Shown: positions 1 to 64,000 of the stretch, piece by piece
Position numbering within the stretch: the stretch's first letter is position 1
Layout of the letters: the number at the start of each line of letters is the position of its first letter
Assembly: GCF_032341175.1 (NCBI RefSeq)
Contig: NZ_CP135435.1
Span: 3,906,001-3,970,000, forward strand
Direction: 5' to 3'
From: Bacillus sp. DTU_2020_1000418_1_SI_GHA_SEK_038
GTDB taxonomy: Bacteria > Bacillota > Bacilli > Bacillales > Cytobacillaceae
DNA: 64,000 nt
The notes under the pieces: generated by a model
The model's database searches: none
The model's input: the letters and a program-made list of their open reading frames with translations, nothing else
What the model was told of the DNA's origin: nothing
Program-made: the position numbers and the translations under genes

Positions 1-22
1 CGTAAATTAAGCTCTCAACATT

Positions 23-1138
23 TTAAAAATCAACTGATTTTGCTTTATTGATATGAATAGCACCCGTTTTTGTTTCAGCTGTCAGCCTTAAAGACTGTTC
101 TGAATGACTTACGGATTGGAAACGCAGTACCTTTTGGATCACTTCACTCTTATCCTCGACAATTTGGATTCCATCGAGATTAACATGCAGGCTTCCGAGA
201 TTTGTTTTTAACTCCCCGTTAACTGTTAAATGATTCGGAATCTGCAATTCAACTTTGCCAGCCACAGCCTTCGCATCAATGACATCACATTTTCCATCCT
301 GAATAGCGCAGAAAACATCGCCATTAAAAGAGTGAAGATCAATTTTTTGGTAACTACCATCCACATGGATCGCTCCATTCAGCGTTTCTGCCTCTATTTG
401 TTCAATATGGCTCTTTTGAATAGAAATCTGTCCATTAGCGGTTTCCAACTCTGTATACTTGCCAACCATGTTTTGAATTGTAATTTTTCCATTAGCCGTT
501 TTTGCCTTAAAGGTATCAGCCTTTAATTGCTGGCTGTCGATGGCCCCATTAAACATGCGGATTTTCACCTTATCATATTCCGTTTGCGGAATGTAAATAG
601 CCGCATCCACCTTCATCCACTTTTGCTGTGTTGCGAAACGTAGCTTTTGTCCTTCAATCGCAAATGTAACATCATTTAAAAAGTTCCGCTGGGCTTCTTC
701 CTGGTTTTCTACCCGGTACACCTTTGCCTTGCATTCAATGCGGACGTCCTTCTGCTCCCAAGGCAGAACCTCTATTTTCCCATTTGCGACATCCACATCT
801 ACATCCTTAAAGGAGACATCCCCTTGTTGGAATATATGCGTTATTTCTACAGATTGACCAAAGTTAAAGTCCAAATCCATATCTTTGATTTTTTTAAAGG
901 CTGAGTCTACAAAGTCTATAATTTTATCCTTTGCAGATTGGAACTTGTAATTGAAAGGCTCTTCCTTTTTGGCTTCCTCAAATTTTACAGTCGTGGAAAG
1001 CTCCTGAACAAGGTCTTCCTTCTTTCCTTCCGCCGTTTTACTTGTTTTCTCAAGCTCTTCTAATAGAAAAAGAGCCTCATCCACAGTCAATTTTCCATCT
1101 TCAACCATTTTAAGTATCCGCTTGCGTTCAGCTTGCAT
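23..1138 (-). CDS. yvlB: YvlB-like DUF4097 family protein
   Basis: This 371-residue protein resembles YvlB of B. subtilis in length and layout. The first 35 residues form an amphipathic helical module (key stretch LTVDEALFLLEEL) seen at the N-terminus of YvlB-type proteins. A charged linker follows to about residue 70. From about residue 100 the protein is beta-rich with recurring NG turns (KTANGKI, ETANGQI, ETLNGAI, HSFNGDV), the signature of the DUF4097 beta-helix. No signal peptide or membrane segment is visible. GGAGGGG lies 5 nt before the ATG. It follows yvlA directly, as in B. subtilis, and the pair is probably co-transcribed. In B. subtilis this family belongs to an envelope-stress operon; the molecular role is unknown, so the assignment is by family only. 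Confidence 0.85.
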   Translation of the reverse strand: MQAERKRILKMVEDGKLTVDEALFLLEELEKTSKTAEGKKEDLVQELSTTVKFEEAKKEEPFNYKFQSAKDKIIDFVDSAFKKIKDMDLDFNFGQSVEITHIFQQGDVSFKDVDVDVANGKIEVLPWEQKDVRIECKAKVYRVENQEEAQRNFLNDVTFAIEGQKLRFATQQKWMKVDAAIYIPQTEYDKVKIRMFNGAIDSQQLKADTFKAKTANGKITIQNMVGKYTELETANGQISIQKSHIEQIEAETLNGAIHVDGSYQKIDLHSFNGDVFCAIQDGKCDVIDAKAVAGKVELQIPNHLTVNGELKTNLGSLHVNLDGIQIVEDKSEVIQKVLRFQSVSHSEQSLRLTAETKTGAIHINKAKSVDF

Positions 1139-1173
1139 ATCGTCCCCTCCAGCTAAATATGTTTATTTTTAAG

Positions 1174-1494
1174 CTAAAAAGTGTTTCCCATAAAAATCTG
1201 GATGCCTTTAATAATATTCCAAACTGCAACAATAAGACTAAGGACAACTGTAAATAGGACACTTCCGATGAACAGGACCGGAAACTCTATTTGATTCATC
1301 CCAATCCCTGTGATCGCTGCGTAAACAATCACTGGAACCGGGATCAACATGATAAGATGGGATAAAAACGCCTTCTTCGCATGATGCTTTGTTCTTTGAT
1401 CCTCTGTTGCAAAAAACAACACAAGTGGAAAAAGAATCCCAGCAAACAAAACACTCAAATAACTTAGTCCTGACAATACCTTACTCGTCTCCAT
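1174..1494 (-). CDS. yvlA: YvlA-like small membrane protein (DUF4870 type)
   Basis: This 106-residue integral membrane protein has three predicted hydrophobic segments, near residues 7-27, 44-66 and 72-98. A basic, His-containing loop (TKHHAKKAFLSHL) lies between the first two, which is typical of DUF4870 proteins. The preferred start is the ATG 9 nt after GGGAG; a TTG two codons upstream is the alternative. It lies 35 bp upstream of yvlB on the same strand, so the two likely form the yvlA-yvlB transcription unit known from B. subtilis. Function is unknown beyond association with envelope stress in relatives. Confidence 0.75.
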   Translation of the reverse strand: METSKVLSGLSYLSVLFAGILFPLVLFFATEDQRTKHHAKKAFLSHLIMLIPVPVIVYAAITGIGMNQIEFPVLFIGSVLFTVVLSLIVAVWNIIKGIQIFMGNTF

Positions 1495-1646
1495 TGTCAA
1501 CAGCTCCCTTTACCATTAATTACGAAAATGGATAAAGAAGGTTTCACTTTTAGGGAAGGTCCTTTTATTTATTTTTTCAATATGGATGTTAGTGGATTTT
1601 TTAAGTCGATTTCTGACCCTCCTTTGAACATTCAACTGCGGAGCAA

Positions 1647-1680
1647 AATAAAAACCGTCTATAATTAGACGGCGCAGTTT
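1647..1680 (-). terminator. Rho-independent terminator after the 114-aa coiled-coil gene
   Basis: On the minus strand CCGTCTA-ATTA-TAGACGG is followed by TTTTTATTTT. It sits just past the stop codon of the gene at 1695-2039. Confidence 0.8.
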
Positions 1681-1694
1681 TGTTAACCTATGGA

Positions 1695-2039
1695 CTATTT
1701 AAAGGCAGCAACTAGGTCGATTCGTGGCGCTTCCTTTCTCTTTACCTCATCAATCTTATTAACGAACATTTGAAACACCTTTCGCTTTTCATCAAGGTCC
1801 TTTATGTACTCTCGCAGCTCGTTGTATTTTTCTTCAAATGGCTTATGATATCTTTCACGGATATTTTCAATAATTTCTTCGTTCACAGTCGATTGAATGA
1901 CCTGCTTCGTGATGCCATATTTATACGTATAAACCTTTAATTCCTTCGCAACTTCTTCATACTCCAGATTGATCTGATCAAGAACCTCCGAAATATCCTC
2001 TTTCCACTCTTCTAAAGATTTCTCTAAATATGCTTCCAA
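1695..2039 (-). CDS. Small soluble coiled-coil protein of unknown function
   Basis: I do not recognise this 114-residue protein. It is highly charged (rich in Glu and Lys), almost certainly all-helical, with heptad-like stretches around residues 1-45 and 60-100 (for example EEKYNELREYIKDLDEKRK). No cysteine cluster, signal peptide or membrane segment is present. The start is taken as TTG, 5 nt after GAGGAGGG; a TTG five codons further upstream would bury that Shine-Dalgarno sequence inside the gene. It is monocistronic: a terminator follows and the upstream neighbour is uvrA with its own terminator. Confidence 0.7.
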   Translation of the reverse strand: MEAYLEKSLEEWKEDISEVLDQINLEYEEVAKELKVYTYKYGITKQVIQSTVNEEIIENIRERYHKPFEEKYNELREYIKDLDEKRKVFQMFVNKIDEVKRKEAPRIDLVAAFK

Positions 2040-2241
2040 GTTAACCCTCCTCAATATATTTTCATTATGGATAGAGTTGTCCTTGGTAAGATTATAACGT
2101 AATAGATTTACACCAACGTTTCTATTCGATTACAATGCGTTATCATTGGATTGTTTTGTTTTTTGCGCATGAAAAAGTTTATGATGAGCGTTATATGGGA
2201 GCTAATTGGAAAACAGGCGCCACCCCCCACCCCACATCAAT

Positions 2242-2275
2242 AAAAAAAGCAGCACTGATAACAGCACTGCTTTCT
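2242..2275 (-). terminator. uvrBA operon terminator
   Basis: On the minus strand an 11-bp stem (AAGCAGTGCTG/CAGTGCTGCTT) with loop TTAT is followed by seven Ts, right after the uvrA stop codon. Confidence 0.9.
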
Positions 2276-2282
2276 TAACTAG

Positions 2283-5162
2283 TTATACGTTCGAGACACT
2301 AGCTTCCTTCTCTTCGATTTGCTTTTGCATTCTTAGTCGATCGCGTTCTAAGACTGGTTTTAAATATTTTCCTGTATAAGAAGCTGGAACTTCGGCTACC
2401 TGTTCAGGAGTCCCGGTAGCGATGATGGTTCCGCCTTTGTCTCCGCCCTCTGGTCCAAGATCGATGATATAGTCGGCCGCTTTTATGACATCTAAATTAT
2501 GTTCAATGACAAGTACAGTATCTCCATTTTCTACGAGACGCTGCAGGACAACGAGCAAGCGAGAAATATCATCTACGTGAAGACCGGTTGTCGGCTCATC
2601 CAGAATGTAGAGGGAACGGCCAGTTGAACGGCGATGAAGTTCAGATGCTAGCTTGACACGCTGAGCCTCACCACCGGAAAGAGTGGTTGCAGGCTGCCCG
2701 AGCTTGACATAGCCTAGGCCGACATCATAAATCGTTTGGAGCTTGCGGCTGATTTTCGGAATATTTTCGAAAAATACTACCGCATCCTCAACCGTCATGT
2801 CGAGAATTTCAGAAATGTTTTTACCCTTATACTGAACCTCCAGCGTTTCCCGATTATACCGTTTGCCATGACAAACCTCGCATGGGACATATACATCAGG
2901 CAGGAAATGCATTTCAATTTTGATAATTCCATCTCCGCGGCAGGCTTCACAGCGGCCGCCTTTTACGTTAAAGCTGAAACGCCCTTTTTTATAGCCGCGG
3001 ACTTTTGCTTCATTTGTTACTGAAAAGACATCACGAATATCATCAAACACGCCCGTATAGGTAGCCGGATTTGAGCGCGGAGTCCGCCCGATAGGTGATT
3101 GATCAATATCGATGACTTTATCTAAATGCTCAATCCCCTTTATTTCCTTATGCTCTCCAGGCTTCGTTTTCGCTCGATTTAGCTTTTGTGCTAATGTTTT
3201 ATGAAGAATCTCATTAATCAATGTACTTTTTCCCGATCCGGATACTCCTGTGATAGAAATAAAAGTACCGAGCGGAATTTTTACACTAACATTTTTCAGG
3301 TTATTTTCCTTTGCCCCTTTAATTTCAATAAACCGGCCATCATTTTCTCGGCGTTCGACTGGAAGCGGAATGAACTTTTTCCCTGAAAGGTACTGGCCCG
3401 TTAATGATTGAGGATCATTCATAACCTCCTCGGGCGTTCCGGCAGAAACAATTTTACCGCCATGAACGCCTGCGCCAGGACCAATATCAATTAAATAATC
3501 AGCCGCAATCATCGTGTCCTCATCATGCTCAACGACAATGAGCGTGTTTCCGATGTCACGCATATTTTTCATCGTTTCTATTAAACGGTCATTATCACGC
3601 TGGTGAAGGCCAATCGATGGCTCATCTAAAATATAGAGCACCCCTGTTAATCGAGAGCCGATTTGGGTAGCCAGCCGAATCCGCTGGGCTTCCCCACCTG
3701 ATAGCGTTCCCGCTGCACGACTTAAAGTGAGGTATTCGAGCCCAACATTGACTAAAAAGCCTAGCCGTTCTTTAATTTCTCGAAAAATCTGATCAGCTAT
3801 CTTCTTTTCTTTTTCGGATAGATTTAGATTATCGAAGAATTTATAGGTTTCCTCAACTGATAGCTCCGTTATCTTTCCGATATGCTGACCAGAAATGAGA
3901 ACCGCAAGTGTTTCCTTTTTTAAACGGTAGCCTTTACATGCTGGACATGGGCGCTGCCCCATATATTTTTCCATTTGCTCGCGAATATAATCAGAGCTTG
4001 TTTCTTTGTAACGACGCTCCACATTTCGGATAACCCCTTCAAATTCAATAAGCCCTTCTCTAACTTGGCCAAAATCATTCTCGTAATGGAAAAAAATCTT
4101 TTCTCCATTGGAACCATATAAAATTTTATCCAGAAGATGCTCAGGAATTTCCTTTACAGGGATATCCATATCAATCCCATAGTGGGTGCAAACGGCCTCG
4201 AGCAGCTGAGGATAGTATTGTGAACTTGTCGGCTCCCAAGGGGCAATGGCATGCTGACGCAAAGATAAATCCGGATTAGGAATGACTAATTCTACATCCA
4301 CCTCAAGCTTAGACCCAAGCCCATCACATTCATTACAAGCTCCGAACGGGCTGTTAAAGGAAAACATCCGCGGCTCAAGCTCCCCAATAGAAAATCCGCA
4401 ATGGGGACAAGCATGATTTTCACTGAATAGAAGCTCCTCTTCGCCTATGACATCAATAAGCACTTTTCCGCTTCCAAGCCTCAAAGCTGTTTCAATCGAA
4501 TCAGCCAGACGAGCAGAAACTCCTTCTTTAACGACAATTCTATCCACAACCACTTCAATAGAATGCTTCTTATTCTTTTCCAGCTCAATTTCCTCGCTAA
4601 GATCAAGCATTTCGCCATCCACTCGGACCCGGACAAATCCTTGCTTTTTTACATCATCTAAAACTTTGACGTGTGCGCCTTTTCTTCCGGATACAATAGG
4701 GGCAAGCACTTGAAGCTTTGTTCGCTCCGGGTATTCAAGAATACGGTCCACCATCTGTTCGATCGTTTGTGAAGAGATTTCAATTCCATGATTTGGACAA
4801 GTGGGACGCCCAACTCTTGCATATAATAATCTTAAATAATCATATATTTCTGTCACAGTTCCTACGGTCGAGCGAGGGTTTCGACTCGTTGTCTTTTGGT
4901 CAATAGAAATCGCAGGTGACAAGCCTTCAATGGAATCCACATCTGGCTTGTCCATTTGTCCAAGAAATTGGCGTGCATAAGCAGACAAGGATTCAACATA
5001 TCTGCGCTGTCCTTCTGCATAAATCGTGTCAAAGGCAAGCGAGGACTTCCCAGATCCAGAAAGCCCTGTCAGCACTACTAATTTATCTCTCGGAATGGTG
5101 ACATCAATATTTTTCAAATTATGTGCTCTGGCGCCTTTTACAATTAAATTTTCCATCGCCAT
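2283..5162 (-). CDS. uvrA: Excinuclease ABC subunit A
   Basis: UvrA is the ATP-dependent damage-recognition subunit of nucleotide excision repair; it loads UvrB on lesions. The 959-residue length matches the family (about 950-960). Two ABC cassettes are visible. The first has Walker [11 protein letters not shown] at residues 32-41 and, much later, [12 protein letters not shown] with [12 protein letters not shown]. The second has [10 protein letters not shown] near residue 640 and [12 protein letters not shown] with [12 protein letters not shown]. Zinc modules appear as CPHC...CNEC (near 253-281) and CEAC...CEVC (near 735-765). It starts 7 nt after the uvrB stop, so the two are co-transcribed and probably translationally coupled. 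Confidence 0.98.
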
Positions 5163-5169
5163 CTTTACG

Positions 5170-7149
5170 TCATCCTTCCGCTTTCAGCTCTAAAATTAAA
5201 TCACGAAGCTCAGCAGCACGTTCGAAATTAAGTGCTTTTGCTTCTATCTTCATTTCTTTTTCCATATTTTCAATCAATTTTTCTCTTTCTTTCTTATTTA
5301 ACTTGCCAATTTTCGCTGATACTTTATATTCTTCCTGATCTTCCGCCGCAATAGTAGCACGGATGACATCACGGATTTCCTTTTGGATCGTTTGAGGGGT
5401 AATGCCGTGTTTTTGATTATATTCTTCTTGAATGGAACGGCGCCGCTTTGTCTCGCTAATCGCTAATTCCATTGAATTTGTCATTTTATCAGCATACATA
5501 ATCACATGGCCGTTTGCGTTACGAGCTGCCCGGCCAATCGTCTGGATAAGAGAACGCTCTGAGCGGAGGAATCCTTCCTTATCTGCATCAAGAATAGCCA
5601 CTAGGGATACTTCTGGAATATCAAGTCCTTCTCTTAAAAGATTGATTCCAACTAGAACATCATAAGTACCTAGTCGCAAGTCGCGGATAACTTCAATTCT
5701 TTCTAAGGTTTTAACCTCAGAATGCAAATATTGCACCTTAATGCCAATTTCCTTTAAATAATCGGTTAGGTCTTCTGACATTTTTTTCGTCAAGGTTGTA
5801 ATAAGCACGCGCTCACTCTGCTTGATTCGGTCATGAATTTCTCCAATTAAATCATCAATTTGCCCTTCAATCGGCCGGACTTCGATGATTGGGTCGAGCA
5901 GACCGGTCGGACGGATGATTTGCTGAATCATTTCTGGCGTGTGCTCAATCTCATATGGGCCAGGAGTTGCAGATACATAGACAATTTGGTTAATATGCTT
6001 TTCAAATTCATCAAACGTCAAAGGTCGATTGTCTAATGCTGAAGGCAGGCGGAAACCATGCTCCACAAGCACTGATTTCCTCGCTTGGTCCCCATTATAC
6101 ATTCCGCGAATTTGCGGGAGGGTGACATGTGACTCGTCAATGACGATGAGCAGGTCCTCTGGGAAAAAGTCCATTAATGTGTATGGAGTAGAACCTGGTG
6201 GCCTTAGTGTTAAATGTCTTGAGTAGTTTTCGATTCCTGAGCAAAAGCCCATTTCTCTCATCATTTCCAGGTCATACCGAGTCCGCTGTTCCAAGCGCTG
6301 GGCCTCAAGCAGCTTATCATTTTCTCTTAATTCCTTCAGCCTAACTTCCAATTCTTCCTCGATGCTTTGAATGGCCACTCGCATTTTTTCCTCACGAGTA
6401 ACGAAGTGGGATCGTGGAAAAATCGCCACATGCTCGCGGTCCCCAATAATTTCCCCTGTCAGTGAATCGACCTCGCGAATGCGGTCAATTTCATCTCCGA
6501 AAAACTCCACACGAATACACCGCTCATCCTTGGAAGCCGGGATAATTTCCACAACATCGCCACGCACACGAAAAGTCCCGCGCTGAAAGGCGATATCATT
6601 TCTTTCATATTGAATATCTACGAGTCTGTGGAGAAGCTGATTTCTTTCGATTTCCATCCCTGTTCGAAGAGATAAAACGAGCTCTCTATATTCTTCAGGC
6701 GAACCTAAACCATAAATACAAGACACACTGGCTATAATAACAACATCTTTCCGTTCAAATAATGATGACGTAGCCGAGTGGCGCAGTTTATCAATCTCAT
6801 CATTAATACTTGCATCTTTTTCAATAAATGTATCTGTCTGCGGAACATAAGCTTCCGGCTGATAATAATCATAGTAGCTGACGAAATATTCAACTGCATT
6901 ATTAGGAAAAAACTCTTTAAACTCACTATAAAGCTGGCCCGCAAGTGTTTTATTGTGAGCAATTATGAGAGTTGGCCGGTTGACCTCTTGAATCACATTA
7001 GAAATTGTGAAAGTCTTTCCGGTCCCAGTCGCTCCTAGTAATGTTTGATGCTTCTTGCCGGATTTGAGCCCCTTTACAAGCTGCTTTATGGCTTCTGGCT
7101 GATCTCCTTGGGGAGTATATTTTGAGACTAGTTTAAATTGGTCCTTCAT
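5170..7149 (-). CDS. uvrB: Excinuclease ABC subunit B
   Basis: UvrB is the damage-verification helicase-like subunit that recruits UvrC. Its 659 residues match the family. Walker A GATGTGKT is at residues 39-46 and the Tyr-rich beta-hairpin ([16 protein letters not shown]) near residues 92-107. The DEAD-like motif VIDESH is near residue 337. Helicase C motifs include [14 protein letters not shown] and QTIGRAARN. The C-terminal UVR domain that contacts UvrC is at about 620-655. Unlike B. subtilis, csbA is not immediately upstream: a GntR/brnQ pair lies between. A LexA-like box is found 168 nt upstream. Confidence 0.98.
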
Positions 7150-7316
7150 AAAAAGCCTCCCATTATTTCTTCTCTATTAAAAAACCTAACATCCTTTAAG
7201 CGGATGCAGGATTATGTATTTTCTATGCTGACTAAGTATACAGATTAATAAACATTTAACGTAATACATTCTATAAACATTCTACCACAAAGCAATGAAA
7301 ACTAACCACTAATATA

Positions 7317-7330
7317 CGAACGGATATTCG
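7317..7330 (-). promoter_or_regulatory. Putative LexA (DinR) operator for uvrBA
   Basis: The minus-strand sequence CGAATATCCGTTCG differs at one position from the Gram-positive SOS pattern CGAAC-N4-GTTCG. It lies about 170 nt upstream of the uvrB start in an otherwise empty, AT-rich 400-bp intergenic region (7150-7556). uvrBA is a known LexA target in B. subtilis. No clear -35/-10 pair was identified with confidence. Confidence 0.65.
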
Positions 7331-7517
7331 ATTGTTTTTCAACATTTATATAAGGAAGATACTTGTTGCTTGAAATAGGGGAGAGATTTTTGCGAGGAAA
7401 TGGGTTATTCAAACATTTAGTTAAACACAGTTTTTCGGGGTTTTTATAAATTAAACCAATTTTTTAGGAGATTTTGTTCATCAATCGATTAATTAGATGT
7501 TTTCACCTAATTAACAC

Positions 7518-7547
7518 AAACAAAACCTGCCAAAACAACGGCAGGCT
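7518..7547 (-). terminator. Terminator of the GntR-family gene
   Basis: The minus-strand stem CCTGCC/GGCAGG with loop GTTGTTTT is followed by TTTTGTTTG, just beyond the stop codon of the regulator. Confidence 0.8.
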
Positions 7548-7556
7548 TGTAGCTTT

Positions 7557-8240
7557 CTAACTTTCTTCATTATTTTTTTCAGTCTCTTGCTTTTCATAAA
7601 ATATATCAATGGCATGGACGACATTCATTCGTGCAATTCGGGCGGCTTCTTCCTTATTTTTCTCCTCAAGGGCTTTCAATATGGCTTCATGTTCCTCAAT
7701 AGACTTCGGAGTCAGAATGATTGAGTTATGAAAATAAAGTCTGCGTACATGTGACTGAAGTGTAGAAACAGTGCTAGAGATATACGAATTTTCGGTTACA
7801 TCTACTATGCTTTGGTGAAATTCCTCATCCAGCTTTAATGCCGTGTAAGAATCACCTGTTATTACAGCCTCTGCAAATTGATTATTAAGTTCACGGAGAG
7901 ATTTAATCTGTTCCTGACTAATAATCGGTGTCGCTAATTCAGTGGCTAAAGCTTGCAGCACACCTAATGGCGGCAGTATTTTGCTAATATCCTCTTTATT
8001 GACAGAGGTAACTTGAGTTCCCACTCCAGGATACATTTCAACGAACCCTTGAAAGCTGAGCAGCTGCAAAGCCTCTCTAATGGGTGTTCGGCTAACACCT
8101 AATGCTTGAGCAAGATCAGCATCATGCAGCTTTTCTTTAGGATGCAGAGTCCCGTCAATAATCCATTCTAGAATTTGAGAAAAGGCACGCTTTTTTGCGG
8201 ACATCCGAGTGGGAGTGGAATAATTAGCAGGGATCGGCAT
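7557..8240 (-). CDS. GntR-family (FCD type) transcriptional regulator
   Basis: This 227-residue regulator has an N-terminal winged helix-turn-helix at about residues 14-80; the recognition helix region contains LGVSRTPIREAL, the classic GntR motif. A C-terminal all-helical FCD ligand domain spans about 90-215, with candidate metal ligands in LDEEFH, SHVRR and EEHEAIL. The start is the ATG after AAGGGGG; an ATG seven codons upstream has no such site. It is divergent from brnQ across a 450-bp region holding a candidate operator, so it probably controls brnQ, itself, or both. Its effector cannot be read from sequence; FCD regulators usually sense small acids. Confidence 0.85.
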   Translation of the reverse strand: MPIPANYSTPTRMSAKKRAFSQILEWIIDGTLHPKEKLHDADLAQALGVSRTPIREALQLLSFQGFVEMYPGVGTQVTSVNKEDISKILPPLGVLQALATELATPIISQEQIKSLRELNNQFAEAVITGDSYTALKLDEEFHQSIVDVTENSYISSTVSTLQSHVRRLYFHNSIILTPKSIEEHEAILKALEEKNKEEAARIARMNVVHAIDIFYEKQETEKNNEES

Positions 8241-8410
8241 AGGAAGTACCCCCTTCGTCATTTAGTAAAGTTCATCCTGCATAAGTAAAACGCTTACATT
8301 TACCCGACAATGATTTTATTATATTAGACTAATAATAAGAATACAATATATTACAATTAAAATGAAACTATTTTCCCTATTAATCTTTTAATAATATTTT
8401 CATATAACTT

Positions 8411-8425
8411 TATTTTCAGAAATAT
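8411..8425 (+). promoter_or_regulatory. Candidate CodY box upstream of brnQ
   Basis: The segment TATTTTCAGAAATAT matches the CodY consensus AATTTTCWGAAAATT at 12 of 15 positions. CodY control of branched-chain amino acid uptake is established in Bacillus, which fits the downstream gene. This is a pattern match only. Confidence 0.45.
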
Positions 8426-8448
8426 ATTGCATACGTATAGCTCAATAT
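8424..8448. promoter_or_regulatory. Inverted repeat, possible GntR operator
   Basis: ATATTG and CAATAT flank a 13-bp core that contains the perfect 8-bp palindrome ATACGTAT (8431-8438). It lies in the divergent region between the GntR-family gene and brnQ and abuts the candidate CodY box. FCD-type GntR proteins often bind short TA-centred palindromes, so this is a reasonable operator candidate but nothing more. Confidence 0.4.
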
Positions 8449-8688
8449 GATATATTCTCCTTATCAACATTATTAGTTTTTAAATTTAATTAGGAATTAA
8501 AAGAATATTTGAATAATTTTTTTCCTTTTTAAGATAAAACTCCAATGTTTGAATTATCTGAATTAACAATAATGAAAATATTATAATAATTTACTGATCG
8601 GATTGGGGATTCAGAGATTAATAGAAAAACAATCTCCCTATCAGAGCTGCAGTTGATTATTTTAAGTAAAAACAGGAGGGAAAACATC

Positions 8689-10035
8689 ATGTCATCAAGA
8701 GGGTCATTTTCATTTATGATTGCTGCAGGTTTTATGCTATTCGCTTTATTCTTTGGAGCAGGGAACTTAATTTTCCCAGTTATGCTAGGGCAAATGGCTG
8801 GTGAAAATGTGTGGGCAGCTAATGCCGGATTTATTGTAACGGGAGTAGGTTTGCCATTACTAGGAATTCTAGCTTTAGGTTTTTCAGGTAAAAGTGATTT
8901 ACAATCATTAGCAAGTCGTGTAAATCCAGCTTATGGAATATTCTTTACAGTAGCTCTATATTTAGCAATTGGTCCATTATTTGCAATACCAAGAACAGCT
9001 ACTGTTTCTTATGAAATTGGCATTAAACCATTTATAGGTGAATCGAACAGTGTTATAGCGCTATTAATTTTCTCGATCATCTTTTTCGGAATTACTTTAT
9101 TCTTTTCATTAAAATCTTCTAAGCTTGTGGATATTGTTGGAAAAGTTTTAACGCCATTATTATTAATTTTTATTGGAATTCTTATTGTAGCAGTTTTTAT
9201 TAACCCAATCGGACAAATTCAAGCTCCTACTGAAACATACATGGAAAATGCCTTTTTTAAAGGATTCCAAGAGGGCTATATGACGATGGATGCGCTTGCT
9301 GCATTCGTATTCGGAATTATCATTATCAATACAATGAAGGATAGAGGCGCACAAACGAAGAAACAAATTATGACTTCTAGCATGAAGGTTGCTTTTATTG
9401 CAGCTGCTCTATTGGCTATTATTTATTCATCCCTTGCCTATATGGGAGCATCAAGCGTTGAGGGAATTGGGGCTCTAGATAATGGAGGGGCGATTCTTGC
9501 AGCCGTTTCTTATCATTATTTCGGTTCATTCGGAAAAGTGTTATTAGCTCTTATTGTTGTTGCCGCATGTTTAACAACTAGTATTGGTCTGATTACAGCA
9601 TGTGCTTCTTATTTTAACAAATTGGTTCCTAGTGTTTCCTATGCGAAGTGGGCCGTTATCTTCTCGATTTTTAGCGCGGCGATTGCAAACTTTGGATTAT
9701 CCACTTTAATTTCCATTTCGGTACCGGTATTAGTGGCACTTTATCCATTAGCTATTTGTTTAATGGCTTTAACATTCTTACACCCTCTTTTCAAGGGAAA
9801 AACAGCGGTCTATCAAGGCAGTATTTTAATGACTTTCATCGTTGCCCTATTCGATGGATTAAACGCAGCTGGTATTAAAATTGCAGCGATCAATGATTTA
9901 TTTACAGCGATCCTTCCTGGATATTCAGTAGGAATTGGCTGGATCATCCCTGCTATCATCGGTGGAATTATCGGTTATGCGTTAAGCTTTGCAAAAAAAG
10001 AAGGCTACCAAGCTTCAGCTGTTGAGGGAAAGTAA
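8689..10035 (+). CDS. brnQ: Branched-chain amino acid transport system II carrier protein
   Basis: This 448-residue protein with about 12 membrane segments belongs to the LIVCS family, which imports leucine, isoleucine and valine with a cation. The family signature FFGAGNLIFP is at residues 21-30. The start is ATG 8689, 8 nt after AGGAGGG; a TTG at 8653 lacks a ribosome-binding site. It is transcribed away from a GntR-family regulator and ends in a bidirectional terminator shared with csbA. The brnQ/GntR pair separates csbA from uvrBA, which are adjacent in B. subtilis, so it looks like a lineage-specific insertion. Confidence 0.93.
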   Translation: MSSRGSFSFMIAAGFMLFALFFGAGNLIFPVMLGQMAGENVWAANAGFIVTGVGLPLLGILALGFSGKSDLQSLASRVNPAYGIFFTVALYLAIGPLFAIPRTATVSYEIGIKPFIGESNSVIALLIFSIIFFGITLFFSLKSSKLVDIVGKVLTPLLLIFIGILIVAVFINPIGQIQAPTETYMENAFFKGFQEGYMTMDALAAFVFGIIIINTMKDRGAQTKKQIMTSSMKVAFIAAALLAIIYSSLAYMGASSVEGIGALDNGGAILAAVSYHYFGSFGKVLLALIVVAACLTTSIGLITACASYFNKLVPSVSYAKWAVIFSIFSAAIANFGLSTLISISVPVLVALYPLAICLMALTFLHPLFKGKTAVYQGSILMTFIVALFDGLNAAGIKIAAINDLFTAILPGYSVGIGWIIPAIIGGIIGYALSFAKKEGYQASAVEGK

Positions 10036-10057
10036 ATTAATACCTTGCTAACAATAA

Positions 10058-10099
10058 TAAAGGCGATTCTTCTCTCTATCATGAAGAATCGCCTTTTTT
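10058..10099. terminator. Bidirectional terminator between brnQ and csbA
   Basis: A 12-bp stem AAGGCGATTCTT/AAGAATCGCCTT is followed by Ts on the plus strand and preceded by an A-rich tract, so it can serve both convergent genes. Confidence 0.85.
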
Positions 10100-10106
10100 G
10101 CATTAT

Positions 10107-10340
10107 TTAAGCATTATTCTTTGTCTCAGGCTTCATCCGATTTGCATACCAAAATCCAACAGTCAGTGAAAACGCATCGACAACAATGAGCCAAATTGAA
10201 TCTGTGTAGCCTTTATAAACAGAAGCTGCAATTAATGCTACTGTCAATACAAGTCCAATCACCCGATTATATGCCACTCTCGTAAACAGCACCACTAGCA
10301 GACCGGGAAGCAGCAGAGCTGAAAGGTATTTTAATAACAA
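10107..10340 (-). CDS. csbA: CsbA family membrane protein
   Basis: This 77-residue hydrophobic protein has two to three membrane segments and ends in a polar tail (RMKPETKNNA). The stretch VVLFTRVAYN and the layout match CsbA, a sigma-B controlled membrane protein of unknown biochemical role. It starts at TTG, 6 nt after AAGGTG. In B. subtilis csbA heads the csbA-uvrB-uvrA operon; here it keeps the orientation but is separated from uvrB by about 3 kb. Confidence 0.85.
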   Translation of the reverse strand: MLLKYLSALLLPGLLVVLFTRVAYNRVIGLVLTVALIAASVYKGYTDSIWLIVVDAFSLTVGFWYANRMKPETKNNA

Positions 10341-10523
10341 TGATTACACCTTCTTTTTCATTTGATCAATTAGAAAAGCCAACGGCACCATTCTTTTCTA
10401 TAAGATATCATAGAATCCCCTATCATGATAGGTTTTACAAGATTATTCCTCCTGGAAGTGCCGGATAAATCGTTTATTTCCGCACACACTAATTGTAAAA
10501 TGGCCTATCAAGGAGGATACTGA

Positions 10524-10799
10524 ATGGCTAGAAGAAAACGTCGCCCTCTCGTACCGGATTCAAGAGGGGCTTTAGATCAGTTCAAGAATAAGGTTATGGC
10601 CAATGAAGGCTATCAAGTTGACAAAGAAAACCCTGACCAGGTGAAGTTTGAAGTAGCTAATGAGGTAGGGGTTTCCTTGAACAAAGGCTATAATGGCCGG
10701 TTAACCTCAAGGGAAGCTGGAAAAGTCGGCGGGAAAATTGGCGGGAGCATGGTGAAAGAGCTTATCCGCATGGCTCAGGAACAGATGAAAAATAAGTGA
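10524..10799 (+). CDS. Alpha/beta-type small acid-soluble spore protein
   Basis: SASPs coat DNA in the dormant spore and are degraded by the GPR protease on germination. The 91 residues carry the family hallmarks: the GPR-site region KFEVANEVGV near residues 44-53, and GYNGRLTSREAGKVGGKIGG followed by MVKELI near the C-terminus. The N-terminal arm (ARRKRRPLVPDSRGALDQFK) is longer and more basic than in SspA/SspB, resembling the minor, divergent SASP subgroup. It has AAGGAGG 9 nt before the ATG and is monocistronic. It is good evidence that the organism makes endospores. Confidence 0.92.
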   Translation: MARRKRRPLVPDSRGALDQFKNKVMANEGYQVDKENPDQVKFEVANEVGVSLNKGYNGRLTSREAGKVGGKIGGSMVKELIRMAQEQMKNK

Positions 10800-10956
10800 A
10801 TGGCGGGAGAAAAAAACCCCCTTAATATCTAGCTCAGATATTATAATGTAGTTTTGCTTTTTGGCAAACGAGAGTCACGCCCATTCCCCCCTTGGCAAGC
10901 CCCATTAATAAAAAGGTTCCACCGTGCATATAGTGGATGGCATAGGGGGTCCTGCT

Positions 10957-11511
10957 ATGCACTTTTTAAAAAAGGAAATGAATGAGATACAAACTGCATT
11001 TGAAAAATGGCCCAAAGCGAGAAAGATTATACTTGTTTCTCTTTTGAGCAGCATTGGGGCCATTTTTCAATCCGCAGGAGGATTTTTACCGGGTGTTGGT
11101 TATTTTATTAGCCCCTTGTCCACTGCACCTATTATTCTTTGTACAATTTTTTCGATCCCTCTTGGTCTTGCTTCGTACGTCTTAACAGCCCTGTTACTTT
11201 TGATTTTACAGCCAGCCGAGCTGATTATTTTTCCATTTACAACAGGTCTTCTTGGACTATTTATAGGTACTTCCTTTCACCTGTTTCGAAAAAAACTAAG
11301 TCATATCATGAGCGGAGCAGCCGGATTAACATTTGGGATTTGCCTTTTATTATATGGATTGAAATTTCCCGTATTAGGACCTGCCGTTTCCCATCAGTTT
11401 AGCGTTCCGGTTAGTAGCTTAATTATTATTTTCTCTATTTTTTACAGCTGGATCTGGGTTGTGTTAAGCACTAGACTTGTAAAAAGAATCTGCGGAATTG
11501 TATTTTCATAA
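10957..11511 (+). CDS. Polytopic membrane protein of unknown function
   Basis: This protein has 184 residues with about six hydrophobic segments after a short charged N-terminal tail (KKEMNEIQTAFEKWPKARK). The spacing of short helices and the Gly/Pro-rich loop GGFLPGVGYFISPLST resemble the substrate-binding (S) subunits of ECF transporters or related small membrane families, but I cannot name a family. The start is the ATG 6 nt after AGGGGGT; a GTG 33 nt upstream is possible. No partner transport genes are adjacent. A terminator at about 11585-11618 follows. Confidence 0.65.
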   Translation: MHFLKKEMNEIQTAFEKWPKARKIILVSLLSSIGAIFQSAGGFLPGVGYFISPLSTAPIILCTIFSIPLGLASYVLTALLLLILQPAELIIFPFTTGLLGLFIGTSFHLFRKKLSHIMSGAAGLTFGICLLLYGLKFPVLGPAVSHQFSVPVSSLIIIFSIFYSWIWVVLSTRLVKRICGIVFS

Positions 11512-11584
11512 ACTTCAAATAATACCCATTTCAGGGAGTTTCTCGAATGCACCAAAGTTAGAAATATACATTATCTGTAAGAAA

Positions 11585-11618
11585 GCTCCGCAGTTGATGA
11601 CTGATCGGAGCTATTTTC
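11585..11618. terminator. Terminator-like hairpin between convergent genes
   Basis: AGCTCCG...CGGAGCT with short T-rich tracts on both sides lies between the plus-strand membrane protein gene and the minus-strand acetolactate synthase-like gene. Confidence 0.6.
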
Positions 11619-11739
11619 AACACTAATGAGCATCAGGATGTCCACTCAGTATGATGTCATCGATGACAGGCTTCATTCAGGCCAGACTTGTGGCCTCCTA
11701 TGGTGATATTCCCCAGCAGCGTATTTATACCCACGGCAT

Positions 11740-13320
11740 TTATCCATCCCCTAGCTTCATTTCAATAAGAGTAAGTTCACTCTTCGTTAACGCCTCATCA
11801 AGCATGCCTTCGAACTCAAGTAAATCAGCAGGCCGCACTCCTTTTATACCAAAGCTTTGTGCGAGCAGGACAAAATCAGGATTGCCAAAATAGGTTCCGT
11901 AATCATTCGAAAACGATTGCAGCATCATTTGTTCTTCCAATTTCAATTTCGAATCATTAAGGACAATGATGACAAATGGCAATCCCAATCTTGCTGCTGT
12001 CTCGATTTCCGCAAAATTCATCAAGGCTCCCCCGTCACCCGTTATGCAAATAACTTGATGGGCTGGGCATGCCAATTTTGCCCCAATAGCTCCGGGAATA
12101 GCTATCCCCATTGAAGCTAATCCATTAGACATAATGAGTGAACCCGGCTTTTTTGGCTGATACGTCCGGGCTATGGAGACTTTATGTGAACCTACATCCG
12201 AAAGGACAATCGTCTGATCACTGACCCTCTTTTCAATGGCTTGCAACATCGATGTAATAGATAAGGAAGAATAGGTTTCCTCATTTAAATGGTAAGCCTG
12301 TTTTATTTTTTCGCGTAAATTTCCGGACGGCTGCCACGGTTTAGGCTCGATTTTCAACACATTAAAGGCTTGTAAAGTTCGCTTTATGTCCCCAACCAAT
12401 TCGCTTTTGATAGGGTAATATTCATCCGATTCAGCCGGAACAGCGTGGATATGGATAACCGGCACTTTCTTTTTATTCCATTCTTTAGGGAGCCGCTCCA
12501 CAAAATCAAATCCAAGGACAATTAGCAGGTCAGCTTCCTCGATTCCCGGCAGCACCTCATCCTGTTCATTAAAACCAAATGTAAAATAATTGTACGGATT
12601 GCCTTTCGGCAGAATTCCCTTTGCTTTCATGCTATGGGTAGCTGGTGCTTGGAGACGAGCAATGAGTTCCTGCACCTCTTCTGCAGCATTTCCCCTAATC
12701 GCCCCGTTACCTACTATGATAAAGGGCTTTTGACTATTGTTTATCTGGTCAATGGCCTCTTGGATTTGTTCCTTGACGGGCATACAAGCTGGCAGAGGTG
12801 CGTCAGCCATTGCATTATCAGTAATTTTTTGAGCAGCTAAATTTTCCGGTAACTCAATGATCACAGCACCTGACTTTTCCATTTTTGCCGTCCGGAAGGC
12901 TTTATGTACTACTTCTGCGATCGTTAAAGAATCCTTGATTTGGACGCTCCACTTTGTTGCTGGCTCAAACATTTTAACCAAATCCAAATATTGATGTGAT
13001 TCCTTATGCTGCCTTTCCAGCCCAGCCTGTCCAATAAACGCCACGACAGGTGAGAAATCCAAATTTGCACTCGCAATGCCCGTTAATAAATTCGTTGCCC
13101 CTGGCCCCAAGGTAGACAAGCATACACCTGCTTTATGAGACAGCCTCCCATAAACATCAGCCATAAAGGCAGCCCCTTGCTCATGCCTCGTATTCACAAA
13201 CTGAATTTTGGATCTGGAAAGGGAATCAACGAGATCCAGCGTTTCCTTTCCCATGATGCCAAAAATATATTCCACACCTTCATTTTCTAAACATTGAACA
13301 AGAACATCAGTCGCTTTCAT
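11740..13320 (-). CDS. Thiamine-diphosphate enzyme of the acetolactate synthase large-subunit type
   Basis: This is a 526-residue ThDP-dependent enzyme with the three domains of the POX/AHAS fold. The catalytic Glu lies in NTRHEQGAAFMA (Glu47). The ThDP/Mg motif begins at GDGGALMNFAE and ends about 28 residues later at VLND. Acetolactate synthases condense two pyruvates; pyruvate oxidases and related decarboxylases share the same motifs. No small regulatory subunit is adjacent, so it is not the anabolic ilvBH enzyme. It is shorter than AlsS (about 570). The start is ATG after GGGAGGATCAT. Substrate assignment is uncertain. Confidence 0.8.
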   Translation of the reverse strand: MKATDVLVQCLENEGVEYIFGIMGKETLDLVDSLSRSKIQFVNTRHEQGAAFMADVYGRLSHKAGVCLSTLGPGATNLLTGIASANLDFSPVVAFIGQAGLERQHKESHQYLDLVKMFEPATKWSVQIKDSLTIAEVVHKAFRTAKMEKSGAVIIELPENLAAQKITDNAMADAPLPACMPVKEQIQEAIDQINNSQKPFIIVGNGAIRGNAAEEVQELIARLQAPATHSMKAKGILPKGNPYNYFTFGFNEQDEVLPGIEEADLLIVLGFDFVERLPKEWNKKKVPVIHIHAVPAESDEYYPIKSELVGDIKRTLQAFNVLKIEPKPWQPSGNLREKIKQAYHLNEETYSSLSITSMLQAIEKRVSDQTIVLSDVGSHKVSIARTYQPKKPGSLIMSNGLASMGIAIPGAIGAKLACPAHQVICITGDGGALMNFAEIETAARLGLPFVIIVLNDSKLKLEEQMMLQSFSNDYGTYFGNPDFVLLAQSFGIKGVRPADLLEFEGMLDEALTKSELTLIEMKLGDG

Positions 13321-13369
13321 ATGATCCTCCCTAAATCATTTTTTCTTAGTTTTGCCTATTAATCCGAAA

Positions 13370-13489
13370 TCATTAATGGCGACTGAAATACATTCTAGAA
13401 TGTAAATGTCAGCAGTTCCTTTCACTGCGCTGGTGTTTACTTCGTACATCAAGGGCAAATTCTGCTGAATCCAACGATAATTTCGTTTT
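13370..13489 (-). repeat. Dispersed ~115-bp repeat, copy A
   Basis: Read on the minus strand this segment shares long identical words with 62677-62796 on the plus strand: CGTTGGATTC, CCTTGATGTACG, CACCAGCGCAG and GACATTTACAT occur in the same order and spacing. It lies just upstream of the acetolactate synthase-like gene and inside a doubtful 74-codon reading frame (13336-13560). Confidence 0.7.
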
Positions 13490-13542
13490 AAAAATAAAAA
13501 GAGGAAAGGAAATATCAGCATCTCCCTTCCTCTTACTCTTAT

Positions 13543-13716
13543 AACGAATATCAATTTCAAAAGAGCTTAAATTTACTGCAGCAAGGTGATCTTAATGTGA
13601 CTGAAGTTGTTCATCAAGTGGGGTTTAATAGTACAAGCTATTTTATTGATATATTTAGAAGTTCTATCAAAATGACTCCATTTTCATACAAAAAATGTAA
13701 GATGAGTAATCGATAA
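13543..13716 (+). pseudogene. Remnant of an AraC-family regulator (C-terminal HTH)
   Basis: The plus-strand frame ending at the TAA at 13714-13716 encodes about 57 residues that read as the second helix-turn-helix of an AraC/XylS regulator. They run from NEYQFQKSLNLLQQ through LNVTEVVHQVGFNSTSYF to FRSSIKMTPFSYKK. The stretch (V/I)A..VGF.S.SYF..F....G.TP..YR(K) is the family signature. No start codon, ligand domain or first HTH precedes it, so it is a degraded fragment. Confidence 0.75.
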
Positions 13717-13769
13717 CGTGGAAATGAACGCAGGACAACGAAACTACCTTAAGAAATTACATAAATAAA

Positions 13770-13811
13770 AAAGAAAGTAAAAGAACTATAGGCGACTGAC
13801 CTATAGTTCTG
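13770..13811 (-). terminator. Terminator of the metallophosphoesterase gene
   Basis: The minus-strand stem AGAACTATAGG/CCTATAGTTCT overlaps the stop codon and is followed by TTTTACTTTCTTTTTT. Confidence 0.8.
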
Positions 13812-14889
13812 ATTTGAATGTAAGATTGATAACGACTACCTCAGCTCGACTGCCAATCCGCAGTGGCGGACCCCATGTTCCAAATCCTGAAGAAACGATA
13901 GAATGGAGACTTTCCTTTTGCAGATGCCCCCAGTCATTTTCAAAAATCATCTCTGTAATCAAATTTGCTGGGGCCATTTGACCTCTGTGTGTATGCCCGG
14001 ACAATACCAAATCTATTCCAGACTGCTCGGCAATATCTAGTTCTTTTGGCTGATGGTCCAGCATGATGATTGGTTTCTTATGATCCAGCCCCTTAACAAG
14101 CTCCTTAACCTCTTTCCGATTATCATCTGTTAAATCGTTTCTTCCAACGAGATAAAACAGATCATGAACGAAGACTGTTTCATCCTCTAACATATGAATG
14201 CCAGCTTTTTCAAGCTCTTTACCCAAAACTTCAAGATCACTTCCATAATAATCATGATTACCTGGAACAGCATAAACACCTAGAGGTGCACGTAGATTCG
14301 CCAATGTTTTCCCCATATTCTTCTCAAGGTATGGGTCAATAAAGTCATCAATGATATCACCCGGGATTAATATAATATCTGGTTGTATGTTTTCCGCAAG
14401 ATCTACTAACCGTTGAAGATGTTTTTCCCCAACAATTTGACCAATGTGGAGGTCAGAAGCCATTAAAATCTTTACATTCTCTTCTTTTCCCTCTTTATCT
14501 ATCTGAATATCATATGTTTTCACAACAGGGGACCACGCATTAAATAAACCGTACGCAAAAATAAAAATAAATATGGCAATAACCGTTAATCCAATCCAAA
14601 AGATCCCTTTCTTTTTTAGGAGATAGATAAGAAGATTAGCTACAGGCAAAAGGATCAAGCCGTAGCCGATGATGACAAGCCAGAGGTATCCAATTAGTTC
14701 CATTGGTGAAAAAAGGCTAAAGCGGCCGATAAACATTGAAATAGAAACAAAGACAATGACACCTATGTAAACGAATTTATTCACACGAAGTCTGGTAGAA
14801 TTTAACCAAACCCATCCATTGTAGCCAACATAAAAAGAAATGGCTGTATAGATGGCAAAAAAAATGACAATAGCAGAAATAAAAGACAT
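13801..14889 (-). CDS. Membrane-anchored metallophosphoesterase
   Basis: The first ~115 of 362 residues form four hydrophobic segments; the rest is a calcineurin-like phosphoesterase facing one side of the membrane. Metal-ligand motifs appear in order: ASDLHIGQ, PGDIID, PGNHDYYG and LSGHTHRGQ. This layout matches the YkuE/YaeI-like predicted phosphohydrolases, with a multi-pass anchor instead of a Tat signal. The natural substrate is unknown; relatives act on lipid or nucleotide phosphoesters. It is monocistronic with its own terminator. Confidence 0.85.
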   Translation of the reverse strand: MSFISAIVIFFAIYTAISFYVGYNGWVWLNSTRLRVNKFVYIGVIVFVSISMFIGRFSLFSPMELIGYLWLVIIGYGLILLPVANLLIYLLKKKGIFWIGLTVIAIFIFIFAYGLFNAWSPVVKTYDIQIDKEGKEENVKILMASDLHIGQIVGEKHLQRLVDLAENIQPDIILIPGDIIDDFIDPYLEKNMGKTLANLRAPLGVYAVPGNHDYYGSDLEVLGKELEKAGIHMLEDETVFVHDLFYLVGRNDLTDDNRKEVKELVKGLDHKKPIIMLDHQPKELDIAEQSGIDLVLSGHTHRGQMAPANLITEMIFENDWGHLQKESLHSIVSSGFGTWGPPLRIGSRAEVVVINLTFKSEL

Positions 14890-14976
14890 TGATTGTTACC
14901 TTTCCAAAGAAATCATTAGTTACCTGTATTATATACCGTGGAAAAATTGTAAGAAAACGAAATGCATTGGCCTAGT

Positions 14977-15011
14977 AAGAAAAACTGAGTGAGGAATCCC
15001 CCACTCAGTCT
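14977..15011 (-). terminator. Terminator after the YkvS-like gene
   Basis: The minus-strand stem ACTGAGTG/CACTCAGT is followed by TTTTTCTT. Confidence 0.75.
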
Positions 15012-15070
15012 TTGTGTCTAGTTTCTATTTTAAGTATAAACTAACTAGATAAAAATTTGATTTTCGGAAC

Positions 15071-15283
15071 TCACACTAGAGAATATTTCCCATGCTGAAC
15101 AACTGTATTTGGCATTTCGTATCCTAAAGCTTTTGCATCCTTACTTGAAATTTCGACTAATACACTATTAGCCCTAACAAGAAACACTTTACCTTCATAT
15201 CTGTTACTTTTTCTCTCAAAAAGAATAATATCCCCTGCATTCGCCCTTTTTTTATCGGAAAATTCACTCTTTTTTTCATGCAT
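15071..15283 (-). CDS. YkvS-like DUF2187 small protein
   Basis: This 70-residue protein matches the DUF2187 (YkvS) family: a polar N-terminus, then a KOW/SH3-like beta core with AGDIILFERKSNRYEGKV and ANSVLVEIS and a C-terminal VVQHGKYSLV. The function is unknown. It lies 133 bp downstream of the riboswitch-controlled 75-codon gene on the same strand and could share its transcript, since no terminator is evident between them. Confidence 0.75.
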   Translation of the reverse strand: MHEKKSEFSDKKRANAGDIILFERKSNRYEGKVFLVRANSVLVEISSKDAKALGYEMPNTVVQHGKYSLV

Positions 15284-15416
15284 TTTCTGCTATTACGCTC
15301 CTATTTATAATATTCAAATGGCTGATTTCTTTTGACTATTAAAGAAGAAAATTCTGTTTAGATGTTAAAAAGATATGATATTTTTTAAAAAATCACCCTT
15401 CTAAAATTATCTAAAC

Positions 15417-15644
15417 TCAGACAGCTTCCTTACTTTGTGTTATCATACGAATTGCATATTTAAGATTTTCTAAACATTCTAACCGAATTCTTTCATCGCA
15501 AACAAAATCATATAAAAGTTCTTTTTTGAGTTTTGAAGTAACGACAGATAGAGAATCTTCACTTATTTCTTTTAATTGATTCTCATTCAGATAGTTGTAA
15601 ATTTCTCTTTCAAAGTATTCAACTGTACCAAATAACACAGTCAA
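15417..15644 (-). CDS. Small orphan protein under a c-di-GMP riboswitch
   Basis: I do not recognise this 75-residue protein. It is acidic-to-neutral and mostly helical (YFEREIYNYLNENQLKEISED, then KLKKELLYDFVCDERIRLECLENLKYAIRM), with two cysteines and no membrane segment. It starts at TTG, 8 nt after GGAGGTGG, an unusually strong ribosome-binding site for a rare start codon. It is the first gene after the c-di-GMP-I aptamer and terminator at 15714-15879, so its expression should respond to c-di-GMP. The role is inferred only from that context. Confidence 0.65.
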   Translation of the reverse strand: MTVLFGTVEYFEREIYNYLNENQLKEISEDSLSVVTSKLKKELLYDFVCDERIRLECLENLKYAIRMITQSKEAV

Positions 15645-15713
15645 TTAACATTCCACCTCCATTATAATTTTTTCCATTTACTCAGATAGTCAAAAGATTC
15701 TCTAAAACTACCT

Positions 15714-15744
15714 CAAAAAAAGCCCACCAAAAAGATTGGTGGAC
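15714..15744 (-). terminator. Riboswitch expression-platform terminator
   Basis: A 9-bp minus-strand stem GTCCACCAA/TTGGTGGGC with loop TCTTT is followed by seven Ts. It sits between the c-di-GMP aptamer and the 75-codon gene, as expected for transcriptional control. Confidence 0.85.
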
Positions 15745-15778
15745 TTGTATGATAAAGGCTATTCTATCATAGGTAACA

Positions 15779-15879
15779 GTATCCAATCATTTGGTAACCC
15801 GACGATCATAGCTAATCACCTTAGACTCGTGGCTTTGCGTCCTTATCTTTCAATAAGTTTGCCTTTATCAAACTGATAC
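15779..15879 (-). ncRNA. Cyclic di-GMP-I (GEMM) riboswitch aptamer
   Basis: The minus strand carries the conserved words of the class I c-di-GMP aptamer in order: GATAAAGGCAAAC, GAAAG, GACGCAAAGCCAC, GAGTCTAAGG, GATCGTCGGGTTACC. GTATC and GATAC close the base as P1. Downstream, GCCTTTATC (15751-15759) is complementary to GATAAAGGC in the 5' part of the aptamer (15861-15869), giving a plausible alternative pairing. A terminator follows at 15714-15744. Whether ligand turns expression on or off cannot be decided by eye. Confidence 0.92.
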
Positions 15880-15883
15880 TTTT

Positions 15884-15913
15884 ATAATAAAGCTTTAGCA
15901 TGATAATTTCCAA
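15884..15913 (-). promoter_or_regulatory. Putative sigma-A promoter of the riboswitch transcript
   Basis: On the minus strand TTGGAA, an 18-nt spacer and TATTAT lie directly upstream of the aptamer, so the RNA would begin a few nucleotides before P1. The rest of 15914-16065 is AT-rich with nothing else recognisable. Confidence 0.55.
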
Positions 15914-16065
15914 TAAAATTCGTCATTTTCCAACATGTTTTAACAAAAATAGTAGTTTTTTACCATTTAAAATAAAAAAAATGATACCAAAGTCCTTTTA
16001 AAAAGTGATGTACGAGAATTTTATTATTTGATTGAATTTTTTCTTATAAGGTATTTATTAACTAA

Positions 16066-16098
16066 AGAAAAAAGCTATCCTTTTTGTTAAAGAATAGC
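16066..16098 (-). terminator. Terminator of minJ
   Basis: The minus-strand stem GCTATTC/GGATAGC is followed by TTTTTTC, 36 bp past the minJ stop codon. Confidence 0.75.
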
Positions 16099-16133
16099 CA
16101 AATGATTCTCACGAATTATGAAAAATCACATTA

Positions 16134-17327
16134 TTACACCGCTTCACTGCCCTTTTTCTTCTCATCCTGCACAAAAAGAATCCCAAGCTCATGGTGGTCC
16201 CCTTCATATAAGGCCCTTTGAGCAAAGCGGATTTGACCGTTCACATCGAGCACCTCCAGCTTACAATGTGCACGGTTTTTCAATAGTGCCTGATAGAAGC
16301 TGTTTCGGTCATGGACAGCGAGACCGTTTACCTTCGTAATGAGCTCTCCAACCTGTAAAGCCATATTGTTCGCTGGGGATCCAGGGATAATCCCAAGAAC
16401 AAGAACACCATGATTTCTTTTTGAAAAATAAAACGGGAGATTCTCTTCCGCTATTCTCTGTCTTAACGTAATCATCTCGCGCCCAATAATCGCAAGCGTC
16501 ACCACTGCGATCGAAGCAAGCGGATACCAGTAGCCTGAAATGGATAGCAGCGCTGTAAAAATACCGAGTGTGATGACTTTTTTACCGACTGCCTTCACCG
16601 CCTCGGCTGGCAAATTACCTTGAATCTGCTGAAAGAAGCCTACGGCAAACGGGACGAGAATAAGGGAATACGTGCTGCCTCCAAACGTAAAGACCGGCCA
16701 CCATTCAAAAGGAGTCTGCAGTGCCTCCCCCGGAATAAGAAGAAACACCGGCAGCATCCATAGCCTCTTCACTTCATGAATACCCACTCTCTGGCCACGT
16801 TTACTGTTGATCAGCTTAGGAGAGGAACCCTTTTTGCCATTCCTTGAAATAAGTATGCCTTCCCCAATCAGAAGAAGCGCAAGCAGGGCAGCAATCGATG
16901 GAAAAATCGTCTGTTCTGAATCCGTTATGGAAGTTAAAAACGCCGGCAGCTTCCATGGGAGTTCAGCCGCAAAAATAGTCACAAAAAAAGCAAAGCCAAG
17001 CGTATAGGCTGGCGACATCCAGCGAACTCTTGTCGTTATGCTCCAAACGATAGTTAAGATCGCCGTAAATAGGATTGTTTCCATTGGAATGACAAGACCT
17101 GCCGCAATGGATACGAGCGAAAGCCCCAGTCCTGCTAAAATGCCCAATGGAAGCAGTTGCCTCAGCTCAAAATAAGCATTCTCCGCGCGAACATGGAAAT
17201 TTCTTCTCTCCCGCTTAACCCGAGAAACACCCAATACCGCAGCCATAAAGAATAGAAAATAGAAAACAGGATGAAGAAAAAGCTTTCCCGTCCCCTTTAA
17301 AATTTCAAAAAGCCATTCCAGAGCCAA
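16134..17327 (-). CDS. minJ: Division-topology PDZ membrane protein MinJ
   Basis: MinJ bridges DivIVA and the MinCD division inhibitor in Bacillus and also affects swarming. The protein has about eight membrane helices in residues 10-290 and a C-terminal PDZ domain at about 300-380 (GVLVLGIIPGSPANNMALQVGELITKVNG; shown in part as GIIPGSPANNMALQVGE). With the TTG start 5 nt after GGTAGGTGG it is 397 residues, the length I recall for B. subtilis MinJ, and the N-terminus (MALEWLFEILK) aligns. A GTG three codons upstream is the alternative. It sits beside ctpB, but swrA genes that lie here in B. subtilis are absent. Confidence 0.9.
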   Translation of the reverse strand: MALEWLFEILKGTGKLFLHPVFYFLFFMAAVLGVSRVKRERRNFHVRAENAYFELRQLLPLGILAGLGLSLVSIAAGLVIPMETILFTAILTIVWSITTRVRWMSPAYTLGFAFFVTIFAAELPWKLPAFLTSITDSEQTIFPSIAALLALLLIGEGILISRNGKKGSSPKLINSKRGQRVGIHEVKRLWMLPVFLLIPGEALQTPFEWWPVFTFGGSTYSLILVPFAVGFFQQIQGNLPAEAVKAVGKKVITLGIFTALLSISGYWYPLASIAVVTLAIIGREMITLRQRIAEENLPFYFSKRNHGVLVLGIIPGSPANNMALQVGELITKVNGLAVHDRNSFYQALLKNRAHCKLEVLDVNGQIRFAQRALYEGDHHELGILFVQDEKKKGSEAV

Positions 17328-17586
17328 CTTAGCCACCTACCTCTATTAGAAAAATACTTGAGTAAGTATGTAGAATATCTATTCGTGTATGCACCCTTCT
17401 CGGTGTGCAGCATCCAAAATAAATACTGAATCAAATTGTGAACAAACCTATTACTCTATATTCTATCAAAATGTCCTCTTAAAGCCTATTGCTATATTTT
17501 TTGAAAGGAATTCTAGTTGGGTGTTATTAAATATTTTATATAAATTTAGGCGGTTGAAAAGATCTATGTTAGGGTTTTTCAAATCA

Positions 17587-17616
17587 AAAAAAATCACCGT
17601 TTATCAAAAACGGTGA
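17587..17616 (-). terminator. Terminator of ctpB
   Basis: The minus-strand stem TCACCGTTT/AAACGGTGA is followed by eight Ts. The rest of the 17337-17586 spacer towards minJ shows nothing else I can name. Confidence 0.85.
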
Positions 17617-17626
17617 CCATCATGTA

Positions 17627-19084
17627 TTATCTAGCTAGAAACCGCAATGCCATTTGCAGTTGCATATCATTCTCTTCTTTTTTCATTTCGGCGATAACCG
17701 CTTGTTCAAGTGAGAAGGCTGTTTTTTTATCAATGGTTCCGGTTGGTTCGAGATCATGCTGCTGTTGGAAAGCACGTACAGCCGTTTCCGTGGATTCACT
17801 GAAATATCCATCGCTGCGACCGGGTCCATAGCCTAGGCCCTCGAGCATTTCCTGTGCGTTTTTCACCTGTTCATTGTTCATATCCTTCTCAAGGGCTTTA
17901 TTAATTTGGAGCGGATGTGTATGGAAAATCTTCGGCTGCCTTACCTCCAATGTCGGCTTGATCCCTTCATTATGAATCCAATTTCCATCCGGCGTCAGCC
18001 ATTTATATAAAGTTAATTTAATGTTGCTGCCATCTCCCATCGGTACCGGCTGCTGAACAGTCCCTTTGCCAAAGGTGTTCTCCCCGATGAGTGCATATCC
18101 TTCCGCCTCTTTTAGGGCACCTGCCAGAATTTCGGAAGCAGAAGCGCTGCCTTTATCGATCAGAACAGCAATCGGGTATTTCTTTTTCTCCTTTAAACTG
18201 GAGTAATACCTTTTCTTTTCACCTTCGCGTTTTTCTATTTGAATATAAGGCTTTTCACCTGTGACAAGCTTTTTCAGAATTTCCTCTACCGATATTAAAA
18301 GTCCACCAGGATTGCCGCGCACATCAATTACTAAGCCTTTCATGCCTTTTTTCTCTAATGACTTAAGTCTTTCTTCAAACTCAGAAGCTGTCTCATTTGA
18401 AAAGGATGTTATTTCGATATAACCAATATCCTTCCCATTTTGCCTTTTCAATTCTGAAAATACCGTAATCTGAGGGATTTCATCACGCTTTACTTCAACA
18501 ATTAGCGGATCCTTTAATCCATTGCGCGCAATTTCCAGCTTCACCTTTGTGCCTTTTTTTCCGCGAATTTTGGAGGTTGCTTGGAAAAGATCCAGTCCCT
18601 TTACACTCTCCCCATCCACCTTCAAAATTTGATCACGCGGCTTTAATCCCGCCTTTTCGGCAGGAGATTCTTTAAAAGGTGATATAATGATGATCTTTCC
18701 ATCCTCCATCCCTACTTCTGCTCCGATTCCTTCAAAGGAGGATTCGAGAGTCTCATTAAATTGTTTGACCGTCTCCTTGTCCATATAGATGGAATACGGA
18801 TCGGAAAGAGTCGCAAGCATGCCTTGAATGGCTCCTTCTACTAGCTGCTGTTCCCCAACTTTTTCAACATAGCTATTAAGAATGAGACTATACGCCTGCT
18901 CAACCTTTGTTAAATCACCATTTCCAGTTGCCGTTGGGAAATTCCCCTCTTCCATTTCGGAAGATTTATTTTCTAATCGTTCCAGCACGGTACCTTGGCT
19001 TAAGAATTTCATACCCACATATGTACCGCCAGCCCCTGTCAGAAGTGCACCAGTCATAAATAACGCCATCCATTTTCTATTCAT
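17627..19084 (-). CDS. ctpB: Carboxy-terminal processing protease CtpB
   Basis: CtpB is a secreted S41 serine protease; in B. subtilis it cleaves SpoIVFA during sporulation to activate sigma-K processing. The 485 residues show an N-terminal membrane anchor (about 8-28) and a PDZ domain (about 115-190, GIGAEVGMEDG...SPAEKAGLK). The S41 core follows, with the nucleophile in KGSASASEILAGAL and the Lys in GENTFGKGTVQQP. A C-terminal peptidoglycan-binding type 1 domain is at about 395-455. It has its own terminator. Upstream lie ftsEX, as in B. subtilis. Confidence 0.95.
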   Translation of the reverse strand: MNRKWMALFMTGALLTGAGGTYVGMKFLSQGTVLERLENKSSEMEEGNFPTATGNGDLTKVEQAYSLILNSYVEKVGEQQLVEGAIQGMLATLSDPYSIYMDKETVKQFNETLESSFEGIGAEVGMEDGKIIIISPFKESPAEKAGLKPRDQILKVDGESVKGLDLFQATSKIRGKKGTKVKLEIARNGLKDPLIVEVKRDEIPQITVFSELKRQNGKDIGYIEITSFSNETASEFEERLKSLEKKGMKGLVIDVRGNPGGLLISVEEILKKLVTGEKPYIQIEKREGEKKRYYSSLKEKKKYPIAVLIDKGSASASEILAGALKEAEGYALIGENTFGKGTVQQPVPMGDGSNIKLTLYKWLTPDGNWIHNEGIKPTLEVRQPKIFHTHPLQINKALEKDMNNEQVKNAQEMLEGLGYGPGRSDGYFSESTETAVRAFQQQHDLEPTGTIDKKTAFSLEQAVIAEMKKEENDMQLQMALRFLAR

Positions 19085-19436
19085 CCCATCTTCCTTTCTA
19101 TTCGCTACACACTAAGGGTGATCAATTCCGCTTATGGGAAGGCGAATCCTTTCGCTTTTTTTACAACTTTTTTTAAAATATTGACGCCTTTTTGAATGAT
19201 TTGGGATGTCTTAATAATTCAATATATGACCAAGGTGGACGGGTTATGAGAATTTTATGAGAGATAGGGTTTTAGCGGATCTAATTATGCTTCATGATGC
19301 AGTTTCGGACTCGGTATGTTTGATAGCCTTATTGCACATTTTTGAGGACTATCGGAAAAATCACGGAAAACTTAGAACACGGATTCAAATCAACGCAAAA
19401 AAGGAAGAAGCCAATGGCCCCTTCCTCCGTAAATTC
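19085..19436. other. Intergenic region ctpB-ftsX
   Basis: About 350 bp without a supported gene. It holds the ftsX terminator (19396-19426) and, presumably, the ctpB promoter, which I could not place with confidence. Confidence 0.6.
19396..19426 (-). terminator. ftsEX terminator
   Basis: The minus-strand stem AGGAAG/CTTCCT around GGGGCCATTGGCTT is followed by TTTTTTG, 11 bp after the ftsX stop codon. Confidence 0.75.
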
Positions 19437-20330
19437 CTATACTTTTAAAAACTTTCTAACAGACATCATACTGCCCCAAATTCCAATCAATGCGCCCATG
19501 AGGAGCAGTAAACCAGAAACTTGGTAGACAAACGGGTTAAAAGCGAGAATCTCGATAAAATTCCCTTTAAGCTTCGGTGCAAGGAAATCATAGAGATAAT
19601 AGTAGGATGTCGTAACGAGAACGATAGGCATAATGGCCCCAATGATACCAAGCCATAAGCCCTCCAAGAAGAATGGCCATCTGATAAAAGCATTGGTGGC
19701 CCCTACTAATCTCATAATCTCAATTTCTCTTCTTCTAGCGACAATAGTAATTTTGATCGTATTCGAAATTAGGAACATGGCCGTAAACAATAATCCTACG
19801 ATGAGAACGACCCCAACATTACGGCTGGATTTGATGAAGGAGAAGAGCTTTTCAATCTTCCCTTGGCCATAATTAACCTTTGCCGCATATTCCATTTTTT
19901 CAATCTTTTTCGCGACCATCATCGTGTCAGCAGGTTTCTTTGTTTTAACAACAAAGACATCATTTAACGGGTTGTCCTGTTCAAACAGCTTGTAGGCTTC
20001 CCCTTCTTCTCCAAAGCTTTCAATCAGATTATCAAGCTCCTGATCTTTCGGAGAATAAACTACAGATTTCACCTCTGAAATTTTTTCAATCTTTTGCCCT
20101 AATATCTTCTGATCCTCTTCATTGGCGGCCACATCGATATGGACGCGGATTTCCACTTGCTCCTCAAGATCTGTTGCCACTTTATTTAAATTCATCATGA
20201 TAACGAAGAAAACACCGACCAAAATAAGCGTGACCGTTACAGCACTGGCAGAGGCAAAGGTCATCCAGCCGTTTCTCGCAAGACTCTTTAAGCTCTCTCT
20301 TAGATGACGGCGTAGAGTTCTAGCTTTCAT
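19437..20330 (-). CDS. ftsX: Cell-division ABC-transporter-like permease FtsX
   Basis: FtsX with FtsE forms a membrane complex that controls peptidoglycan hydrolases (CwlO in Bacillus). The 297 residues have one N-terminal membrane helix (about 22-45), an extracellular domain (about 50-165), and three C-terminal helices. Start choice: the ATG at 20330 is 9 nt after AGAGGTG; ATG 20336 is only 3 nt from it. The chosen start gives the family length. It overlaps the end of ftsE by 11 nt, implying translational coupling. Confidence 0.95.
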   Translation of the reverse strand: MKARTLRRHLRESLKSLARNGWMTFASASAVTVTLILVGVFFVIMMNLNKVATDLEEQVEIRVHIDVAANEEDQKILGQKIEKISEVKSVVYSPKDQELDNLIESFGEEGEAYKLFEQDNPLNDVFVVKTKKPADTMMVAKKIEKMEYAAKVNYGQGKIEKLFSFIKSSRNVGVVLIVGLLFTAMFLISNTIKITIVARRREIEIMRLVGATNAFIRWPFFLEGLWLGIIGAIMPIVLVTTSYYYLYDFLAPKLKGNFIEILAFNPFVYQVSGLLLLMGALIGIWGSMMSVRKFLKV

Positions 20331-21006
20331 AGCCATAATCACCTCTCTGCTGGTCACGAACAATCTTTCCGCCCTCAATGGCGATTACGCGGTGCTTAAT
20401 TGTATTCACGATTTCCTTATTATGTGTTGCCATCACGACAGTCGTGCCCCTTGTATTAATTTCGTCAAAGATATTCATGATTTCCCATGATGTGTCAGGG
20501 TCAAGGTTTCCCGTTGGCTCGTCAGCGATCACAACCTTAGGGGCATTGACGATGGAACGCGCAATTGACACACGCTGCTGCTCCCCTCCGGACAATTCAG
20601 TTGGCAGCATCCGGGCTTTATGCTTTAAATTCACAAGCTCTAGCGTTTCCATAACCTGTTTCTTAATATACTTAGGCTGTTCCTCTGTCACTTCAAGCGC
20701 GAATGCGACATTCTCATAAACAGATAGAGTTGGCAGCAGCTTGAAGTCCTGGAATACAACCCCAATATTACGGCGTAGGAGAGGGACCTTATTCGCCTTT
20801 AACTTCCCAAGGTTTACGCCATTTATTGTAATGGTTCCGCTCGTAGGCTTCTCTTCTCTATACATCATTTTGATAAAAGTTGATTTCCCGGCACCGCTCG
20901 GACCTACAACATACACAAACTCACCTGGCTTGATATGTACATCAATCCCATTTGCGGCAACTACCCCATTTGGGTACTTTTTATATACATCTTGCATTTC
21001 TATCAT
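20320..21006 (-). CDS. ftsE: Cell-division ATP-binding protein FtsE
   Basis: This 228-residue ABC ATPase partners with FtsX. Walker A GPSGAGKST is at residues 35-43, the signature LSGGEQQRVSIARS near 138, and Walker B VVIADEPTGNLD follows; ATHN is the switch histidine. Length and synteny (upstream of ftsX and ctpB) fit FtsE rather than another ABC ATPase. Expression together with ftsX is expected because the coding regions overlap. Confidence 0.97.
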   Translation of the reverse strand: MIEMQDVYKKYPNGVVAANGIDVHIKPGEFVYVVGPSGAGKSTFIKMMYREEKPTSGTITINGVNLGKLKANKVPLLRRNIGVVFQDFKLLPTLSVYENVAFALEVTEEQPKYIKKQVMETLELVNLKHKARMLPTELSGGEQQRVSIARSIVNAPKVVIADEPTGNLDPDTSWEIMNIFDEINTRGTTVVMATHNKEIVNTIKHRVIAIEGGKIVRDQQRGDYGYES

Positions 21007-21220
21007 TTACATCACCTAATATTTTCATAAAGTTTCGATTGAGTGGCCGCTCACTTTGGGCCTTTATCAAACAACATTCGTTAAAATTCGACAGCAAAAA
21101 AACGTAAAACAAGACACCTCATTCATTCATACTTTTTTATTATAACATCATAGGTTGTCTAATTACCTTGAAAAATTATTACATTTTCTTTTCATAGTGT
21201 AATAAGTGGGTTAAGAGGGA

Positions 21221-21256
21221 AATAAAAAACGCTCTGTCATCAAAAACAGAACGTTT
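21221..21256 (-). terminator. Terminator of cccB
   Basis: The minus-strand stem AACGTTCTG/CAGAGCGTT is followed by TTTTATTT just beyond the cccB stop codon. Confidence 0.8.
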
Positions 21257-21268
21257 CTCTCGTATATT

Positions 21269-21622
21269 TTACTTTTTAGCAGCTAACCATTCTGAAACCT
21301 GTGCTGCTTCATCGCCTTTAAGAAGACCTGCAGGCATTGCACCTTGTCCATTCGCAATGATACCTTCAATTTCTTCCTTAGTGAAGTGAGCCCCAGCATC
21401 AGAAAGTTTAGGACCTACAGTACCTTCAAGGTTAGCACCATGACAGCTTGAACATTTTTGATCATATAGCTTTTGAGCATCTCCTGCTCCAGCAGTTGTT
21501 GTTTCACCGCCGTTTGTCGTGCCTGTATCCTTCTCATCAGCCGCATTGTCGTCACCGCCGCCACAAGCAGCAAGAACTAGGGATGTACCCATTAATAATG
21601 CAAGAAGTTTCTTTTTCACCAC
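21269..21622 (-). CDS. cccB: Lipoprotein cytochrome c-551
   Basis: This small membrane-anchored c-type cytochrome acts in electron transfer on the outer face of the membrane. Its 117 residues begin with a lipoprotein signal ending in the lipobox LAAC (Cys20). A low-complexity Gly/Thr/Asp linker runs to about residue 48. The single haem-attachment motif CSSCH is near 56-60, and the probable axial Met lies in GQGAMPAG. Two consecutive GTG codons can start it, following GAGGGGG. The location next to ftsEX matches B. subtilis cccB. Confidence 0.93.
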   Translation of the reverse strand: MVKKKLLALLMGTSLVLAACGGGDDNAADEKDTGTTNGGETTTAGAGDAQKLYDQKCSSCHGANLEGTVGPKLSDAGAHFTKEEIEGIIANGQGAMPAGLLKGDEAAQVSEWLAAKK

Positions 21623-21673
21623 AATATCCCCCTCTGGTAAAATTACATACTACAGCTATATTATACCAACATC

Positions 21674-22540
21674 TTACACCCGTTTGAAACCCTCCCCAAG
21701 AACCTCAGAGGCGTCAGAAACCACGACAAATGCAGTCGGGTCAATGGTTTTGACCAATTGTTTCAACTTTGTGAATTCTGTCTGATCGACAACACACATT
21801 AGAATTGGGCGTTCATTATCGGTATAACCACCATATGCTGTTAGTTTTGTCACACCTCTATCAATTTTATTCAGGATTCCTTCACGAACTTCATTTTCTT
21901 TTTCCGTAATAATTAACGTCATCTTTGAACGTTTCATCCCAATTTGAATAATATCAATCGTCTTACTCGTCACATAGAGTGCCAACAGCGCATAAAGCCC
22001 TCTTTCAATATCAAACACAATCGCTGCAGTCAGCACAATTAACCCGTCAATAATCGCAACACATGTCCCCAATGTCAGGCCTGTATATTTATTAATAATT
22101 TGTGCAGCCAGATCTGTTCCGCCAGTTGATGCCTTTCCTCTAAAAACAATACCTAGCCCAAGCCCCACTCCAATCCCGCCAAATAGCGAGGCTAATAACG
22201 GATCATTCGTCCACGGCTCAAACCCCTTTGTCAAAAAAACGACAAACGGCAGAAAAATCGTCCCCACTAGCGTTTTTGCCCCAAATTGCTTTCCAAGAAT
22301 CACAATACCGGCAATAAAGAGCGGTATATTAAATGCCCACTGTACGTACGCCGGCTCCCAGCCCACAACTGCCGCCAAAATCGTACTAATCCCGCTTACC
22401 CCGCCAGACGCAACCTGATTCGGAAGCAAAAACACATTAAACGTAATCGCTATGATTGCGGCGCCGATAAGTATATTTAGGTATTCCTGCATGGTTTCCC
22501 ATAGTGTGTTATGTGAAAAATCTCGTCTCGCTTGTCTCAT
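21674..22540 (-). CDS. yvjA: YitT/DUF2179-family membrane protein (YvjA-like)
   Basis: The 288 residues comprise five or six membrane helices (about 18-205) and a C-terminal cytoplasmic DUF2179 domain (about 220-285; GVTKLTAYGGYT and IDPTAFVVVSDASEVLGEGF). This is the YitT family; the motif NVFLLPNQVASGGVSGIST near the N-terminus is diagnostic. The ligand or cargo is unknown. AAGGAG precedes the ATG by 7 nt. The position between cccB and prfB matches B. subtilis yvjA. Confidence 0.9.
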   Translation of the reverse strand: MRQARRDFSHNTLWETMQEYLNILIGAAIIAITFNVFLLPNQVASGGVSGISTILAAVVGWEPAYVQWAFNIPLFIAGIVILGKQFGAKTLVGTIFLPFVVFLTKGFEPWTNDPLLASLFGGIGVGLGLGIVFRGKASTGGTDLAAQIINKYTGLTLGTCVAIIDGLIVLTAAIVFDIERGLYALLALYVTSKTIDIIQIGMKRSKMTLIITEKENEVREGILNKIDRGVTKLTAYGGYTDNERPILMCVVDQTEFTKLKQLVKTIDPTAFVVVSDASEVLGEGFKRV

Positions 22541-22775
22541 AGGAAAACTCCTTTAGTAAAAAAATCAGAAATTCCAACTAATGCCGTCAGTGAGTATAGC
22601 ATGAGGTTATCGTTGTGTAAATGCCATTAGATTGCTGTTTTAACGCGGTAAAATGATCTAGGGGGGTTCTTTTATAATAGGTTGTGGATGATTGACTAAA
22701 ACTATGAATGATTAAAAGGCTAAAGGCCTTTTTACCTAATTCTGTGATATAATCACGAAAAGGAGGTGGACAAAG

Positions 22776-23012
22776 ATGGAGAAAATTCTTTATGAAATAT
22801 TAGATCAGCTAAAGGATCATTCTAAGAGATTTGATAAACTTGATCAGAGATTCGATGCCGTTGATGAAAGATTGGATACGATTGATCATAGACTTTTCAA
22901 GCTTGAGGAGATAGTTCAAAATAATGCTACAGAGTTTAGAAGCCATTTCAAGCATATCCATTCTAAATTGGATCAGCATGAAGATGCCATTCGAATTCTT
23001 TCTAACAATTAA
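22776..23012 (+). CDS. Small coiled-coil protein
   Basis: I do not know this 78-residue protein by name. Heptad repeats are obvious, with KFDKLDQRFDAVDERLDTIDHRLFKLEE-like spacing between residues 15 and 48 (FDKLDQRFDAVDERLDTID shown), so it should form a parallel or antiparallel coiled coil. A His-rich stretch (HFKHIHSKLDQH) follows. AAAGGAGGTGGAC gives an excellent ribosome-binding site 6 nt before the ATG, which supports a real gene. Similar short coiled-coil proteins are common in Bacillus genomes; no function is implied. Confidence 0.7.
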   Translation: MEKILYEILDQLKDHSKRFDKLDQRFDAVDERLDTIDHRLFKLEEIVQNNATEFRSHFKHIHSKLDQHEDAIRILSNN

Positions 23013-23137
23013 AAGATAACTCGGCTGACTTCTTAGTAAGAAAAAAGTACGCATTAACGAAATCGAAGGAAAGAATCCACGTTAAGTAATTTCCTCAATT
23101 ATCAACAAAGGCAAATGCCAAAATTCCAAATAAAACA

Positions 23138-23177
23138 AAAAAGGCCTTTGCTGATAGTAAAATCGAGCAAAGGCTTT
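23138..23177 (-). terminator. Terminator of prfB
   Basis: The minus-strand stem AGCCTTTGCT/AGCAAAGGCC is followed by TTTTTTGT, close to the prfB stop codon. Confidence 0.85.
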
Positions 23178-23183
23178 TATTTA

Positions 23184-24285
23184 TTAACTTAATTTTGACC
23201 TAAGGAAGGCATCAATAAATGAATCCAGCTCCCCGTCCATGACGGCTTGCACATTTCCAGATTCAGTGTTTGTCCGGTGATCCTTTACCATTGAATAGGG
23301 ATGGAATACGTAAGAACGAATCTGGCTTCCCCAGCCGATTTCCTTTTGCTCCCCGCGAATATCGGCCATTTGCTGCTCCTGCTCTTCAATTTTCTTCTGG
23401 TAGAGCTTCGCTTGAAGCATTTTCATAGCACGCTCACGGTTTTTAATCTGTGAACGCTCTGTTTGACACGTCACAACGACTCCTGTTGGAATATGCGTGA
23501 TCCTTACCGCCGAGTCTGTTGTATTGACGTGCTGACCGCCAGCTCCGCTTGACCGGTACGTATCAATCTTCAAATCCTCGGTACGAATGTCGATATCAAT
23601 CTCATCATTAAATTCCGGCATAACCTCACATGAAACAAAGGAAGTATGACGACGGCCTGATGAATCAAATGGCGAAATACGGACTAAACGGTGCACCCCT
23701 TTTTCCGCCTTTAAATAGCCGTATGCATTGTGGCCTTTAATACCCAAGGTTACACTTTTGATCCCGGCCTCGTCTCCTGGCAGGTAGTCAAGTGTCTCAA
23801 CCTTAAAGCCTTTCTTCTCAGCCCATCTCGTATACATGCGAAGCAGCATGGAACCCCAATCTTGTGATTCCGTTCCGCCCGCACCTGGATGCAGCTCAAG
23901 AATGGCATTATTTTTATCATATGGTTCGCTAAGAAGAAGCTGCAACTCAAACTCATTGAAGCGTTTAGACATTTCATTCAACTCCGCCTCAAGCTCTTGC
24001 CGAAGCTCCTGGTCATCCTCTTCCTTAACGAGCTCATACGTTAACTCCAGGTTTTCATACGTTTCATTCAAATCATACAGCTCATGGACCTGATCCTTCA
24101 ATCCATTAAGCTCCCCAATCACCACTTGAGCCTGCTGCTGATCATCCCAGAAACCAGGCTGAAGCATCGTATCATCAAGCTCTGCAATTCGTGCCTCTTT
24201 GTTTTCTAAGTCAAAGAGACCCCCTAAAGTCCGCCAATCGCTTAGCTGCTTTTTCTAACTCATGTCGAATATCTGCTAATTCCAA
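23184..24285 (-). CDS. prfB: Peptide chain release factor 2, with programmed +1 frameshift
   Basis: RF2 terminates translation at UGA and UAA. The gene is in two frames. From the TTG at 24285 (5 nt after GAGGTGA) 24 codons run to CTT, followed by an in-frame TGA at 24211-24213. Shifting +1 at CTT-TGA-C reads Leu-Asp and continues to 23184, giving 366 residues, the family length. A Shine-Dalgarno-like AGGGGG (24220-24225) lies at the stimulatory distance. The catalytic GGQ is in SGAGGQHVN and the specificity loop SPF in RISPFDSSG. The autoregulation is well established for this family. Confidence 0.97.
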
Positions 24286-24421
24286 TTTCGTCACCTCATA
24301 TTAGTATTTTTAATTTTATTTTTGGATTTGTTAAAAACAATTTTGATTTGTAAACTGCCAAATGCGCATATGTTCTCGAGTGTTTAGCCACGAATAAATC
24401 CGTTCACATGCATACATATAT

Positions 24422-25075
24422 CTCACTATGAAGAGTTCATAACAATCGTTTTGGCGGTTCCTCATGCTAAACGCTCACTATGAAGGGTTCATAGCACTCG
24501 TTTTGGCGGTTCCTCTTGCAAAACCCTCACTATGAAGGGTTCATGACAATCGTTTTGGCGGTTCCTCATGCTAAACGCTCACTATGAAGGGTTCATAGCA
24601 CTCGTTTGGGTGATTCCTCATGCTAAACGCTCACTATGAAGAGTTCATAACAATCGTTTTGGCGGTCACTCTTGCAAAACGCTCAATATGAAGAGTTCAT
24701 AGCACTCGTTTTGGCGGTTTCTCATGCTAAACGCTCACTATGAAGAGTTCATAACAATCGTTTTGGCGGTTCCACATGCAAAACGCTCACTATGAAGGGT
24801 TCATAGCACTCGTTTTGGCGGTCCCTCATGCTAAACGCTCACTATGAAGGGTTCATAGCACTCGTTCTGGCGGTCGCTCATGCAAAACACTCACTATGAA
24901 GGGTTCATAGCTCTCGTTTTGGCGGTTTCTCATGCTAAACGCTCAATATGAAGAGTTCATGGCACTCGTTTAGGCGGTTCCCCATACAAAACGCTCACCA
25001 TGAAGAGTTCATAACAATCGTTTTGGCGATCCCCCATGCAAAACGCTCAATATGAAGAGTTCATGACACTCATAA
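24422..25075. repeat. 52-bp minisatellite between prfB and secA
   Basis: Twelve complete copies and one partial copy of a 52-bp unit run head to tail with no change in period. Unit starts fall at 24422, 24474, 24526, 24578, 24630, 24682, 24734, 24786, 24838, 24890, 24942, 24994 and 25046. The core is CTCACTATGAAGRGTTCATA, then a CACTCGTTTTGGCGGT block and TGCTAAACG. Copies differ at a few sites, and for the first eight copies AACAATCG/AGCACTCG variants alternate. There are no spacers, so it is not a CRISPR array. The unit is not a multiple of three and no long frame crosses it. It fills most of the 970-bp gap between the prfB and secA genes; the rest of the gap is AT-rich with only the secA terminator. 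Confidence 0.97.
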
Positions 25076-25182
25076 AACAACAATCACTTATTTAGCCCTT
25101 ATTTTAAAAAACATGATACTTATTATACTGTTTCCAATTAAAAATTTCACACCTATTTTATTAAAATTGCCTTTAATAGGCT

Positions 25183-25236
25183 AAAAAAACCGCAAGAAGG
25201 CCGGCATAGCTGTTCTGAACGGCTCGCCGGCCCTTA
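25183..25236 (-). terminator. Terminator of secA
   Basis: The minus-strand stem GGGCCGGC/GCCGGCCT lies just after the secA stop codon. A T7 tract occurs 9 nt past the stem rather than immediately after it. Confidence 0.65.
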
Positions 25237-25255
25237 TTAGTTCTTCTGTGGACAG

Positions 25256-27769
25256 TTATGCATTAACCCCACAGCAGTTTTTATATTTTTTGCCGCTTCC
25301 GCAAATACATGGATCATTTCGGCCTACACTAATTTGCTTAACCACTGGCTTTTTCTTTACCTTCTCGCCATCTTCTTTAGGGTTTACAGCCTGCCCCTTT
25401 GCTACCTCTTGGCGCTCAAGGTTATTACGAATTTCAGCTTTCATGATGTATTTCGCAACATCCTCTTCAATCGCAGCAATCATGTGCTCAAACATCGCAA
25501 AGCCTTCATGCTGGTATTCTCTTAATGGATCAATTTGACCATACGCGCGAAGGTGAATTCCTTGACGAAGCTGATCCATCGCATCAATATGATCAATCCA
25601 TTTTGAATCTACTGCACGGAGTACGATAACTTTTTCGAATTCACGCATTTGCTCTGGCTGTAGGATTTCTTCTTTTTCATCATAGCGTCCTTTTACTTTT
25701 GTAAAAATCGCATCCACGATTTCATCCGATTCCTTGCCGCGAAGGTCGTTAACCGTGATATCTCCTTCATGCAGAAGGTTTCCATTCACATAATCGATCA
25801 GACCTTGGTAGTTCCAATCTTCATCGTCCCCAGAGTTAGGAGCAAAAGCTTCCACATTACGTTCAAGGGAAGTCATGATCATTTTCTCAACGATCTCACG
25901 AAGATTTTCTGATTCCAACACTTCATTACGCTGCGTGTAAAGAATTTCTCGTTGCTGACGAAGGACATCATCATAGGAAAGTAGCTGCTTACGAGCATCA
26001 AAGTTATTGCCTTCCACTCGCTTCTGCGCAGATTCAACCGCTTTAGAAACCATTTTACTCTGAATTGGCTGTGAATCGTCCATGCCAAGACGCTCCATCA
26101 TCGACTTCATATTGTCAGAGCCGAAGCGGCGCATAAGCTCATCTTCCATGGAAAGGTAAAATTGCGTAACCCCCGGGTCACCCTGACGGCCAGAACGTCC
26201 GCGGAGCTGGTTATCAATCCGACGGCTCTCATGGCGTTCCGTTCCGATTACAGCTAAGCCGCCCAATTCTTTTACACCTTCACCAAGCTTGATGTCTGTA
26301 CCACGACCTGCCATGTTTGTCGCAATCGTAACAGAACCCTGTTCACCCGCATTGGCAATAATTTCAGCCTCACGTCCATGGTTTTTCGCGTTCAATACGT
26401 TATGGCGAATGCCCTTTTTCGTCAAATATTTCGAAATCACTTCGGATGTTTCAATCGCAACTGTACCAACAAGAACAGGCTGTCCTTTTTTATAGCGCTC
26501 AGCAATATCCTCCACAACCGCACGGAATTTCCCATCGATCGATGAATAAATCAAATCGGCACGGTCATCACGAGCAATCGGACGGTTTGTCGGAATCACA
26601 ATAACATTCATATTGTAAATATTGCGGAATTCCTCTTCCTCTGTTTTCGCTGTACCCGTCATCCCAGCAAGCTTCTCATACATACGGAAGTAGTTCTGGA
26701 AGGTAATCGTTGCAAGCGTCATGCTTTCATTTTGAATTTCGAGACCTTCTTTTGCCTCGATAGCCTGGTGAAGCCCGTCACTATAGCGGCGCCCCTTCAT
26801 CAAACGGCCAGTAAATTGGTCAACAATCACAATTTCGCCTTCTTGAACGACATAATCCACATCAAGATGCATGCTCGAATGAGCTTTTAGCGCCTGTGTA
26901 ATATGATGATTTAAGGTTACATGACTGATATCAAACAGGTTTTCAATGCCAAAAGCACGCTCAGCCTTCGTCATCCCTTCTTCTGTCAGCTGAACCCCTT
27001 TTGTCTTTTCATCAAACGTATAGTCCTCATCTTTTTTCAGCGTACGTACGAAAGCATTCGCCTGAATATAGAGGGCCGCTGACTTTTGCGCAGTACCGGA
27101 AATAATTAACGGCGTACGGGCTTCATCGATTAAAATCGAGTCAACCTCGTCAATGACCGCATAATAAAGCGGACGCTGAACCTTTTGCTCTTTGTAAAGA
27201 ACCATATTGTCACGAAGATAATCGAAGCCGAGCTCGTTATTCGTGCTATACGTAATGTCAGCAGCATATGCAGCCTGCTTCTCTTCCTTTGTCAGGCCAT
27301 TTAAATTCAATCCTACTGTAAGCCCTAAAAATTCATACAGCTGGCCCATTTCGTTCGCATCACGGCTCGCCAAATATTCGTTTACCGTTACAACATGAAC
27401 CCCTTTGCCTGATAAGGCATTCAAATACACCGGCAACGTAGCGGTTAAAGTTTTACCTTCCCCCGTCTTCATCTCGGAAATATTCCCATCATGCAGAGAT
27501 GCTCCCCCCATGATTTGAACAGGGTACGGATACAAGCCAAGAACACGGCGCGCTCCTTCTCTTACAACCGCAAACGCTTCTACAAGCAAATTATCCAATG
27601 ACTCGCCTTTTTGGTAGCGGGCTTTAAATTCATCCGTTTTCCCGCGGAGCTCATCATCTGAAAGCTTTTCCATATCTGCAGCATAAGCCTCTACTTGTTC
27701 GGCTATTTTCGTCAGGCGTTTTAGTTCGCGTTTATTTTGATCAAACACTTTATTTAAAATTCCAAGCAT
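25256..27769 (-). CDS. secA: Preprotein translocase ATPase SecA
   Basis: SecA drives post-translational secretion through SecYEG. The 837 residues match Bacillus SecA. Walker A is EMKTGEGKT near residues 99-107, followed by the DEAD-like [13 protein letters not shown]. Helicase motifs include [12 protein letters not shown] and [20 protein letters not shown] (shown in part). The C-terminal zinc-binding tail [14 protein letters not shown] at about 820-833 binds SecB-like partners or lipid. It is followed by prfB after the minisatellite region, keeping the Bacillus order. Confidence 0.98.
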
Positions 27770-28022
27770 TAAAAACGCTCCTTTATATTGGATATGAGAG
27801 GAAATGTGAAAGCCTTTAGAACCCTAATAATTTTCAATCTACATAAATCTCAGCTTATCGTTCTCTCTAGCTTTAAAAAAAGATTCGCTCCTAATCGGCT
27901 GAATCCTCCCATGAAATCGTATATTTATACCTATTAATATTAACACTTTCACTGGGGAGTGACAACTTATGGGGGGGAGGGCGGTGTTGTTTGATTGTCT
28001 GTAATTGTAAATATGGAGTAAG

Positions 28023-28247
28023 CTTCCTGGTTTTTATGCTATTCGCGGAAAAGTGGAAGGATTGAGTGGGTTGTTTCCTGTTTTTAAAATATTCATTTAA
28101 AAAGTGGAGACAAAGGGCGGTTTGTTTCCTAATTTTAAAAGTTTCCATAAAAAGATGGAAACATCGGCCCTTTAGTTTTCCGATTTTAATATTATTCGTT
28201 AAAAAGTGGAAACATTGAGTGATTTGTTTCCTTATAGAATTGGAAGC
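28023..28247. repeat. Diverged 51-bp tandem repeat upstream of secA
   Basis: Four copies of a 51-bp unit begin at 28023, 28074, 28125 and 28176, with a partial fifth at 28227. The shared frame is TTTCCT...TTTTAA..ATTC..TAAAAAGTGGAAAC followed by a GAGTG.TTTG end. Identity between copies is moderate. On the minus strand the 17-codon unit produces a spurious 85-codon reading frame (27891-28148). It lies in the 510-bp gap between secA and the DUF1028 gene; I see no promoter I would defend. Confidence 0.85.
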
Positions 28248-28257
28248 AATCTATAGC

Positions 28258-28290
28258 AGAAAAAATAGCGGAATCACTCCCGCTATTTTC
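28258..28290 (-). terminator. Terminator of the ggt-DUF1028 operon
   Basis: The minus-strand stem AAAATAGCGG/CCGCTATTTT overlaps the stop codon region and is followed by TTC. Confidence 0.7.
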
Positions 28291-29128
28291 CTTGCTTCTT
28301 CATATACTTCAAAACATCCAAATCAATTTTTCCCGTAGCCTGCTCCCGGGCTTCAAAGTTTTCCGTATGAATATAAGTGGTCAAAGCTTTAAAAAGCTGT
28401 TCATCATCATGCTTAGCATCCAGATATTGCAAACGGACCAATTCCTGTGCAACAGTTTCCTTCACTTCCCCCTCAACATCCACAATATTCTCCGCTTTGG
28501 CTGGAGAGAAGTAAAGCTGTTGAAGCTGGTAAATGCGGATAAGCTCCTTAATCGGCTCCGGATGATCATCAACCCGAAGATCAATGTACCGATCATTAAA
28601 TCCGCCATAGCCTCCCTTATCTTTTACAACAAGCAGTGCCGCAGATTGCTGGCCCCGGCTATCCCCACCTGCTGACTGTCCGGCATCAAGTGCCGCAAGC
28701 AGCCGTTCAGCCAATGTACCTTCCGTGCTCTGAAAGGTGTCTGCCATCGCCTGCACCGTTTTTTCATCAACCAAAATATTTCCCTGTGCCGCAAAATGAG
28801 GACCTGTGACTCCCCCAGCCCAGTCATAACAGCCTTTTCCCGTAAAGGTTGCCGCATTCCCCTCTGCATCAATGATTCCAACCTGGCGCAAACCCTTTTG
28901 CGGATCCTCTTCCGTAATGATGTCCATTACCTCCTGTGCTGTTTTCCCTTCAGCAAATAATTCAAGTGCCCTCGGGCCATAGGAAGTATTCGCATACGAT
29001 TGAGTGGCTACCGCGCCAACCCCGGCTTTGGCAAACGGCACAACAGCCCCTACACCAAGAAACTTAGACTGAACAGCAATTCCCCACTCCTTCTCCTTTG
29101 GATCAAAACCGACAATTGAAAACGTCAC
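28283..29128 (-). CDS. DUF1028 family protein
   Basis: The 281 residues start with TFSIVGFDPKEKEWGIAVQS, diagnostic of DUF1028, predicted to have an Ntn-hydrolase-like fold. The region AVATQSYANTSYGPRALEL and the block GQSAGGDSRGQQSAALLV are also conserved in the family. A C-terminal extension of about 70 residues resembles a helical peptidoglycan-binding-like add-on seen in some members. It starts at GTG after GAGGGGG. It lies 27 bp downstream of a gamma-glutamyltransferase gene, so the two probably work on related peptides or amides; the reaction is unknown. Confidence 0.85.
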   Translation of the reverse strand: MTFSIVGFDPKEKEWGIAVQSKFLGVGAVVPFAKAGVGAVATQSYANTSYGPRALELFAEGKTAQEVMDIITEEDPQKGLRQVGIIDAEGNAATFTGKGCYDWAGGVTGPHFAAQGNILVDEKTVQAMADTFQSTEGTLAERLLAALDAGQSAGGDSRGQQSAALLVVKDKGGYGGFNDRYIDLRVDDHPEPIKELIRIYQLQQLYFSPAKAENIVDVEGEVKETVAQELVRLQYLDAKHDDEQLFKALTTYIHTENFEAREQATGKIDLDVLKYMKKQGK

Positions 29129-29155
29129 TGAAATGCCCCCTCTTTTTAAAAATAT

Positions 29156-30766
29156 TCACCAAACCGCAATTGCCCCGTCTGTCCGAGACTCGGTTCCTCC
29201 CATAAGCACACCAGTCTCTAAATCACGCCAAATAATTTGTCCGCGGCCAAAACCGCCTGAGTCCACCATCATTTCTATTTGATGCCCTTTTCTTATCAAG
29301 GCTTGTGCAAGCGATAGCGGAAAATGCGGCTCAACCCGTACCTTTTTATCCTCCATCCACTGCCACCTTGGCGCGTCAAGAGCAGCCTGCGGATTAAGGT
29401 GAAAATCAATCGTGTTCATGACAATTTGCATATGTCCCTGAGGCTGCATAAAGCCGCCCATGACGCCAAAAGGACCAACAGCTTGATTCCCTTTCGTTAG
29501 AAACCCCGGAATAATCGTATGAAATGTCTTTTTTCCAGGCTTTAAGGCATTATGATGACTTGGATCGAGCGAGAAATCATACCCCCGATTTTGCAGAGCA
29601 ATGCCTGTCCCCGGAACGACCAAACCGGATCCAAACCCCATATAGTTGCTCTGGATAAACGACACCATATTGCCCTCAACATCAGCAGTTGCCAGGTATA
29701 TCGTTCCACCACTTGCTGGCTGATAAGGCGCCGGCATCATCGCCTGCTCGCTTATTTCCGCTCTCCTCCGTGCCCCATACTCCTCAGACAGCAGCTCACT
29801 AATTTGAAACCTCATCTCTTTCGGATCAGTAATATAAGCTTTTCCATCTGTAAAAGCGAGCTTCATCGCCTCAATTTGTTTATGTATCGTGTCCACCGAA
29901 TCTCTGTGACTAAAAGAATAGCCGTTTACAATATTTAACCCTAATAATGCAATCAGCCCCTGGGTGCTCGGCGGGATTTCCCACACATCATACCCCCGGT
30001 AATTTACCTTGATGGGTGTTACCCATTCAGCTTTATACCCTGCTAAATCTTCTTCTGAAAGAAAAGCGTTGTATTTTTTAGAAAAAGCGGCTATTTTATC
30101 AGCTAATTCGCCTTTATAAAAACTCTCACCGTATGTATCGCCAATAGACCGTAATGTGGCCGTATGATCTGCAGAACGCCACATCTCTCCAATCTTTGGT
30201 GCCCTTCCGCTTGGAGCGAACGTCTCAAACCAATGCTGAAATTCCTCCCCCTTCAACACCTGCTTAAATCTCTGATAGGCAAACTCCCAGTACTTACCTA
30301 AGATTGGGGTCAAAGGATAGCCGCTTTCAGCATAGTCAATCGCTGGCTGCAGAACTTCCCGGAAAGAAAGCCGGCCAAATCTTTTCGATAATTCAGCCCA
30401 TCCAGAAGGAGCACCCGGCACCGTAACCGGCATCCACCCGTGGACAGGGATTTTTTCATATCCTCTTTCTTTCAGTGCTTCAATGGAAATGCTTCGCGGC
30501 GCTGGACCACTCGCATCTAGACCGTAGAGACTCCCATTTGCCCAAACAAGTGCAAAAGCATCTCCCCCAATGCCATTCGAGGTTGGCTCCAAAACTGTTA
30601 ACGCCGCTGCTGTGGCAACCGCGGCATCAATCGCATTTCCGCCTTTTTTGAGCATATCGAGCCCAGCCTGAGCAGCAAGCGGCTGAGAAGTCGCCACCAT
30701 CCCCCTCTTGGCCATCACCGTCATTCTTTGGGAAGGATAGGGATGAAACTGAAGATCCACATTCAT
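29156..30766 (-). CDS. Gamma-glutamyltransferase family protein
   Basis: This 536-residue member of the Ggt family resembles YwrD of B. subtilis more than secreted Ggt, since no signal peptide precedes the enzyme. The precursor autocleaves before a Thr nucleophile, here likely in SGGTIYLATAD near residue 355. Other conserved blocks are GGNAIDAAVATAAALTVLEP (near 50-70), GFGSGLVVPGTGIALQNRG and FGVMGGFMQPQGHMQ. Start: the ATG after AAAGGGTG; an ATG seven codons upstream lacks a site. It is the first gene of a two-gene unit with the DUF1028 protein. Likely substrates are gamma-glutamyl compounds or acylated amides. Confidence 0.9.
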   Translation of the reverse strand: MNVDLQFHPYPSQRMTVMAKRGMVATSQPLAAQAGLDMLKKGGNAIDAAVATAAALTVLEPTSNGIGGDAFALVWANGSLYGLDASGPAPRSISIEALKERGYEKIPVHGWMPVTVPGAPSGWAELSKRFGRLSFREVLQPAIDYAESGYPLTPILGKYWEFAYQRFKQVLKGEEFQHWFETFAPSGRAPKIGEMWRSADHTATLRSIGDTYGESFYKGELADKIAAFSKKYNAFLSEEDLAGYKAEWVTPIKVNYRGYDVWEIPPSTQGLIALLGLNIVNGYSFSHRDSVDTIHKQIEAMKLAFTDGKAYITDPKEMRFQISELLSEEYGARRRAEISEQAMMPAPYQPASGGTIYLATADVEGNMVSFIQSNYMGFGSGLVVPGTGIALQNRGYDFSLDPSHHNALKPGKKTFHTIIPGFLTKGNQAVGPFGVMGGFMQPQGHMQIVMNTIDFHLNPQAALDAPRWQWMEDKKVRVEPHFPLSLAQALIRKGHQIEMMVDSGGFGRGQIIWRDLETGVLMGGTESRTDGAIAVW

Positions 30767-30857
30767 TGGCAACACCCTTTTAGTCATATTATTCTAATTA
30801 TACCAAATTATTAAAATATATGGATTTTTACTAGAATAATTTTTAAAAAGAAACCCA

Positions 30858-30888
30858 CTAAAAAACCCCGCACAGTGGCGGGGTTCTC
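30858..30888 (-). terminator. Terminator of hpf
   Basis: The minus-strand stem AACCCCGC/GCGGGGTT is followed by TTTTAG immediately past the hpf stop codon. Confidence 0.9.
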
Positions 30889-30898
30889 AATCTTATCA

Positions 30899-31450
30899 TT
30901 ATTGCGCTTCAATCAAGCCATAACGGCCGTCTTTACGCTTGTATACAACATTCGTTAGACTGGTCTCAGCATTTGTAAACACATAGAAACTGTGACCGAG
31001 CATATTCATTTGAAGGATCGCTTCCTCGCTATCCATTGGCTTCAAATCGAAGCTCTTTTGACGGACCACTTCTAGATCTTGCTCCTCATCTACTGGAGTT
31101 CTTTCAGAATCGTCCAGCGTCACGAACATAGCTGGAGCATGGCCCTTTTCACGGAACTTACGGTTAACCTTTGTTTTATGCTTACGAATTTGACGTTCTA
31201 GCTTATCAGTGATCAAATCAATCGCTGCATACATATCATCATGAACTTCCTCCGCACGAAGCACAAGATTCGGCATCGGAATTGTAACTTCTACTTTAGA
31301 CTTTTTATCTTGATACGTTTTCAAATTCACATGTACAGTTGATTCAGGAGTTTCAGTAAAATACCTTTCTAGCTTAGCAATTTTCTTCTCGACATAGTCT
31401 CGAATTGCTGGAGTTACCTCAATGTTTTCACCACGAATGTTAAAATTCAT
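30899..31450 (-). CDS. hpf: Long-form ribosome hibernation promoting factor
   Basis: Long HPF (YvyD) dimerises 70S ribosomes into inactive 100S particles in stationary phase. The 183 residues comprise an N-terminal YfiA-like domain (about 1-95, MNFNIRGENIEVTPAIRDYV) and a C-terminal dimerisation domain (about 125-183, ending with VVYKRKDGRYGLIE). The start is ATG 31450, 9 nt after AGGAGG; an ATG seven codons upstream precedes the ribosome-binding site. The position between fliT and secA matches B. subtilis. Confidence 0.95.
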   Translation of the reverse strand: MNFNIRGENIEVTPAIRDYVEKKIAKLERYFTETPESTVHVNLKTYQDKKSKVEVTIPMPNLVLRAEEVHDDMYAAIDLITDKLERQIRKHKTKVNRKFREKGHAPAMFVTLDDSERTPVDEEQDLEVVRQKSFDLKPMDSEEAILQMNMLGHSFYVFTNAETSLTNVVYKRKDGRYGLIEAQ

Positions 31451-31745
31451 AAGTGAGCTCCTCCTTTTCATTTACAAATGCTACGCTTTTTGGGCTGGCC
31501 ATTTTGAAATAAAAACGGCTGTTTAAAAAGCGCTAAGTCTTATTAAAAAGACTATATATTACATTTCTATTTTACCCTATAAAATTCCTGCTAGTACAGG
31601 AAAAAAGTTTGTGGAAAGTGTCGATAATGTGAATAATCAATTACTTTTGCTTATATCTAAAATAATTGTTATATACAAAAACTTCACCCTTTTTTAATGG
31701 GTATAAACCTAGTGGCGGGAGTATTGGGGTTTAACGGGTGAGATA
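31451..31745. other. Intergenic region upstream of hpf
   Basis: About 295 bp with no supported gene. It should contain the hpf promoter; I did not find a convincing sigma-B or sigma-H element. Confidence 0.5.
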
Positions 31746-31937
31746 TTAAGCATACTTGTTTCTAATCTGCCTGGTGCCTCTAACTAATTCTTCGCAATCA
31801 TATTCATTCACACAATCTTCCCAGTAGCCATACCTCAGTTGTAAAATCCTCAAGCATAACGTTCGTATGATTTCACTTCTTTCATAAAAACTTAGAAGCT
31901 GTTCAAAAATCGACTTCATTTCTCTTTCCATCTTCAT
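31746..31937 (-). CDS. Small orphan protein downstream of a broken zinc-ribbon gene
   Basis: The 63-residue product is helical and charged, with three cysteines (ILQLRYGYWEDCVNEYDCEE). No family is recognised. TAGGGGATGA, which also contains the stop codon of the frameshifted upstream gene, is a fair ribosome-binding site for the ATG. This juxtaposition suggests a two-gene unit and is the main reason to believe the frame. An internal ATG at codon 7 is an alternative start. Confidence 0.4.
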   Translation of the reverse strand: MKMEREMKSIFEQLLSFYERSEIIRTLCLRILQLRYGYWEDCVNEYDCEELVRGTRQIRNKYA

Positions 31938-31944
31938 TCATCCC

Positions 31945-32104
31945 CTACTTCAGCTCACTGCGCTCGTAATATCCGCATTGCTCCGTACAAACCCATGCTG
32001 GGAAAGCATCCACAATCATATCCCCATTTTTGTCAAACAACACTTCTTCAATGGCATCTTCATATAAGAGAACCACATTTGGGGCAAAGCTTTTTATTGG
32101 TCAA
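31945..32104 (-). pseudogene. Small zinc-ribbon protein gene broken by a one-base frameshift
   Basis: From the TTG at 32104 (GGAG 8 nt upstream) the frame reads TNKKLCPKCGSLI and stops. The neighbouring frame continues with LLYEDAIEEVLFDKNGDMIV and ends AWVCTEQCGYYERSELK before the stop at 31945. Together these make a roughly 53-residue protein with two CxxC-type knuckles (CPKC and CTEQC), like YgiT-type zinc fingers. The interval is 160 nt, one more than a multiple of three, consistent with a single-base insertion in the TTCTCTT region. A sequencing error cannot be excluded. Confidence 0.65.
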
Positions 32105-32211
32105 AATAACAACTCCTTAAATTGTAACGTTCATCGCACCAGGAAGTGTGTTTGTTCATATACGTTGTTTGATTGGGGAATTCCGGCATAGTCTTTGTCA
32201 ACACTACTGCT

Positions 32212-32254
32212 AAAAAAAGTAAAAAACTAGCCTGATCTAAGACAAGCTAGTTAC
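32212..32254 (-). terminator. Terminator of the fliD-flaG-fliS-fliT unit
   Basis: The minus-strand stem AACTAGC/GCTAGTT is followed by TTTTACTTTTTTT, about 70 bp past the fliT stop codon. Confidence 0.8.
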
Positions 32255-32322
32255 TAATTTACTTAATTTATTTACATACCCAACTCATCAAGTCTAAAGA
32301 CATTCTTTATTAAACCTAAGCT

Positions 32323-32664
32323 TTAATTTCTTTTATCATAAAATATCCCATCGGTCGAAATTGACTCGTATGAATGTATATATTTTGAGGATGTTTCTTT
32401 CTTCTGATTAAAGGTTTTTATATCGTGTTGAATAGATAACTTTTCTTTTAAAAGCAGCTCCTTTAATTGCTTGCTTAGTTCAATTACTTGCTTTCCAGCT
32501 GCCATTTCTTCTTGAGAATAAGGGGACTCTAATTGTTTTAACAACCCCTCCCTCTTCTCTAACAGGTGATCTACTTTCATTATCTTCTCATCACGGTCAA
32601 CTTCATCTTGAAGAGTATTTATTAATTGTAATGTAACCTCAATAATTTTATGAACGGGCCCCAC
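32323..32664 (-). CDS. fliT: Flagellar chaperone FliT-like protein
   Basis: The 113-residue, all-helical, charged protein is in the FliT position directly after fliS. Sequence similarity in this family is weak; helices span about 1-30, 35-75 and 78-100, with a disordered tail. It starts at GTG, overlapping the fliS stop codon (TAGTG), so translation is coupled. FliT proteins chaperone the filament cap protein FliD, whose gene lies upstream in the same unit. Confidence 0.8.
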   Translation of the reverse strand: MGPVHKIIEVTLQLINTLQDEVDRDEKIMKVDHLLEKREGLLKQLESPYSQEEMAAGKQVIELSKQLKELLLKEKLSIQHDIKTFNQKKETSSKYIHSYESISTDGIFYDKRN

Positions 32665-33065
32665 TATACACGACCGCCATCAGAATATTGTTTTTTTCGA
32701 TTTAGTTGAATAGCTTCTTTCCATGTGTCGCGGAACTCTGTTACTAATTCTTCTACCTCAGATAAAATATCAATATCATTATTAATATTTGCTTCTACCA
32801 ATCTATTGTATAAATAATCATATAAACTCATCATATTTTTGGACACTTCGTATCCCATATTAAGAGTAACCATTAACTCTTGGATAATTTTTTCTGCCTT
32901 TATGATATTCGTGTTTTTTTCTTCGATGTTTTTTTCTATGATTGCTTTTTTGGCAAGTGTAATAAATTTTAAACAACCATTATAAAGCATTAATGTCAGC
33001 TCACCAGGAGAAGCAGTATTCACTGTGTTCTGCTGATAGGATTTGTAGGGATTTTGAATTGCCAA
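32664..33065 (-). CDS. fliS: Flagellin chaperone FliS
   Basis: FliS binds the C-terminal D0 region of flagellin and prevents premature polymerisation. The 133 residues start with MAIQNPYKSYQQNTVNTASP, which contains the family hallmark (Y..YQ...V.TASPGELTLMLYNG). The start is TTG after AAGGATG. It lies between flaG and fliT. In B. subtilis FliS also assists FliW-dependent release of CsrA. A second, more divergent fliS is found at 49736-50188. Confidence 0.95.
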   Translation of the reverse strand: MAIQNPYKSYQQNTVNTASPGELTLMLYNGCLKFITLAKKAIIEKNIEEKNTNIIKAEKIIQELMVTLNMGYEVSKNMMSLYDYLYNRLVEANINNDIDILSEVEELVTEFRDTWKEAIQLNRKKQYSDGGRV

Positions 33066-33204
33066 AGCCGCACATCCTTTCTACTTACTAAATTATTCCG
33101 TTCAAGAAGCTGTTTGTTTTATCAACATATTCGATCCAAAAATTGAGACTAGTCACGGATACTCGATTTGGAAAAAGCGATCTTCAAAATGAATAATAAG
33201 CTCA

Positions 33205-33558
33205 TTAAACTTTCTTATCAACCATTAAGCCCAGAAATTCGGTCATCGCTGCATACATATCGAGCATTTTTTTAGATGGAATCTCTTTTATCACTTCTTT
33301 TGTAACATCATCAGTAATTGTGACGTAATATTCACCTAATTTATCATGGAATTCAAATTTCAAAGAAGTGTGAGCGGGCTGAATAAAATCATTCATGCTT
33401 TGCACGACTTCTTCTACCTTTTGTTTCGTTAGTTTAGGTTGATTGATATCAGTAATTTGAATATTTTCATTTATATTCTTTTGATTAGTAGTTTTATCTA
33501 TTATCTCTGTAGTTCTAAGCTGCGAGGAAAAGCTACTTGCCGAAAGACGGTCAATCAT
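33205..33558 (-). CDS. flaG: Flagellar protein FlaG
   Basis: The 117-residue product has a disordered N-terminal 45 residues and the FlaG domain at about 48-117 (LKFEFHDKLGEYYVTITDD, then VIKEIPSKKMLDMYAAM). FlaG proteins influence filament length in several bacteria. It lies 165 bp downstream of fliD; in B. subtilis the homologue yvyC is upstream of fliD, so the order is switched here. Confidence 0.9.
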   Translation of the reverse strand: MIDRLSASSFSSQLRTTEIIDKTTNQKNINENIQITDINQPKLTKQKVEEVVQSMNDFIQPAHTSLKFEFHDKLGEYYVTITDDVTKEVIKEIPSKKMLDMYAAMTEFLGLMVDKKV

Positions 33559-33722
33559 AATAATTTCCTCCAGAATATTTGAGTAGTTAAGTTTTACATC
33601 GGTTGATTACATATTTAATTAATTATTCTCGCTAGGTATGTACAGTTATTCAACTAGGCCTTGAATAACTAACTTTTTTCCAAAAATCTATCTAGTAAAG
33701 TGTGTACTACCACTTCGTTTTT

Positions 33723-35270
33723 TTACATTCCGCCTCCAAACTGTTGCATTAGCCATCCGCTTTGTGAGTTAGCTCTTTGAAGAGCGGATTCCATCGCTTG
33801 AAACTGCCTCCAATAGCGGGCTTCCACTTGAGCTAATCTCTGCTCTTCTCTAGTAATACCACTGTTTATATTTTTCAGCTCTTTAGCCATCAAACTATTA
33901 ACATCAGTAGCTGAATTTAGAGAGCCAGCTTTAGAACTTAGTTCAGATACACCCCAATTTATTCTTTCGTACAATCTGCGTCCAATTCCGCTTTCATCAT
34001 GCTTCAGTTTACTCGTTATTGTAGTACCATTTTCAGAACTAGTCGCGGTAAATAGCTTTATAACACTTTCTAAATTGTTTTCAATTGCCGCTTTTAGCTT
34101 TGTTTCATCTATCTCTAATTTCCCATTATCCCTAAATTCTTTACTAGTTGTAATTCCAATATTAAATAGAAACTTAAATCCTTCATCGCCAGTTTCAACA
34201 GCAGCGCCTAAACTAGATCTAAGATCAGTGAGGAATTTGGAAATAGTTCTATCCCCATTTAACATACCACTTTTTGCTTTATCTTCCCATAACTCTATTT
34301 CCCGGTCCTTCATTTCACTCTTTTGTTCTTCAGTTAAAGGCGGAAAGTCCCGATAGCGTTTTTCTGTAATCTTAGAGTTCAGTTCAGCAATGAGCTCATT
34401 ATACTTTTCAACAAAATTTTTAATATTGTCAAATGTTGATTGTGTATCTCTTTTTATTTCCATAGAAACCGGCTGGTCTGATGTTATCTTAGATTTTAAA
34501 TCAAATTTAATACCATCATATGTGAAGCTATTGCTTGTAGGATTAATTGTCAAACCGTTAATTACTACTGATGCAGGAATTGCATTTGCACCTTTAGCTG
34601 CAGATATACCTTTAGGAGAAAAATCATCTAAACTGTCATTTACTTTTCCGTTAACGACCCCCAACTTATTTGCAGTAGAAACTGTATCACCGTCCACAGT
34701 TAAATCTGTTATCGAGATTTCGGAGTTTTCAGCCTTATTAGAGCTTGTTAAAATTAATGAACCCCCATCTTTAAAGTAAGATGCCGTAACTCCTGCACCA
34801 GCTCCATTTATTTTAGTAATAGCAGAAGATAACGTATCATCCGTACCAATAGTAATAGCCTTACCATTTAGTTTAAAAGATATCTCCTCTCCTATTGCTC
34901 CCTCTGCTAAATCTAATTTAAAACTTACCGATGCAGCTCTAGCGTCAGTAGCCAAAGTAGCTTCACTAATTATGTAAGTTGAGGAAGAAGGATTGCCAGT
35001 TACTGTTGCTCCTATCTTCTCGGTATTTGTTACAGATGCCATCTTTTTGTTAAAAGAAGCCTGAAGTCTTAGATTCTCTGTTTCTGTACGAAAACTGGCA
35101 AGCTTAGCATTTATTTCACGATAAGAATCTGTTTTCCACATATTAATTGTTTTAGATTGTTGTAATTTTATTAACTTGCTTTTTTCAGCATTAACTAGCT
35201 GTTTTATCATACTTTCAGTGTCTAAACCTGAGGCTAGACCAGAAAATCTTATAGTAGTATTATTTATCAT
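33723..35270 (-). CDS. fliD: Filament cap protein FliD
   Basis: FliD caps the filament and folds incoming flagellin. The 515 residues show an N-terminal FliD_N region (residues 8-105, FSGLASGLDTESMIKQLVNAE) and a central variable domain (about 105-260). The C-terminal coiled FliD_C region follows, ending in QSGWLMQQFGGGM. FliD_C includes AKSGMLNGDRTISKFLTDLR and the final heptads (about 440-510). A sigma-D promoter is 83 nt upstream. It heads fliD-flaG-fliS-fliT. Confidence 0.96.
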   Translation of the reverse strand: MINNTTIRFSGLASGLDTESMIKQLVNAEKSKLIKLQQSKTINMWKTDSYREINAKLASFRTETENLRLQASFNKKMASVTNTEKIGATVTGNPSSSTYIISEATLATDARAASVSFKLDLAEGAIGEEISFKLNGKAITIGTDDTLSSAITKINGAGAGVTASYFKDGGSLILTSSNKAENSEISITDLTVDGDTVSTANKLGVVNGKVNDSLDDFSPKGISAAKGANAIPASVVINGLTINPTSNSFTYDGIKFDLKSKITSDQPVSMEIKRDTQSTFDNIKNFVEKYNELIAELNSKITEKRYRDFPPLTEEQKSEMKDREIELWEDKAKSGMLNGDRTISKFLTDLRSSLGAAVETGDEGFKFLFNIGITTSKEFRDNGKLEIDETKLKAAIENNLESVIKLFTATSSENGTTITSKLKHDESGIGRRLYERINWGVSELSSKAGSLNSATDVNSLMAKELKNINSGITREEQRLAQVEARYWRQFQAMESALQRANSQSGWLMQQFGGGM

Positions 35271-35352
35271 ATTTTACCCTCCGTAATTGAATTGCATATA
35301 CACGTCTTAAGTAAATTATGGCAGTTTATAATATCAAATTCTAATATTCTTA

Positions 35353-35379
35353 ATATCGGCTTGATTTTTTAAAAATTGA
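35353..35379 (-). promoter_or_regulatory. Sigma-D promoter of fliD
   Basis: On the minus strand TCAA, a 15-nt spacer and a perfect GCCGATAT -10 element lie about 83 nt upstream of the fliD ATG. GCCGATAT is the sigma-D (FliA-type) consensus. Confidence 0.85.
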
Positions 35380-35391
35380 GAGCTTAACTAG

Positions 35392-35689
35392 AGAATTTTT
35401 ATAGACTTGAATTCAATGGTCCCTTCACTCACTAATGAATGACAGTTGGTTTTGTTTTTGATATCTAAGATTAAAAGCATAAACTTTTCACTATTAGAGT
35501 CTGCTAGAGCTTTAGTAGCTGAGAAGCATCCTTTTGTGACTTAATCTTATGGTCCTCTTACACCAAACTCGATTACCTCACCATCGCGAGTGAAACAATG
35601 TTCACTCGCTTCGCAAGCTCTTGCTTCTTTTCCTTTACAACATCAATCAATGGCAAATATAACTGTATTCTGTAATTATACTTTTCCAT
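35392..35689 (-). pseudogene. Decayed second copy of the radC-like gene
   Basis: From an ATG at 35689 the minus strand reads MEKYNYRIQLYLPLIDVVKE and AKRVNIVSLAMVR and then a stop. Compared with the product of 39373-39885, the resemblance continues through several stops and shifts up to the region of residue 95 and then ends. The 5' leader, including a hairpin and AGGAGGAATG, is also shared, so the duplicated block is about 35392-35815 versus 39595-40004. The JAB catalytic part is absent. Confidence 0.9.
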
Positions 35690-35905
35690 TTATACATTCC
35701 TCCTAAAATTGAAATAGCCCCTACTCCCACAATAGAAGTAGAGGCTTGTGTAGCTTGTTTCTTGAACATTTAGCACTCATAGAACAAATGTACGTTCCTT
35801 TCTATAATAGATATCTCGATAACTAGTTATTACTATTTATGCAAACTGTTTCCTCTTCTATGTTTCTTGTTTTGAAGGAGATCAATGCCTAGATTAATTA
35901 CATTA

Positions 35906-36099
35906 TTATCGGTTCATCATTAATTCTATCTTTGTTGCACTTTCACACTTATCCTTCGCTTCCTCTATAGTATTTCCAGCACCATCCACATTTAAAGAAC
36001 TGACTGCATAATAAGGATATAGTTTATTGGGATAGTGATTTACAATTTCCTTTAGATTTTACCTTGAATTTCTTTTTCGTATTCTTCAATAATAGGCAT
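35906..36099 (-). pseudogene. Frameshifted small orphan gene
   Basis: GGGAGGAAGG precedes an ATG at 36099, giving MPIIEEYEKEIQGKI then a stop. The next frame continues NLKEIVNHYPNKLYPYYAVS and ends KCESATKIELMMNR at 35906. The 194-nt interval is two more than a multiple of three, so the coding frame is broken. The family is not recognised. The 3' end of the group II intron lies about 20 bp upstream of its start codon. Confidence 0.5.
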
Positions 36100-36119
36100 A
36101 TTATCCTTCCTCCCTTACA

Positions 36120-38005
36120 ATCGAGTAGGAGGGAGTAATTAACTCCCGACCTCTCACACCACCGTACGTACGGTCCCGTATACGGCGGTTCAATAACTTG
36201 AGTATCGACGTTGATATAAGTGGTTAAGGTCTTTTAGACCCCATTTAATGAGCGTCTTTATTTTAATTGCATTATGAAGCGTTCCGCAGCCTGAAATCCT
36301 CCAATAACCCTTTCGGGTATTGGCTACTTTACAAGCCTCATCATGTTTGATTCCTAATCTCCTTAGTTGCTGATACCGTGTTTTAACCCTCTTCCATCTT
36401 TTCCATATAATCTGTCTTAATCGATGATTCAACCATTTTGTAACGTCTTCGATAAACCTTTTCATCAAGCTGATTCCATAGTAATTTATCCAACCAACTG
36501 TCGCTTGGTTAATTTCCTTGGCTATTTCCTCAAATTTACCTGGGCGATTCCGTTTTGTTAGATTCTTTAGTTTAGTTTTAAACCTCTTCTTAGCTACTTG
36601 GTGCGGTCTGCAACTAACACCTTTAGAGGTAGTGTGTATACAGAAACCTAGAAATTTCAATTTTGTTGGACTTCCTATTTGACTCTTAGTGCTGTTAACT
36701 GTCAGTTTTAAATCCTTTTCAAGGAAGTAGGTGATACTTTCCATTACACGTTGTCCGGCTCGTTTGCTTTTAACATAGATGCAGAAGTCATCCGCAAAGC
36801 GCACGAATTTGTGTCCACGTCCCTCTAATTCCTTATCTAGTTGATTTAAGTAGATATTACTCAGTATTGGCGAAAGAACGCCACCTTGAGGAGCACCAGA
36901 GTCCGTTGATTTCGTTAGTCCATTTTCAAGGATTCCACTCTTAAGAAATTTCCAGATTAACTTTAGGACTATATTGTCTTGTATAAATATCTTTAGATAT
37001 TCCATCAGCTTTTGGTGATTTATTGTGTCGAAGTAACTCTTTAAGTCACAATCTACAACCACTTTATATCCTTGTTCGTAGTATTTGATGGATTGTTCAA
37101 TAGCTTGATGTTGATTTCTGTTAGGTCTGAATCCATAACTCATTTCCGAGAAATAAGGGTCTATTATCCCACCGATTACTTGATAGATTGCTTGTTGGAC
37201 CATACGGTCCCTTACACATGGTATGCCTAACTTACGTTTAGACCCATCCGGTTTGGGTATTTCAACTCGTTTAACAGGTAAAGGGTTATAAGTGCCATCC
37301 TTCAATTTTCTTTTAAGATATTTGTGGTATTTTTGCACATGACCAAAAAGTTCATCTACTTTCATTCCATCAATTCCGGGTGCACCTTTATTTGCTTTAA
37401 CCTTTTCACAAGCCCTAAGTAGATTTTCGTCATCAATTATCTTGTCAATTAAATCGATACCATCTTGGCGTCCTACTTCTGTATAGACAGAACTACACGC
37501 TTTCGCATACTCTTCAGTTTCCAACCTATCCATTTGCGAATAGCCATCTTTCGATGTATTCTGTGGTCTATGCACTGCCTTTACCTCCGTATTTTCCCAA
37601 GATTGTTATTGTTCAGCCCTTCATTCCGATGGAACTACTATGGCTTCTGCTGACTTCTTACAATTCAGTCTATCATCACTAACAGACTTGTTCCTGTGAG
37701 ATATTCCATCTCTCTTGTCGAGAACCCTTGTAAGACCTCCCCGGGTAAGAGCTATAACCTTCCTCCCATGTAACTGCTATATTTACTGTATAGGATTCGT
37801 GCAGTATTGGACTTTGTTTTGTTATGCAAACTCGTCCGTCCTAATTCAGCCTTATATATAGTTTCTGTCCGTCAGTTCGGGATTTTGCCTCCGGCTTCCT
37901 TCAGATTCCACCTCACGGTGGACACCCTTGCCATTAGCTAACAGTTCCTACTGCCAAGCCTGTAGTGGACTTTCACCACCAAGTTATAGCCCATGCCGGG
38001 CGCAC
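36120..38005 (-). mobile_element. Group IIC intron (Oceanobacillus iheyensis type)
   Basis: The 5' end GTGCGCCCGGCATGGGC at 38005 and the following domain I words (AAGGGTGTCC, GAATCTGAAGGAAGC, GAGTTTGCATAACAAAACAA, TTACCCGGGGAGGTCT) closely match the O. iheyensis group IIC intron as I remember it. Domain V is at 36151-36191 (GAACCGCCGTATACGG...CCGTACGTACGGTGGTG). Domain VI follows, and the 3' end is near 36120 (CTCGAT). The ORF at 36190-37575 is its maturase. The 5' exon is an intrinsic terminator ending TATTTTAT, the known insertion preference of class C introns. Total about 1.9 kb. The element looks complete. Confidence 0.92.
36190..37575 (-). CDS. ltrA: Group II intron reverse transcriptase/maturase
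   Basis: This 461-residue protein carries RT and X domains. RT motifs include IPKPDGSKRKLGIPCVRDRM, the SYGFRPNRN block, DCDLKSYFDTI, GAPQGGVLSPILSNIYLN and the catalytic FADD. The C-terminal maturase domain runs from about 340. No HNH endonuclease with CxxC knuckles follows, as expected for class C. It starts at GTG, 7 nt after GGAGG, and lies in domain IV of the intron. No internal stop is present, so it may be active. Confidence 0.95.
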   Translation of the reverse strand: MHRPQNTSKDGYSQMDRLETEEYAKACSSVYTEVGRQDGIDLIDKIIDDENLLRACEKVKANKGAPGIDGMKVDELFGHVQKYHKYLKRKLKDGTYNPLPVKRVEIPKPDGSKRKLGIPCVRDRMVQQAIYQVIGGIIDPYFSEMSYGFRPNRNQHQAIEQSIKYYEQGYKVVVDCDLKSYFDTINHQKLMEYLKIFIQDNIVLKLIWKFLKSGILENGLTKSTDSGAPQGGVLSPILSNIYLNQLDKELEGRGHKFVRFADDFCIYVKSKRAGQRVMESITYFLEKDLKLTVNSTKSQIGSPTKLKFLGFCIHTTSKGVSCRPHQVAKKRFKTKLKNLTKRNRPGKFEEIAKEINQATVGWINYYGISLMKRFIEDVTKWLNHRLRQIIWKRWKRVKTRYQQLRRLGIKHDEACKVANTRKGYWRISGCGTLHNAIKIKTLIKWGLKDLNHLYQRRYSSY

Positions 38006-38013
38006 ATAAAATA

Positions 38014-38038
38014 GAGACCCTAGCAAAACTAGAGTCTC
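38014..38038 (-). terminator. Terminator of the flagellin pseudogene and intron insertion target
   Basis: A 10-bp minus-strand stem GAGACTCTAG/CTAGGGTCTC with loop TTTTG is followed by TATTTTAT, immediately after which the intron begins. Confidence 0.9.
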
Positions 38039-38057
38039 CCTTAAGTTGAATATAAAA

Positions 38058-39068
38058 TTAACGAAGTAATTGTAATACAGCTTGTGGCTGTTGGTTAGCT
38101 TGAGCAAGCATTGCTTGAGAAGCTTGGTTAAGGATGTTGTTTTTAGTGAAATTCATCATTTCTTTCGCCATGTCAACATCACGGATACGAGATTCAGCAG
38201 CTTTTAAATTTTCAGATGAAGTATCTAGATTTTTTATTCTATGTTCTAATCTATTTTGAGCTGCACCTAGTTTAGATCTTTCATCTGAAACTGTTTTAAT
38301 GGCAGCATCTAAACTTGAAATCGCAGCTGATGTGTCAGTTGAAGGTGCCACATTATTACCATTAACAGCCAATCCAGTGGCACTCATATTAGCAATTCCT
38401 AATGTCATAGTCTGACCATTATTTGCTCCTGTTTGGAACGTTCTTTCCCCATCACCAGTTATTTCAATTGCAGTGCTATCTAAACTTGCTGCAACAAAAT
38501 CACTATTCGTTACAATGGTGATATCAAATTGATCAATTCTAATTGTTTGTGCTCCATCAGCCATTTGTTCCACCAGCAATGATTACTTCATTTCCATCAG
38601 CATCTGCAATAACAAAATTAGTACCGCCATCAGTAATAGTATATGTTCCAGCAGCGCCACTTCCAGTGATAGACACAACTCCATCAACAGCTAATGCAGT
38701 TGAAACACTATCATCTAGGTCTACAGAGTTACGAAAATCTCCATTTAATAACTTCATTTTATTAAATTCAGTTTGACTTGAAATATCATTTAATTCAGTT
38801 TTAAGTTGTGTTCTATCTTCATCAGTATAAGTATCAGATGAAGATTGAACAGCTAATTCTCTCATTCTTTGAAGCATTGCATGAGTCTCATTTAGTGCCC
38901 CTTCAGCCGTTTGGATTAAAGAAATTGCATCTTGTGAGTTACGAGATGCTTGATCTAAACCACGTACTTGAGCACGCATTTTTTCAGAGATTGCTAAACC
39001 TGCTACATCGTCACCTGCACGGTTAATGATTTACCAGTAGCGCCAACGTTAATCCCCATCTGACGATG
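38058..39068 (-). pseudogene. Flagellin pseudogene (hag paralogue) with three lesions
   Basis: A flagellin sequence is spread over three frames. From 39068 the minus strand reads [15 protein letters not shown], lacking the first ~12 codons and start. At about 39023 an apparent 28-nt deletion removes the EKLSSGLRI equivalent and shifts frame to [16 protein letters not shown]. At about 38557-38565 one extra base shifts frame again after IIAGGTNG to DGAQTIRIDQF. The C-terminus NILNQASQAMLAQANQQPQA is intact and like that of hag at 41828-42649. No promoter or ribosome-binding site precedes it. It may serve only as a sequence reservoir, or be debris. Confidence 0.93.
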
Positions 39069-39167
39069 AACAACCACTCGTTTTCTACCAAATCTCTCAC
39101 TCTTCTAATTCCCTCAAACCCAGCAGTAGCAAGCAATCCCACAATCCTAGTTGAGCAACATTAGTGC

Positions 39168-39195
39168 AAAAAAATAGAACGGAAAGTTCCGTTCC
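39168..39195 (-). terminator. Terminator downstream of the radC-like gene
   Basis: The minus-strand stem GAACGGA/TCCGTTC is followed by TATTTTTTT. Confidence 0.75.
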
Positions 39196-39252
39196 CAAAA
39201 CATAGAATGCCTCAATAGTTTGGAAGCATAATGCTCAAAAGATAGGTTTCCA

Positions 39253-39360
39253 TTAGAACACCAAATGGTAGACAGACAATACCAAGTAGCTCAAGAGGTT
39301 GGTCTCCCTAACTGTTTGTGACTCTTTTCCATGAAACCCTTCTCTAGTAGCTCTATCCAT
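39253..39360 (-). CDS. Possible 35-codon peptide after radC
   Basis: A 35-residue frame (MDRATREGFHGKESQTVRET then a hydrophobic tail) starts 12 nt after the radC-like stop codon, behind GGGGGAATTGTG. The spacing and the membrane-like C-terminus are suggestive, but there is no homology support. Confidence 0.25.
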   Translation of the reverse strand: MDRATREGFHGKESQTVRETNLLSYLVLSVYHLVF

Positions 39361-39372
39361 CACAATTCCCCC

Positions 39373-39885
39373 TTAGATGTGTCCTTTTTCTTTGAGCGAA
39401 ACAAACTTGTCCTCGCAGATGATCAAATGATCAATCAGTTCAATGCCTAGTATCTTACCAACCTCAGCTAAATGCCTTGTCACTTCCACATCTTCCCTTG
39501 ATTCAGATGGATCTTGACTGGGATGATTGTGCGCTACGATGATCGAAGCAGAATTAGCTAGAATGGCAACTTTCATCACCTCCCTTGGATGTACGAGACT
39601 TGAATTCAATGTTCCTACACTAACCGTATGAATGGCAGTTGGTTGGTTCTTCGTATCTAATGTTAGAAGCATGAGCTGTTCACAATCTGAGTCCACTAGA
39701 AATGACTTTAGCAGCTGGTATGCATCCTCTGGTGACTTAATCTTACGATCCTTGTACAACAAACTTGACTCCCTAACCATCTTTAGACTAACAATGTTCA
39801 CTCGCTTAGCTGGCTCCTGCTTCATTTCCTTTACTACATCAATCAATGGAAACTGTAACTGTGTTCCGTAATCATACCTTCTCAC
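39373..39885 (-). CDS. Short RadC-like JAB/MPN-domain protein
   Basis: The 170 residues carry the JAB (MPN+) domain typical of RadC: metal ligands in AHNHPS and the downstream Asp in SREDVE, plus VGTLNSSLVHPREVMKVAI. The chromosomal RadC is about 220-230 residues with an N-terminal helix-hairpin-helix region; that region is absent here, as in RadC-like proteins of mobile elements. The usual HNHPSGDP has Gln in place of Gly (HNHPSQDP). It starts at GTG, 9 nt after AGGAGG. A conserved hairpin precedes the ribosome-binding site. The actual role of RadC proteins is unsettled. Confidence 0.85.
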   Translation of the reverse strand: MRRYDYGTQLQFPLIDVVKEMKQEPAKRVNIVSLKMVRESSLLYKDRKIKSPEDAYQLLKSFLVDSDCEQLMLLTLDTKNQPTAIHTVSVGTLNSSLVHPREVMKVAILANSASIIVAHNHPSQDPSESREDVEVTRHLAEVGKILGIELIDHLIICEDKFVSLKEKGHI

Positions 39886-39902
39886 CTTAACATTCCTCCT
39901 AA

Positions 39903-39942
39903 AATAAAATAGCCCCTACTCCCACAATGGAAGTAGAGGGTT
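39903..39942 (-). promoter_or_regulatory. Leader hairpin before the radC-like gene
   Basis: On the minus strand CCTCTACTTCC...GGGAGTAGGGG is followed by CTATTTTATTTT and then AGGAGG. It resembles an intrinsic terminator placed just before the ribosome-binding site. The same structure is retained in the leader of the decayed copy (35710-35745). Confidence 0.55.
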
Positions 39943-40105
39943 AGGTCGCTTGTTTCTTGAACATTAGTACTCATAGAACAAACGTACGTCCAATTTTATA
40001 ATATATGTCTGAAGTTTTAGTTGGTACTGTGTGTATCATTACAGTTATTTAGAGCATCAATTACAGGTACATTGGCTTTCGGCAGTGATACTTACTAAAC
40101 ATAAA

Positions 40106-40390
40106 TTACTTCTGAAAACCATTAATTTTTCCGAAATCACCTTTTGCAAAAATCTCAATATCAGCTATATTTAGGACTCTTCTCTGTTCCTTATTAGCAC
40201 TTGAGCAAAATCCAACTATGCGATAACTAAAATCAATGTTTTTTAAAACTATTCTTATTGCTTCAACTGCTTCATCTAGAGTTTCTTTCAGCTCAAAATC
40301 TGAAATACCCGAAACGGCAAAAGGACCAATAATATTAATTGAAGGTTCATATGAGCCATCAATGTATTCAATTTCAATAATCATATCCAT
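40106..40390 (-). CDS. Orphan 94-residue protein
   Basis: I do not recognise this protein. It is a compact alpha/beta-looking sequence (MIIEIEYIDGSYEPSINIIG; FELKETLDEAVEAIRIVLKN; then VLNIADIEIFAKGDFGKI) without membrane segments. The start is the ATG 8 nt after AGGTG; an upstream ATG would add a 25-residue hydrophobic N-terminus without a ribosome-binding site. It lies between the FliB-like gene and the radC-like gene in an accessory block. Small single-domain proteins of this look are often immunity-type proteins, but nothing here supports that specifically. Confidence 0.6.
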   Translation of the reverse strand: MDMIIEIEYIDGSYEPSINIIGPFAVSGISDFELKETLDEAVEAIRIVLKNIDFSYRIVGFCSSANKEQRRVLNIADIEIFAKGDFGKINGFQK

Positions 40391-40496
40391 AGTTTTCACA
40401 CCTACTTTTTTTGCTAATAAAATGAAATACATCATGTTAAAGCTATTTGAAAACTTATCTGTCATTAAATAAAATATTGAAATAAATCAATACGGT

Positions 40497-41726
40497 TTAA
40501 TCTTTAAGTATACTTGCTATATAATCTAAACGTAGTTGGTTATCTTTTTCTAGTAAATCGTAAACTTGTTTTAAGTATTCATGATTATGCTCAATGGTTT
40601 TAGAAAATGATTGTATTGCCTTAATAATTATATCTCTATTTAATTCTTTAAAATGTGAAGCTAACCCTATTAAATGTAATTTTAATAATAGAAAATGTAC
40701 AACCATCATATAATAATTTTTTATAAGGGAAGCCGATTTATCTAATGATAACGGGAATGTATTCTTAAATACATAGTTTACCAAATAGTTTTCCATTATA
40801 TGTTCATTCTTTAACATATAGGGTTGATAATATAGATTATTAATTTCGGTGAACCTCTCAACAAAGTTTTCCACAATTGTGGTTTCATTAAATTCAAAAC
40901 CTTGTACAACTTGTTTTAGAATTTCATAATACCTTGTATTGATATGACTAGCATCTTTTAATTTTTTACTTATTAAATTTAGAAATTTTAGTATAGTAAT
41001 AGAATTTGAAGGTATATCATTTAATGTATCTTCAAAGTGTTTATTAGCGAGTAAATATTCAAATTGCTTTTCTAATAAGTCAACATTATCTAACTGATTT
41101 TTGTTTATTAAAATCTCGATCTCTTGACAAAAAAACCCTAATATAATTAACCTTTCGGATATACTATACTGTCTACTTTGAAGTATCTTAATTGTGAACA
41201 TGCGAATAGCCCAAAAATGTTGCTCTATTGAGACATCTGTTTTTTTTGTTTTTATCTTTTTTCCAACTCTGTTTCTAAAGCCTTTCTCACTTCTTTCTTT
41301 AACATCAAACTCCATTTTATCGGGGTTTAATAGTACTAGACGCGCCATTTCAGGACAAGAAATTGATCCAGACTCTTCAATATAATTATCAACCTCATTA
41401 TAATTTCTCGGATAAATCGCACATGTATTCGAAAGATATGATTCACCAAATTTTAGCTGTATATTACATAACAAATCTTCTGACAACATGGTACAACGAA
41501 TATCATTGTCTAATCTCATATATGCATATACTTCCTCATTCTCACTTTTTTTATCACGAAGTATATTCTTGCTAAGGTTTTTTTTGAAATCTGAATCTTT
41601 TATATTTCGATACTTCTTATAAGTTTTTTTATCAACTGATATTCTCCAACCAGTACAGCAAGTGTCTTCACATTTAGAACCAATACATTGAAATTTCTCC
41701 ATATACTTAGGACTTAAAGTCTGCAT
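40497..41726 (-). CDS. fliB: Flagellin lysine-N-methylase (FliB family)
   Basis: FliB methylates surface lysines of flagellin in Salmonella. The 409-residue protein starts with the family's Cys-rich module FQCIGSKCEDTCCTGWRISV (residues 12-31). Further cysteines follow in RCTMLSEDLLCNIQ and NTCAIYPRNY, and CPEMARLVLL is also conserved. The remaining 260 residues are helical and variable, as in the family. It lies immediately downstream of hag and its terminator, on the same strand, so its likely substrates are the flagellins encoded here. Low G+C relative to neighbours suggests transfer. Confidence 0.88.
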   Translation of the reverse strand: MQTLSPKYMEKFQCIGSKCEDTCCTGWRISVDKKTYKKYRNIKDSDFKKNLSKNILRDKKSENEEVYAYMRLDNDIRCTMLSEDLLCNIQLKFGESYLSNTCAIYPRNYNEVDNYIEESGSISCPEMARLVLLNPDKMEFDVKERSEKGFRNRVGKKIKTKKTDVSIEQHFWAIRMFTIKILQSRQYSISERLIILGFFCQEIEILINKNQLDNVDLLEKQFEYLLANKHFEDTLNDIPSNSITILKFLNLISKKLKDASHINTRYYEILKQVVQGFEFNETTIVENFVERFTEINNLYYQPYMLKNEHIMENYLVNYVFKNTFPLSLDKSASLIKNYYMMVVHFLLLKLHLIGLASHFKELNRDIIIKAIQSFSKTIEHNHEYLKQVYDLLEKDNQLRLDYIASILKD

Positions 41727-41780
41727 TAAAAGAACTCCTTTATTTAGGTTTACGTAATTTTATTAAATAATAAATTATTT

Positions 41781-41817
41781 AAAAAGAGACCTAAAATAAA
41801 ATCCTAGGTCTCTTTTT
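41781..41817 (-). terminator. hag terminator
   Basis: A long minus-strand stem AAAAAGAGACCTA/TAGGTCTCTTTTT immediately follows the hag stop codon. Confidence 0.92.
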
Positions 41818-41827
41818 AAATAAACTA

Positions 41828-42649
41828 TTAACGTAATAATTGTAATACCGCTTGTGGTTGTTGGTTGGCTTGAGCAAGCATAGCCTGTGATGCTTGGTTA
41901 AGAATGTTGTTTTTAGTGAAATTCATCATTTCTTTTGCCATATCAACATCACGAATACGAGATTCTGCAGCTTGTAAATTTTCAGCAGCGTTATCAAGGT
42001 TTTTAATTGTATGTTCTAAACGGTTTTGGTAAGAACCAAGCGTTGAACGAGTAGTAGAAACTAACTTTATAGCTGTATCTACAGCATCAATATCTGTGTC
42101 ATGTTTAGCTTTTGTACCATCAACAGCAACAGCACTTGTAGCAAGGTCTCCTGCAGCACTCAAATTCTTATCTAATTTAAGATTTAATTGTTGAGTTTTA
42201 TTAGCTCCAATTTGAAAATCTTTATCAAATGAACCATTTATTAATTTCTTACCATTGAACTCTGTACGCGTTGAAATACCTGTTAATTCATCATTCAACT
42301 GTGTAATTTCAGCATTAATTGCTGCGATATCATCAGCTTCGAGTGTACCGCCATTTCCACCTTGTACTACTAATTCACGCATACGTTGAAGAATAGCGTG
42401 TTGTTCATTAAGTGCTCCCTCAGCTGTTTGAATGAGAGAGATTGCATCTTGAGAGTTACGAGATGCTTGATCCAAACCACGAATTTGTCCACGCATTTTT
42501 TCAGAAATTGATAGACCAGCAGCATCATCACCAGCACGGTTGATACGAAGACCTGAAGATAATTTCTCCATAGACTTACCTGCTGAATTAATGTTCATGC
42601 CCATCTGACGGTGAGAGTTCATTGCATTTAAATTGTGATTGATAATCAT
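41828..42649 (-). CDS. hag: Flagellin Hag
   Basis: The main filament subunit has 273 residues, close to Bacillus Hag proteins. The N-terminal D0/D1 region (about 1-135) includes MIINHNLNAMNSHRQMGMN and SSGLRINRAGDDAAGLSISE. The short variable centre spans about 135-195. The C-terminal D1/D0 region (about 195-273) ends NNILNQASQAMLAQANQQ and LQLLR. It is preceded by a sigma-D promoter and by a leader with a CsrA-type hairpin. Regulation by CsrA and FliW, encoded just upstream, is expected from B. subtilis. Confidence 0.97.
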   Translation of the reverse strand: MIINHNLNAMNSHRQMGMNINSAGKSMEKLSSGLRINRAGDDAAGLSISEKMRGQIRGLDQASRNSQDAISLIQTAEGALNEQHAILQRMRELVVQGGNGGTLEADDIAAINAEITQLNDELTGISTRTEFNGKKLINGSFDKDFQIGANKTQQLNLKLDKNLSAAGDLATSAVAVDGTKAKHDTDIDAVDTAIKLVSTTRSTLGSYQNRLEHTIKNLDNAAENLQAAESRIRDVDMAKEMMNFTKNNILNQASQAMLAQANQQPQAVLQLLR

Positions 42650-42656
42650 TTAATTT

Positions 42657-42691
42657 TCCTCCTTGAATGTCGTGTTCACGTCCTTGTGAAC
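42657..42691 (-). promoter_or_regulatory. Two predicted CsrA sites in the hag leader
   Basis: On the minus strand GTTCAC-AAGGAC-GTGAAC (42674-42691) forms a 6-bp hairpin exposing AAGGAC, an almost ideal CsrA site. The Shine-Dalgarno AAGGAGG (42658-42664) provides a second GGA. The arrangement is the one described for B. subtilis hag, where CsrA binds BS1 and BS2 and blocks the ribosome. Confidence 0.85.
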
Positions 42692-42745
42692 AATCTTTTT
42701 AGAGAGAAATCTAGGTCGGCCGCCCTATTTTCTCTTACATTCTTT

Positions 42746-42771
42746 TTATCGACAATGTTTTCAATTATTTA
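42746..42771 (-). promoter_or_regulatory. Sigma-D promoter of hag
   Basis: The minus strand shows TAAA, a 14-nt spacer and GTCGATAA, two mismatches from GCCGATAT. The start of transcription would lie about 90 nt before the ATG. Confidence 0.75.
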
Positions 42772-42790
42772 ATAGGTTTTATTAAATATT

Positions 42791-43006
42791 TTATTTATTT
42801 TTTAATATTGTTAGTAAAGAGATGTCTTGTGATGCTTCCTTGTTTTCGGACAGAATTTGTTCATAAATTTCGGTTCTTAATATTTCTACATTTTTAGGAG
42901 CATTAATGCCTATTTTTACTTGGTCATTTTTAGAAGAAACGATCGTTATTTCTATGTCTTCTCCAATTTTTATGGATTCGCCGCTTTTTCTTGTAAGTAC
43001 TAGCAT
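42791..43006 (-). CDS. csrA: Carbon storage regulator CsrA
   Basis: CsrA is a dimeric RNA-binding protein that here should repress hag translation. The 71 residues start [15 protein letters not shown] and include [20 protein letters not shown], the RNA-contact region. It starts 4 nt after the fliW stop codon. In Bacillus CsrA is sequestered by FliW, forming a partner-switch that couples flagellin export to synthesis; both partners and the target leader are present here. Confidence 0.97.
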
Positions 43007-43010
43007 GCTG

Positions 43011-43451
43011 TCACCCCTTGCTCACATATGCTGGAGTGAGTAAATGCTTTGTTTGATAGCTGCTGTCGCTTAAGATCAGCTGTTTGGCATACTTGTTTTT
43101 TTTGTTGAAAATAAGAGGTGCTTGTAGATTGGCCGTTGTTTGATCGAACGGTTCTTGGACTGTAAGAATGACATAAGAGAGCACATCACCATCTGTTTCA
43201 ATTTCTAATTGCTTAATTGAAAGGTCATCAATTGAAAATTGATAGTCTTGGAAAAATTGAAATGGATTTGTGATGACGAATGCAAGGTTTGGTGTTGTAA
43301 CAGATTGCATGATTGAAAAAACATCGTTTTCTGGAAGATTCAAGATAACAAATCGTTTTTCACTTAAGAATCCAGGAATACCTTTTTCAAAATGCCAAAT
43401 TTCCTCTTCACTGATTTCTATTACATCATGATATTTTGTGTCAATGTTCAT
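43011..43451 (-). CDS. fliW: Flagellar assembly factor FliW
   Basis: FliW binds either flagellin or CsrA and thereby releases hag translation when flagellin is low. The 146-residue product begins [20 protein letters not shown], and the FliW core includes [14 protein letters not shown] and [13 protein letters not shown]. The start is the ATG 9 nt after AAAAGGA; an ATG three codons upstream abuts that site. It is adjacent to csrA, as in B. subtilis. Confidence 0.96.
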
Positions 43452-43495
43452 AAGCCACATTCCTTTTTAAGCAATTTTTATACATCCTAACTTAT

Positions 43496-44056
43496 TTATG
43501 GTATGTTCACAACATCGATCTTTAATGAAGGCTGCTGCTTCATTTGGTATGTAATATCGCCTTTTTGATAATCTATCATCGGCTTTCGTGCAACAGTGTT
43601 ATTCACGACTTTTTGGGGCTCCGCCTGTATATCCAAATGACCTGGCTGATAATTGATTTTCACACTGAATGGAGGAGGAGTGAAACCAATATTGTAATTA
43701 TAGTTAAATAACTCACTATTCCGTGCAGCTTGACTTGCAATTGCACCGCCTCCATGCTCAATCCTCATCAACTCGTCTCCCTCTGAAGCAGTTCTTGCAA
43801 TTCCACTTAGGAGGTCATTATATCCCTTTTGGGCATGCTCCTCAATTCTTCGAAAAATATGCTTAATATCCATCGATTCCCAGGCAATCGTTTGATCGAT
43901 TGACAGCTGCCCTTGCGATCTATGAATAATCATTTCTGCTTTTGGCTGCTGTAAATCAAGCTGTGCCTTAGGCTGTTCAATCGTTTGCTGTGCGAGAGTG
44001 CCGGTTATATTAATCTTTGCAAATGCTGACTCCATCCGTATTTGCGGTATCTGCAT
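43496..44056 (-). CDS. yviE: YviE-like DUF6470 protein
   Basis: The 186-residue product matches YviE of B. subtilis: it begins MQIPQIRMESAFAKI and contains repeated Gln/Pro segments (IEQPKAQLDLQQPKAEM). The C-terminal beta-rich stretch includes FSVKINYQPGHLDIQ. The function is unknown; it is conserved between flgL and fliW, so a flagellar role is likely. The start is the ATG 5 nt after GAGGTGA. Confidence 0.88.
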   Translation of the reverse strand: MQIPQIRMESAFAKINITGTLAQQTIEQPKAQLDLQQPKAEMIIHRSQGQLSIDQTIAWESMDIKHIFRRIEEHAQKGYNDLLSGIARTASEGDELMRIEHGGGAIASQAARNSELFNYNYNIGFTPPPFSVKINYQPGHLDIQAEPQKVVNNTVARKPMIDYQKGDITYQMKQQPSLKIDVVNIP

Positions 44057-44106
44057 ACTTGTCACCTCATCATATAGAAAAAGCTATCTAAATAGATAGC
44101 CAATTT

Positions 44107-44991
44107 TTATCTGAGAAAATCCATTAAAGTTGGTTGAATTATACGAGAACCAACTGAAAGTGCTGCACGATGAACACTTTCCTGAGCGAGCAGCTCCGTT
44201 ACGACCTTCTCGAAGTCAATATCTTCATTATCTGACATGACCTTCTTTGAGATGATCTCCTGCTGGTCAATTCTTTCCTCCATTAATTCTACACGATTAG
44301 CACGGGCACCTAGATTGGCGCGCGCATTAGTTACATTGTCTAGGTGACCTTCTATTTTATCTAAATAAGGGCTTATTGAATTACTATCAGAATTAGGATT
44401 TTCTAATGAGAGGATTAGTCCTTCTACATCCTTAAATAAATCCTCAGTAAACACAACTTGCGGATTTACATTAACTGGAATAAAAACACCCTTAGATAGC
44501 TCAAATTGTATCGGATTACTATTATTAGAAACCTTAATTGGTGAAGCACTTGCATCTACTGGTTTACTAAGTGTGTCTGTTCCATTAAAAATATATTTGT
44601 CACCGACTTTTGTGTTGGCAATCTCTACTAAGTGCTCTTTTAATTGCGAGATTTCTTCACTAATTGATTTACGTTGACCTTCATCATATGTATCTGTGCT
44701 TGATTGGACGATGAGCTCACGAATTCGATGAAGAGCCTGACCTGCTTTATCTAGCGAAGCATCGGAATTGTCCATCCAGTTGTAGGCTTCTGAAAAATTC
44801 CTTTTAAACTGTTCTACCTCTTGTAGGTTGCGACGATATGTGACTCCTTTCATCGCAACAACCGGATCATCTGAGGGACGGGATATTTTCTTCTGAGTGT
44901 TCAATTGATCTTGATATTTTCCTAGTCTTTCATAGCTTGTACTTAAATTCGAGAGCATATTTCTTGAAAGCATCGTTTGTGTTACACGCAA
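44107..44991 (-). CDS. flgL: Hook-filament junction protein FlgL
   Basis: FlgL (HAP3) links hook and filament. The 294 residues begin MRVTQTMLSRNMLSNLS, with SYERLGKYQDQLNTQKKISR and PVVAMKGVTYRRNL, typical of FlgL. The flagellin-like C-terminus is ALSVGSRIIQPTLMDFLR. It starts at TTG, 15 bp after flgK, in the flgN-flgK-flgL series. Confidence 0.96.
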   Translation of the reverse strand: MRVTQTMLSRNMLSNLSTSYERLGKYQDQLNTQKKISRPSDDPVVAMKGVTYRRNLQEVEQFKRNFSEAYNWMDNSDASLDKAGQALHRIRELIVQSSTDTYDEGQRKSISEEISQLKEHLVEIANTKVGDKYIFNGTDTLSKPVDASASPIKVSNNSNPIQFELSKGVFIPVNVNPQVVFTEDLFKDVEGLILSLENPNSDSNSISPYLDKIEGHLDNVTNARANLGARANRVELMEERIDQQEIISKKVMSDNEDIDFEKVVTELLAQESVHRAALSVGSRIIQPTLMDFLR

Positions 44992-45006
44992 AGCCTATTC
45001 ACCATC

Positions 45007-46671
45007 CTATCTTCCAACGACACCCATACCGTTGATAATTTTATCAAGCATTTCATCAATGACTGTAATTTGGCGTGCTGATGCATTATATGCATGCTGG
45101 AATTTGATTAAATTCGTCATTTCTTCATCCAAAGAAACAGAGCTTACCGAATTACGGTTATTTTCAACAGATTCTCTAAGAATTGTACTGTTATTCGTTA
45201 GACGATTCGCCTGCATTGACTCTACTCCAAGCTGTCCGATCATTCCTTCGTAGAAGAAATTAAGTGTCCCAGTTTTAACTACACTAAGAGCTTGCAAATC
45301 AATTGTTACATTTGGTAACCCTTCTAGTTCGTGTGCTGTGTTTGTTAAAAGCATATTTGAAATATTAGCTAAGTTAAGGGCATTCTTCCCATCACCAGCA
45401 TCTACACCGATTGGATTTCCATTTTCATCGAATTTCTGCTTAGTTGAAGCAGCGATTTCACTTGGTTTTAAATTCCCAAGGATAATATCTTTTGCAGCGC
45501 CTTTATATTTCGTTAAATCAGTAAAATCAACATTAGAATCTGCTACTGTAGTGAAGAATTTATTCGAGCCCTGATCTCCATCTAAATTATAGCCCTTCGA
45601 ATGAATCTCATTAAAGATATTAGCAAAGGAAAACGCAAGCTTATCTAAATTATCCAGCATATCTGGGTAAGTCCCTTTTATACCAGTCGTAGTTTCATAA
45701 CCATACGATTCTATTAAGGCACGCAGCTTACCAGTTCCAAACGCTATTTCATCAGATGAATCAACAAAATCCATCGTCCCCAGCTGCTGCTTTCCACTAT
45801 CGTCAAATATTGAAATCGTGTTAATTTTATCAGGAGGAACATCATAGGAAAGACCATTACTTCCAGCAAAACCAAGCTGAACATAATCATCAGCAGTCAC
45901 TAGATTTCTCTCTTTACCGTCTGTACCTACGAGCTTAATATTGTATTGTCCCTCTGCGATTTCCTGAGGCTTTCCTCCAGACTTTGTTTTCACAACTCTA
46001 ATATTTAAGTGATTTGATAACTGATCAACCATTAAATCACGCTGATCGTATAAATCATTTGGTAAATAACCATGTGGTTCAATCTCACCAATTTGCTTAT
46101 TCAAGTCAGCAATTTGCTTAAGAAGTGAGTTAATTTCTTTCAGGTTAACACTTACCTCATTCCCTAGGTCATTCTTAATCGTTGTTAAGGAATCATTAAG
46201 GAAATGGAAAGTGTCTGCGACAGCCCTTCCGCGTTCAAGCACAACCTGCCTAGTTCCTTCATTCTCTGGATATGTTGCTAAATCTTGAAGGGATTGCCAA
46301 AACTCACCCATGACGGCTGATAAACCATTGGTGCTTGGTTCATTCACAATGTCTTCCATCTTGCTTAAGGATTTTGCCTTCGATTCCCAATATCCTAGCT
46401 TGTTCTGCTCGTTACGGTATTGAACATCCAGAAACGCCTCACGGATCCGTTGAATCGATCCTGCTTTCACCCCTGTTCCCATTTGTCCAGGAATTTGCGG
46501 TCGGTTTATAGCCGGAGCAGGGAATGGCTCTGTTTGCACGAAATTCACTCTTTGGCGAGAGTAGCCAGGTGTATTAGCATTCGCAATGTTATGTCCTGTT
46601 ACGAATAAGGCGTTTTGTTGTGTAGACATTCCACGCCTTGCCGTTTCCAAACCATGAAAAGTAGAAATCAT
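45007..46671 (-). CDS. flgK: Hook-associated protein FlgK
   Basis: FlgK (HAP1) sits between hook and FlgL. The 554 residues begin MISTFHGLETARRGMSTQQN and contain TGHNIANANTPGYSRQRVNF, the FlgK/flagellar-rod signature. The C-terminus ends HAYNASARQITVIDEMLDKI. The start is the ATG 6 nt after GGAGGT; an ATG one codon upstream is closer to it, and the frame extends further but without a site. It lies 90 bp after flgN. Confidence 0.96.
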   Translation of the reverse strand: MISTFHGLETARRGMSTQQNALFVTGHNIANANTPGYSRQRVNFVQTEPFPAPAINRPQIPGQMGTGVKAGSIQRIREAFLDVQYRNEQNKLGYWESKAKSLSKMEDIVNEPSTNGLSAVMGEFWQSLQDLATYPENEGTRQVVLERGRAVADTFHFLNDSLTTIKNDLGNEVSVNLKEINSLLKQIADLNKQIGEIEPHGYLPNDLYDQRDLMVDQLSNHLNIRVVKTKSGGKPQEIAEGQYNIKLVGTDGKERNLVTADDYVQLGFAGSNGLSYDVPPDKINTISIFDDSGKQQLGTMDFVDSSDEIAFGTGKLRALIESYGYETTTGIKGTYPDMLDNLDKLAFSFANIFNEIHSKGYNLDGDQGSNKFFTTVADSNVDFTDLTKYKGAAKDIILGNLKPSEIAASTKQKFDENGNPIGVDAGDGKNALNLANISNMLLTNTAHELEGLPNVTIDLQALSVVKTGTLNFFYEGMIGQLGVESMQANRLTNNSTILRESVENNRNSVSSVSLDEEMTNLIKFQHAYNASARQITVIDEMLDKIINGMGVVGR

Positions 46672-46761
46672 CATTCTACCTCCAGTTCTACAAATTTTAG
46701 CTTCGCTTGTTTTATTTCTATGGCTTATGCCCACTTTTCTGAAGTAATAGACCCAAAAAGG

Positions 46762-47232
46762 TTAAGCCTTTGAGTCAAATAAGGTCACACTTGGTCTATT
46801 TGCTTCCTCATCCTTGGAATAATTAGTTGGGCTTTCTGGAATAAGTAGATCTATATTTAAAGAGACAAACTGTAGAGATTGCTCTAATAATTGCTGGTTA
46901 AGCTCGTTGATGGTTTTCAATTCAAATAATTGTTCCATCAGGCTTTCTTGGAGAGATTTTATTTGTTCGGCTTCTGCTTTTTCAAATAGAGGCAGACAAT
47001 CCCTCAGTGTCGGGTCTTCATGATCAGGTAATAACTCAGAAATCATCTTTACCCGTTCATCCTCAATCTTTCGAATGGCAATAACATGAGATTGTTCATT
47101 TTTCATTAATGTTTGTAAAGCTTCCAAATCTCCTTTTTTCAAAACTTCTGTTTTTTCAAGAGCAAGCTGATACAGGCTTTTATGGAGCTTTAGTAATTTT
47201 TCTAGCAAAACGAATAATGGCTGGGCCGACAA
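46762..47232 (-). CDS. flgN: Flagellar chaperone FlgN-like protein
   Basis: The 156-residue all-helical protein occupies the position of yvyG (FlgN) before flgK. FlgN chaperones FlgK and FlgL for export. Helical stretches LEKLLKLHKSLYQLALEKTE and QSLMEQLFELKTINELNQQL fit the FlgN fold. It starts at TTG behind GAGGT. Expression is driven by the sigma-D promoter at 47331-47357. Confidence 0.88.
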   Translation of the reverse strand: MSAQPLFVLLEKLLKLHKSLYQLALEKTEVLKKGDLEALQTLMKNEQSHVIAIRKIEDERVKMISELLPDHEDPTLRDCLPLFEKAEAEQIKSLQESLMEQLFELKTINELNQQLLEQSLQFVSLNIDLLIPESPTNYSKDEEANRPSVTLFDSKA

Positions 47233-47280
47233 AGTTACCTCACCTCTCTATGTTAGGCTAACACCCCAAATAGCCAGTTC

Positions 47281-47317
47281 AAAAAATAAAATCAGTACGT
47301 TACTGATTTTATTTTTT
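47281..47317. terminator. 17-bp perfect palindrome between yaaR-like gene and flgN
   Basis: AAAAAATAAAATCAGTA and its exact complement flank the loop CGT. On the minus strand it ends in TTTTTT and would terminate transcripts coming from the yaaR-like gene. It begins within roughly 10 nt of the predicted start site of the flgN sigma-D promoter. Confidence 0.8.
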
Positions 47318-47330
47318 CATCATATTATTA

Positions 47331-47357
47331 TTATCGGTTGAAAAGTGAAGTTCTTTA
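47331..47357 (-). promoter_or_regulatory. Sigma-D promoter of flgN-flgK-flgL
   Basis: The minus strand shows TAAA, a 15-nt spacer and ACCGATAA. The -35 element overlaps the end of the yaaR-like gene. Confidence 0.8.
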
Positions 47358-47792
47358 AGTATAAACGTTAATCAAAAGCCCTTTGATTTCACCAACTAAA
47401 TTTAAAATGTCCAAGCCCTTCTTTTCTTTTTCTAGTACCGCATTTGTTAGATCAAGAAGCTTTTTATCGACTTCCTTCACAATTTTGTATACCTTCGTTC
47501 TCCCGCGCCGATTAAAGCCTCGCTGGTCTTCAAGTTTTAACCCGTTATTTACCGCATCCTCCATAAATTCCTTAACGAGTTTCTTATATTTTTTTAAATC
47601 CTCAATCGTTCTAGATTCAACTAGCAATTTCCCTTGATCTTCGATGTCTTGCATCATCTTTATCATTTTTTCATGAATCAGATTCTCTCGCTTCTTGCCC
47701 ATAACTTCAGTAAATGAAACGGATGCACTTGCAACCTCTTCCTTCTTCTCCATCCGATTCATTCCCGTCTTTGAGACTCTATTGACTTCCAT
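47355..47792 (-). CDS. YaaR-like DUF327 protein
   Basis: The 145-residue product belongs to the DUF327/YaaR family: MEVNRVSKTGMNRMEKKEE, an FTEVMGKKRENL segment and the C-terminal LNLVGEIKGLLINVYT. In B. subtilis yaaR lies elsewhere (near tmk), so this is an extra copy placed in the flagellar block. The function is unknown; related proteins are linked with flagellar genes in some Bacillales. The start is the second of two adjacent ATGs, after GGGTGG. Confidence 0.8.
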   Translation of the reverse strand: MEVNRVSKTGMNRMEKKEEVASASVSFTEVMGKKRENLIHEKMIKMMQDIEDQGKLLVESRTIEDLKKYKKLVKEFMEDAVNNGLKLEDQRGFNRRGRTKVYKIVKEVDKKLLDLTNAVLEKEKKGLDILNLVGEIKGLLINVYT

Positions 47793-47831
47793 CATTACAC
47801 CACCCATGCTTCAATAGTTCCATTTTAAAAG

Positions 47832-47867
47832 AAAAAAGAGGAGAAGCCAACATGACTCACTCCTCTC
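47832..47867 (-). terminator. Terminator of the long-flagellin unit
   Basis: The minus-strand stem AGAGGAG/CTCCTCT is followed by TTTTCTTTT immediately after the flagellin stop codon. Confidence 0.8.
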
Positions 47868-47873
47868 GAACGT

Positions 47874-49733
47874 TTATTTTAATAACTGAAGAATCCCTTG
47901 CGGAAGTTGATTTGCTTGTGCAAGCATCGCTTGACCAGCCTGATTTAAGATGTTATTCCTGGTAAAAGTTGTCATTTCCTCTGCCATATCAAGATCACGT
48001 ATGCGTGATTCTGCAGAGGTTAAGTTTTCATTAGCAGTTTGCAGATTATTTGTTGTATGCTCCAAGCGATTCTGGAATGCACCAAGCTTACTGCGTTCAG
48101 CTGAAACTATTTTAATCGCATTTTCAAATATATTGATTGCGGCACTTGCAGCTGTTTCAGACATAACGTCAACACCTTGAACCGCATTCACTCCAGTAAC
48201 TGTAGGGGATCCGTCAGCATTTCGTCCAATTCCCAAGCTACCCGCATCCATCACTCCTAGCGTAACCCCTAATGTTTCAGAGCTATTAGCACCAATTTGG
48301 AAATTTAGAGTAAGCTCTTTACCTTTGTTGGCTTCGAAGTCGCCGTCAAATAAAGCAATTTCAAGACCATTTGATCCAGAATCGTCAAAAACATCGCTAG
48401 TTTGTGTACGATTAGATGATAGCACGAGCGTTGACCCTACTACATCATGAGAGCTTAGTGCTGTAAGAACGCCATCCACATCATTGTTCTTAATATCGCC
48501 AATTGCACTGTCTATATCTGCTAATATAGTAAAAATATCTTTTCCTTCAATATCAATCGTTAGCGTACCTTCTTGGTTTGGGCTACCGTTAAAGGTATTT
48601 AATGCATCAGGTCCATGAGAATACCCAGCAGAAGCTCCTTTTTTGAATAAGATTGTCAGATTATCAATCTTTAACTGGTCTCCATCCTTAGGTAAATCAG
48701 AGAATGTAAGGTTAAACGAATTTGTATAGTTAGCTGTGTCAGAAGCTACCAAAGAAACTGGAATTGCTTTCACACTTGAATCAACTGGATCTAAAACATT
48801 AACCGTACCAGGTTTACCATCTATTTTTATAGCTTCAGCATCTTTTGGTGACATAGGATTTGTCGTTACAAGCTTAAGAATTCCATTTATGATATTATCA
48901 TCATCAGCGTTAGTAGCATCTTCTGCAGCAGAAGTCTTTACGAACGCTGAAGTGTTGAATGTTCCACTATCATTCTGACCAATAGCCAAAGTCAATTTAT
49001 CTATTAAATTATTGATATTACTGATGGAGTTCCCATCAGTTCCACCATCTTGCCAATCTGCGGTTAAGTCAAGAACAATGTTGCCATTATTAGGAGCTGT
49101 CGCAGTATTATCAGAATAGATCTCGTAAGTTAAATTATTGATTGTAAACGTTTGACCATTAGCTACAGCCTTCGTCTGTTCTCCAAATGCATTTGGAAAC
49201 TCTAATACAATCTCCGCTGGCTCTGTCGGGTCTGCCGTCACAACACCTTTCCAGACCCCATTAGCATCATAAGCAACCTGACTGGAATTTACGTCCGCAA
49301 ATGCACGTCCTTCCGTCGAACCACTAAAGAGCTTCTTCTGGTTAAATTGAGTCGTATCTGCAATTCGATCAATTTCAAATGTTAATTGGTTAATTTCATC
49401 TTGGATGGCTTGTCTATCTTGGGTCTCTAGAGTTCCATTGGCTGCCTGTACAGACAGCTCTCTCATTCTTTGAAGGATGCTATGTACTTCGTTTAGGGCT
49501 CCTTCACCTGTTTGAATAAGAGAAATTGCATCCAAAGTATTTCTTTCAGCCATATCTAAACCACGGATTTGCGAACGCATTTTTTCTGAGATTGCTAGTC
49601 CTGCAGCGTCATCTGAAGCTTTATTAATCCGTAGACCTGATGATAGCTTCTCTAAGCTTTTCGATGTACTGTTCATCGTTTGCGATAAGTTGCGGTATGC
49701 ATTTAATGCTTGTATATTATGATTAATTCTCAT
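47874..49733 (-). CDS. Long flagellin with expanded variable domain
   Basis: This 619-residue flagellin has a standard N-terminal D0/D1 region (about 1-145; MRINHNIQALNAYRNLSQTM, SSGLRINKASDDAAGLAISE) and C-terminal D1/D0 region (about 525-619, ending ILNQAGQAMLAQANQLPQGI). Between them are about 375 residues of beta-rich, Asp/Gly/Asn/Thr-rich sequence, so the surface domain is several times larger than in hag. It starts 3 nt after the adjacent second fliS and probably belongs to the ylqG-ylqH-fliS2 unit. Unlike hag, its ribosome-binding site lies inside the fliS2 end and no CsrA hairpin is present. Confidence 0.95.
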   Translation of the reverse strand: MRINHNIQALNAYRNLSQTMNSTSKSLEKLSSGLRINKASDDAAGLAISEKMRSQIRGLDMAERNTLDAISLIQTGEGALNEVHSILQRMRELSVQAANGTLETQDRQAIQDEINQLTFEIDRIADTTQFNQKKLFSGSTEGRAFADVNSSQVAYDANGVWKGVVTADPTEPAEIVLEFPNAFGEQTKAVANGQTFTINNLTYEIYSDNTATAPNNGNIVLDLTADWQDGGTDGNSISNINNLIDKLTLAIGQNDSGTFNTSAFVKTSAAEDATNADDDNIINGILKLVTTNPMSPKDAEAIKIDGKPGTVNVLDPVDSSVKAIPVSLVASDTANYTNSFNLTFSDLPKDGDQLKIDNLTILFKKGASAGYSHGPDALNTFNGSPNQEGTLTIDIEGKDIFTILADIDSAIGDIKNNDVDGVLTALSSHDVVGSTLVLSSNRTQTSDVFDDSGSNGLEIALFDGDFEANKGKELTLNFQIGANSSETLGVTLGVMDAGSLGIGRNADGSPTVTGVNAVQGVDVMSETAASAAINIFENAIKIVSAERSKLGAFQNRLEHTTNNLQTANENLTSAESRIRDLDMAEEMTTFTRNNILNQAGQAMLAQANQLPQGILQLLK

Positions 49734-49735
49734 TC

Positions 49736-50188
49736 TTATTTCCCCTCTTCCACCAGAGTATTCTCCCGCTCAAGCACCATAACATTTTGTTCATAGGCTC
49801 TCGTTTTTCTTCGATGCAGCATTTGTTTTTCATTCGGCTTGTTTTTTAATGCCTCATTCCATGAACTTGCTAATCTTTCGGCAATTGATAGAACCTCTCC
49901 AATCACGGAAGCATCCTTCTTTTTATTGCCTTCGATAACCCGTTCTGCCATATAGTTATAGAGAGTATCTAGTTGATCAGCTATAATTCCTGCCTCATAA
50001 TTAAGACCGGCACCTAGTCTATAAAGGATATCGTTTATTTTTTGTAATTTTTTGTTCGCATCTATAAACCTTTTTTCTTCTATATCCTCAATCGATCTAT
50101 GAAGCTGTTCGATCATCGCTTCGTATAGAAGGGAGGTAATCTCCTGTGAGCTTTTTTTATAGATAAATTCCTCAGTTAGAAATTCCAC
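49736..50188 (-). CDS. Second FliS-type flagellin chaperone
   Basis: The 150-residue helical protein resembles FliS in the segment SQEITSLLYEAMIEQLHRSI and AERLASSWNEALKNKP, but lacks the canonical N-terminal YKSYQ-V.TASP block. It is 3 nt from the start of the long flagellin, which suggests a dedicated chaperone for that flagellin. It starts at GTG with GGGGG about 11 nt upstream. A C-terminal extension of ~25 charged residues is unusual. Confidence 0.8.
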   Translation of the reverse strand: MEFLTEEFIYKKSSQEITSLLYEAMIEQLHRSIEDIEEKRFIDANKKLQKINDILYRLGAGLNYEAGIIADQLDTLYNYMAERVIEGNKKKDASVIGEVLSIAERLASSWNEALKNKPNEKQMLHRRKTRAYEQNVMVLERENTLVEEGK

Positions 50189-50249
50189 GATTCGCTTGCC
50201 CCCTGTGGTTTACTTACTCTATTAATTTATCGACCATTATTTAAATATA

Positions 50250-50546
50250 TTAATATCGTTTTTCCATTTCCTCGATCATAAGAAGAATTTCTGCCATCAC
50301 GGAATAAAGCTGTGGGGGGATATTATCTCCTAAATCGATATCTAGAAGATTTTGCACTAATACTGCATCCTCTTCCATTTGCACGTTATGCTTCTTAGCC
50401 AGCTCGATAATTTTCGAAGCTAACTGTCCTCTTCCTTGAGCAACCACGGTTGGACTACTGCCAGTTTGCTCATCGAAACGTATAACTGCAGCAGAGGGAC
50501 CATTAATTTGCTTGCGATTTTTCTGATTGAAATATTGCCTGTTCAT
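50250..50546 (-). CDS. ylqH: FlhB C-terminal-like protein (YlqH type)
   Basis: The 98 residues correspond to the cytoplasmic C-terminal domain of FlhB/YscU: AAVIRFDEQTGSSPTVVAQG, then LASKIIELAKKHNVQMEEDA and IPPQLYSVMAEILLMI. The NPTH autocleavage motif is absent, as in YlqH. Its ATG overlaps the ylqG stop codon. FlhB-like proteins of this type are thought to act in export-substrate switching. In B. subtilis ylqG-ylqH lie near rnhB, not in the flagellar block. Confidence 0.88.
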   Translation of the reverse strand: MNRQYFNQKNRKQINGPSAAVIRFDEQTGSSPTVVAQGRGQLASKIIELAKKHNVQMEEDAVLVQNLLDIDLGDNIPPQLYSVMAEILLMIEEMEKRY

Positions 50547-52825
50547 ACGGTAAAATCGTATCCTCTCTCAGTAAACTTCGGAATATTGGATTTTGAAGGT
50601 TCTTTCTTTTCTTCCACTGCTCTTTTTTCCTCTGTAAAGTTCGTAAATTGAATCGAACCAATGTTATAGCCGATTTCCTTCAACCTTTCTTTCGCCATTA
50701 ATGCTATAGGCTCGATTTTTTCCTTAAAATCGGCCTTATCATTTTTTACCGTGATTGAGAGCGTTCTTTCGACAGAAGAAAGAAGTATTCCGACATCTCC
50801 AAGCTTTTTCGTTTCAATGAGAAAATATAAGCTGCAATTTTCCCAATCGACCTTTTGCTGTTCATTTTTCGAATTAATGAACACCTTCACTTGCTCTGCT
50901 TGGTCTTTAAGCAAAAATGGCAATGTAAACATCATGCTTTGAAGAGAAGATGAATCGGTTTTACTAAGAAGCTGCTGCCCTGTTAATTGCGTTATTGTTT
51001 GCTCTGCCTTTTGTGATAAGGGTTGCTCCTGACTAGATTGTGCTAATCTTAGCAACGCATTCTTTAAAGAGCTATCCGCTCCCTCATCCGCTTGACCCTT
51101 TGATAATAATGAAAATGCCTGTTCAGATTCATAGGTCATTCCTAATGATCGCAGGTGCTCAAATACTTGTCTTCCAGTGGCATGCTCTCGAACAGCTGTC
51201 ATGGATGAATCTAATGATTTCGCCAGTTGTGACGATAAAGATGGCTGCTCAAGCTGAAGAAGCTCCTTTGATACAAAATGCTGCATTCTAGTATCCGATG
51301 GTTTAAAAATAAGTTTTTCTATCCCATCCTTCACTTCATGGACGACTCTAGACGCTTGATTGTAATCCCCTTTTTCGAGCAGCTTCTTAGCTTCAGCTAA
51401 TTGAGAGCTAGCCTTAAGCAGCTTCTTCTCTGTCGCCATATCGGTATACAGCATCATGTCACTTTTTAAAATTGCATTATCTAGCTGCTTAATTGTAGAT
51501 TCTAACAATGGCTTTACTTGTGTACGTGCCAGCTGTTTATGTTGAGTGATTAAGGTTTCAACCGCTTGAAGATTCCTTGTAATATCCCTTTTAGTATTTT
51601 TAAAATCAATGGCCATTTGTGAAAGCTTTTCAGTAATTCTAGAAACAATATAATCCTTAGATTGAATCGGTAGTGTGGCGATAAAATCATCATTAATCTG
51701 GTATGTTTCCTTTGCACTCTGGACTTCTTGCTGTAGAAAAGTTCCTTCTTTGGCAACTTGGTTTAACATGCTTAAAAGCTCTTGTCTAGCAGCCAATTCG
51801 CGACCTGCATCTGCAAGCTGCTCCGCCCTTGATAATGCTGTTAGAATGTTATTCTTCTGATTAGGAGGGAATGAGTCTTCCACATCTTTCCTTAACATCA
51901 TAATAATCTTTTGTATATCTGGTTCTTTATTAATTGCTTTTTTAATAGCTTCCAAATCAGTTGTCTGCTTAGGCTGATCATCTATATTATTGAGACCATT
52001 TAAAAGGGAGGACGCTGTTGATGCTTCTACCTTTGTAGTACTTTCCGTTCCAGCTAACACTTGATTCGACAGGATTCCTTCTTGTAAAAATCTTCCTTTA
52101 AGAAAATGGACGATGCTTTGAATAGATTCTCCTTTTTGAAGCATAGCTTTTACCTTAGTTGCTTCTTCGATATTAGAGCTTTGCAGCGCTCGTCTGATTT
52201 GATTGATCATTTCTTGAGAGGAAGCGTTCTCCTTCAAGATATTAGGAATAGATGAGTTTGTCTGACCTCTTTTTGTTACAACTTCATTTATAAAATCACT
52301 TATTTTAGCCTTTCCATGTAGTGCTTCATGGACCGATTTTATATGAACAGCTGTAAATTCCAACTTTTTCTTTGCCATGGAGGCAATGGTTTCAAGCTTT
52401 TGATTAATCGTTCCCGAACCTTTTTCGATAAATGCCGAGAGCTGCATAAGCGTGTTTTTTGAAACTGGCATATTATTCATTTTTAATATGGCTATTGCTT
52501 TTTTAAGAATGGCTTTCGTATCTGAATTTATATTTAATCCTTCAGGTAAAGAACTCGTTTTAGGGGGTATTATGTTTTGGTTAGGAATTTGTTTGACTAT
52601 AGGGAGCTGCTGAGTTGTGTCAGTAATCTCAACGGCTATTCTGCCATTTGATGGATAGGATCCTTGAAACTTTGCTCTCAGCTCCTGCCCTTTAATCTGT
52701 AGAATCGCTTCATTGTTAGGGAGCTTCTCCTTCACTATTGCTTGAAAAACATCTCCCTCCTTTAGCGAGAGTGGAGTTTCATTTTGTATCGATACTGGAA
52801 TGGTTGACTGATTGTTTACTTGCAT
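50543..52825 (-). CDS. ylqG: YlqG-like protein, FliK-type hook-length control homologue
   Basis: This 760-residue protein is mostly helical and Gln/Lys/Ser-rich with a FliK-like C-terminal domain around residues 620-730 (FTLPFLLKDQAEQVKVFINS, WENCSLYFLIETKKLGDVGI). The N-terminal 70 residues form a beta module (LKEGDVFQAIVKEKLPNNEA, LQIKGQELRAKF). The order ylqG-ylqH is conserved in Bacillus. The B. subtilis protein is about 570 residues by memory, so this one is longer in the repeat-like helical middle. It starts the unit that ends with the long flagellin. Confidence 0.8.
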   Translation of the reverse strand: MQVNNQSTIPVSIQNETPLSLKEGDVFQAIVKEKLPNNEAILQIKGQELRAKFQGSYPSNGRIAVEITDTTQQLPIVKQIPNQNIIPPKTSSLPEGLNINSDTKAILKKAIAILKMNNMPVSKNTLMQLSAFIEKGSGTINQKLETIASMAKKKLEFTAVHIKSVHEALHGKAKISDFINEVVTKRGQTNSSIPNILKENASSQEMINQIRRALQSSNIEEATKVKAMLQKGESIQSIVHFLKGRFLQEGILSNQVLAGTESTTKVEASTASSLLNGLNNIDDQPKQTTDLEAIKKAINKEPDIQKIIMMLRKDVEDSFPPNQKNNILTALSRAEQLADAGRELAARQELLSMLNQVAKEGTFLQQEVQSAKETYQINDDFIATLPIQSKDYIVSRITEKLSQMAIDFKNTKRDITRNLQAVETLITQHKQLARTQVKPLLESTIKQLDNAILKSDMMLYTDMATEKKLLKASSQLAEAKKLLEKGDYNQASRVVHEVKDGIEKLIFKPSDTRMQHFVSKELLQLEQPSLSSQLAKSLDSSMTAVREHATGRQVFEHLRSLGMTYESEQAFSLLSKGQADEGADSSLKNALLRLAQSSQEQPLSQKAEQTITQLTGQQLLSKTDSSSLQSMMFTLPFLLKDQAEQVKVFINSKNEQQKVDWENCSLYFLIETKKLGDVGILLSSVERTLSITVKNDKADFKEKIEPIALMAKERLKEIGYNIGSIQFTNFTEEKRAVEEKKEPSKSNIPKFTERGYDFTV

Positions 52826-52883
52826 AATTTTTCACGCTCCGCCAATTTCTAAACACTAATCCGCTTTTATTGATCCGCACAAA

Positions 52884-52915
52884 AGAAAAAATCAATACTG
52901 CTGTCGTATTGATTT
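52884..52915 (-). terminator. Terminator of flgM
   Basis: The minus-strand stem AATCAATAC/GTATTGATT with loop GACAGCA is followed by TTTTCTTTT. Confidence 0.85.
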
Positions 52916-53180
52916 ACTTCTTATAAAACTGAAGAATTCCTTTTGCGATCTCAGTTGAATTTGGTTTATAAGTTCCGTTCTCTACTTGTATCTTTAATTT
53001 TTCTACTTTTTCCTGTCTTTCATTTTCAATAGATGAAATTGATTGAAGGTCTTTAGCAACCGTAGAAATTTCGACTTTATCCAATTTCTTGTTAGCTATC
53101 GATTCTATTTGATCAAGCTTGTTTTGCTGTCTTTTGTATGGATTTATACCAGATGGGCCTATATTATTGATTTTCACCAT
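52914..53180 (-). CDS. flgM: Anti-sigma-D factor FlgM
   Basis: FlgM binds and inhibits sigma-D until the hook is complete. The 88-residue product begins MVKINNIGPSGINPYKRQQN, the FlgM N-terminus, and ends in the sigma-binding region with YKPNSTEIAKGILQFYKK. It has its own sigma-D promoter, giving negative feedback, and a terminator, so it is separated from ylqG. Confidence 0.93.
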   Translation of the reverse strand: MVKINNIGPSGINPYKRQQNKLDQIESIANKKLDKVEISTVAKDLQSISSIENERQEKVEKLKIQVENGTYKPNSTEIAKGILQFYKK

Positions 53181-53222
53181 TTATCCCTCACTTTCTATCC
53201 GATACATTTTGATCTATTCCTA

Positions 53223-53249
53223 TTATCGGTTAAAAGTGTCTTTTTTTTA
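53223..53249 (-). promoter_or_regulatory. Sigma-D promoter of flgM
   Basis: The minus strand shows TAAA, a 15-nt spacer and ACCGATAA, 43 nt before the flgM ATG. Confidence 0.8.
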
Positions 53250-53271
53250 ACATTATTTTTAAAAAGAGAGA

Positions 53272-53697
53272 CTACCTCTTCCGAAACTTCTCATCCACCG
53301 CAAAGTAAGTCCCTTGCTTCTCTCTTCGTTCTATTTCCCTCCTGCGCTCTTCTTCGGATGCATGTACTTGTAAATCCTTTCTGAGCTCCTCTGTACACTT
53401 ATCACAGATTTTCCCTGTTCGAATAATTGCTCCGCATTTGTCACATGGGTATCCTAGATTCGGAAACTGGGTCAGCTGAAGTCTACCGGCTTTGATGAAT
53501 TTTAAAATTAATTCTTCTTCGACTCCTGTTGCTTCGACAACCTGGTTCATCGTTGCGGCGCGGTTTTCGCGTTTGCGCATGAATTGGTAGACGGTTTCGT
53601 AGGCTTTTTCTTCTTCTTTCCAGCATTTATCGCACACATCGCGGAATTTATTTTTTACAAAAATACTATCGCAGTTCGGGCAATTTGTTAGCTCCAT
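53272..53697 (-). CDS. yvyF: YvyF-like flagellar-locus zinc protein
   Basis: The 141 residues carry two zinc-knuckle pairs, CPNC...CDKC near residues 6-20 and CDKC...CDKC near 80-97, around a central winged-helix-like segment (MNQVVEATGVEEELILKFIK). This is the YvyF (TIGR03826) family found between comF and flgM in Bacillales. The function is not established; a regulatory role has been suggested by the DNA-binding-like fold. Confidence 0.92.
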   Translation of the reverse strand: MELTNCPNCDSIFVKNKFRDVCDKCWKEEEKAYETVYQFMRKRENRAATMNQVVEATGVEEELILKFIKAGRLQLTQFPNLGYPCDKCGAIIRTGKICDKCTEELRKDLQVHASEEERRREIERREKQGTYFAVDEKFRKR

Positions 53698-53789
53698 TAT
53701 TTCTCCCCCTCATGTTGAACATGTCTCTTTATTTCCTCCATTATAGCCAAAGTTCTCCATTTAAGAAATGACGGATTCGCGAATTTTCT

Positions 53790-54494
53790 TTAGCCGCGGG
53801 CAAAAGTAAGGGAGCAAACTGAACGTGCACCCGCTTCCTTTAAACATTTAGCTGCATGCCGGAGTGTGGAGCCTGTTGTATAAATATCGTCGATTAACAG
53901 GATATTTTGATCGGAGATGGGTTCTTTTATTTGAAAGACTTGCTCTAGATGGATTCGTTCGGAGCGGGATTTCTTCGATTGTTTTTCGGTGTTGATTCTG
54001 GTAAAAAGATCGCTTGGCTCAAGGCCACAAGCCCGAATTAATGCCTCTGACTGGTTAAAGCCGCGTTCATAAAGCCGCTCGTCACTTAATGGAATCGGAA
54101 CGATGAGGTCAAACGTGATTGCTGTAAGCCTCTTCCTCATAAAGGAGGCAAAAACATTCGAAAGGACATAGTCACCTCGGTATTTATATTGGGCCATGAC
54201 CTCTTTGGCAAAATCATTGTACATTACAATAGAATAATTTTTCTCCAAAGTTCCTGCCCATTGCGGATCCCCCTCCCAGCGGACACAATCTAGGCATTGG
54301 TCATGTAGCTTAAATTGTGGTTCTAGATTATCTAACGGGCGGACACAAGTTCGGCATGTTTCGCCAATAATGATGGAAAACTTTTCGTGGCAGGACACAC
54401 ACACTGAAGCCTCTTCCACTTTGGAAAATAAAGCGTTCCAGCCTATTTGAGGGGTTATTTCTGCGAAACAAATAAGACAGTTTTCAATAATCAA
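53790..54494 (-). CDS. comFC: Competence protein ComFC
   Basis: ComFC is a phosphoribosyltransferase-like protein required for transformation. The 234 residues have an N-terminal zinc module (CLIC...CVSC...CRTC...CLDC) and a PRTase domain with the PRPP loop ILLIDDIYTTGST. The start is taken as TTG 54494 after AAAGGA, which gives a typical length; an ATG at 54521 overlapping comFA by 38 bp has no site. The comFB gene that separates comFA and comFC in B. subtilis is missing, so comFA and comFC overlap directly. Confidence 0.93.
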   Translation of the reverse strand: MIIENCLICFAEITPQIGWNALFSKVEEASVCVSCHEKFSIIIGETCRTCVRPLDNLEPQFKLHDQCLDCVRWEGDPQWAGTLEKNYSIVMYNDFAKEVMAQYKYRGDYVLSNVFASFMRKRLTAITFDLIVPIPLSDERLYERGFNQSEALIRACGLEPSDLFTRINTEKQSKKSRSERIHLEQVFQIKEPISDQNILLIDDIYTTGSTLRHAAKCLKEAGARSVCSLTFARG

Positions 54495-55980
54495 CCAATC
54501 CTTTCTTTCTAGCTTCGGCATTCATTTTTTGGATTTGTTTTTTTGCACGGATCATTGCTTCGGTTTTTCCGTAATGAAAAAATACAATATCACCGCCTGG
54601 AGCAAGCGAGCTTCTTCCAACACGGCCAGCAATTTGCACTAAAGCGCTTTCGGTAAAAATCCGATCCTCTGCACCAAAGACAGCGACATCAATATTAGGA
54701 AAGGTAACTCCCCTTTCTAAAATAGTGGTCGTGAGTAGCATCGGGATATCCCTACTTCTCATCGACAGAACCTTTTCTTTTCTCTTAGTGTCTTCCGCAT
54801 GGACTGCTTCGATTTTTGGGTTTAATTTTTGTACGAGAGGAAGTATTTTTTCCATCTTATCAATCTTTGGGACAAATAATAGACATTGCTTGTTGGAGTC
54901 TAGCCGGTTTTTGATCCATTGGATTACGTTAGGCGGGAGCTGCTCTTTTTTGAGTCGCTTTTCCCAGTTGCCGCACCATTGAAAACGCGGTACCGGGAGA
55001 GGGTGTCGGTGAAAACGTGCAGGAATGGTGACAAAATCTCTTTTTCCTTGGCGGCAATCTCTATGCCATTTTTCATTCGGGGTGGCGGTTAGGTAGATCA
55101 TCGAGGATGTAGGTTTCCGCGATTGGCGGACAGCATATTGGAGTGTTTCTTCAACTGAATAGGGAAAGGCATCGACTTCATCAAGAATGACAGTATCGAA
55201 AGCATGGTAGAAACGAAGTAGCTGGTGGGTGGTGGCGATGGTGAGCGGCGCATTGAGGTGGCGGTACTCGCTGCCGCCGTAAAGAGAGGCAACAGGGATA
55301 TTCGGAAACACCTTTTTCAGCCGGGGAGTAAGCTCGAGGACGACATCGGTTCTAGGTGTTGCGAGGCAAACTCTTTTTTCGGCTGTGAGTGCCGCGTTAA
55401 TTCCTTCGAAAAGCACCTCGGTTTTCCCCGCGCCGCACACCGCCCAAACGAGAAGCTCCTTGTCGCTGAGTACTGCTTCCACTACCCGCTTTGATGCAAT
55501 TTGCTGTCCATCGGATAACGTACCATCCCAAGATAGCGGCGGACCTTTACATTCTAATGGGGGCACTGGACCTATCCAGCTTATTAGGGGCGTGCATGTG
55601 CTCACTCTTCCCATCATGATGCATTTTCGGCAATAGACACACTCTTCCCCGCATCTTGCACATGGAAACGTGGAGAAAAAATGCTTATCTTTGTTACCGC
55701 AGCGCTGGCAAAAACTTTTGCGGCCTTCTGTTAAAATCCCCTTTCGATAAAGGAGATACCCATTTTCATAGTGCTCCTGGATTACTTGTATGGGGTCGTT
55801 TAGGTCATCCAGCAATAGCTGCATTCCGGATAGTTGCTGCTGGAGTTCTTGTGAGAATCGGTAGGCTGGATATAGATCTTGGTGAGGAATGCTTTCTATG
55901 GAGGAGATTTGATGAGTTTTTGCAGGGGATGGCAGGAGTTTGTCTGGAGTCATTTTCCCTTCGATTACGGCAAATCGCAT
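54484..55980 (-). CDS. comFA: Competence helicase ComFA
   Basis: ComFA is a DEAD-box ATPase that helps pull single-stranded DNA into the cell. The 498 residues contain a four-cysteine zinc module near residues 95-145 (CQRCG, CARCG, CVYCRKC). Walker A is AVCGAGKTEV near residue 185 and motif II is LDEVDAF. Helicase motif VI is QIAGRVGRS. It starts at ATG, 5 nt after AGAGGTG, and is about 60 bp downstream of the degV-family gene. Confidence 0.95.
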   Translation of the reverse strand: MRFAVIEGKMTPDKLLPSPAKTHQISSIESIPHQDLYPAYRFSQELQQQLSGMQLLLDDLNDPIQVIQEHYENGYLLYRKGILTEGRKSFCQRCGNKDKHFFSTFPCARCGEECVYCRKCIMMGRVSTCTPLISWIGPVPPLECKGPPLSWDGTLSDGQQIASKRVVEAVLSDKELLVWAVCGAGKTEVLFEGINAALTAEKRVCLATPRTDVVLELTPRLKKVFPNIPVASLYGGSEYRHLNAPLTIATTHQLLRFYHAFDTVILDEVDAFPYSVEETLQYAVRQSRKPTSSMIYLTATPNEKWHRDCRQGKRDFVTIPARFHRHPLPVPRFQWCGNWEKRLKKEQLPPNVIQWIKNRLDSNKQCLLFVPKIDKMEKILPLVQKLNPKIEAVHAEDTKRKEKVLSMRSRDIPMLLTTTILERGVTFPNIDVAVFGAEDRIFTESALVQIAGRVGRSSLAPGGDIVFFHYGKTEAMIRAKKQIQKMNAEARKKGLVDY

Positions 55981-55999
55981 TTGAACACCTCTTTTATTG

Positions 56000-56036
56000 A
56001 AAATTATTAGGACCCTCCCCTTGATAGAAAGGGTCT
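56000..56036 (-). terminator. Weak terminator after the DegV-family gene
   Basis: The minus-strand stem GACCC/GGGTC around TTTCTATCAAGGGGA is followed by a loose T-rich tract. Confidence 0.45.
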
Positions 56037-56043
56037 TTCATAT

Positions 56044-56886
56044 CTACTTCTTCACCCACCCAAGCCCCATCGAACCCTCGCCAAGATGTGTGCCGATGAC
56101 TGGACCGAAGTAGCTAATCATAAATTCCACATTTGGGAATTGGTCTTCTAGCTCTGTCTTCCATGCCACTGCTTCTTCCTCCCGGTTAGCATGAATTATA
56201 ACCGCTCTATATGGTTCACCCGATGCAGCGTCTTCACCCAATAGATCGACCAAACGCTTTAATGCTTTTTTGCGGGTGCGAATTTTTTCGAAAGGGACGA
56301 TTTTCTTGTCTACAAAATGGAGAAGTGGTTTGACTTGGAGCAGGCTGCCAATGAGTGCCTGGGCGCTGGAAAGCCGTCCGCCACGTTGCAGATGAGAGAG
56401 ATCGTCCACCATAAAATAAGCGCGGATGGAGTTCTTCATTTCCTCCAGTCGAGAGATGATTTCATAAGGGGGTTTGCATACTGCCGCCATTTCAGCCGCT
56501 TCTAGTACATAGAAGCCTTGCACCATGCAGCTAACTTCTGAATCGAATGGGTAAATCTCAATTCCCTCTGCCATCTTGCCTGCTGAAACAGCTCCTTGGT
56601 ACGTGCCGCTAATCCCGCTTGAGAGGTGGATGCTGATGACCGCATCATATTCATTTGCCAAATCGTTAAAAAGCTCAACAAATTGACCGACAGAAGGTTG
56701 AGATGTTGTTGGAAGATCTTTTCGCTTAACCACTTGAAAAAATTCCGAAGCGGAGATTTCGATTTCCTCCTGATAGCTTTCATTTCCGAAGATGACACTG
56801 AGAGGGATCATATGAATTTGTAGTGATTCACGTAATTCCTTCGGGATATAGGCTGTACTATCCGTGACAACGGCCGTTTTCTTCAT
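56044..56886 (-). CDS. DegV-family fatty-acid-binding protein
   Basis: The 280 residues match the DegV family, which binds fatty acids and in some Firmicutes feeds the FakA kinase. Diagnostic stretches are TAVVTDSTAYIPKELRE at the N-terminus, TTSQPSVGQF, SSGISGTYQGA and GRLSSAQALIGSLLQVKPLL. The homologue yviA lies at the same place in B. subtilis, between degU and comFA. GGATGG precedes the ATG. Confidence 0.93.
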   Translation of the reverse strand: MKKTAVVTDSTAYIPKELRESLQIHMIPLSVIFGNESYQEEIEISASEFFQVVKRKDLPTTSQPSVGQFVELFNDLANEYDAVISIHLSSGISGTYQGAVSAGKMAEGIEIYPFDSEVSCMVQGFYVLEAAEMAAVCKPPYEIISRLEEMKNSIRAYFMVDDLSHLQRGGRLSSAQALIGSLLQVKPLLHFVDKKIVPFEKIRTRKKALKRLVDLLGEDAASGEPYRAVIIHANREEEAVAWKTELEDQFPNVEFMISYFGPVIGTHLGEGSMGLGWVKK

Positions 56887-57025
56887 TTGATTACCATCCT
56901 TATTTTCTACTCATATCTAAATTACATTTTATCCGAAATCAGCTAGGAATGCATTAAATATAGGTAGAAAGGCTGGGTTAAAATGGTTGGCCGTATAACA
57001 AGCACATATTTTATGAATAAATTTT

Positions 57026-57181
57026 TTAAAAATATATGGCTCGGCTGTCCTCTACCTTTAGACCTCTCTCTTCTATTTCAGCAAGTAATAGTTGAATAAA
57101 GTAGGGATCAAGTTTTTGTTCAATTGCTTTAAGGTACGTATTAATAAGAATGGTATCTGTCAAATAAGCTAAACTTTCCAT
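57026..57181 (-). CDS. Sda-like sporulation checkpoint peptide
   Basis: The 51-residue peptide reads MESLAYLTDTILINTYLKAI and then EQKLDPYFIQLLLAEIEERG before a short tail. The helical hairpin pattern LsDelLIesYfKAielkLd..FI.Ll..EI.rR is that of Sda, which binds KinA/KinB and blocks the sporulation phosphorelay when replication is perturbed. AGGAGG lies 8 nt before the ATG. In B. subtilis sda is at another locus, so this is a paralogue or a relocated gene. No clear DnaA boxes were found upstream. Confidence 0.8.
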   Translation of the reverse strand: MESLAYLTDTILINTYLKAIEQKLDPYFIQLLLAEIEERGLKVEDSRAIYF

Positions 57182-57327
57182 AGGCCATACCTCCTATAAC
57201 TATACTCCTATATTGCATAAAATTCCAAGTCTTGTAAATAGTTGTAAGATAAATGTCACTATTTTAACAAATTTGATACAATTTGGCGATTCATTTCGAT
57301 TATGATAAAGTGAAATTCAATAAGTAG

Positions 57328-57391
57328 AGGGTCTCACTGCTAGTTAATCTGCGATAAAGTGTTTTTTATCATAACAAAGAGCCCTCGATTA
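57328..57391 (+). promoter_or_regulatory. Structured leader before the orphan gene
   Basis: GAGGG(T)CTC at the 5' side pairs with GAGCCCTC at the 3' side, enclosing a second hairpin GATAAAGTG-TTTTTT-ATCATAAC-like segment. It matches no riboswitch family I know. Confidence 0.35.
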
Positions 57392-57410
57392 CTTTAAAGG
57401 GAAGATGAGA

Positions 57411-57695
57411 ATGGATAAAAGATTCACAGTTAACACTTGTCCGGGAAAGTTTAAAATAAAAATACCACAAGAATATAAGATCAATATATTAAAAAATGAG
57501 CTGGGCCGACACAAGTCGATCAAGGTGCCGAATGTGAACCACTCTATTAGCGGGGACGAATTAGCAGACTGGTTACTCGAGGTTTCCTCTCCACGGGAAG
57601 TAGATGAAATAGTTCTGATGATACAATCTGCACGAAGAAGAGGCTCCAGAATCATGTCACTTCTTCAAACGATTGCAGCCGCGTTAATAAAATAA
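57411..57695 (+). CDS. Orphan small basic protein
   Basis: I do not recognise this 94-residue protein. It is basic, with DKRFTVNTCPGKFKIKIPQE at the start and a helical C-terminal half ending IVLMIQSARRRGSRIMSLLQ. The start is the ATG 6 nt after GGGAAG; an ATG two codons upstream abuts that site. A hairpin leader lies at 57328-57391. An overlapping minus-strand frame (57389-57655) has no ribosome-binding site, so the plus strand is preferred. Confidence 0.6.
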   Translation: MDKRFTVNTCPGKFKIKIPQEYKINILKNELGRHKSIKVPNVNHSISGDELADWLLEVSSPREVDEIVLMIQSARRRGSRIMSLLQTIAAALIK

Positions 57696-57738
57696 AAAAA
57701 ACACGTGATGGCATTCCGTTCAATAACGCCATCACGTG
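57696..57738. terminator. Bidirectional terminator between the orphan gene and degU
   Basis: ACACGTGATGGC/GCCATCACGTGT forms a 12-bp stem, preceded by A8 on the plus strand. The T-tract is strongest in the minus direction, so it terminates degU read-through. Confidence 0.75.
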
Positions 57739-57814
57739 TATTCTAGTTCTTCCCTATAGATATTTGGTTTTCAATAACCCGGCTGTCCACCCTAAAAGAA
57801 CAAACAGCACAGAA

Positions 57815-57900
57815 ATGTTCTTTTTAGGTGCCAGGCACCATCAAAAGACAAATCTTGCGAAAGTGTCCTTTTTGGGTGCCTGGCACCTAAAAAAGGACAC
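57815..57900. repeat. Pair of GGTGCC-type palindromic repeats
   Basis: GGTGCCAGGCACC (57827-57839) and GGTGCCTGGCACC (57875-57887) are near-identical palindromes, each beside a TTCTTTTT or TGTCCTTTTT arm. The second is nested in a longer hairpin with GTGTCC/GGACAC ends (57863-57900) directly after degU. Similar short palindromes are scattered through several Bacillus genomes in my memory. Confidence 0.8.
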
Positions 57901-57909
57901 AGACAAAAT

Positions 57910-58596
57910 TTATCGGACTTCCACCCAGCCATTTTTGATCGCTACGACAACGGCTTGAGTACGGTCGTTAACATTCATCTTTTGAAGTATGTTACTCACG
58001 TGGTTTTTAACTGTTTTTTCACTGATGAAGATGGCTTCGCCGATACCGCGGTTGCTTTTTCCGTCAGCAAGCAGCTGAAGAACTTCGCATTCGCGGCGAG
58101 TTAGTAAGTGAAGCGGGCGGCGAATTTCTACTCTTTGTGTGTAGCCCCCACCCTTACCTGACTCTTCAAGTGCGAGACGGCGATATTCATTCACCAAATT
58201 ATGAGTAACCTTTGGATGCAGGTAGGATCCGCCTTCCGCGACAACCTTTACAGCCTCGATTAATGCATCAGCATCCATTTCTTTCAATAAGTATCCACTA
58301 GCGCCAGTTTTTAGGGCATGTGAAACATAGTTTTCATCATCGTGAATCGATAGAATAATGACCTTTGATTCTGGATATTTCTCAATTAACTGTCTCGTTG
58401 CTTCTACTCCGTTTGTTGTAGGCATATTAATATCCATGATTACAACGTCTGGCTGATGTTTTTCTACAAGTGCTAACGCCTCGCATCCGTCATCGCCTTC
58501 AGCAACAACCGTAAACGATTTTTCAAAATCTAGTATTCTCTTTACGCCTTCTCTAAACAACTGGTGGTCATCGATTATGACAATCTTTGTAGTCAA
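57910..58596 (-). CDS. degU: Response regulator DegU
   Basis: DegU controls exoenzymes, competence and motility. The 228 residues contain a receiver domain (1-120) with phospho-acceptor Asp55 in [13 protein letters not shown] and Lys in [20 protein letters not shown], and a C-terminal LuxR-type HTH ([36 protein letters not shown]). The start is the TTG after GGAGGG, as the family length demands. It is 185 bp downstream of degS. Confidence 0.97.
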
Positions 58597-58781
58597 TTGT
58601 GTTCCCTCCCAAATAAATCCCAATTTGTCTATTTCTATTTTTTCTCTTATAATTCTACATTTTCTATTTAAATACCTGTGGGTCGATTCTACTATTGTAG
58701 AGTAGCATCTCTGTAAAAGCAGCAATCCCGCGGCAGGAGCCTCATTTTTACACAAAAACCTATGTAGGAAAAAACAATGGG

Positions 58782-59924
58782 CTACATATTTAATGGAACC
58801 TGTATGATGACAATGGTCCCTTTTCCAACTGCTGAATCGATGGCCATCTGACCTTCGAGCAGCTCTACTCTTTCTCTCATGCCCATTATCCCAAAAGAAT
58901 TATGTTTCTTTTCTTGAATATCGAAGCCTTTTCCATCATCTTTAATGACTACCGTTACCTTGGACTTATCAATCTCTAGTCTGACTGTAATTGTATTGGC
59001 GTCAGCGTGCTTTAAAGCATTTTGCACGGATTCCTGAATGAGGCGGAAAAGAGCAACTTCATATTTACCAGGCAGACGTTTTTCCTCTTTTATATTTGAA
59101 AATTCTATTCTAATAGATTTATGATATTCTTCGATGGTCGCCAAGTATTTTTTGAGGGTCGGGACTAAGCCTAAATCGTCAAGTGCCATTGGGCGCAAAT
59201 CATAAATAATCCTGCGAACCTCATAGAGAGCGCTGCGGACCATTTTCTTAAGATCACGGATTTCCCCAATTGCAGCAGGACCCCCACGCTCCTTATATAC
59301 TCGTTCAATTAAATCGGAACGCATCATCACATTCGCCATCATCTGTGCAGGACCATCATGGATTTCACGGGACAGCCGCTTACGCTCTTCTTCCTGTGCT
59401 TCGATGATCTTCAAGCCAAATTCCTGCTTCAGCTTGGCGTTTTCCAGCATTTCTCCAACCTGTTTCAGATCACTCATTAAATAATTCATAACCACTGAAA
59501 TTTGCGAAATCAAATGCTCGGCTCGTTCAATCGTTTCACTTAAGCCCACAAGCCTTCTCTCAATATCATCCCGCCTGTCCCGGAGCTGCTTTTCGAGCTG
59601 CTGATTCATGGAATAATCCATTTGCAGGCGGTGAGCCTTTTCATATGCATCCCGAACCTCAGCCTCAGAATAGTCCTTGAAGTGCTTGCTAACCTCAGAT
59701 AGCTTCTTTCTGGCAAAACGGGTTTGAGCTTCAAGCCTGTCCCCTTCGTCAATAGACTTCTTAACAAGCGCCTTCACTTCTTTTAGCTCATCGGATAATG
59801 TTAAATGCTCCTTGCGGCATTGCTCACCAATTTGAAACACTTCGTCCTTGCTCGAACCAACTGCTTCAACCATTTGCTCTAATATCATGTCAAGTGTTTT
59901 CGTATCAAATTTCTTATTACTCAC
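58782..59924 (-). CDS. degS: Sensor histidine kinase DegS
   Basis: DegS is a cytoplasmic kinase of the HisKA_3 family. The 380-residue product has an N-terminal coiled sensor region (about 1-165), the phosphoacceptor segment [17 protein letters not shown] near residue 180, and the ATPase domain with [15 protein letters not shown] and DDGKGFD. The start is GTG after GGAGGACAATCTT; it gives [15 protein letters not shown], aligned with B. subtilis DegS. A TTG five codons upstream overlaps the ribosome-binding site. Confidence 0.97.
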
Positions 59925-60480
59925 AAGATTGTCCTCCAATGATTAGACGCCTAAATAATCACAGAAGTTTCATTAGGGTCTAACTCAATTTGGCGGGCTA
60001 GCAAGAACTGATTACAATTTTTTTTGCCTTGCAGCGATCGGAAGAGTACTAACGGCATGTTTACAATGAATAATAAAACTAGGTACCTTCTTATAAGCCC
60101 ATTACCTATATCCATTATATTAGTTTTATTTAACAAGAGATACTATCATTCCGCCCATTAAATTATACTAATTCTTGAAAAAATCGGTAAAAAGCCTCAT
60201 GCTTGAGTTTTTCCTCTATGTCTTATATCCTAGTATAATGACCATACGTGTGGAAAAATCCTGAATTTTTCATTCTATCTATTTAATTGCTTAGTAGCTA
60301 ACATATAGCACCACCAATTTCCCACTACAGGAATAGTGTTATTATATCATGGGACTAAAATTGCTATATTAAGATTTCATTACAAAACAAGATATATTTT
60401 TCAAATTTATTATATTTTAGGGAAAGGCGTAACTTTTACCATTATTCATTGATGTAAGATAGGTGTCGAATTATAATAAG
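59925..60480. other. AT-rich intergenic region upstream of degS
   Basis: About 550 bp without a supported gene; a 61-codon frame (59951-60136) has no ribosome-binding site. It should contain the degS promoter, which I could not place. Confidence 0.5.
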
Positions 60481-60780
60481 GAAAGCGGAAGCGCCTTCGG
60501 AACAATTAAAGGACAATTGTTCCTGCGAAGAATATTCACAGAAGCGTTCCTTTGTGTTTAGCCCCGACAAGCATAAGACAGGCCGTCAAGAAGGTTGTTC
60601 TTTAACCTTCTTGACGGATTGGCTTATGGCCTCGAGGTCGACAAAACGCGACGTCCTATCGCATTGTCGACACTAGTACGTCCTGTACATCGGGGCTAGG
60701 CGCTCATCCTAAAATCTACGCTTTTACTCGTGCGATGGTTATGCTGCCGAAGCATTCCTTGTGGAGCTAGACAGTGAAGA
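60481..60780. repeat. Multi-hairpin intergenic element
   Basis: Nested complementary arms are present: AGCGCC (60490-60495) with GGCGCT (60699-60704); AGCCCCGA (60560-60567) with TCGGGGCT (60690-60697); CATAAG with CTTATG. Inside are a perfect 14-bp hairpin CCGTCAAGAAGGTT (60583-60596) with its complement at 60604-60617, and GTCGAC pairs (60637, 60666). A 9-bp hairpin GGAACAATT/AATTGTTCC lies at 60499-60523. The terminal words GGAAAGCGGAAGCGCC and GGAGCTAGACA recur in interspersed elements of many Bacillus genomes, as I recall them. Confidence 0.8.
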
Positions 60781-60816
60781 AAGGCGATTCAATGTTTTAA
60801 AGAAAGGAGCGGTTAT

Positions 60817-61455
60817 ATGCTGCCCCGTTACTATACAGTCAAAGGCTACGGCGAAAACGAAATCGTCATCCAAAAATCACGATTTATTGCCTATGTGACA
60901 AGAGCGGAAACAGAAGCAGAAGCACAGGACTTTATTCAGCAAATAAAGAAGAAGCACTGGGATGCTACTCATAACTGCTCTGCTTATATGATTGGCGAAA
61001 ATGATCAAATTCAGAAGGCAAACGATGACGGTGAGCCAAGCGGCACTGCCGGAGTCCCAATCCTTGAGGTTTTGAAAAAAAAGCATCTAAAAGATACAGC
61101 GGTTGTAATTACCCGTTATTTCGGCGGAATTAAACTTGGTGCAGGCGGCCTGATCCGTGCGTATGGAAAAGCCACCTCCGAAGGCATTGATGCAACTGGT
61201 ATCGTTGAACGAAAATTAATGCGAGTCATGCACACTAAAGTCGATTACACCTGGCTTGGCAAGCTTGAAAATGAACTCCGCTCTTCCGTTTATACGATTA
61301 AGGACATCCATTATCTTGACAATGTCGAGTTTGAAACGTATGTCGAAGAGGAGCAAACGGAGAACTTCATTAACTGGATGGTTGAGCTTACGAATGGACA
61401 AGGTGTTATGTCGAAAGGTGACAAGGTGTATTTGGAGGAAGAAGTGGGAAAATAA
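60817..61455 (+). CDS. yvyE: IMPACT/YigZ-family protein (YvyE)
   Basis: The 212 residues show the UPF0029/IMPACT N-terminal domain: KSRFIAYVTRAETEAEAQDF, AYMIGENDQIQKANDDGEPS, and RYFGGIKLGAGGLIRAYGKA. A smaller C-terminal domain (about 140-205) follows. Relatives bind GCN1 in eukaryotes or act on ribosome-associated substrates in bacteria; the bacterial function is uncertain. AAAGGAG precedes the ATG by 8 nt. It is divergent from degS as in B. subtilis. Confidence 0.93.
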   Translation: MLPRYYTVKGYGENEIVIQKSRFIAYVTRAETEAEAQDFIQQIKKKHWDATHNCSAYMIGENDQIQKANDDGEPSGTAGVPILEVLKKKHLKDTAVVITRYFGGIKLGAGGLIRAYGKATSEGIDATGIVERKLMRVMHTKVDYTWLGKLENELRSSVYTIKDIHYLDNVEFETYVEEEQTENFINWMVELTNGQGVMSKGDKVYLEEEVGK

Positions 61456-61557
61456 TTATATTTACGATTGCCTATTATTTATGTAAAATTAACTATTGTC
61501 TCAATACTTTTTCCTAATTCAAAAAAACACTAAATTAATAAATAAAGTAGGGATAGA

Positions 61558-62595
61558 ATGTCTAAATCTAGGTCAAATAGGAGAAAAAACAGAAAAAAAC
61601 GCTTTTGGCGAATGACTGTCTCCCTTTTCCTGCTCCTCCTCTTAGGTGGCGGATCCTATTTTGCTTATAACGTATTTTATCATGCAAAAATCGCCGGTGA
61701 GAATATTTATAAAGAAATCGATCGGGATAAAGTAAAAAATCACCGTACAGAAGAAGTTAAGATTACGAAGGATGCTTTTAATATTCTTTTACTAGGGATA
61801 GAAGAGCAAGGTGGCGGCGAAAGATCGGATGTTGTTATGCTAGTAACTGTCAGTCCGCAAACTGGAGAAGTATCCATGCTCAGCATTCCTCGGGATACTC
61901 GAACGATGATTCCAGCAGCCGGGTTCAAGACAAAAATCACGGAATCATATAGCTATGGCGGCGTAGAGTCCACTATAGAAACAGTTAATCAGTTATTAGA
62001 TGTGCCGATTGATTACTATATCACGACAAATTTCGAAGGCTTTGAAGATATCGTTGATACCCTTGGCGGCGTACAGGTGAATGTTCCTTTTACATTTAAA
62101 GCCCAATTAACCGGCAGTTTAAAATGGAAAACTTTCTACGAAGGTCAAATGGACTTAAATGGAAATGAGGCACTTGCCTACGTTAGGATGAGAAAAACGG
62201 ATCCAGCAGGTGACAAAGGACGTAATGAAAGACAAAAAGAAGTCATTAAAGCGATCATTGACAAAGGCACTTCTTTTAGTTCGATTACAAAAATTGATGA
62301 CCTATTAGGGGATCTTGGTGAGAATGTAAAAACAAACATCCCTCCATCTCAATTTGCTAGTTTTGTTAAACTTTATGCGAAACTAAAAAGTTCAGAAATT
62401 CAAACCCTTGCTTTAAGAGGAACAGATGGTAAATATAATGGGATTTCTTACTTTTTCCCAGAAGATGAATCCATCGAAGAAATTAGCACGATTCTTAATA
62501 ACACACTCAACAACACGACTACCAATAACCTGACGGGAAATCAATCATCCGATTCGAGTACTACTGAACAGGCATCAACTGGTGTAGAATACTAA
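61558..62595 (+). CDS. tagU: LytR-CpsA-Psr family wall teichoic acid ligase (TagU-like)
   Basis: LCP proteins attach teichoic acids and other polymers to peptidoglycan. The 345 residues have a basic cytoplasmic N-terminus, one membrane helix (about 20-42) and the LCP domain (about 75-230). Polyprenyl-phosphate-contacting residues are in ERSDVVMLVT, LSIPRDTRT and RMRKTDPAGDKGRNERQ. The C-terminal tail is Asn/Thr-rich and probably disordered. It lies beside yvyE as tagU (lytR) does in B. subtilis. Confidence 0.93.
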   Translation: MSKSRSNRRKNRKKRFWRMTVSLFLLLLLGGGSYFAYNVFYHAKIAGENIYKEIDRDKVKNHRTEEVKITKDAFNILLLGIEEQGGGERSDVVMLVTVSPQTGEVSMLSIPRDTRTMIPAAGFKTKITESYSYGGVESTIETVNQLLDVPIDYYITTNFEGFEDIVDTLGGVQVNVPFTFKAQLTGSLKWKTFYEGQMDLNGNEALAYVRMRKTDPAGDKGRNERQKEVIKAIIDKGTSFSSITKIDDLLGDLGENVKTNIPPSQFASFVKLYAKLKSSEIQTLALRGTDGKYNGISYFFPEDESIEEISTILNNTLNNTTTNNLTGNQSSDSSTTEQASTGVEY

Positions 62596-62676
62596 TTTCA
62601 CTTTTTAAAAGAATCCTAACTTAATAGATACAATTAAAGTTGCCGATGCTGATGCTGAGGCAGCTTTTTTTCTGTG

Positions 62677-62796
62677 GAAAACTAAATTGTCGTTGGATTC
62701 TTTGAACAAGCCTTGATGTACGGAGTAATCACCAGCGCAGAGAAATGAAGCCAGCGACATTTACATACTGGGTTGAGATCGCTAAATCATGAATGT
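62677..62796 (+). repeat. Dispersed ~115-bp repeat, copy B
   Basis: This plus-strand segment aligns with the minus-strand reading of 13370-13489. Shared words are CGTTGGATTC, CCTTGATGTACG, CACCAGCGCAG and GACATTTACAT, in the same order. No open frame spans it. Confidence 0.7.
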
Positions 62797-62893
62797 TTTT
62801 TGCTTTCCACTAAAAAATGAGATGTGAAGTTAGTTCCATTCCCCCTCTTACATTTTTTTCATAATTATAAATGCCTAAATTTGCTTTTACGGG

Positions 62894-62922
62894 TTGGAAC
62901 CTTAGACAAAATTCGCTAGAAT
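62894..62922 (+). promoter_or_regulatory. Putative sigma-A promoter of the SH3b protein gene
   Basis: TTGGAA, a 17-nt spacer and TAGAAT lie about 40 nt before the TTG start. Confidence 0.6.
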
Positions 62923-62963
62923 AAGATGGTATCTATTATTTTTTGACGACGGAGGGAAGAAAC

Positions 62964-64000
62964 TTGAAAAAACTCATTGCCTCTTCTGTTCTTGCCACTG
63001 CTGCATTGTTTCCTGCCATCGTACAAGCGGAAAACCTAGCTGCTCCAACTAGTATGTTAGTAGATCAAAAAGTTGAGATTAGAAAAGGGGCTACAACAGC
63101 CTATCCTCTAGTAACATCTCTTCCTATAGGAAAAAGTGTGACAGTTATTGATGAATTCATCAACTCAGCCGGTGAAACATGGTATCGAGTTGATTTAGGC
63201 AGCAAACAAGGATGGGGATTAGCGAGCAGATTTACCGAGAATTCTACTAATCAATCTCCACTGCAAACTGGGAGTTTAGCAACCATTACAGGAGATCAAG
63301 TAAATGTTAGAAAAGGGGCAACTACCTCTTATGCAGTAGTGACGAAGCTATCAAAAGGCACTAAGGTAAAAGTGATTGACACTTTTAAAAATAGTAAAGG
63401 GGAGTTATGGTACCGAATCGAAGTTGGTTCTATTAAAGGATGGGTCATTCAAAGCTACTTAACCCCGGTAACCGATTCTAAACCTGCCCCCCCTTCGATA
63501 GAAAGCAAGACTATTCAATCCGAAAAGGCCGCAGTTAGAAAGGGAGCCACTGGATCCTACAGCATTGTTACATACGTTTATAAAAATCAGAAGATCACTA
63601 TTATTGACACATTTAAAAATGCTGCAGGTGAAACCTGGTATCGTGCAGACTTAGGCACAGTTAAGGGCTGGATTCACGAGGATGCGTTTAAGCCTACTGC
63701 CAATCTGCCGAGCCCTCCTGATACAGAGACTCCCTCCCTTCCAGAGGTTGGCAGCTATGTATACAGTAGTCAAAACGGAATTGATGTTAGAAAAGGGGCA
63801 ACTGACTCCTATGCATCTGTAGCCAAGCTATCAGTGAACCAAAAAGTAAAAGTCGTTGATCAATTTATACATACGAATGGAACTGCTTGGTTAAGAGTTG
63901 AGGTTACCCCAACATTATTAGGCTGGGTCCCAGCTAATACAATCAGTGCAACTGAGTCAATCAATATTGATTTATATGTAAGTGTGGCAGTAGCCAATTT
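62964..64000 (+). CDS. Secreted protein with bacterial SH3 repeats (partial)
   Basis: The gene runs off the window. It starts at TTG, 7 nt after GGAGGG, with a signal peptide (KKLIASSVLATAALFPAIVQ, cleavage probably after VQA). Four SH3b repeats follow, each with VRKGAT..Y..V (first copy IRKGAT) and a GWV or GWG/GWI motif about 45 residues later, near residues 38-95, 112-170, 188-245 and 270-325. Proline-rich linkers separate them. Such repeats bind the cell wall; the usual C-terminal partner is an amidase, glucosaminidase or NlpC/P60 domain, which would lie beyond the edge. Confidence 0.88.
   Translation, partial: MKKLIASSVLATAALFPAIVQAENLAAPTSMLVDQKVEIRKGATTAYPLVTSLPIGKSVTVIDEFINSAGETWYRVDLGSKQGWGLASRFTENSTNQSPLQTGSLATITGDQVNVRKGATTSYAVVTKLSKGTKVKVIDTFKNSKGELWYRIEVGSIKGWVIQSYLTPVTDSKPAPPSIESKTIQSEKAAVRKGATGSYSIVTYVYKNQKITIIDTFKNAAGETWYRADLGTVKGWIHEDAFKPTANLPSPPDTETPSLPEVGSYVYSSQNGIDVRKGATDSYASVAKLSVNQKVKVVDQFIHTNGTAWLRVEVTPTLLGWVPANTISATESINIDLYVSVAVAN

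Follow-up and report, generated by a model that had tools for sequence, protein, structure and literature searches.

We find that a c-di-GMP-I riboswitch probably acts as a transcription attenuator, working as an ON switch in the clade of our sequence, of a small gene for a three-helix YvfG-like protein; we hold this combined reading with modest confidence. The unit lies in the window, by which we mean the whole stretch of 64,000 nucleotides that was analyzed from Bacillus sp. DTU_2020_1000418_1_SI_GHA_SEK_038, and all positions given for it are window positions. The aptamer, the terminator, the coding gene, the conserved linkage, and the fold match are computed observations within this reading. 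The riboswitch class is known, and the target family is new.

All parts of the unit lie on the minus strand. The aptamer (15873 to 15790) matches RF01051 with 80.1 bits (E = 3.9e-14 in a search of the whole window against all families), compared with a gathering cut-off of 35 bits; a covariance search with this family had been proposed as the check on the aptamer. It is followed by an intrinsic terminator with 11 pairs and a T-run (15746 to 15720), and then by the small gene, a TTG-started open reading frame of 75 codons (15644 to 15417) with GGAGG upstream (15660 to 15656), the likely ribosome-binding site. Covariance, terminator, and open reading frame scans thus bear out the order of parts described in the original prediction. 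Three aptamer bases (G11, A38, and C80) are invariant among 30 aligned aptamers. We equate them with the ligand-contacting G20, A47, and C92 of Vc2, a correspondence taken from section 5 of PMC11218506, with C80 of the window set equal to C81 of that section by eye. Covariance score, ligand-contact bases, and an expression platform between aptamer and gene are all those of an RF01051 member. The genome (4.47 Mb) carries seven c-di-GMP-I aptamers and 11 GGDEF matches. Its four Flagellin_N matches agree with the motile host that had been supposed, and all of them lie inside the window at 38737 to 49727 (minus strand), 23 to 34 kb from the riboswitch. Group II intron RNA domains (RF02001, RF01998, and RF00029) occur at 36120 to 37922, also on the minus strand.

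This leader anatomy is shared by homologous loci, for which 35 of 53 extracted leaders were scanned. The promoter placed just before the aptamer, TTGGAA-18-TATTAT (15913 to 15884), is on its own at chance level (6 promoter-like sites versus 6.0 expected), yet a comparable sigma-70–type promoter lies 5' of the aptamer in 30 of the 35 homologous leaders, the window included, against 3.4 (sd 1.8) in letter shuffles. In the window itself, terminator-like sites number two in the scanned 1.2 kb, compared with 0.3 in shuffles. Between aptamer and gene, a terminator-like hairpin was detected in 31 of the 35 leaders and in 50 of 700 letter-shuffled leaders, by a loose scan whose best match in a few leaders (e.g., L037) is not the aptamer-adjacent hairpin. 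The same scan of 35 found no such hairpin in L028, L048, L068, and L069. Since only 39 nt separate the aptamer end from the start codon in L068, control there may be translational. Start codons across the 35 leaders are TTG (26), ATG (7), and GTG (2). Four loci (L037, L039, L041, and L042) have an extra small open reading frame between the terminator and the small gene, with two CxxC pairs and a basic tail by eye; the L041 copy has no convincing Pfam match.

Comparable units have been described in B. thuringiensis. According to excerpts of the respective papers, Bc2 is a tested c-di-GMP-I ON switch acting by antitermination (PMC4933901), Bc3-5 turn on with ligand (PMC4759541), and Bc1 binds ligand without output (PMC11218506). 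As far as these excerpts go, Bc2-cap and Bc1-mcpE share with our unit a full aptamer, an intrinsic terminator in the leader, and the ligand-contact bases. Their targets, however, are an adhesin and a chemoreceptor, whereas the target here is a tiny protein family with no Pfam or NCBIfam model. The window aptamer might likewise bind c-di-GMP while the gene stays unresponsive in the cell, as for Bc1-mcpE, and a promoter-like site past the terminator (15693 to 15664) would fit such an arrangement. But this internal site is also within chance (6 versus 6.0 expected) and was not seen in L008 by eye, and from genus to genus the linkers diverge whereas aptamer and terminator persist. We regard an unresponsive gene as quite improbable.

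The small open reading frame is a real gene under purifying selection, as judged from six close orthologues in which dN/dS is 0.38 in frame, compared with 0.93 and 1.34 when the frame is shifted. A contig scan for homologues yielded 35 loci, and matches were found in 27 of 36 genomes of the genus (E up to 0.01) and, with profile A1, in 73 of 193 genomes and 12 of 25 genera of the GTDB family (E up to 0.001). A mobile origin was considered and rejected: phage records gave no match, and the one matching Peribacillus plasmid has no annotated gene there. Two records, titled Chryseobacterium (L031) and Paenibacillus (L014), have Mesobacillus-like and C. firmus-like surroundings, respectively; these titles are probably wrong.

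The linkage between riboswitch and gene is conserved. A same-strand c-di-GMP-I aptamer, detected with Rfam or with our own model built from 30 aptamers, lies upstream of 58 of 82 distinct proteins, at distances of 39 to 939 nt (within 600 nt for 56 of the 58). The 82 exclude repeat fetches (L080 to L086), two shortened or broken genes that both have an upstream aptamer (L042 and L170), and a weak match that has none (L175). By hand count, 56 of 73 genomes have a linked copy, a figure that includes a genome with a broken copy (G062) and two whose aptamer lies over 600 nt away (G164 and G191). Genomes of the genus carry only 1 to 10 aptamers in 4 to 6 Mb, and thus the linkage is not explicable by chance placement. 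A homology search for conserved riboswitch linkage had been proposed as a check; the linkage we found extends across genera. Homologues without the aptamer had been named as evidence against the proposal, and these do exist: 24 of the 82 distinct proteins have no upstream aptamer. However, 17 of the 24 fall into two clades of 7 and 10 proteins, with the other 7 scattered. In a tree built from all 82 (77 columns, many forks unresolved), the aptamer label needs 8 changes, compared with 21.0 when shuffled, and none of 500 shuffles was as low. We read this clustering as an old riboswitch link, with either later losses or paralogues that have no riboswitch.

The first aptamer-less clade comprises seven proteins of the STVLFGTVEYYE type, and the four of their loci that were inspected (L066, L070, L071, and L072) adjoin what we take to be ftsZ and a LysM protein gene. 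Nine of the 10 proteins in the second are from the genus. Another 17 second copies from the genus, together with broken-copy fragments in G023, have no aptamer within 10 kb in our aptamer list, checked by eye. Some loci carry more than one riboswitch. In L012, two c-di-GMP-I aptamers occur in series, one (1918 to 2004) before a CheY-like response regulator (PF00072) and the other (2763 to 2846) before the small gene, and the divergent members L168 and L169 have a second same-strand c-di-GMP-I aptamer ~0.6 kb further on.

The window protein has no Pfam or NCBIfam match. Across 43 aligned family members, Pfam matches are weak and scattered. Matches in PHROGs are also few in strength and scattered (best E 0.0021). 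The original prediction assigned the product to no known family, a view we revise: predicted fold and profile comparison tie the small protein, as distant kin, to YvfG of B. subtilis (PF09628; PDB 2gsv, 2js1, and 9a4s). An hhalign comparison with the YvfG profile gives a probability of 79.7 and an E value of 1.5e-5 over 70 columns, and its score of 31.0 exceeds the maximum of 14.2 among controls (16 column-shuffled and 1 reversed). The predicted three-helix fold matches that of YvfG over the full length, and the N-terminal LF..V.YF pattern and the protein length are similar. There are also differences. The window protein has no PF09628 match at E up to 1, the 43 aligned members, screened at E up to 0.1, do not have it among the 25 listed of their 26 Pfam families, and there is no PF09628 match in the window's own genome. 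Of 29 YvfG genes, not one lies within 20 kb of a c-di-GMP-I aptamer on the same contig, and YvfG genes adjoin other genes than the small-gene family does. A protein in G012 that the family profile detects only weakly (L175, LFGTVQYFINSL...) may, judged by eye, be intermediate between YvfG and the family; no aptamer was found in its locus. The title of 2js1 states a homodimer for YvfG. Among the matches listed in our literature search, we found no known function for YvfG, and the main text of two crosslinking papers searched on the ferredoxin-YvfG model does not name it.

How the leader might switch was addressed by folding. A simple mechanism had been proposed in which GCCTTTATC, located after the aptamer, pairs with the aptamer's own 5' strand. 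That pairing is plausible: GCCTTTATC (15759 to 15751) is complementary to GATAAAGGC (15869 to 15861) in the aptamer 5' strand, with a duplex z of −2.1 relative to shuffled linkers, and the anti-aptamer strand AGCCUUUAUCAU (15760 to 15749, minus strand), which pairs with aptamer GAUAAAGGC (15869 to 15861), is identical across six close relatives. It is not sufficient, because it leaves the terminator untouched; a mutually exclusive antiterminator is therefore needed. The candidate 5' strand for this is UGAUUGGAUACUG (15789 to 15777, minus strand), which holds GAUUGG (15788 to 15783). Of 32 leaders, 6 have a conspicuous anti-aptamer duplex; complementarity to the aptamer 3' strand and to the terminator arm each reached z under −2 in none of the 32.

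In the free RNA folded up to the terminator loop, aptamer GAUAAAGGC is paired with GCCUUUAUC, an arrangement in which the terminator is not obstructed. When the aptamer is imposed on the fold, GAUUGG pairs with CCAAUC (15739 to 15734) and ACU with AGU, and the UUUAUCAU strand turns back onto AUGAUAGAA. The anti-aptamer and antiterminator pairings cross each other and are thus taken as exclusive. Imposing the aptamer raises occupancy of the terminator arm by upstream RNA from 0.21 to 0.51, a shift matched by 4 of 300 shuffled linkers, and the other window-clade leaders modeled (L009, L011, and L012) move in the same direction. The energy of the antiterminator duplex is no better than that of shuffles. 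Nor is antiterminator covariation supported: 8 of 19 distinct leaders are canonical compared with 6.7 expected, and 1438 of 5000 shuffles were as good, in a test of one pair (the segment after the aptamer against the terminator arm) that left 23 of 53 leaders unscored for want of the motif and had some anchors wrong.

For the window clade, folding suggests an ON switch. Without c-di-GMP, GCCUUUAUC would pair with aptamer GAUAAAGGC, the downstream terminator would form, and the gene would be off. With c-di-GMP, the aptamer would be held together and the GCCUUUAUC strand captured by a local hairpin; GAUUGG would then pair with CCAAUC of the terminator, and polymerase would read on. The same parts could also make an OFF switch, in which the aptamer, once bound, would close P1 and capture the segment just downstream; the resulting terminator would then confine synthesis of the protein to low c-di-GMP, the motile state. 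Seven of 26 modeled leaders shift this way by >0.1, most strongly in the C. firmus group (L014 and L018), and in the window, inspection by eye suggests a possible pairing of GUAUC in the 5' flank with GAUAC at +8 to +12. However, the window and three other modeled window-clade leaders move oppositely, and the GCCUUUAUC:GAUAAAGGC pairing is hard to account for under an OFF switch, which we judge unlikely, if still a serious contender. No universal ON or OFF rule was found: among the 26 leaders, 6 move in the window direction, 7 in the opposite one, and 13 in neither. ON is thus the better bet for the window clade, though a moderate one; modeling of other clades gives no common direction.

The next gene downstream encodes a DUF2187 (YkvS-like) protein (15283 to 15071, minus strand; PF09953, E 8.1e-13) and had been suggested as a possible part of the unit. 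Perhaps it is read through from the small gene, since it starts 133 nt past it and the window scan found no terminator-like site between the two. It might even be the true target, with the small open reading frame incidental, and it adjoins the small gene in the close relatives L009, L011, and L046, with a piece in L012. Yet a tblastn search (E 1e-4) found no full DUF2187 gene at the other aptamer-bearing loci searched, neighbors vary by genus, and the small open reading frame is conserved as a protein; a DUF2187 target is very improbable. Restriction to a few close relatives indicates that the DUF2187 gene is not a general part of the unit. On its other side, the window unit borders a gene with a PDZ-like domain (below the Pfam cut-off). 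Even close relatives differ in what surrounds the unit: in L008 to L011, none of the window's other neighbors was found within 3 kb. Conserved neighbors were rejected as a clue to function, because they vary from genus to genus. In most relatives, the small gene is apparently a solitary one.

Elsewhere in the same genome, aptamers stand before a GGDEF gene with a GGDEF-EAL-PilZ gene behind it (L075), before a 126-aa open reading frame with EAL and chemoreceptor genes behind it (L076), and before a PAS histidine kinase (L078). Short open reading frames of 54, 111, and 126 aa follow riboswitches at L074 (6685 to 6849 and 6271 to 6606, minus strand) and L076 (3017 to 3397, plus strand). They have no Pfam match and are possible further c-di-GMP outputs.

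One member of the family is probably already in print. An RNA-seq study of B. methanolicus MGA3 reports, in the portion of its text available to us, four c-di-GMP riboswitches, one of them before BMMGA3_15625, of "unknown function" (PMC4342826). Genome G061 has five aptamers. Two of them, at 3.060 and 3.116 Mb, agree with the order and spacing of tags 15380 and 15625, and the second of the two stands before family member L147. By position, BMMGA3_15625 is thus very probably L147. As far as that text goes, the report differs from ours in being a single case from RNA-seq and Rfam, with no family, fold, or conservation (PMC4342826). It also places a c-di-GMP riboswitch before sinI (PMC4342826), by position probably the aptamer at 1.686 Mb in G061 (L178); sinI would be another small regulator under this kind of switch. 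Apart from this B. methanolicus entry, the matches listed in a full-text literature search showed us nothing that describes the family, how it is conserved, or its kinship with YvfG.

A pairing kept across many species makes it probable that the tiny protein is a real output of c-di-GMP. As the original prediction did, we infer that it is a c-di-GMP effector. High c-di-GMP would lead to production of the small protein, whose compact helical fold makes the binding of a partner protein its most likely mode of action. Ferredoxin is a first candidate for such a partner, in view of PDB entry 9a4s. We tentatively propose, as a possibility somewhat short of probable, that the new YvfG-fold family is a dedicated c-di-GMP output in many Bacillaceae, in which a stand-alone unit of promoter, riboswitch attenuator, and one small gene recurs in varied surroundings and its product binds a partner protein and redirects it at high c-di-GMP. 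If true, the riboswitch-free paralogues, among them a clade with some members next to an ftsZ-like gene, would target a partner of that kind uncontrolled by the aptamer. To our knowledge, Gram-positive bacteria have few c-di-GMP outputs on record, and these are little understood. Retention of the riboswitch by a gene family from genus to genus is strong genetic evidence that the family has a place in the c-di-GMP pathway, and the linkage offers a handle on the structurally solved YvfG.
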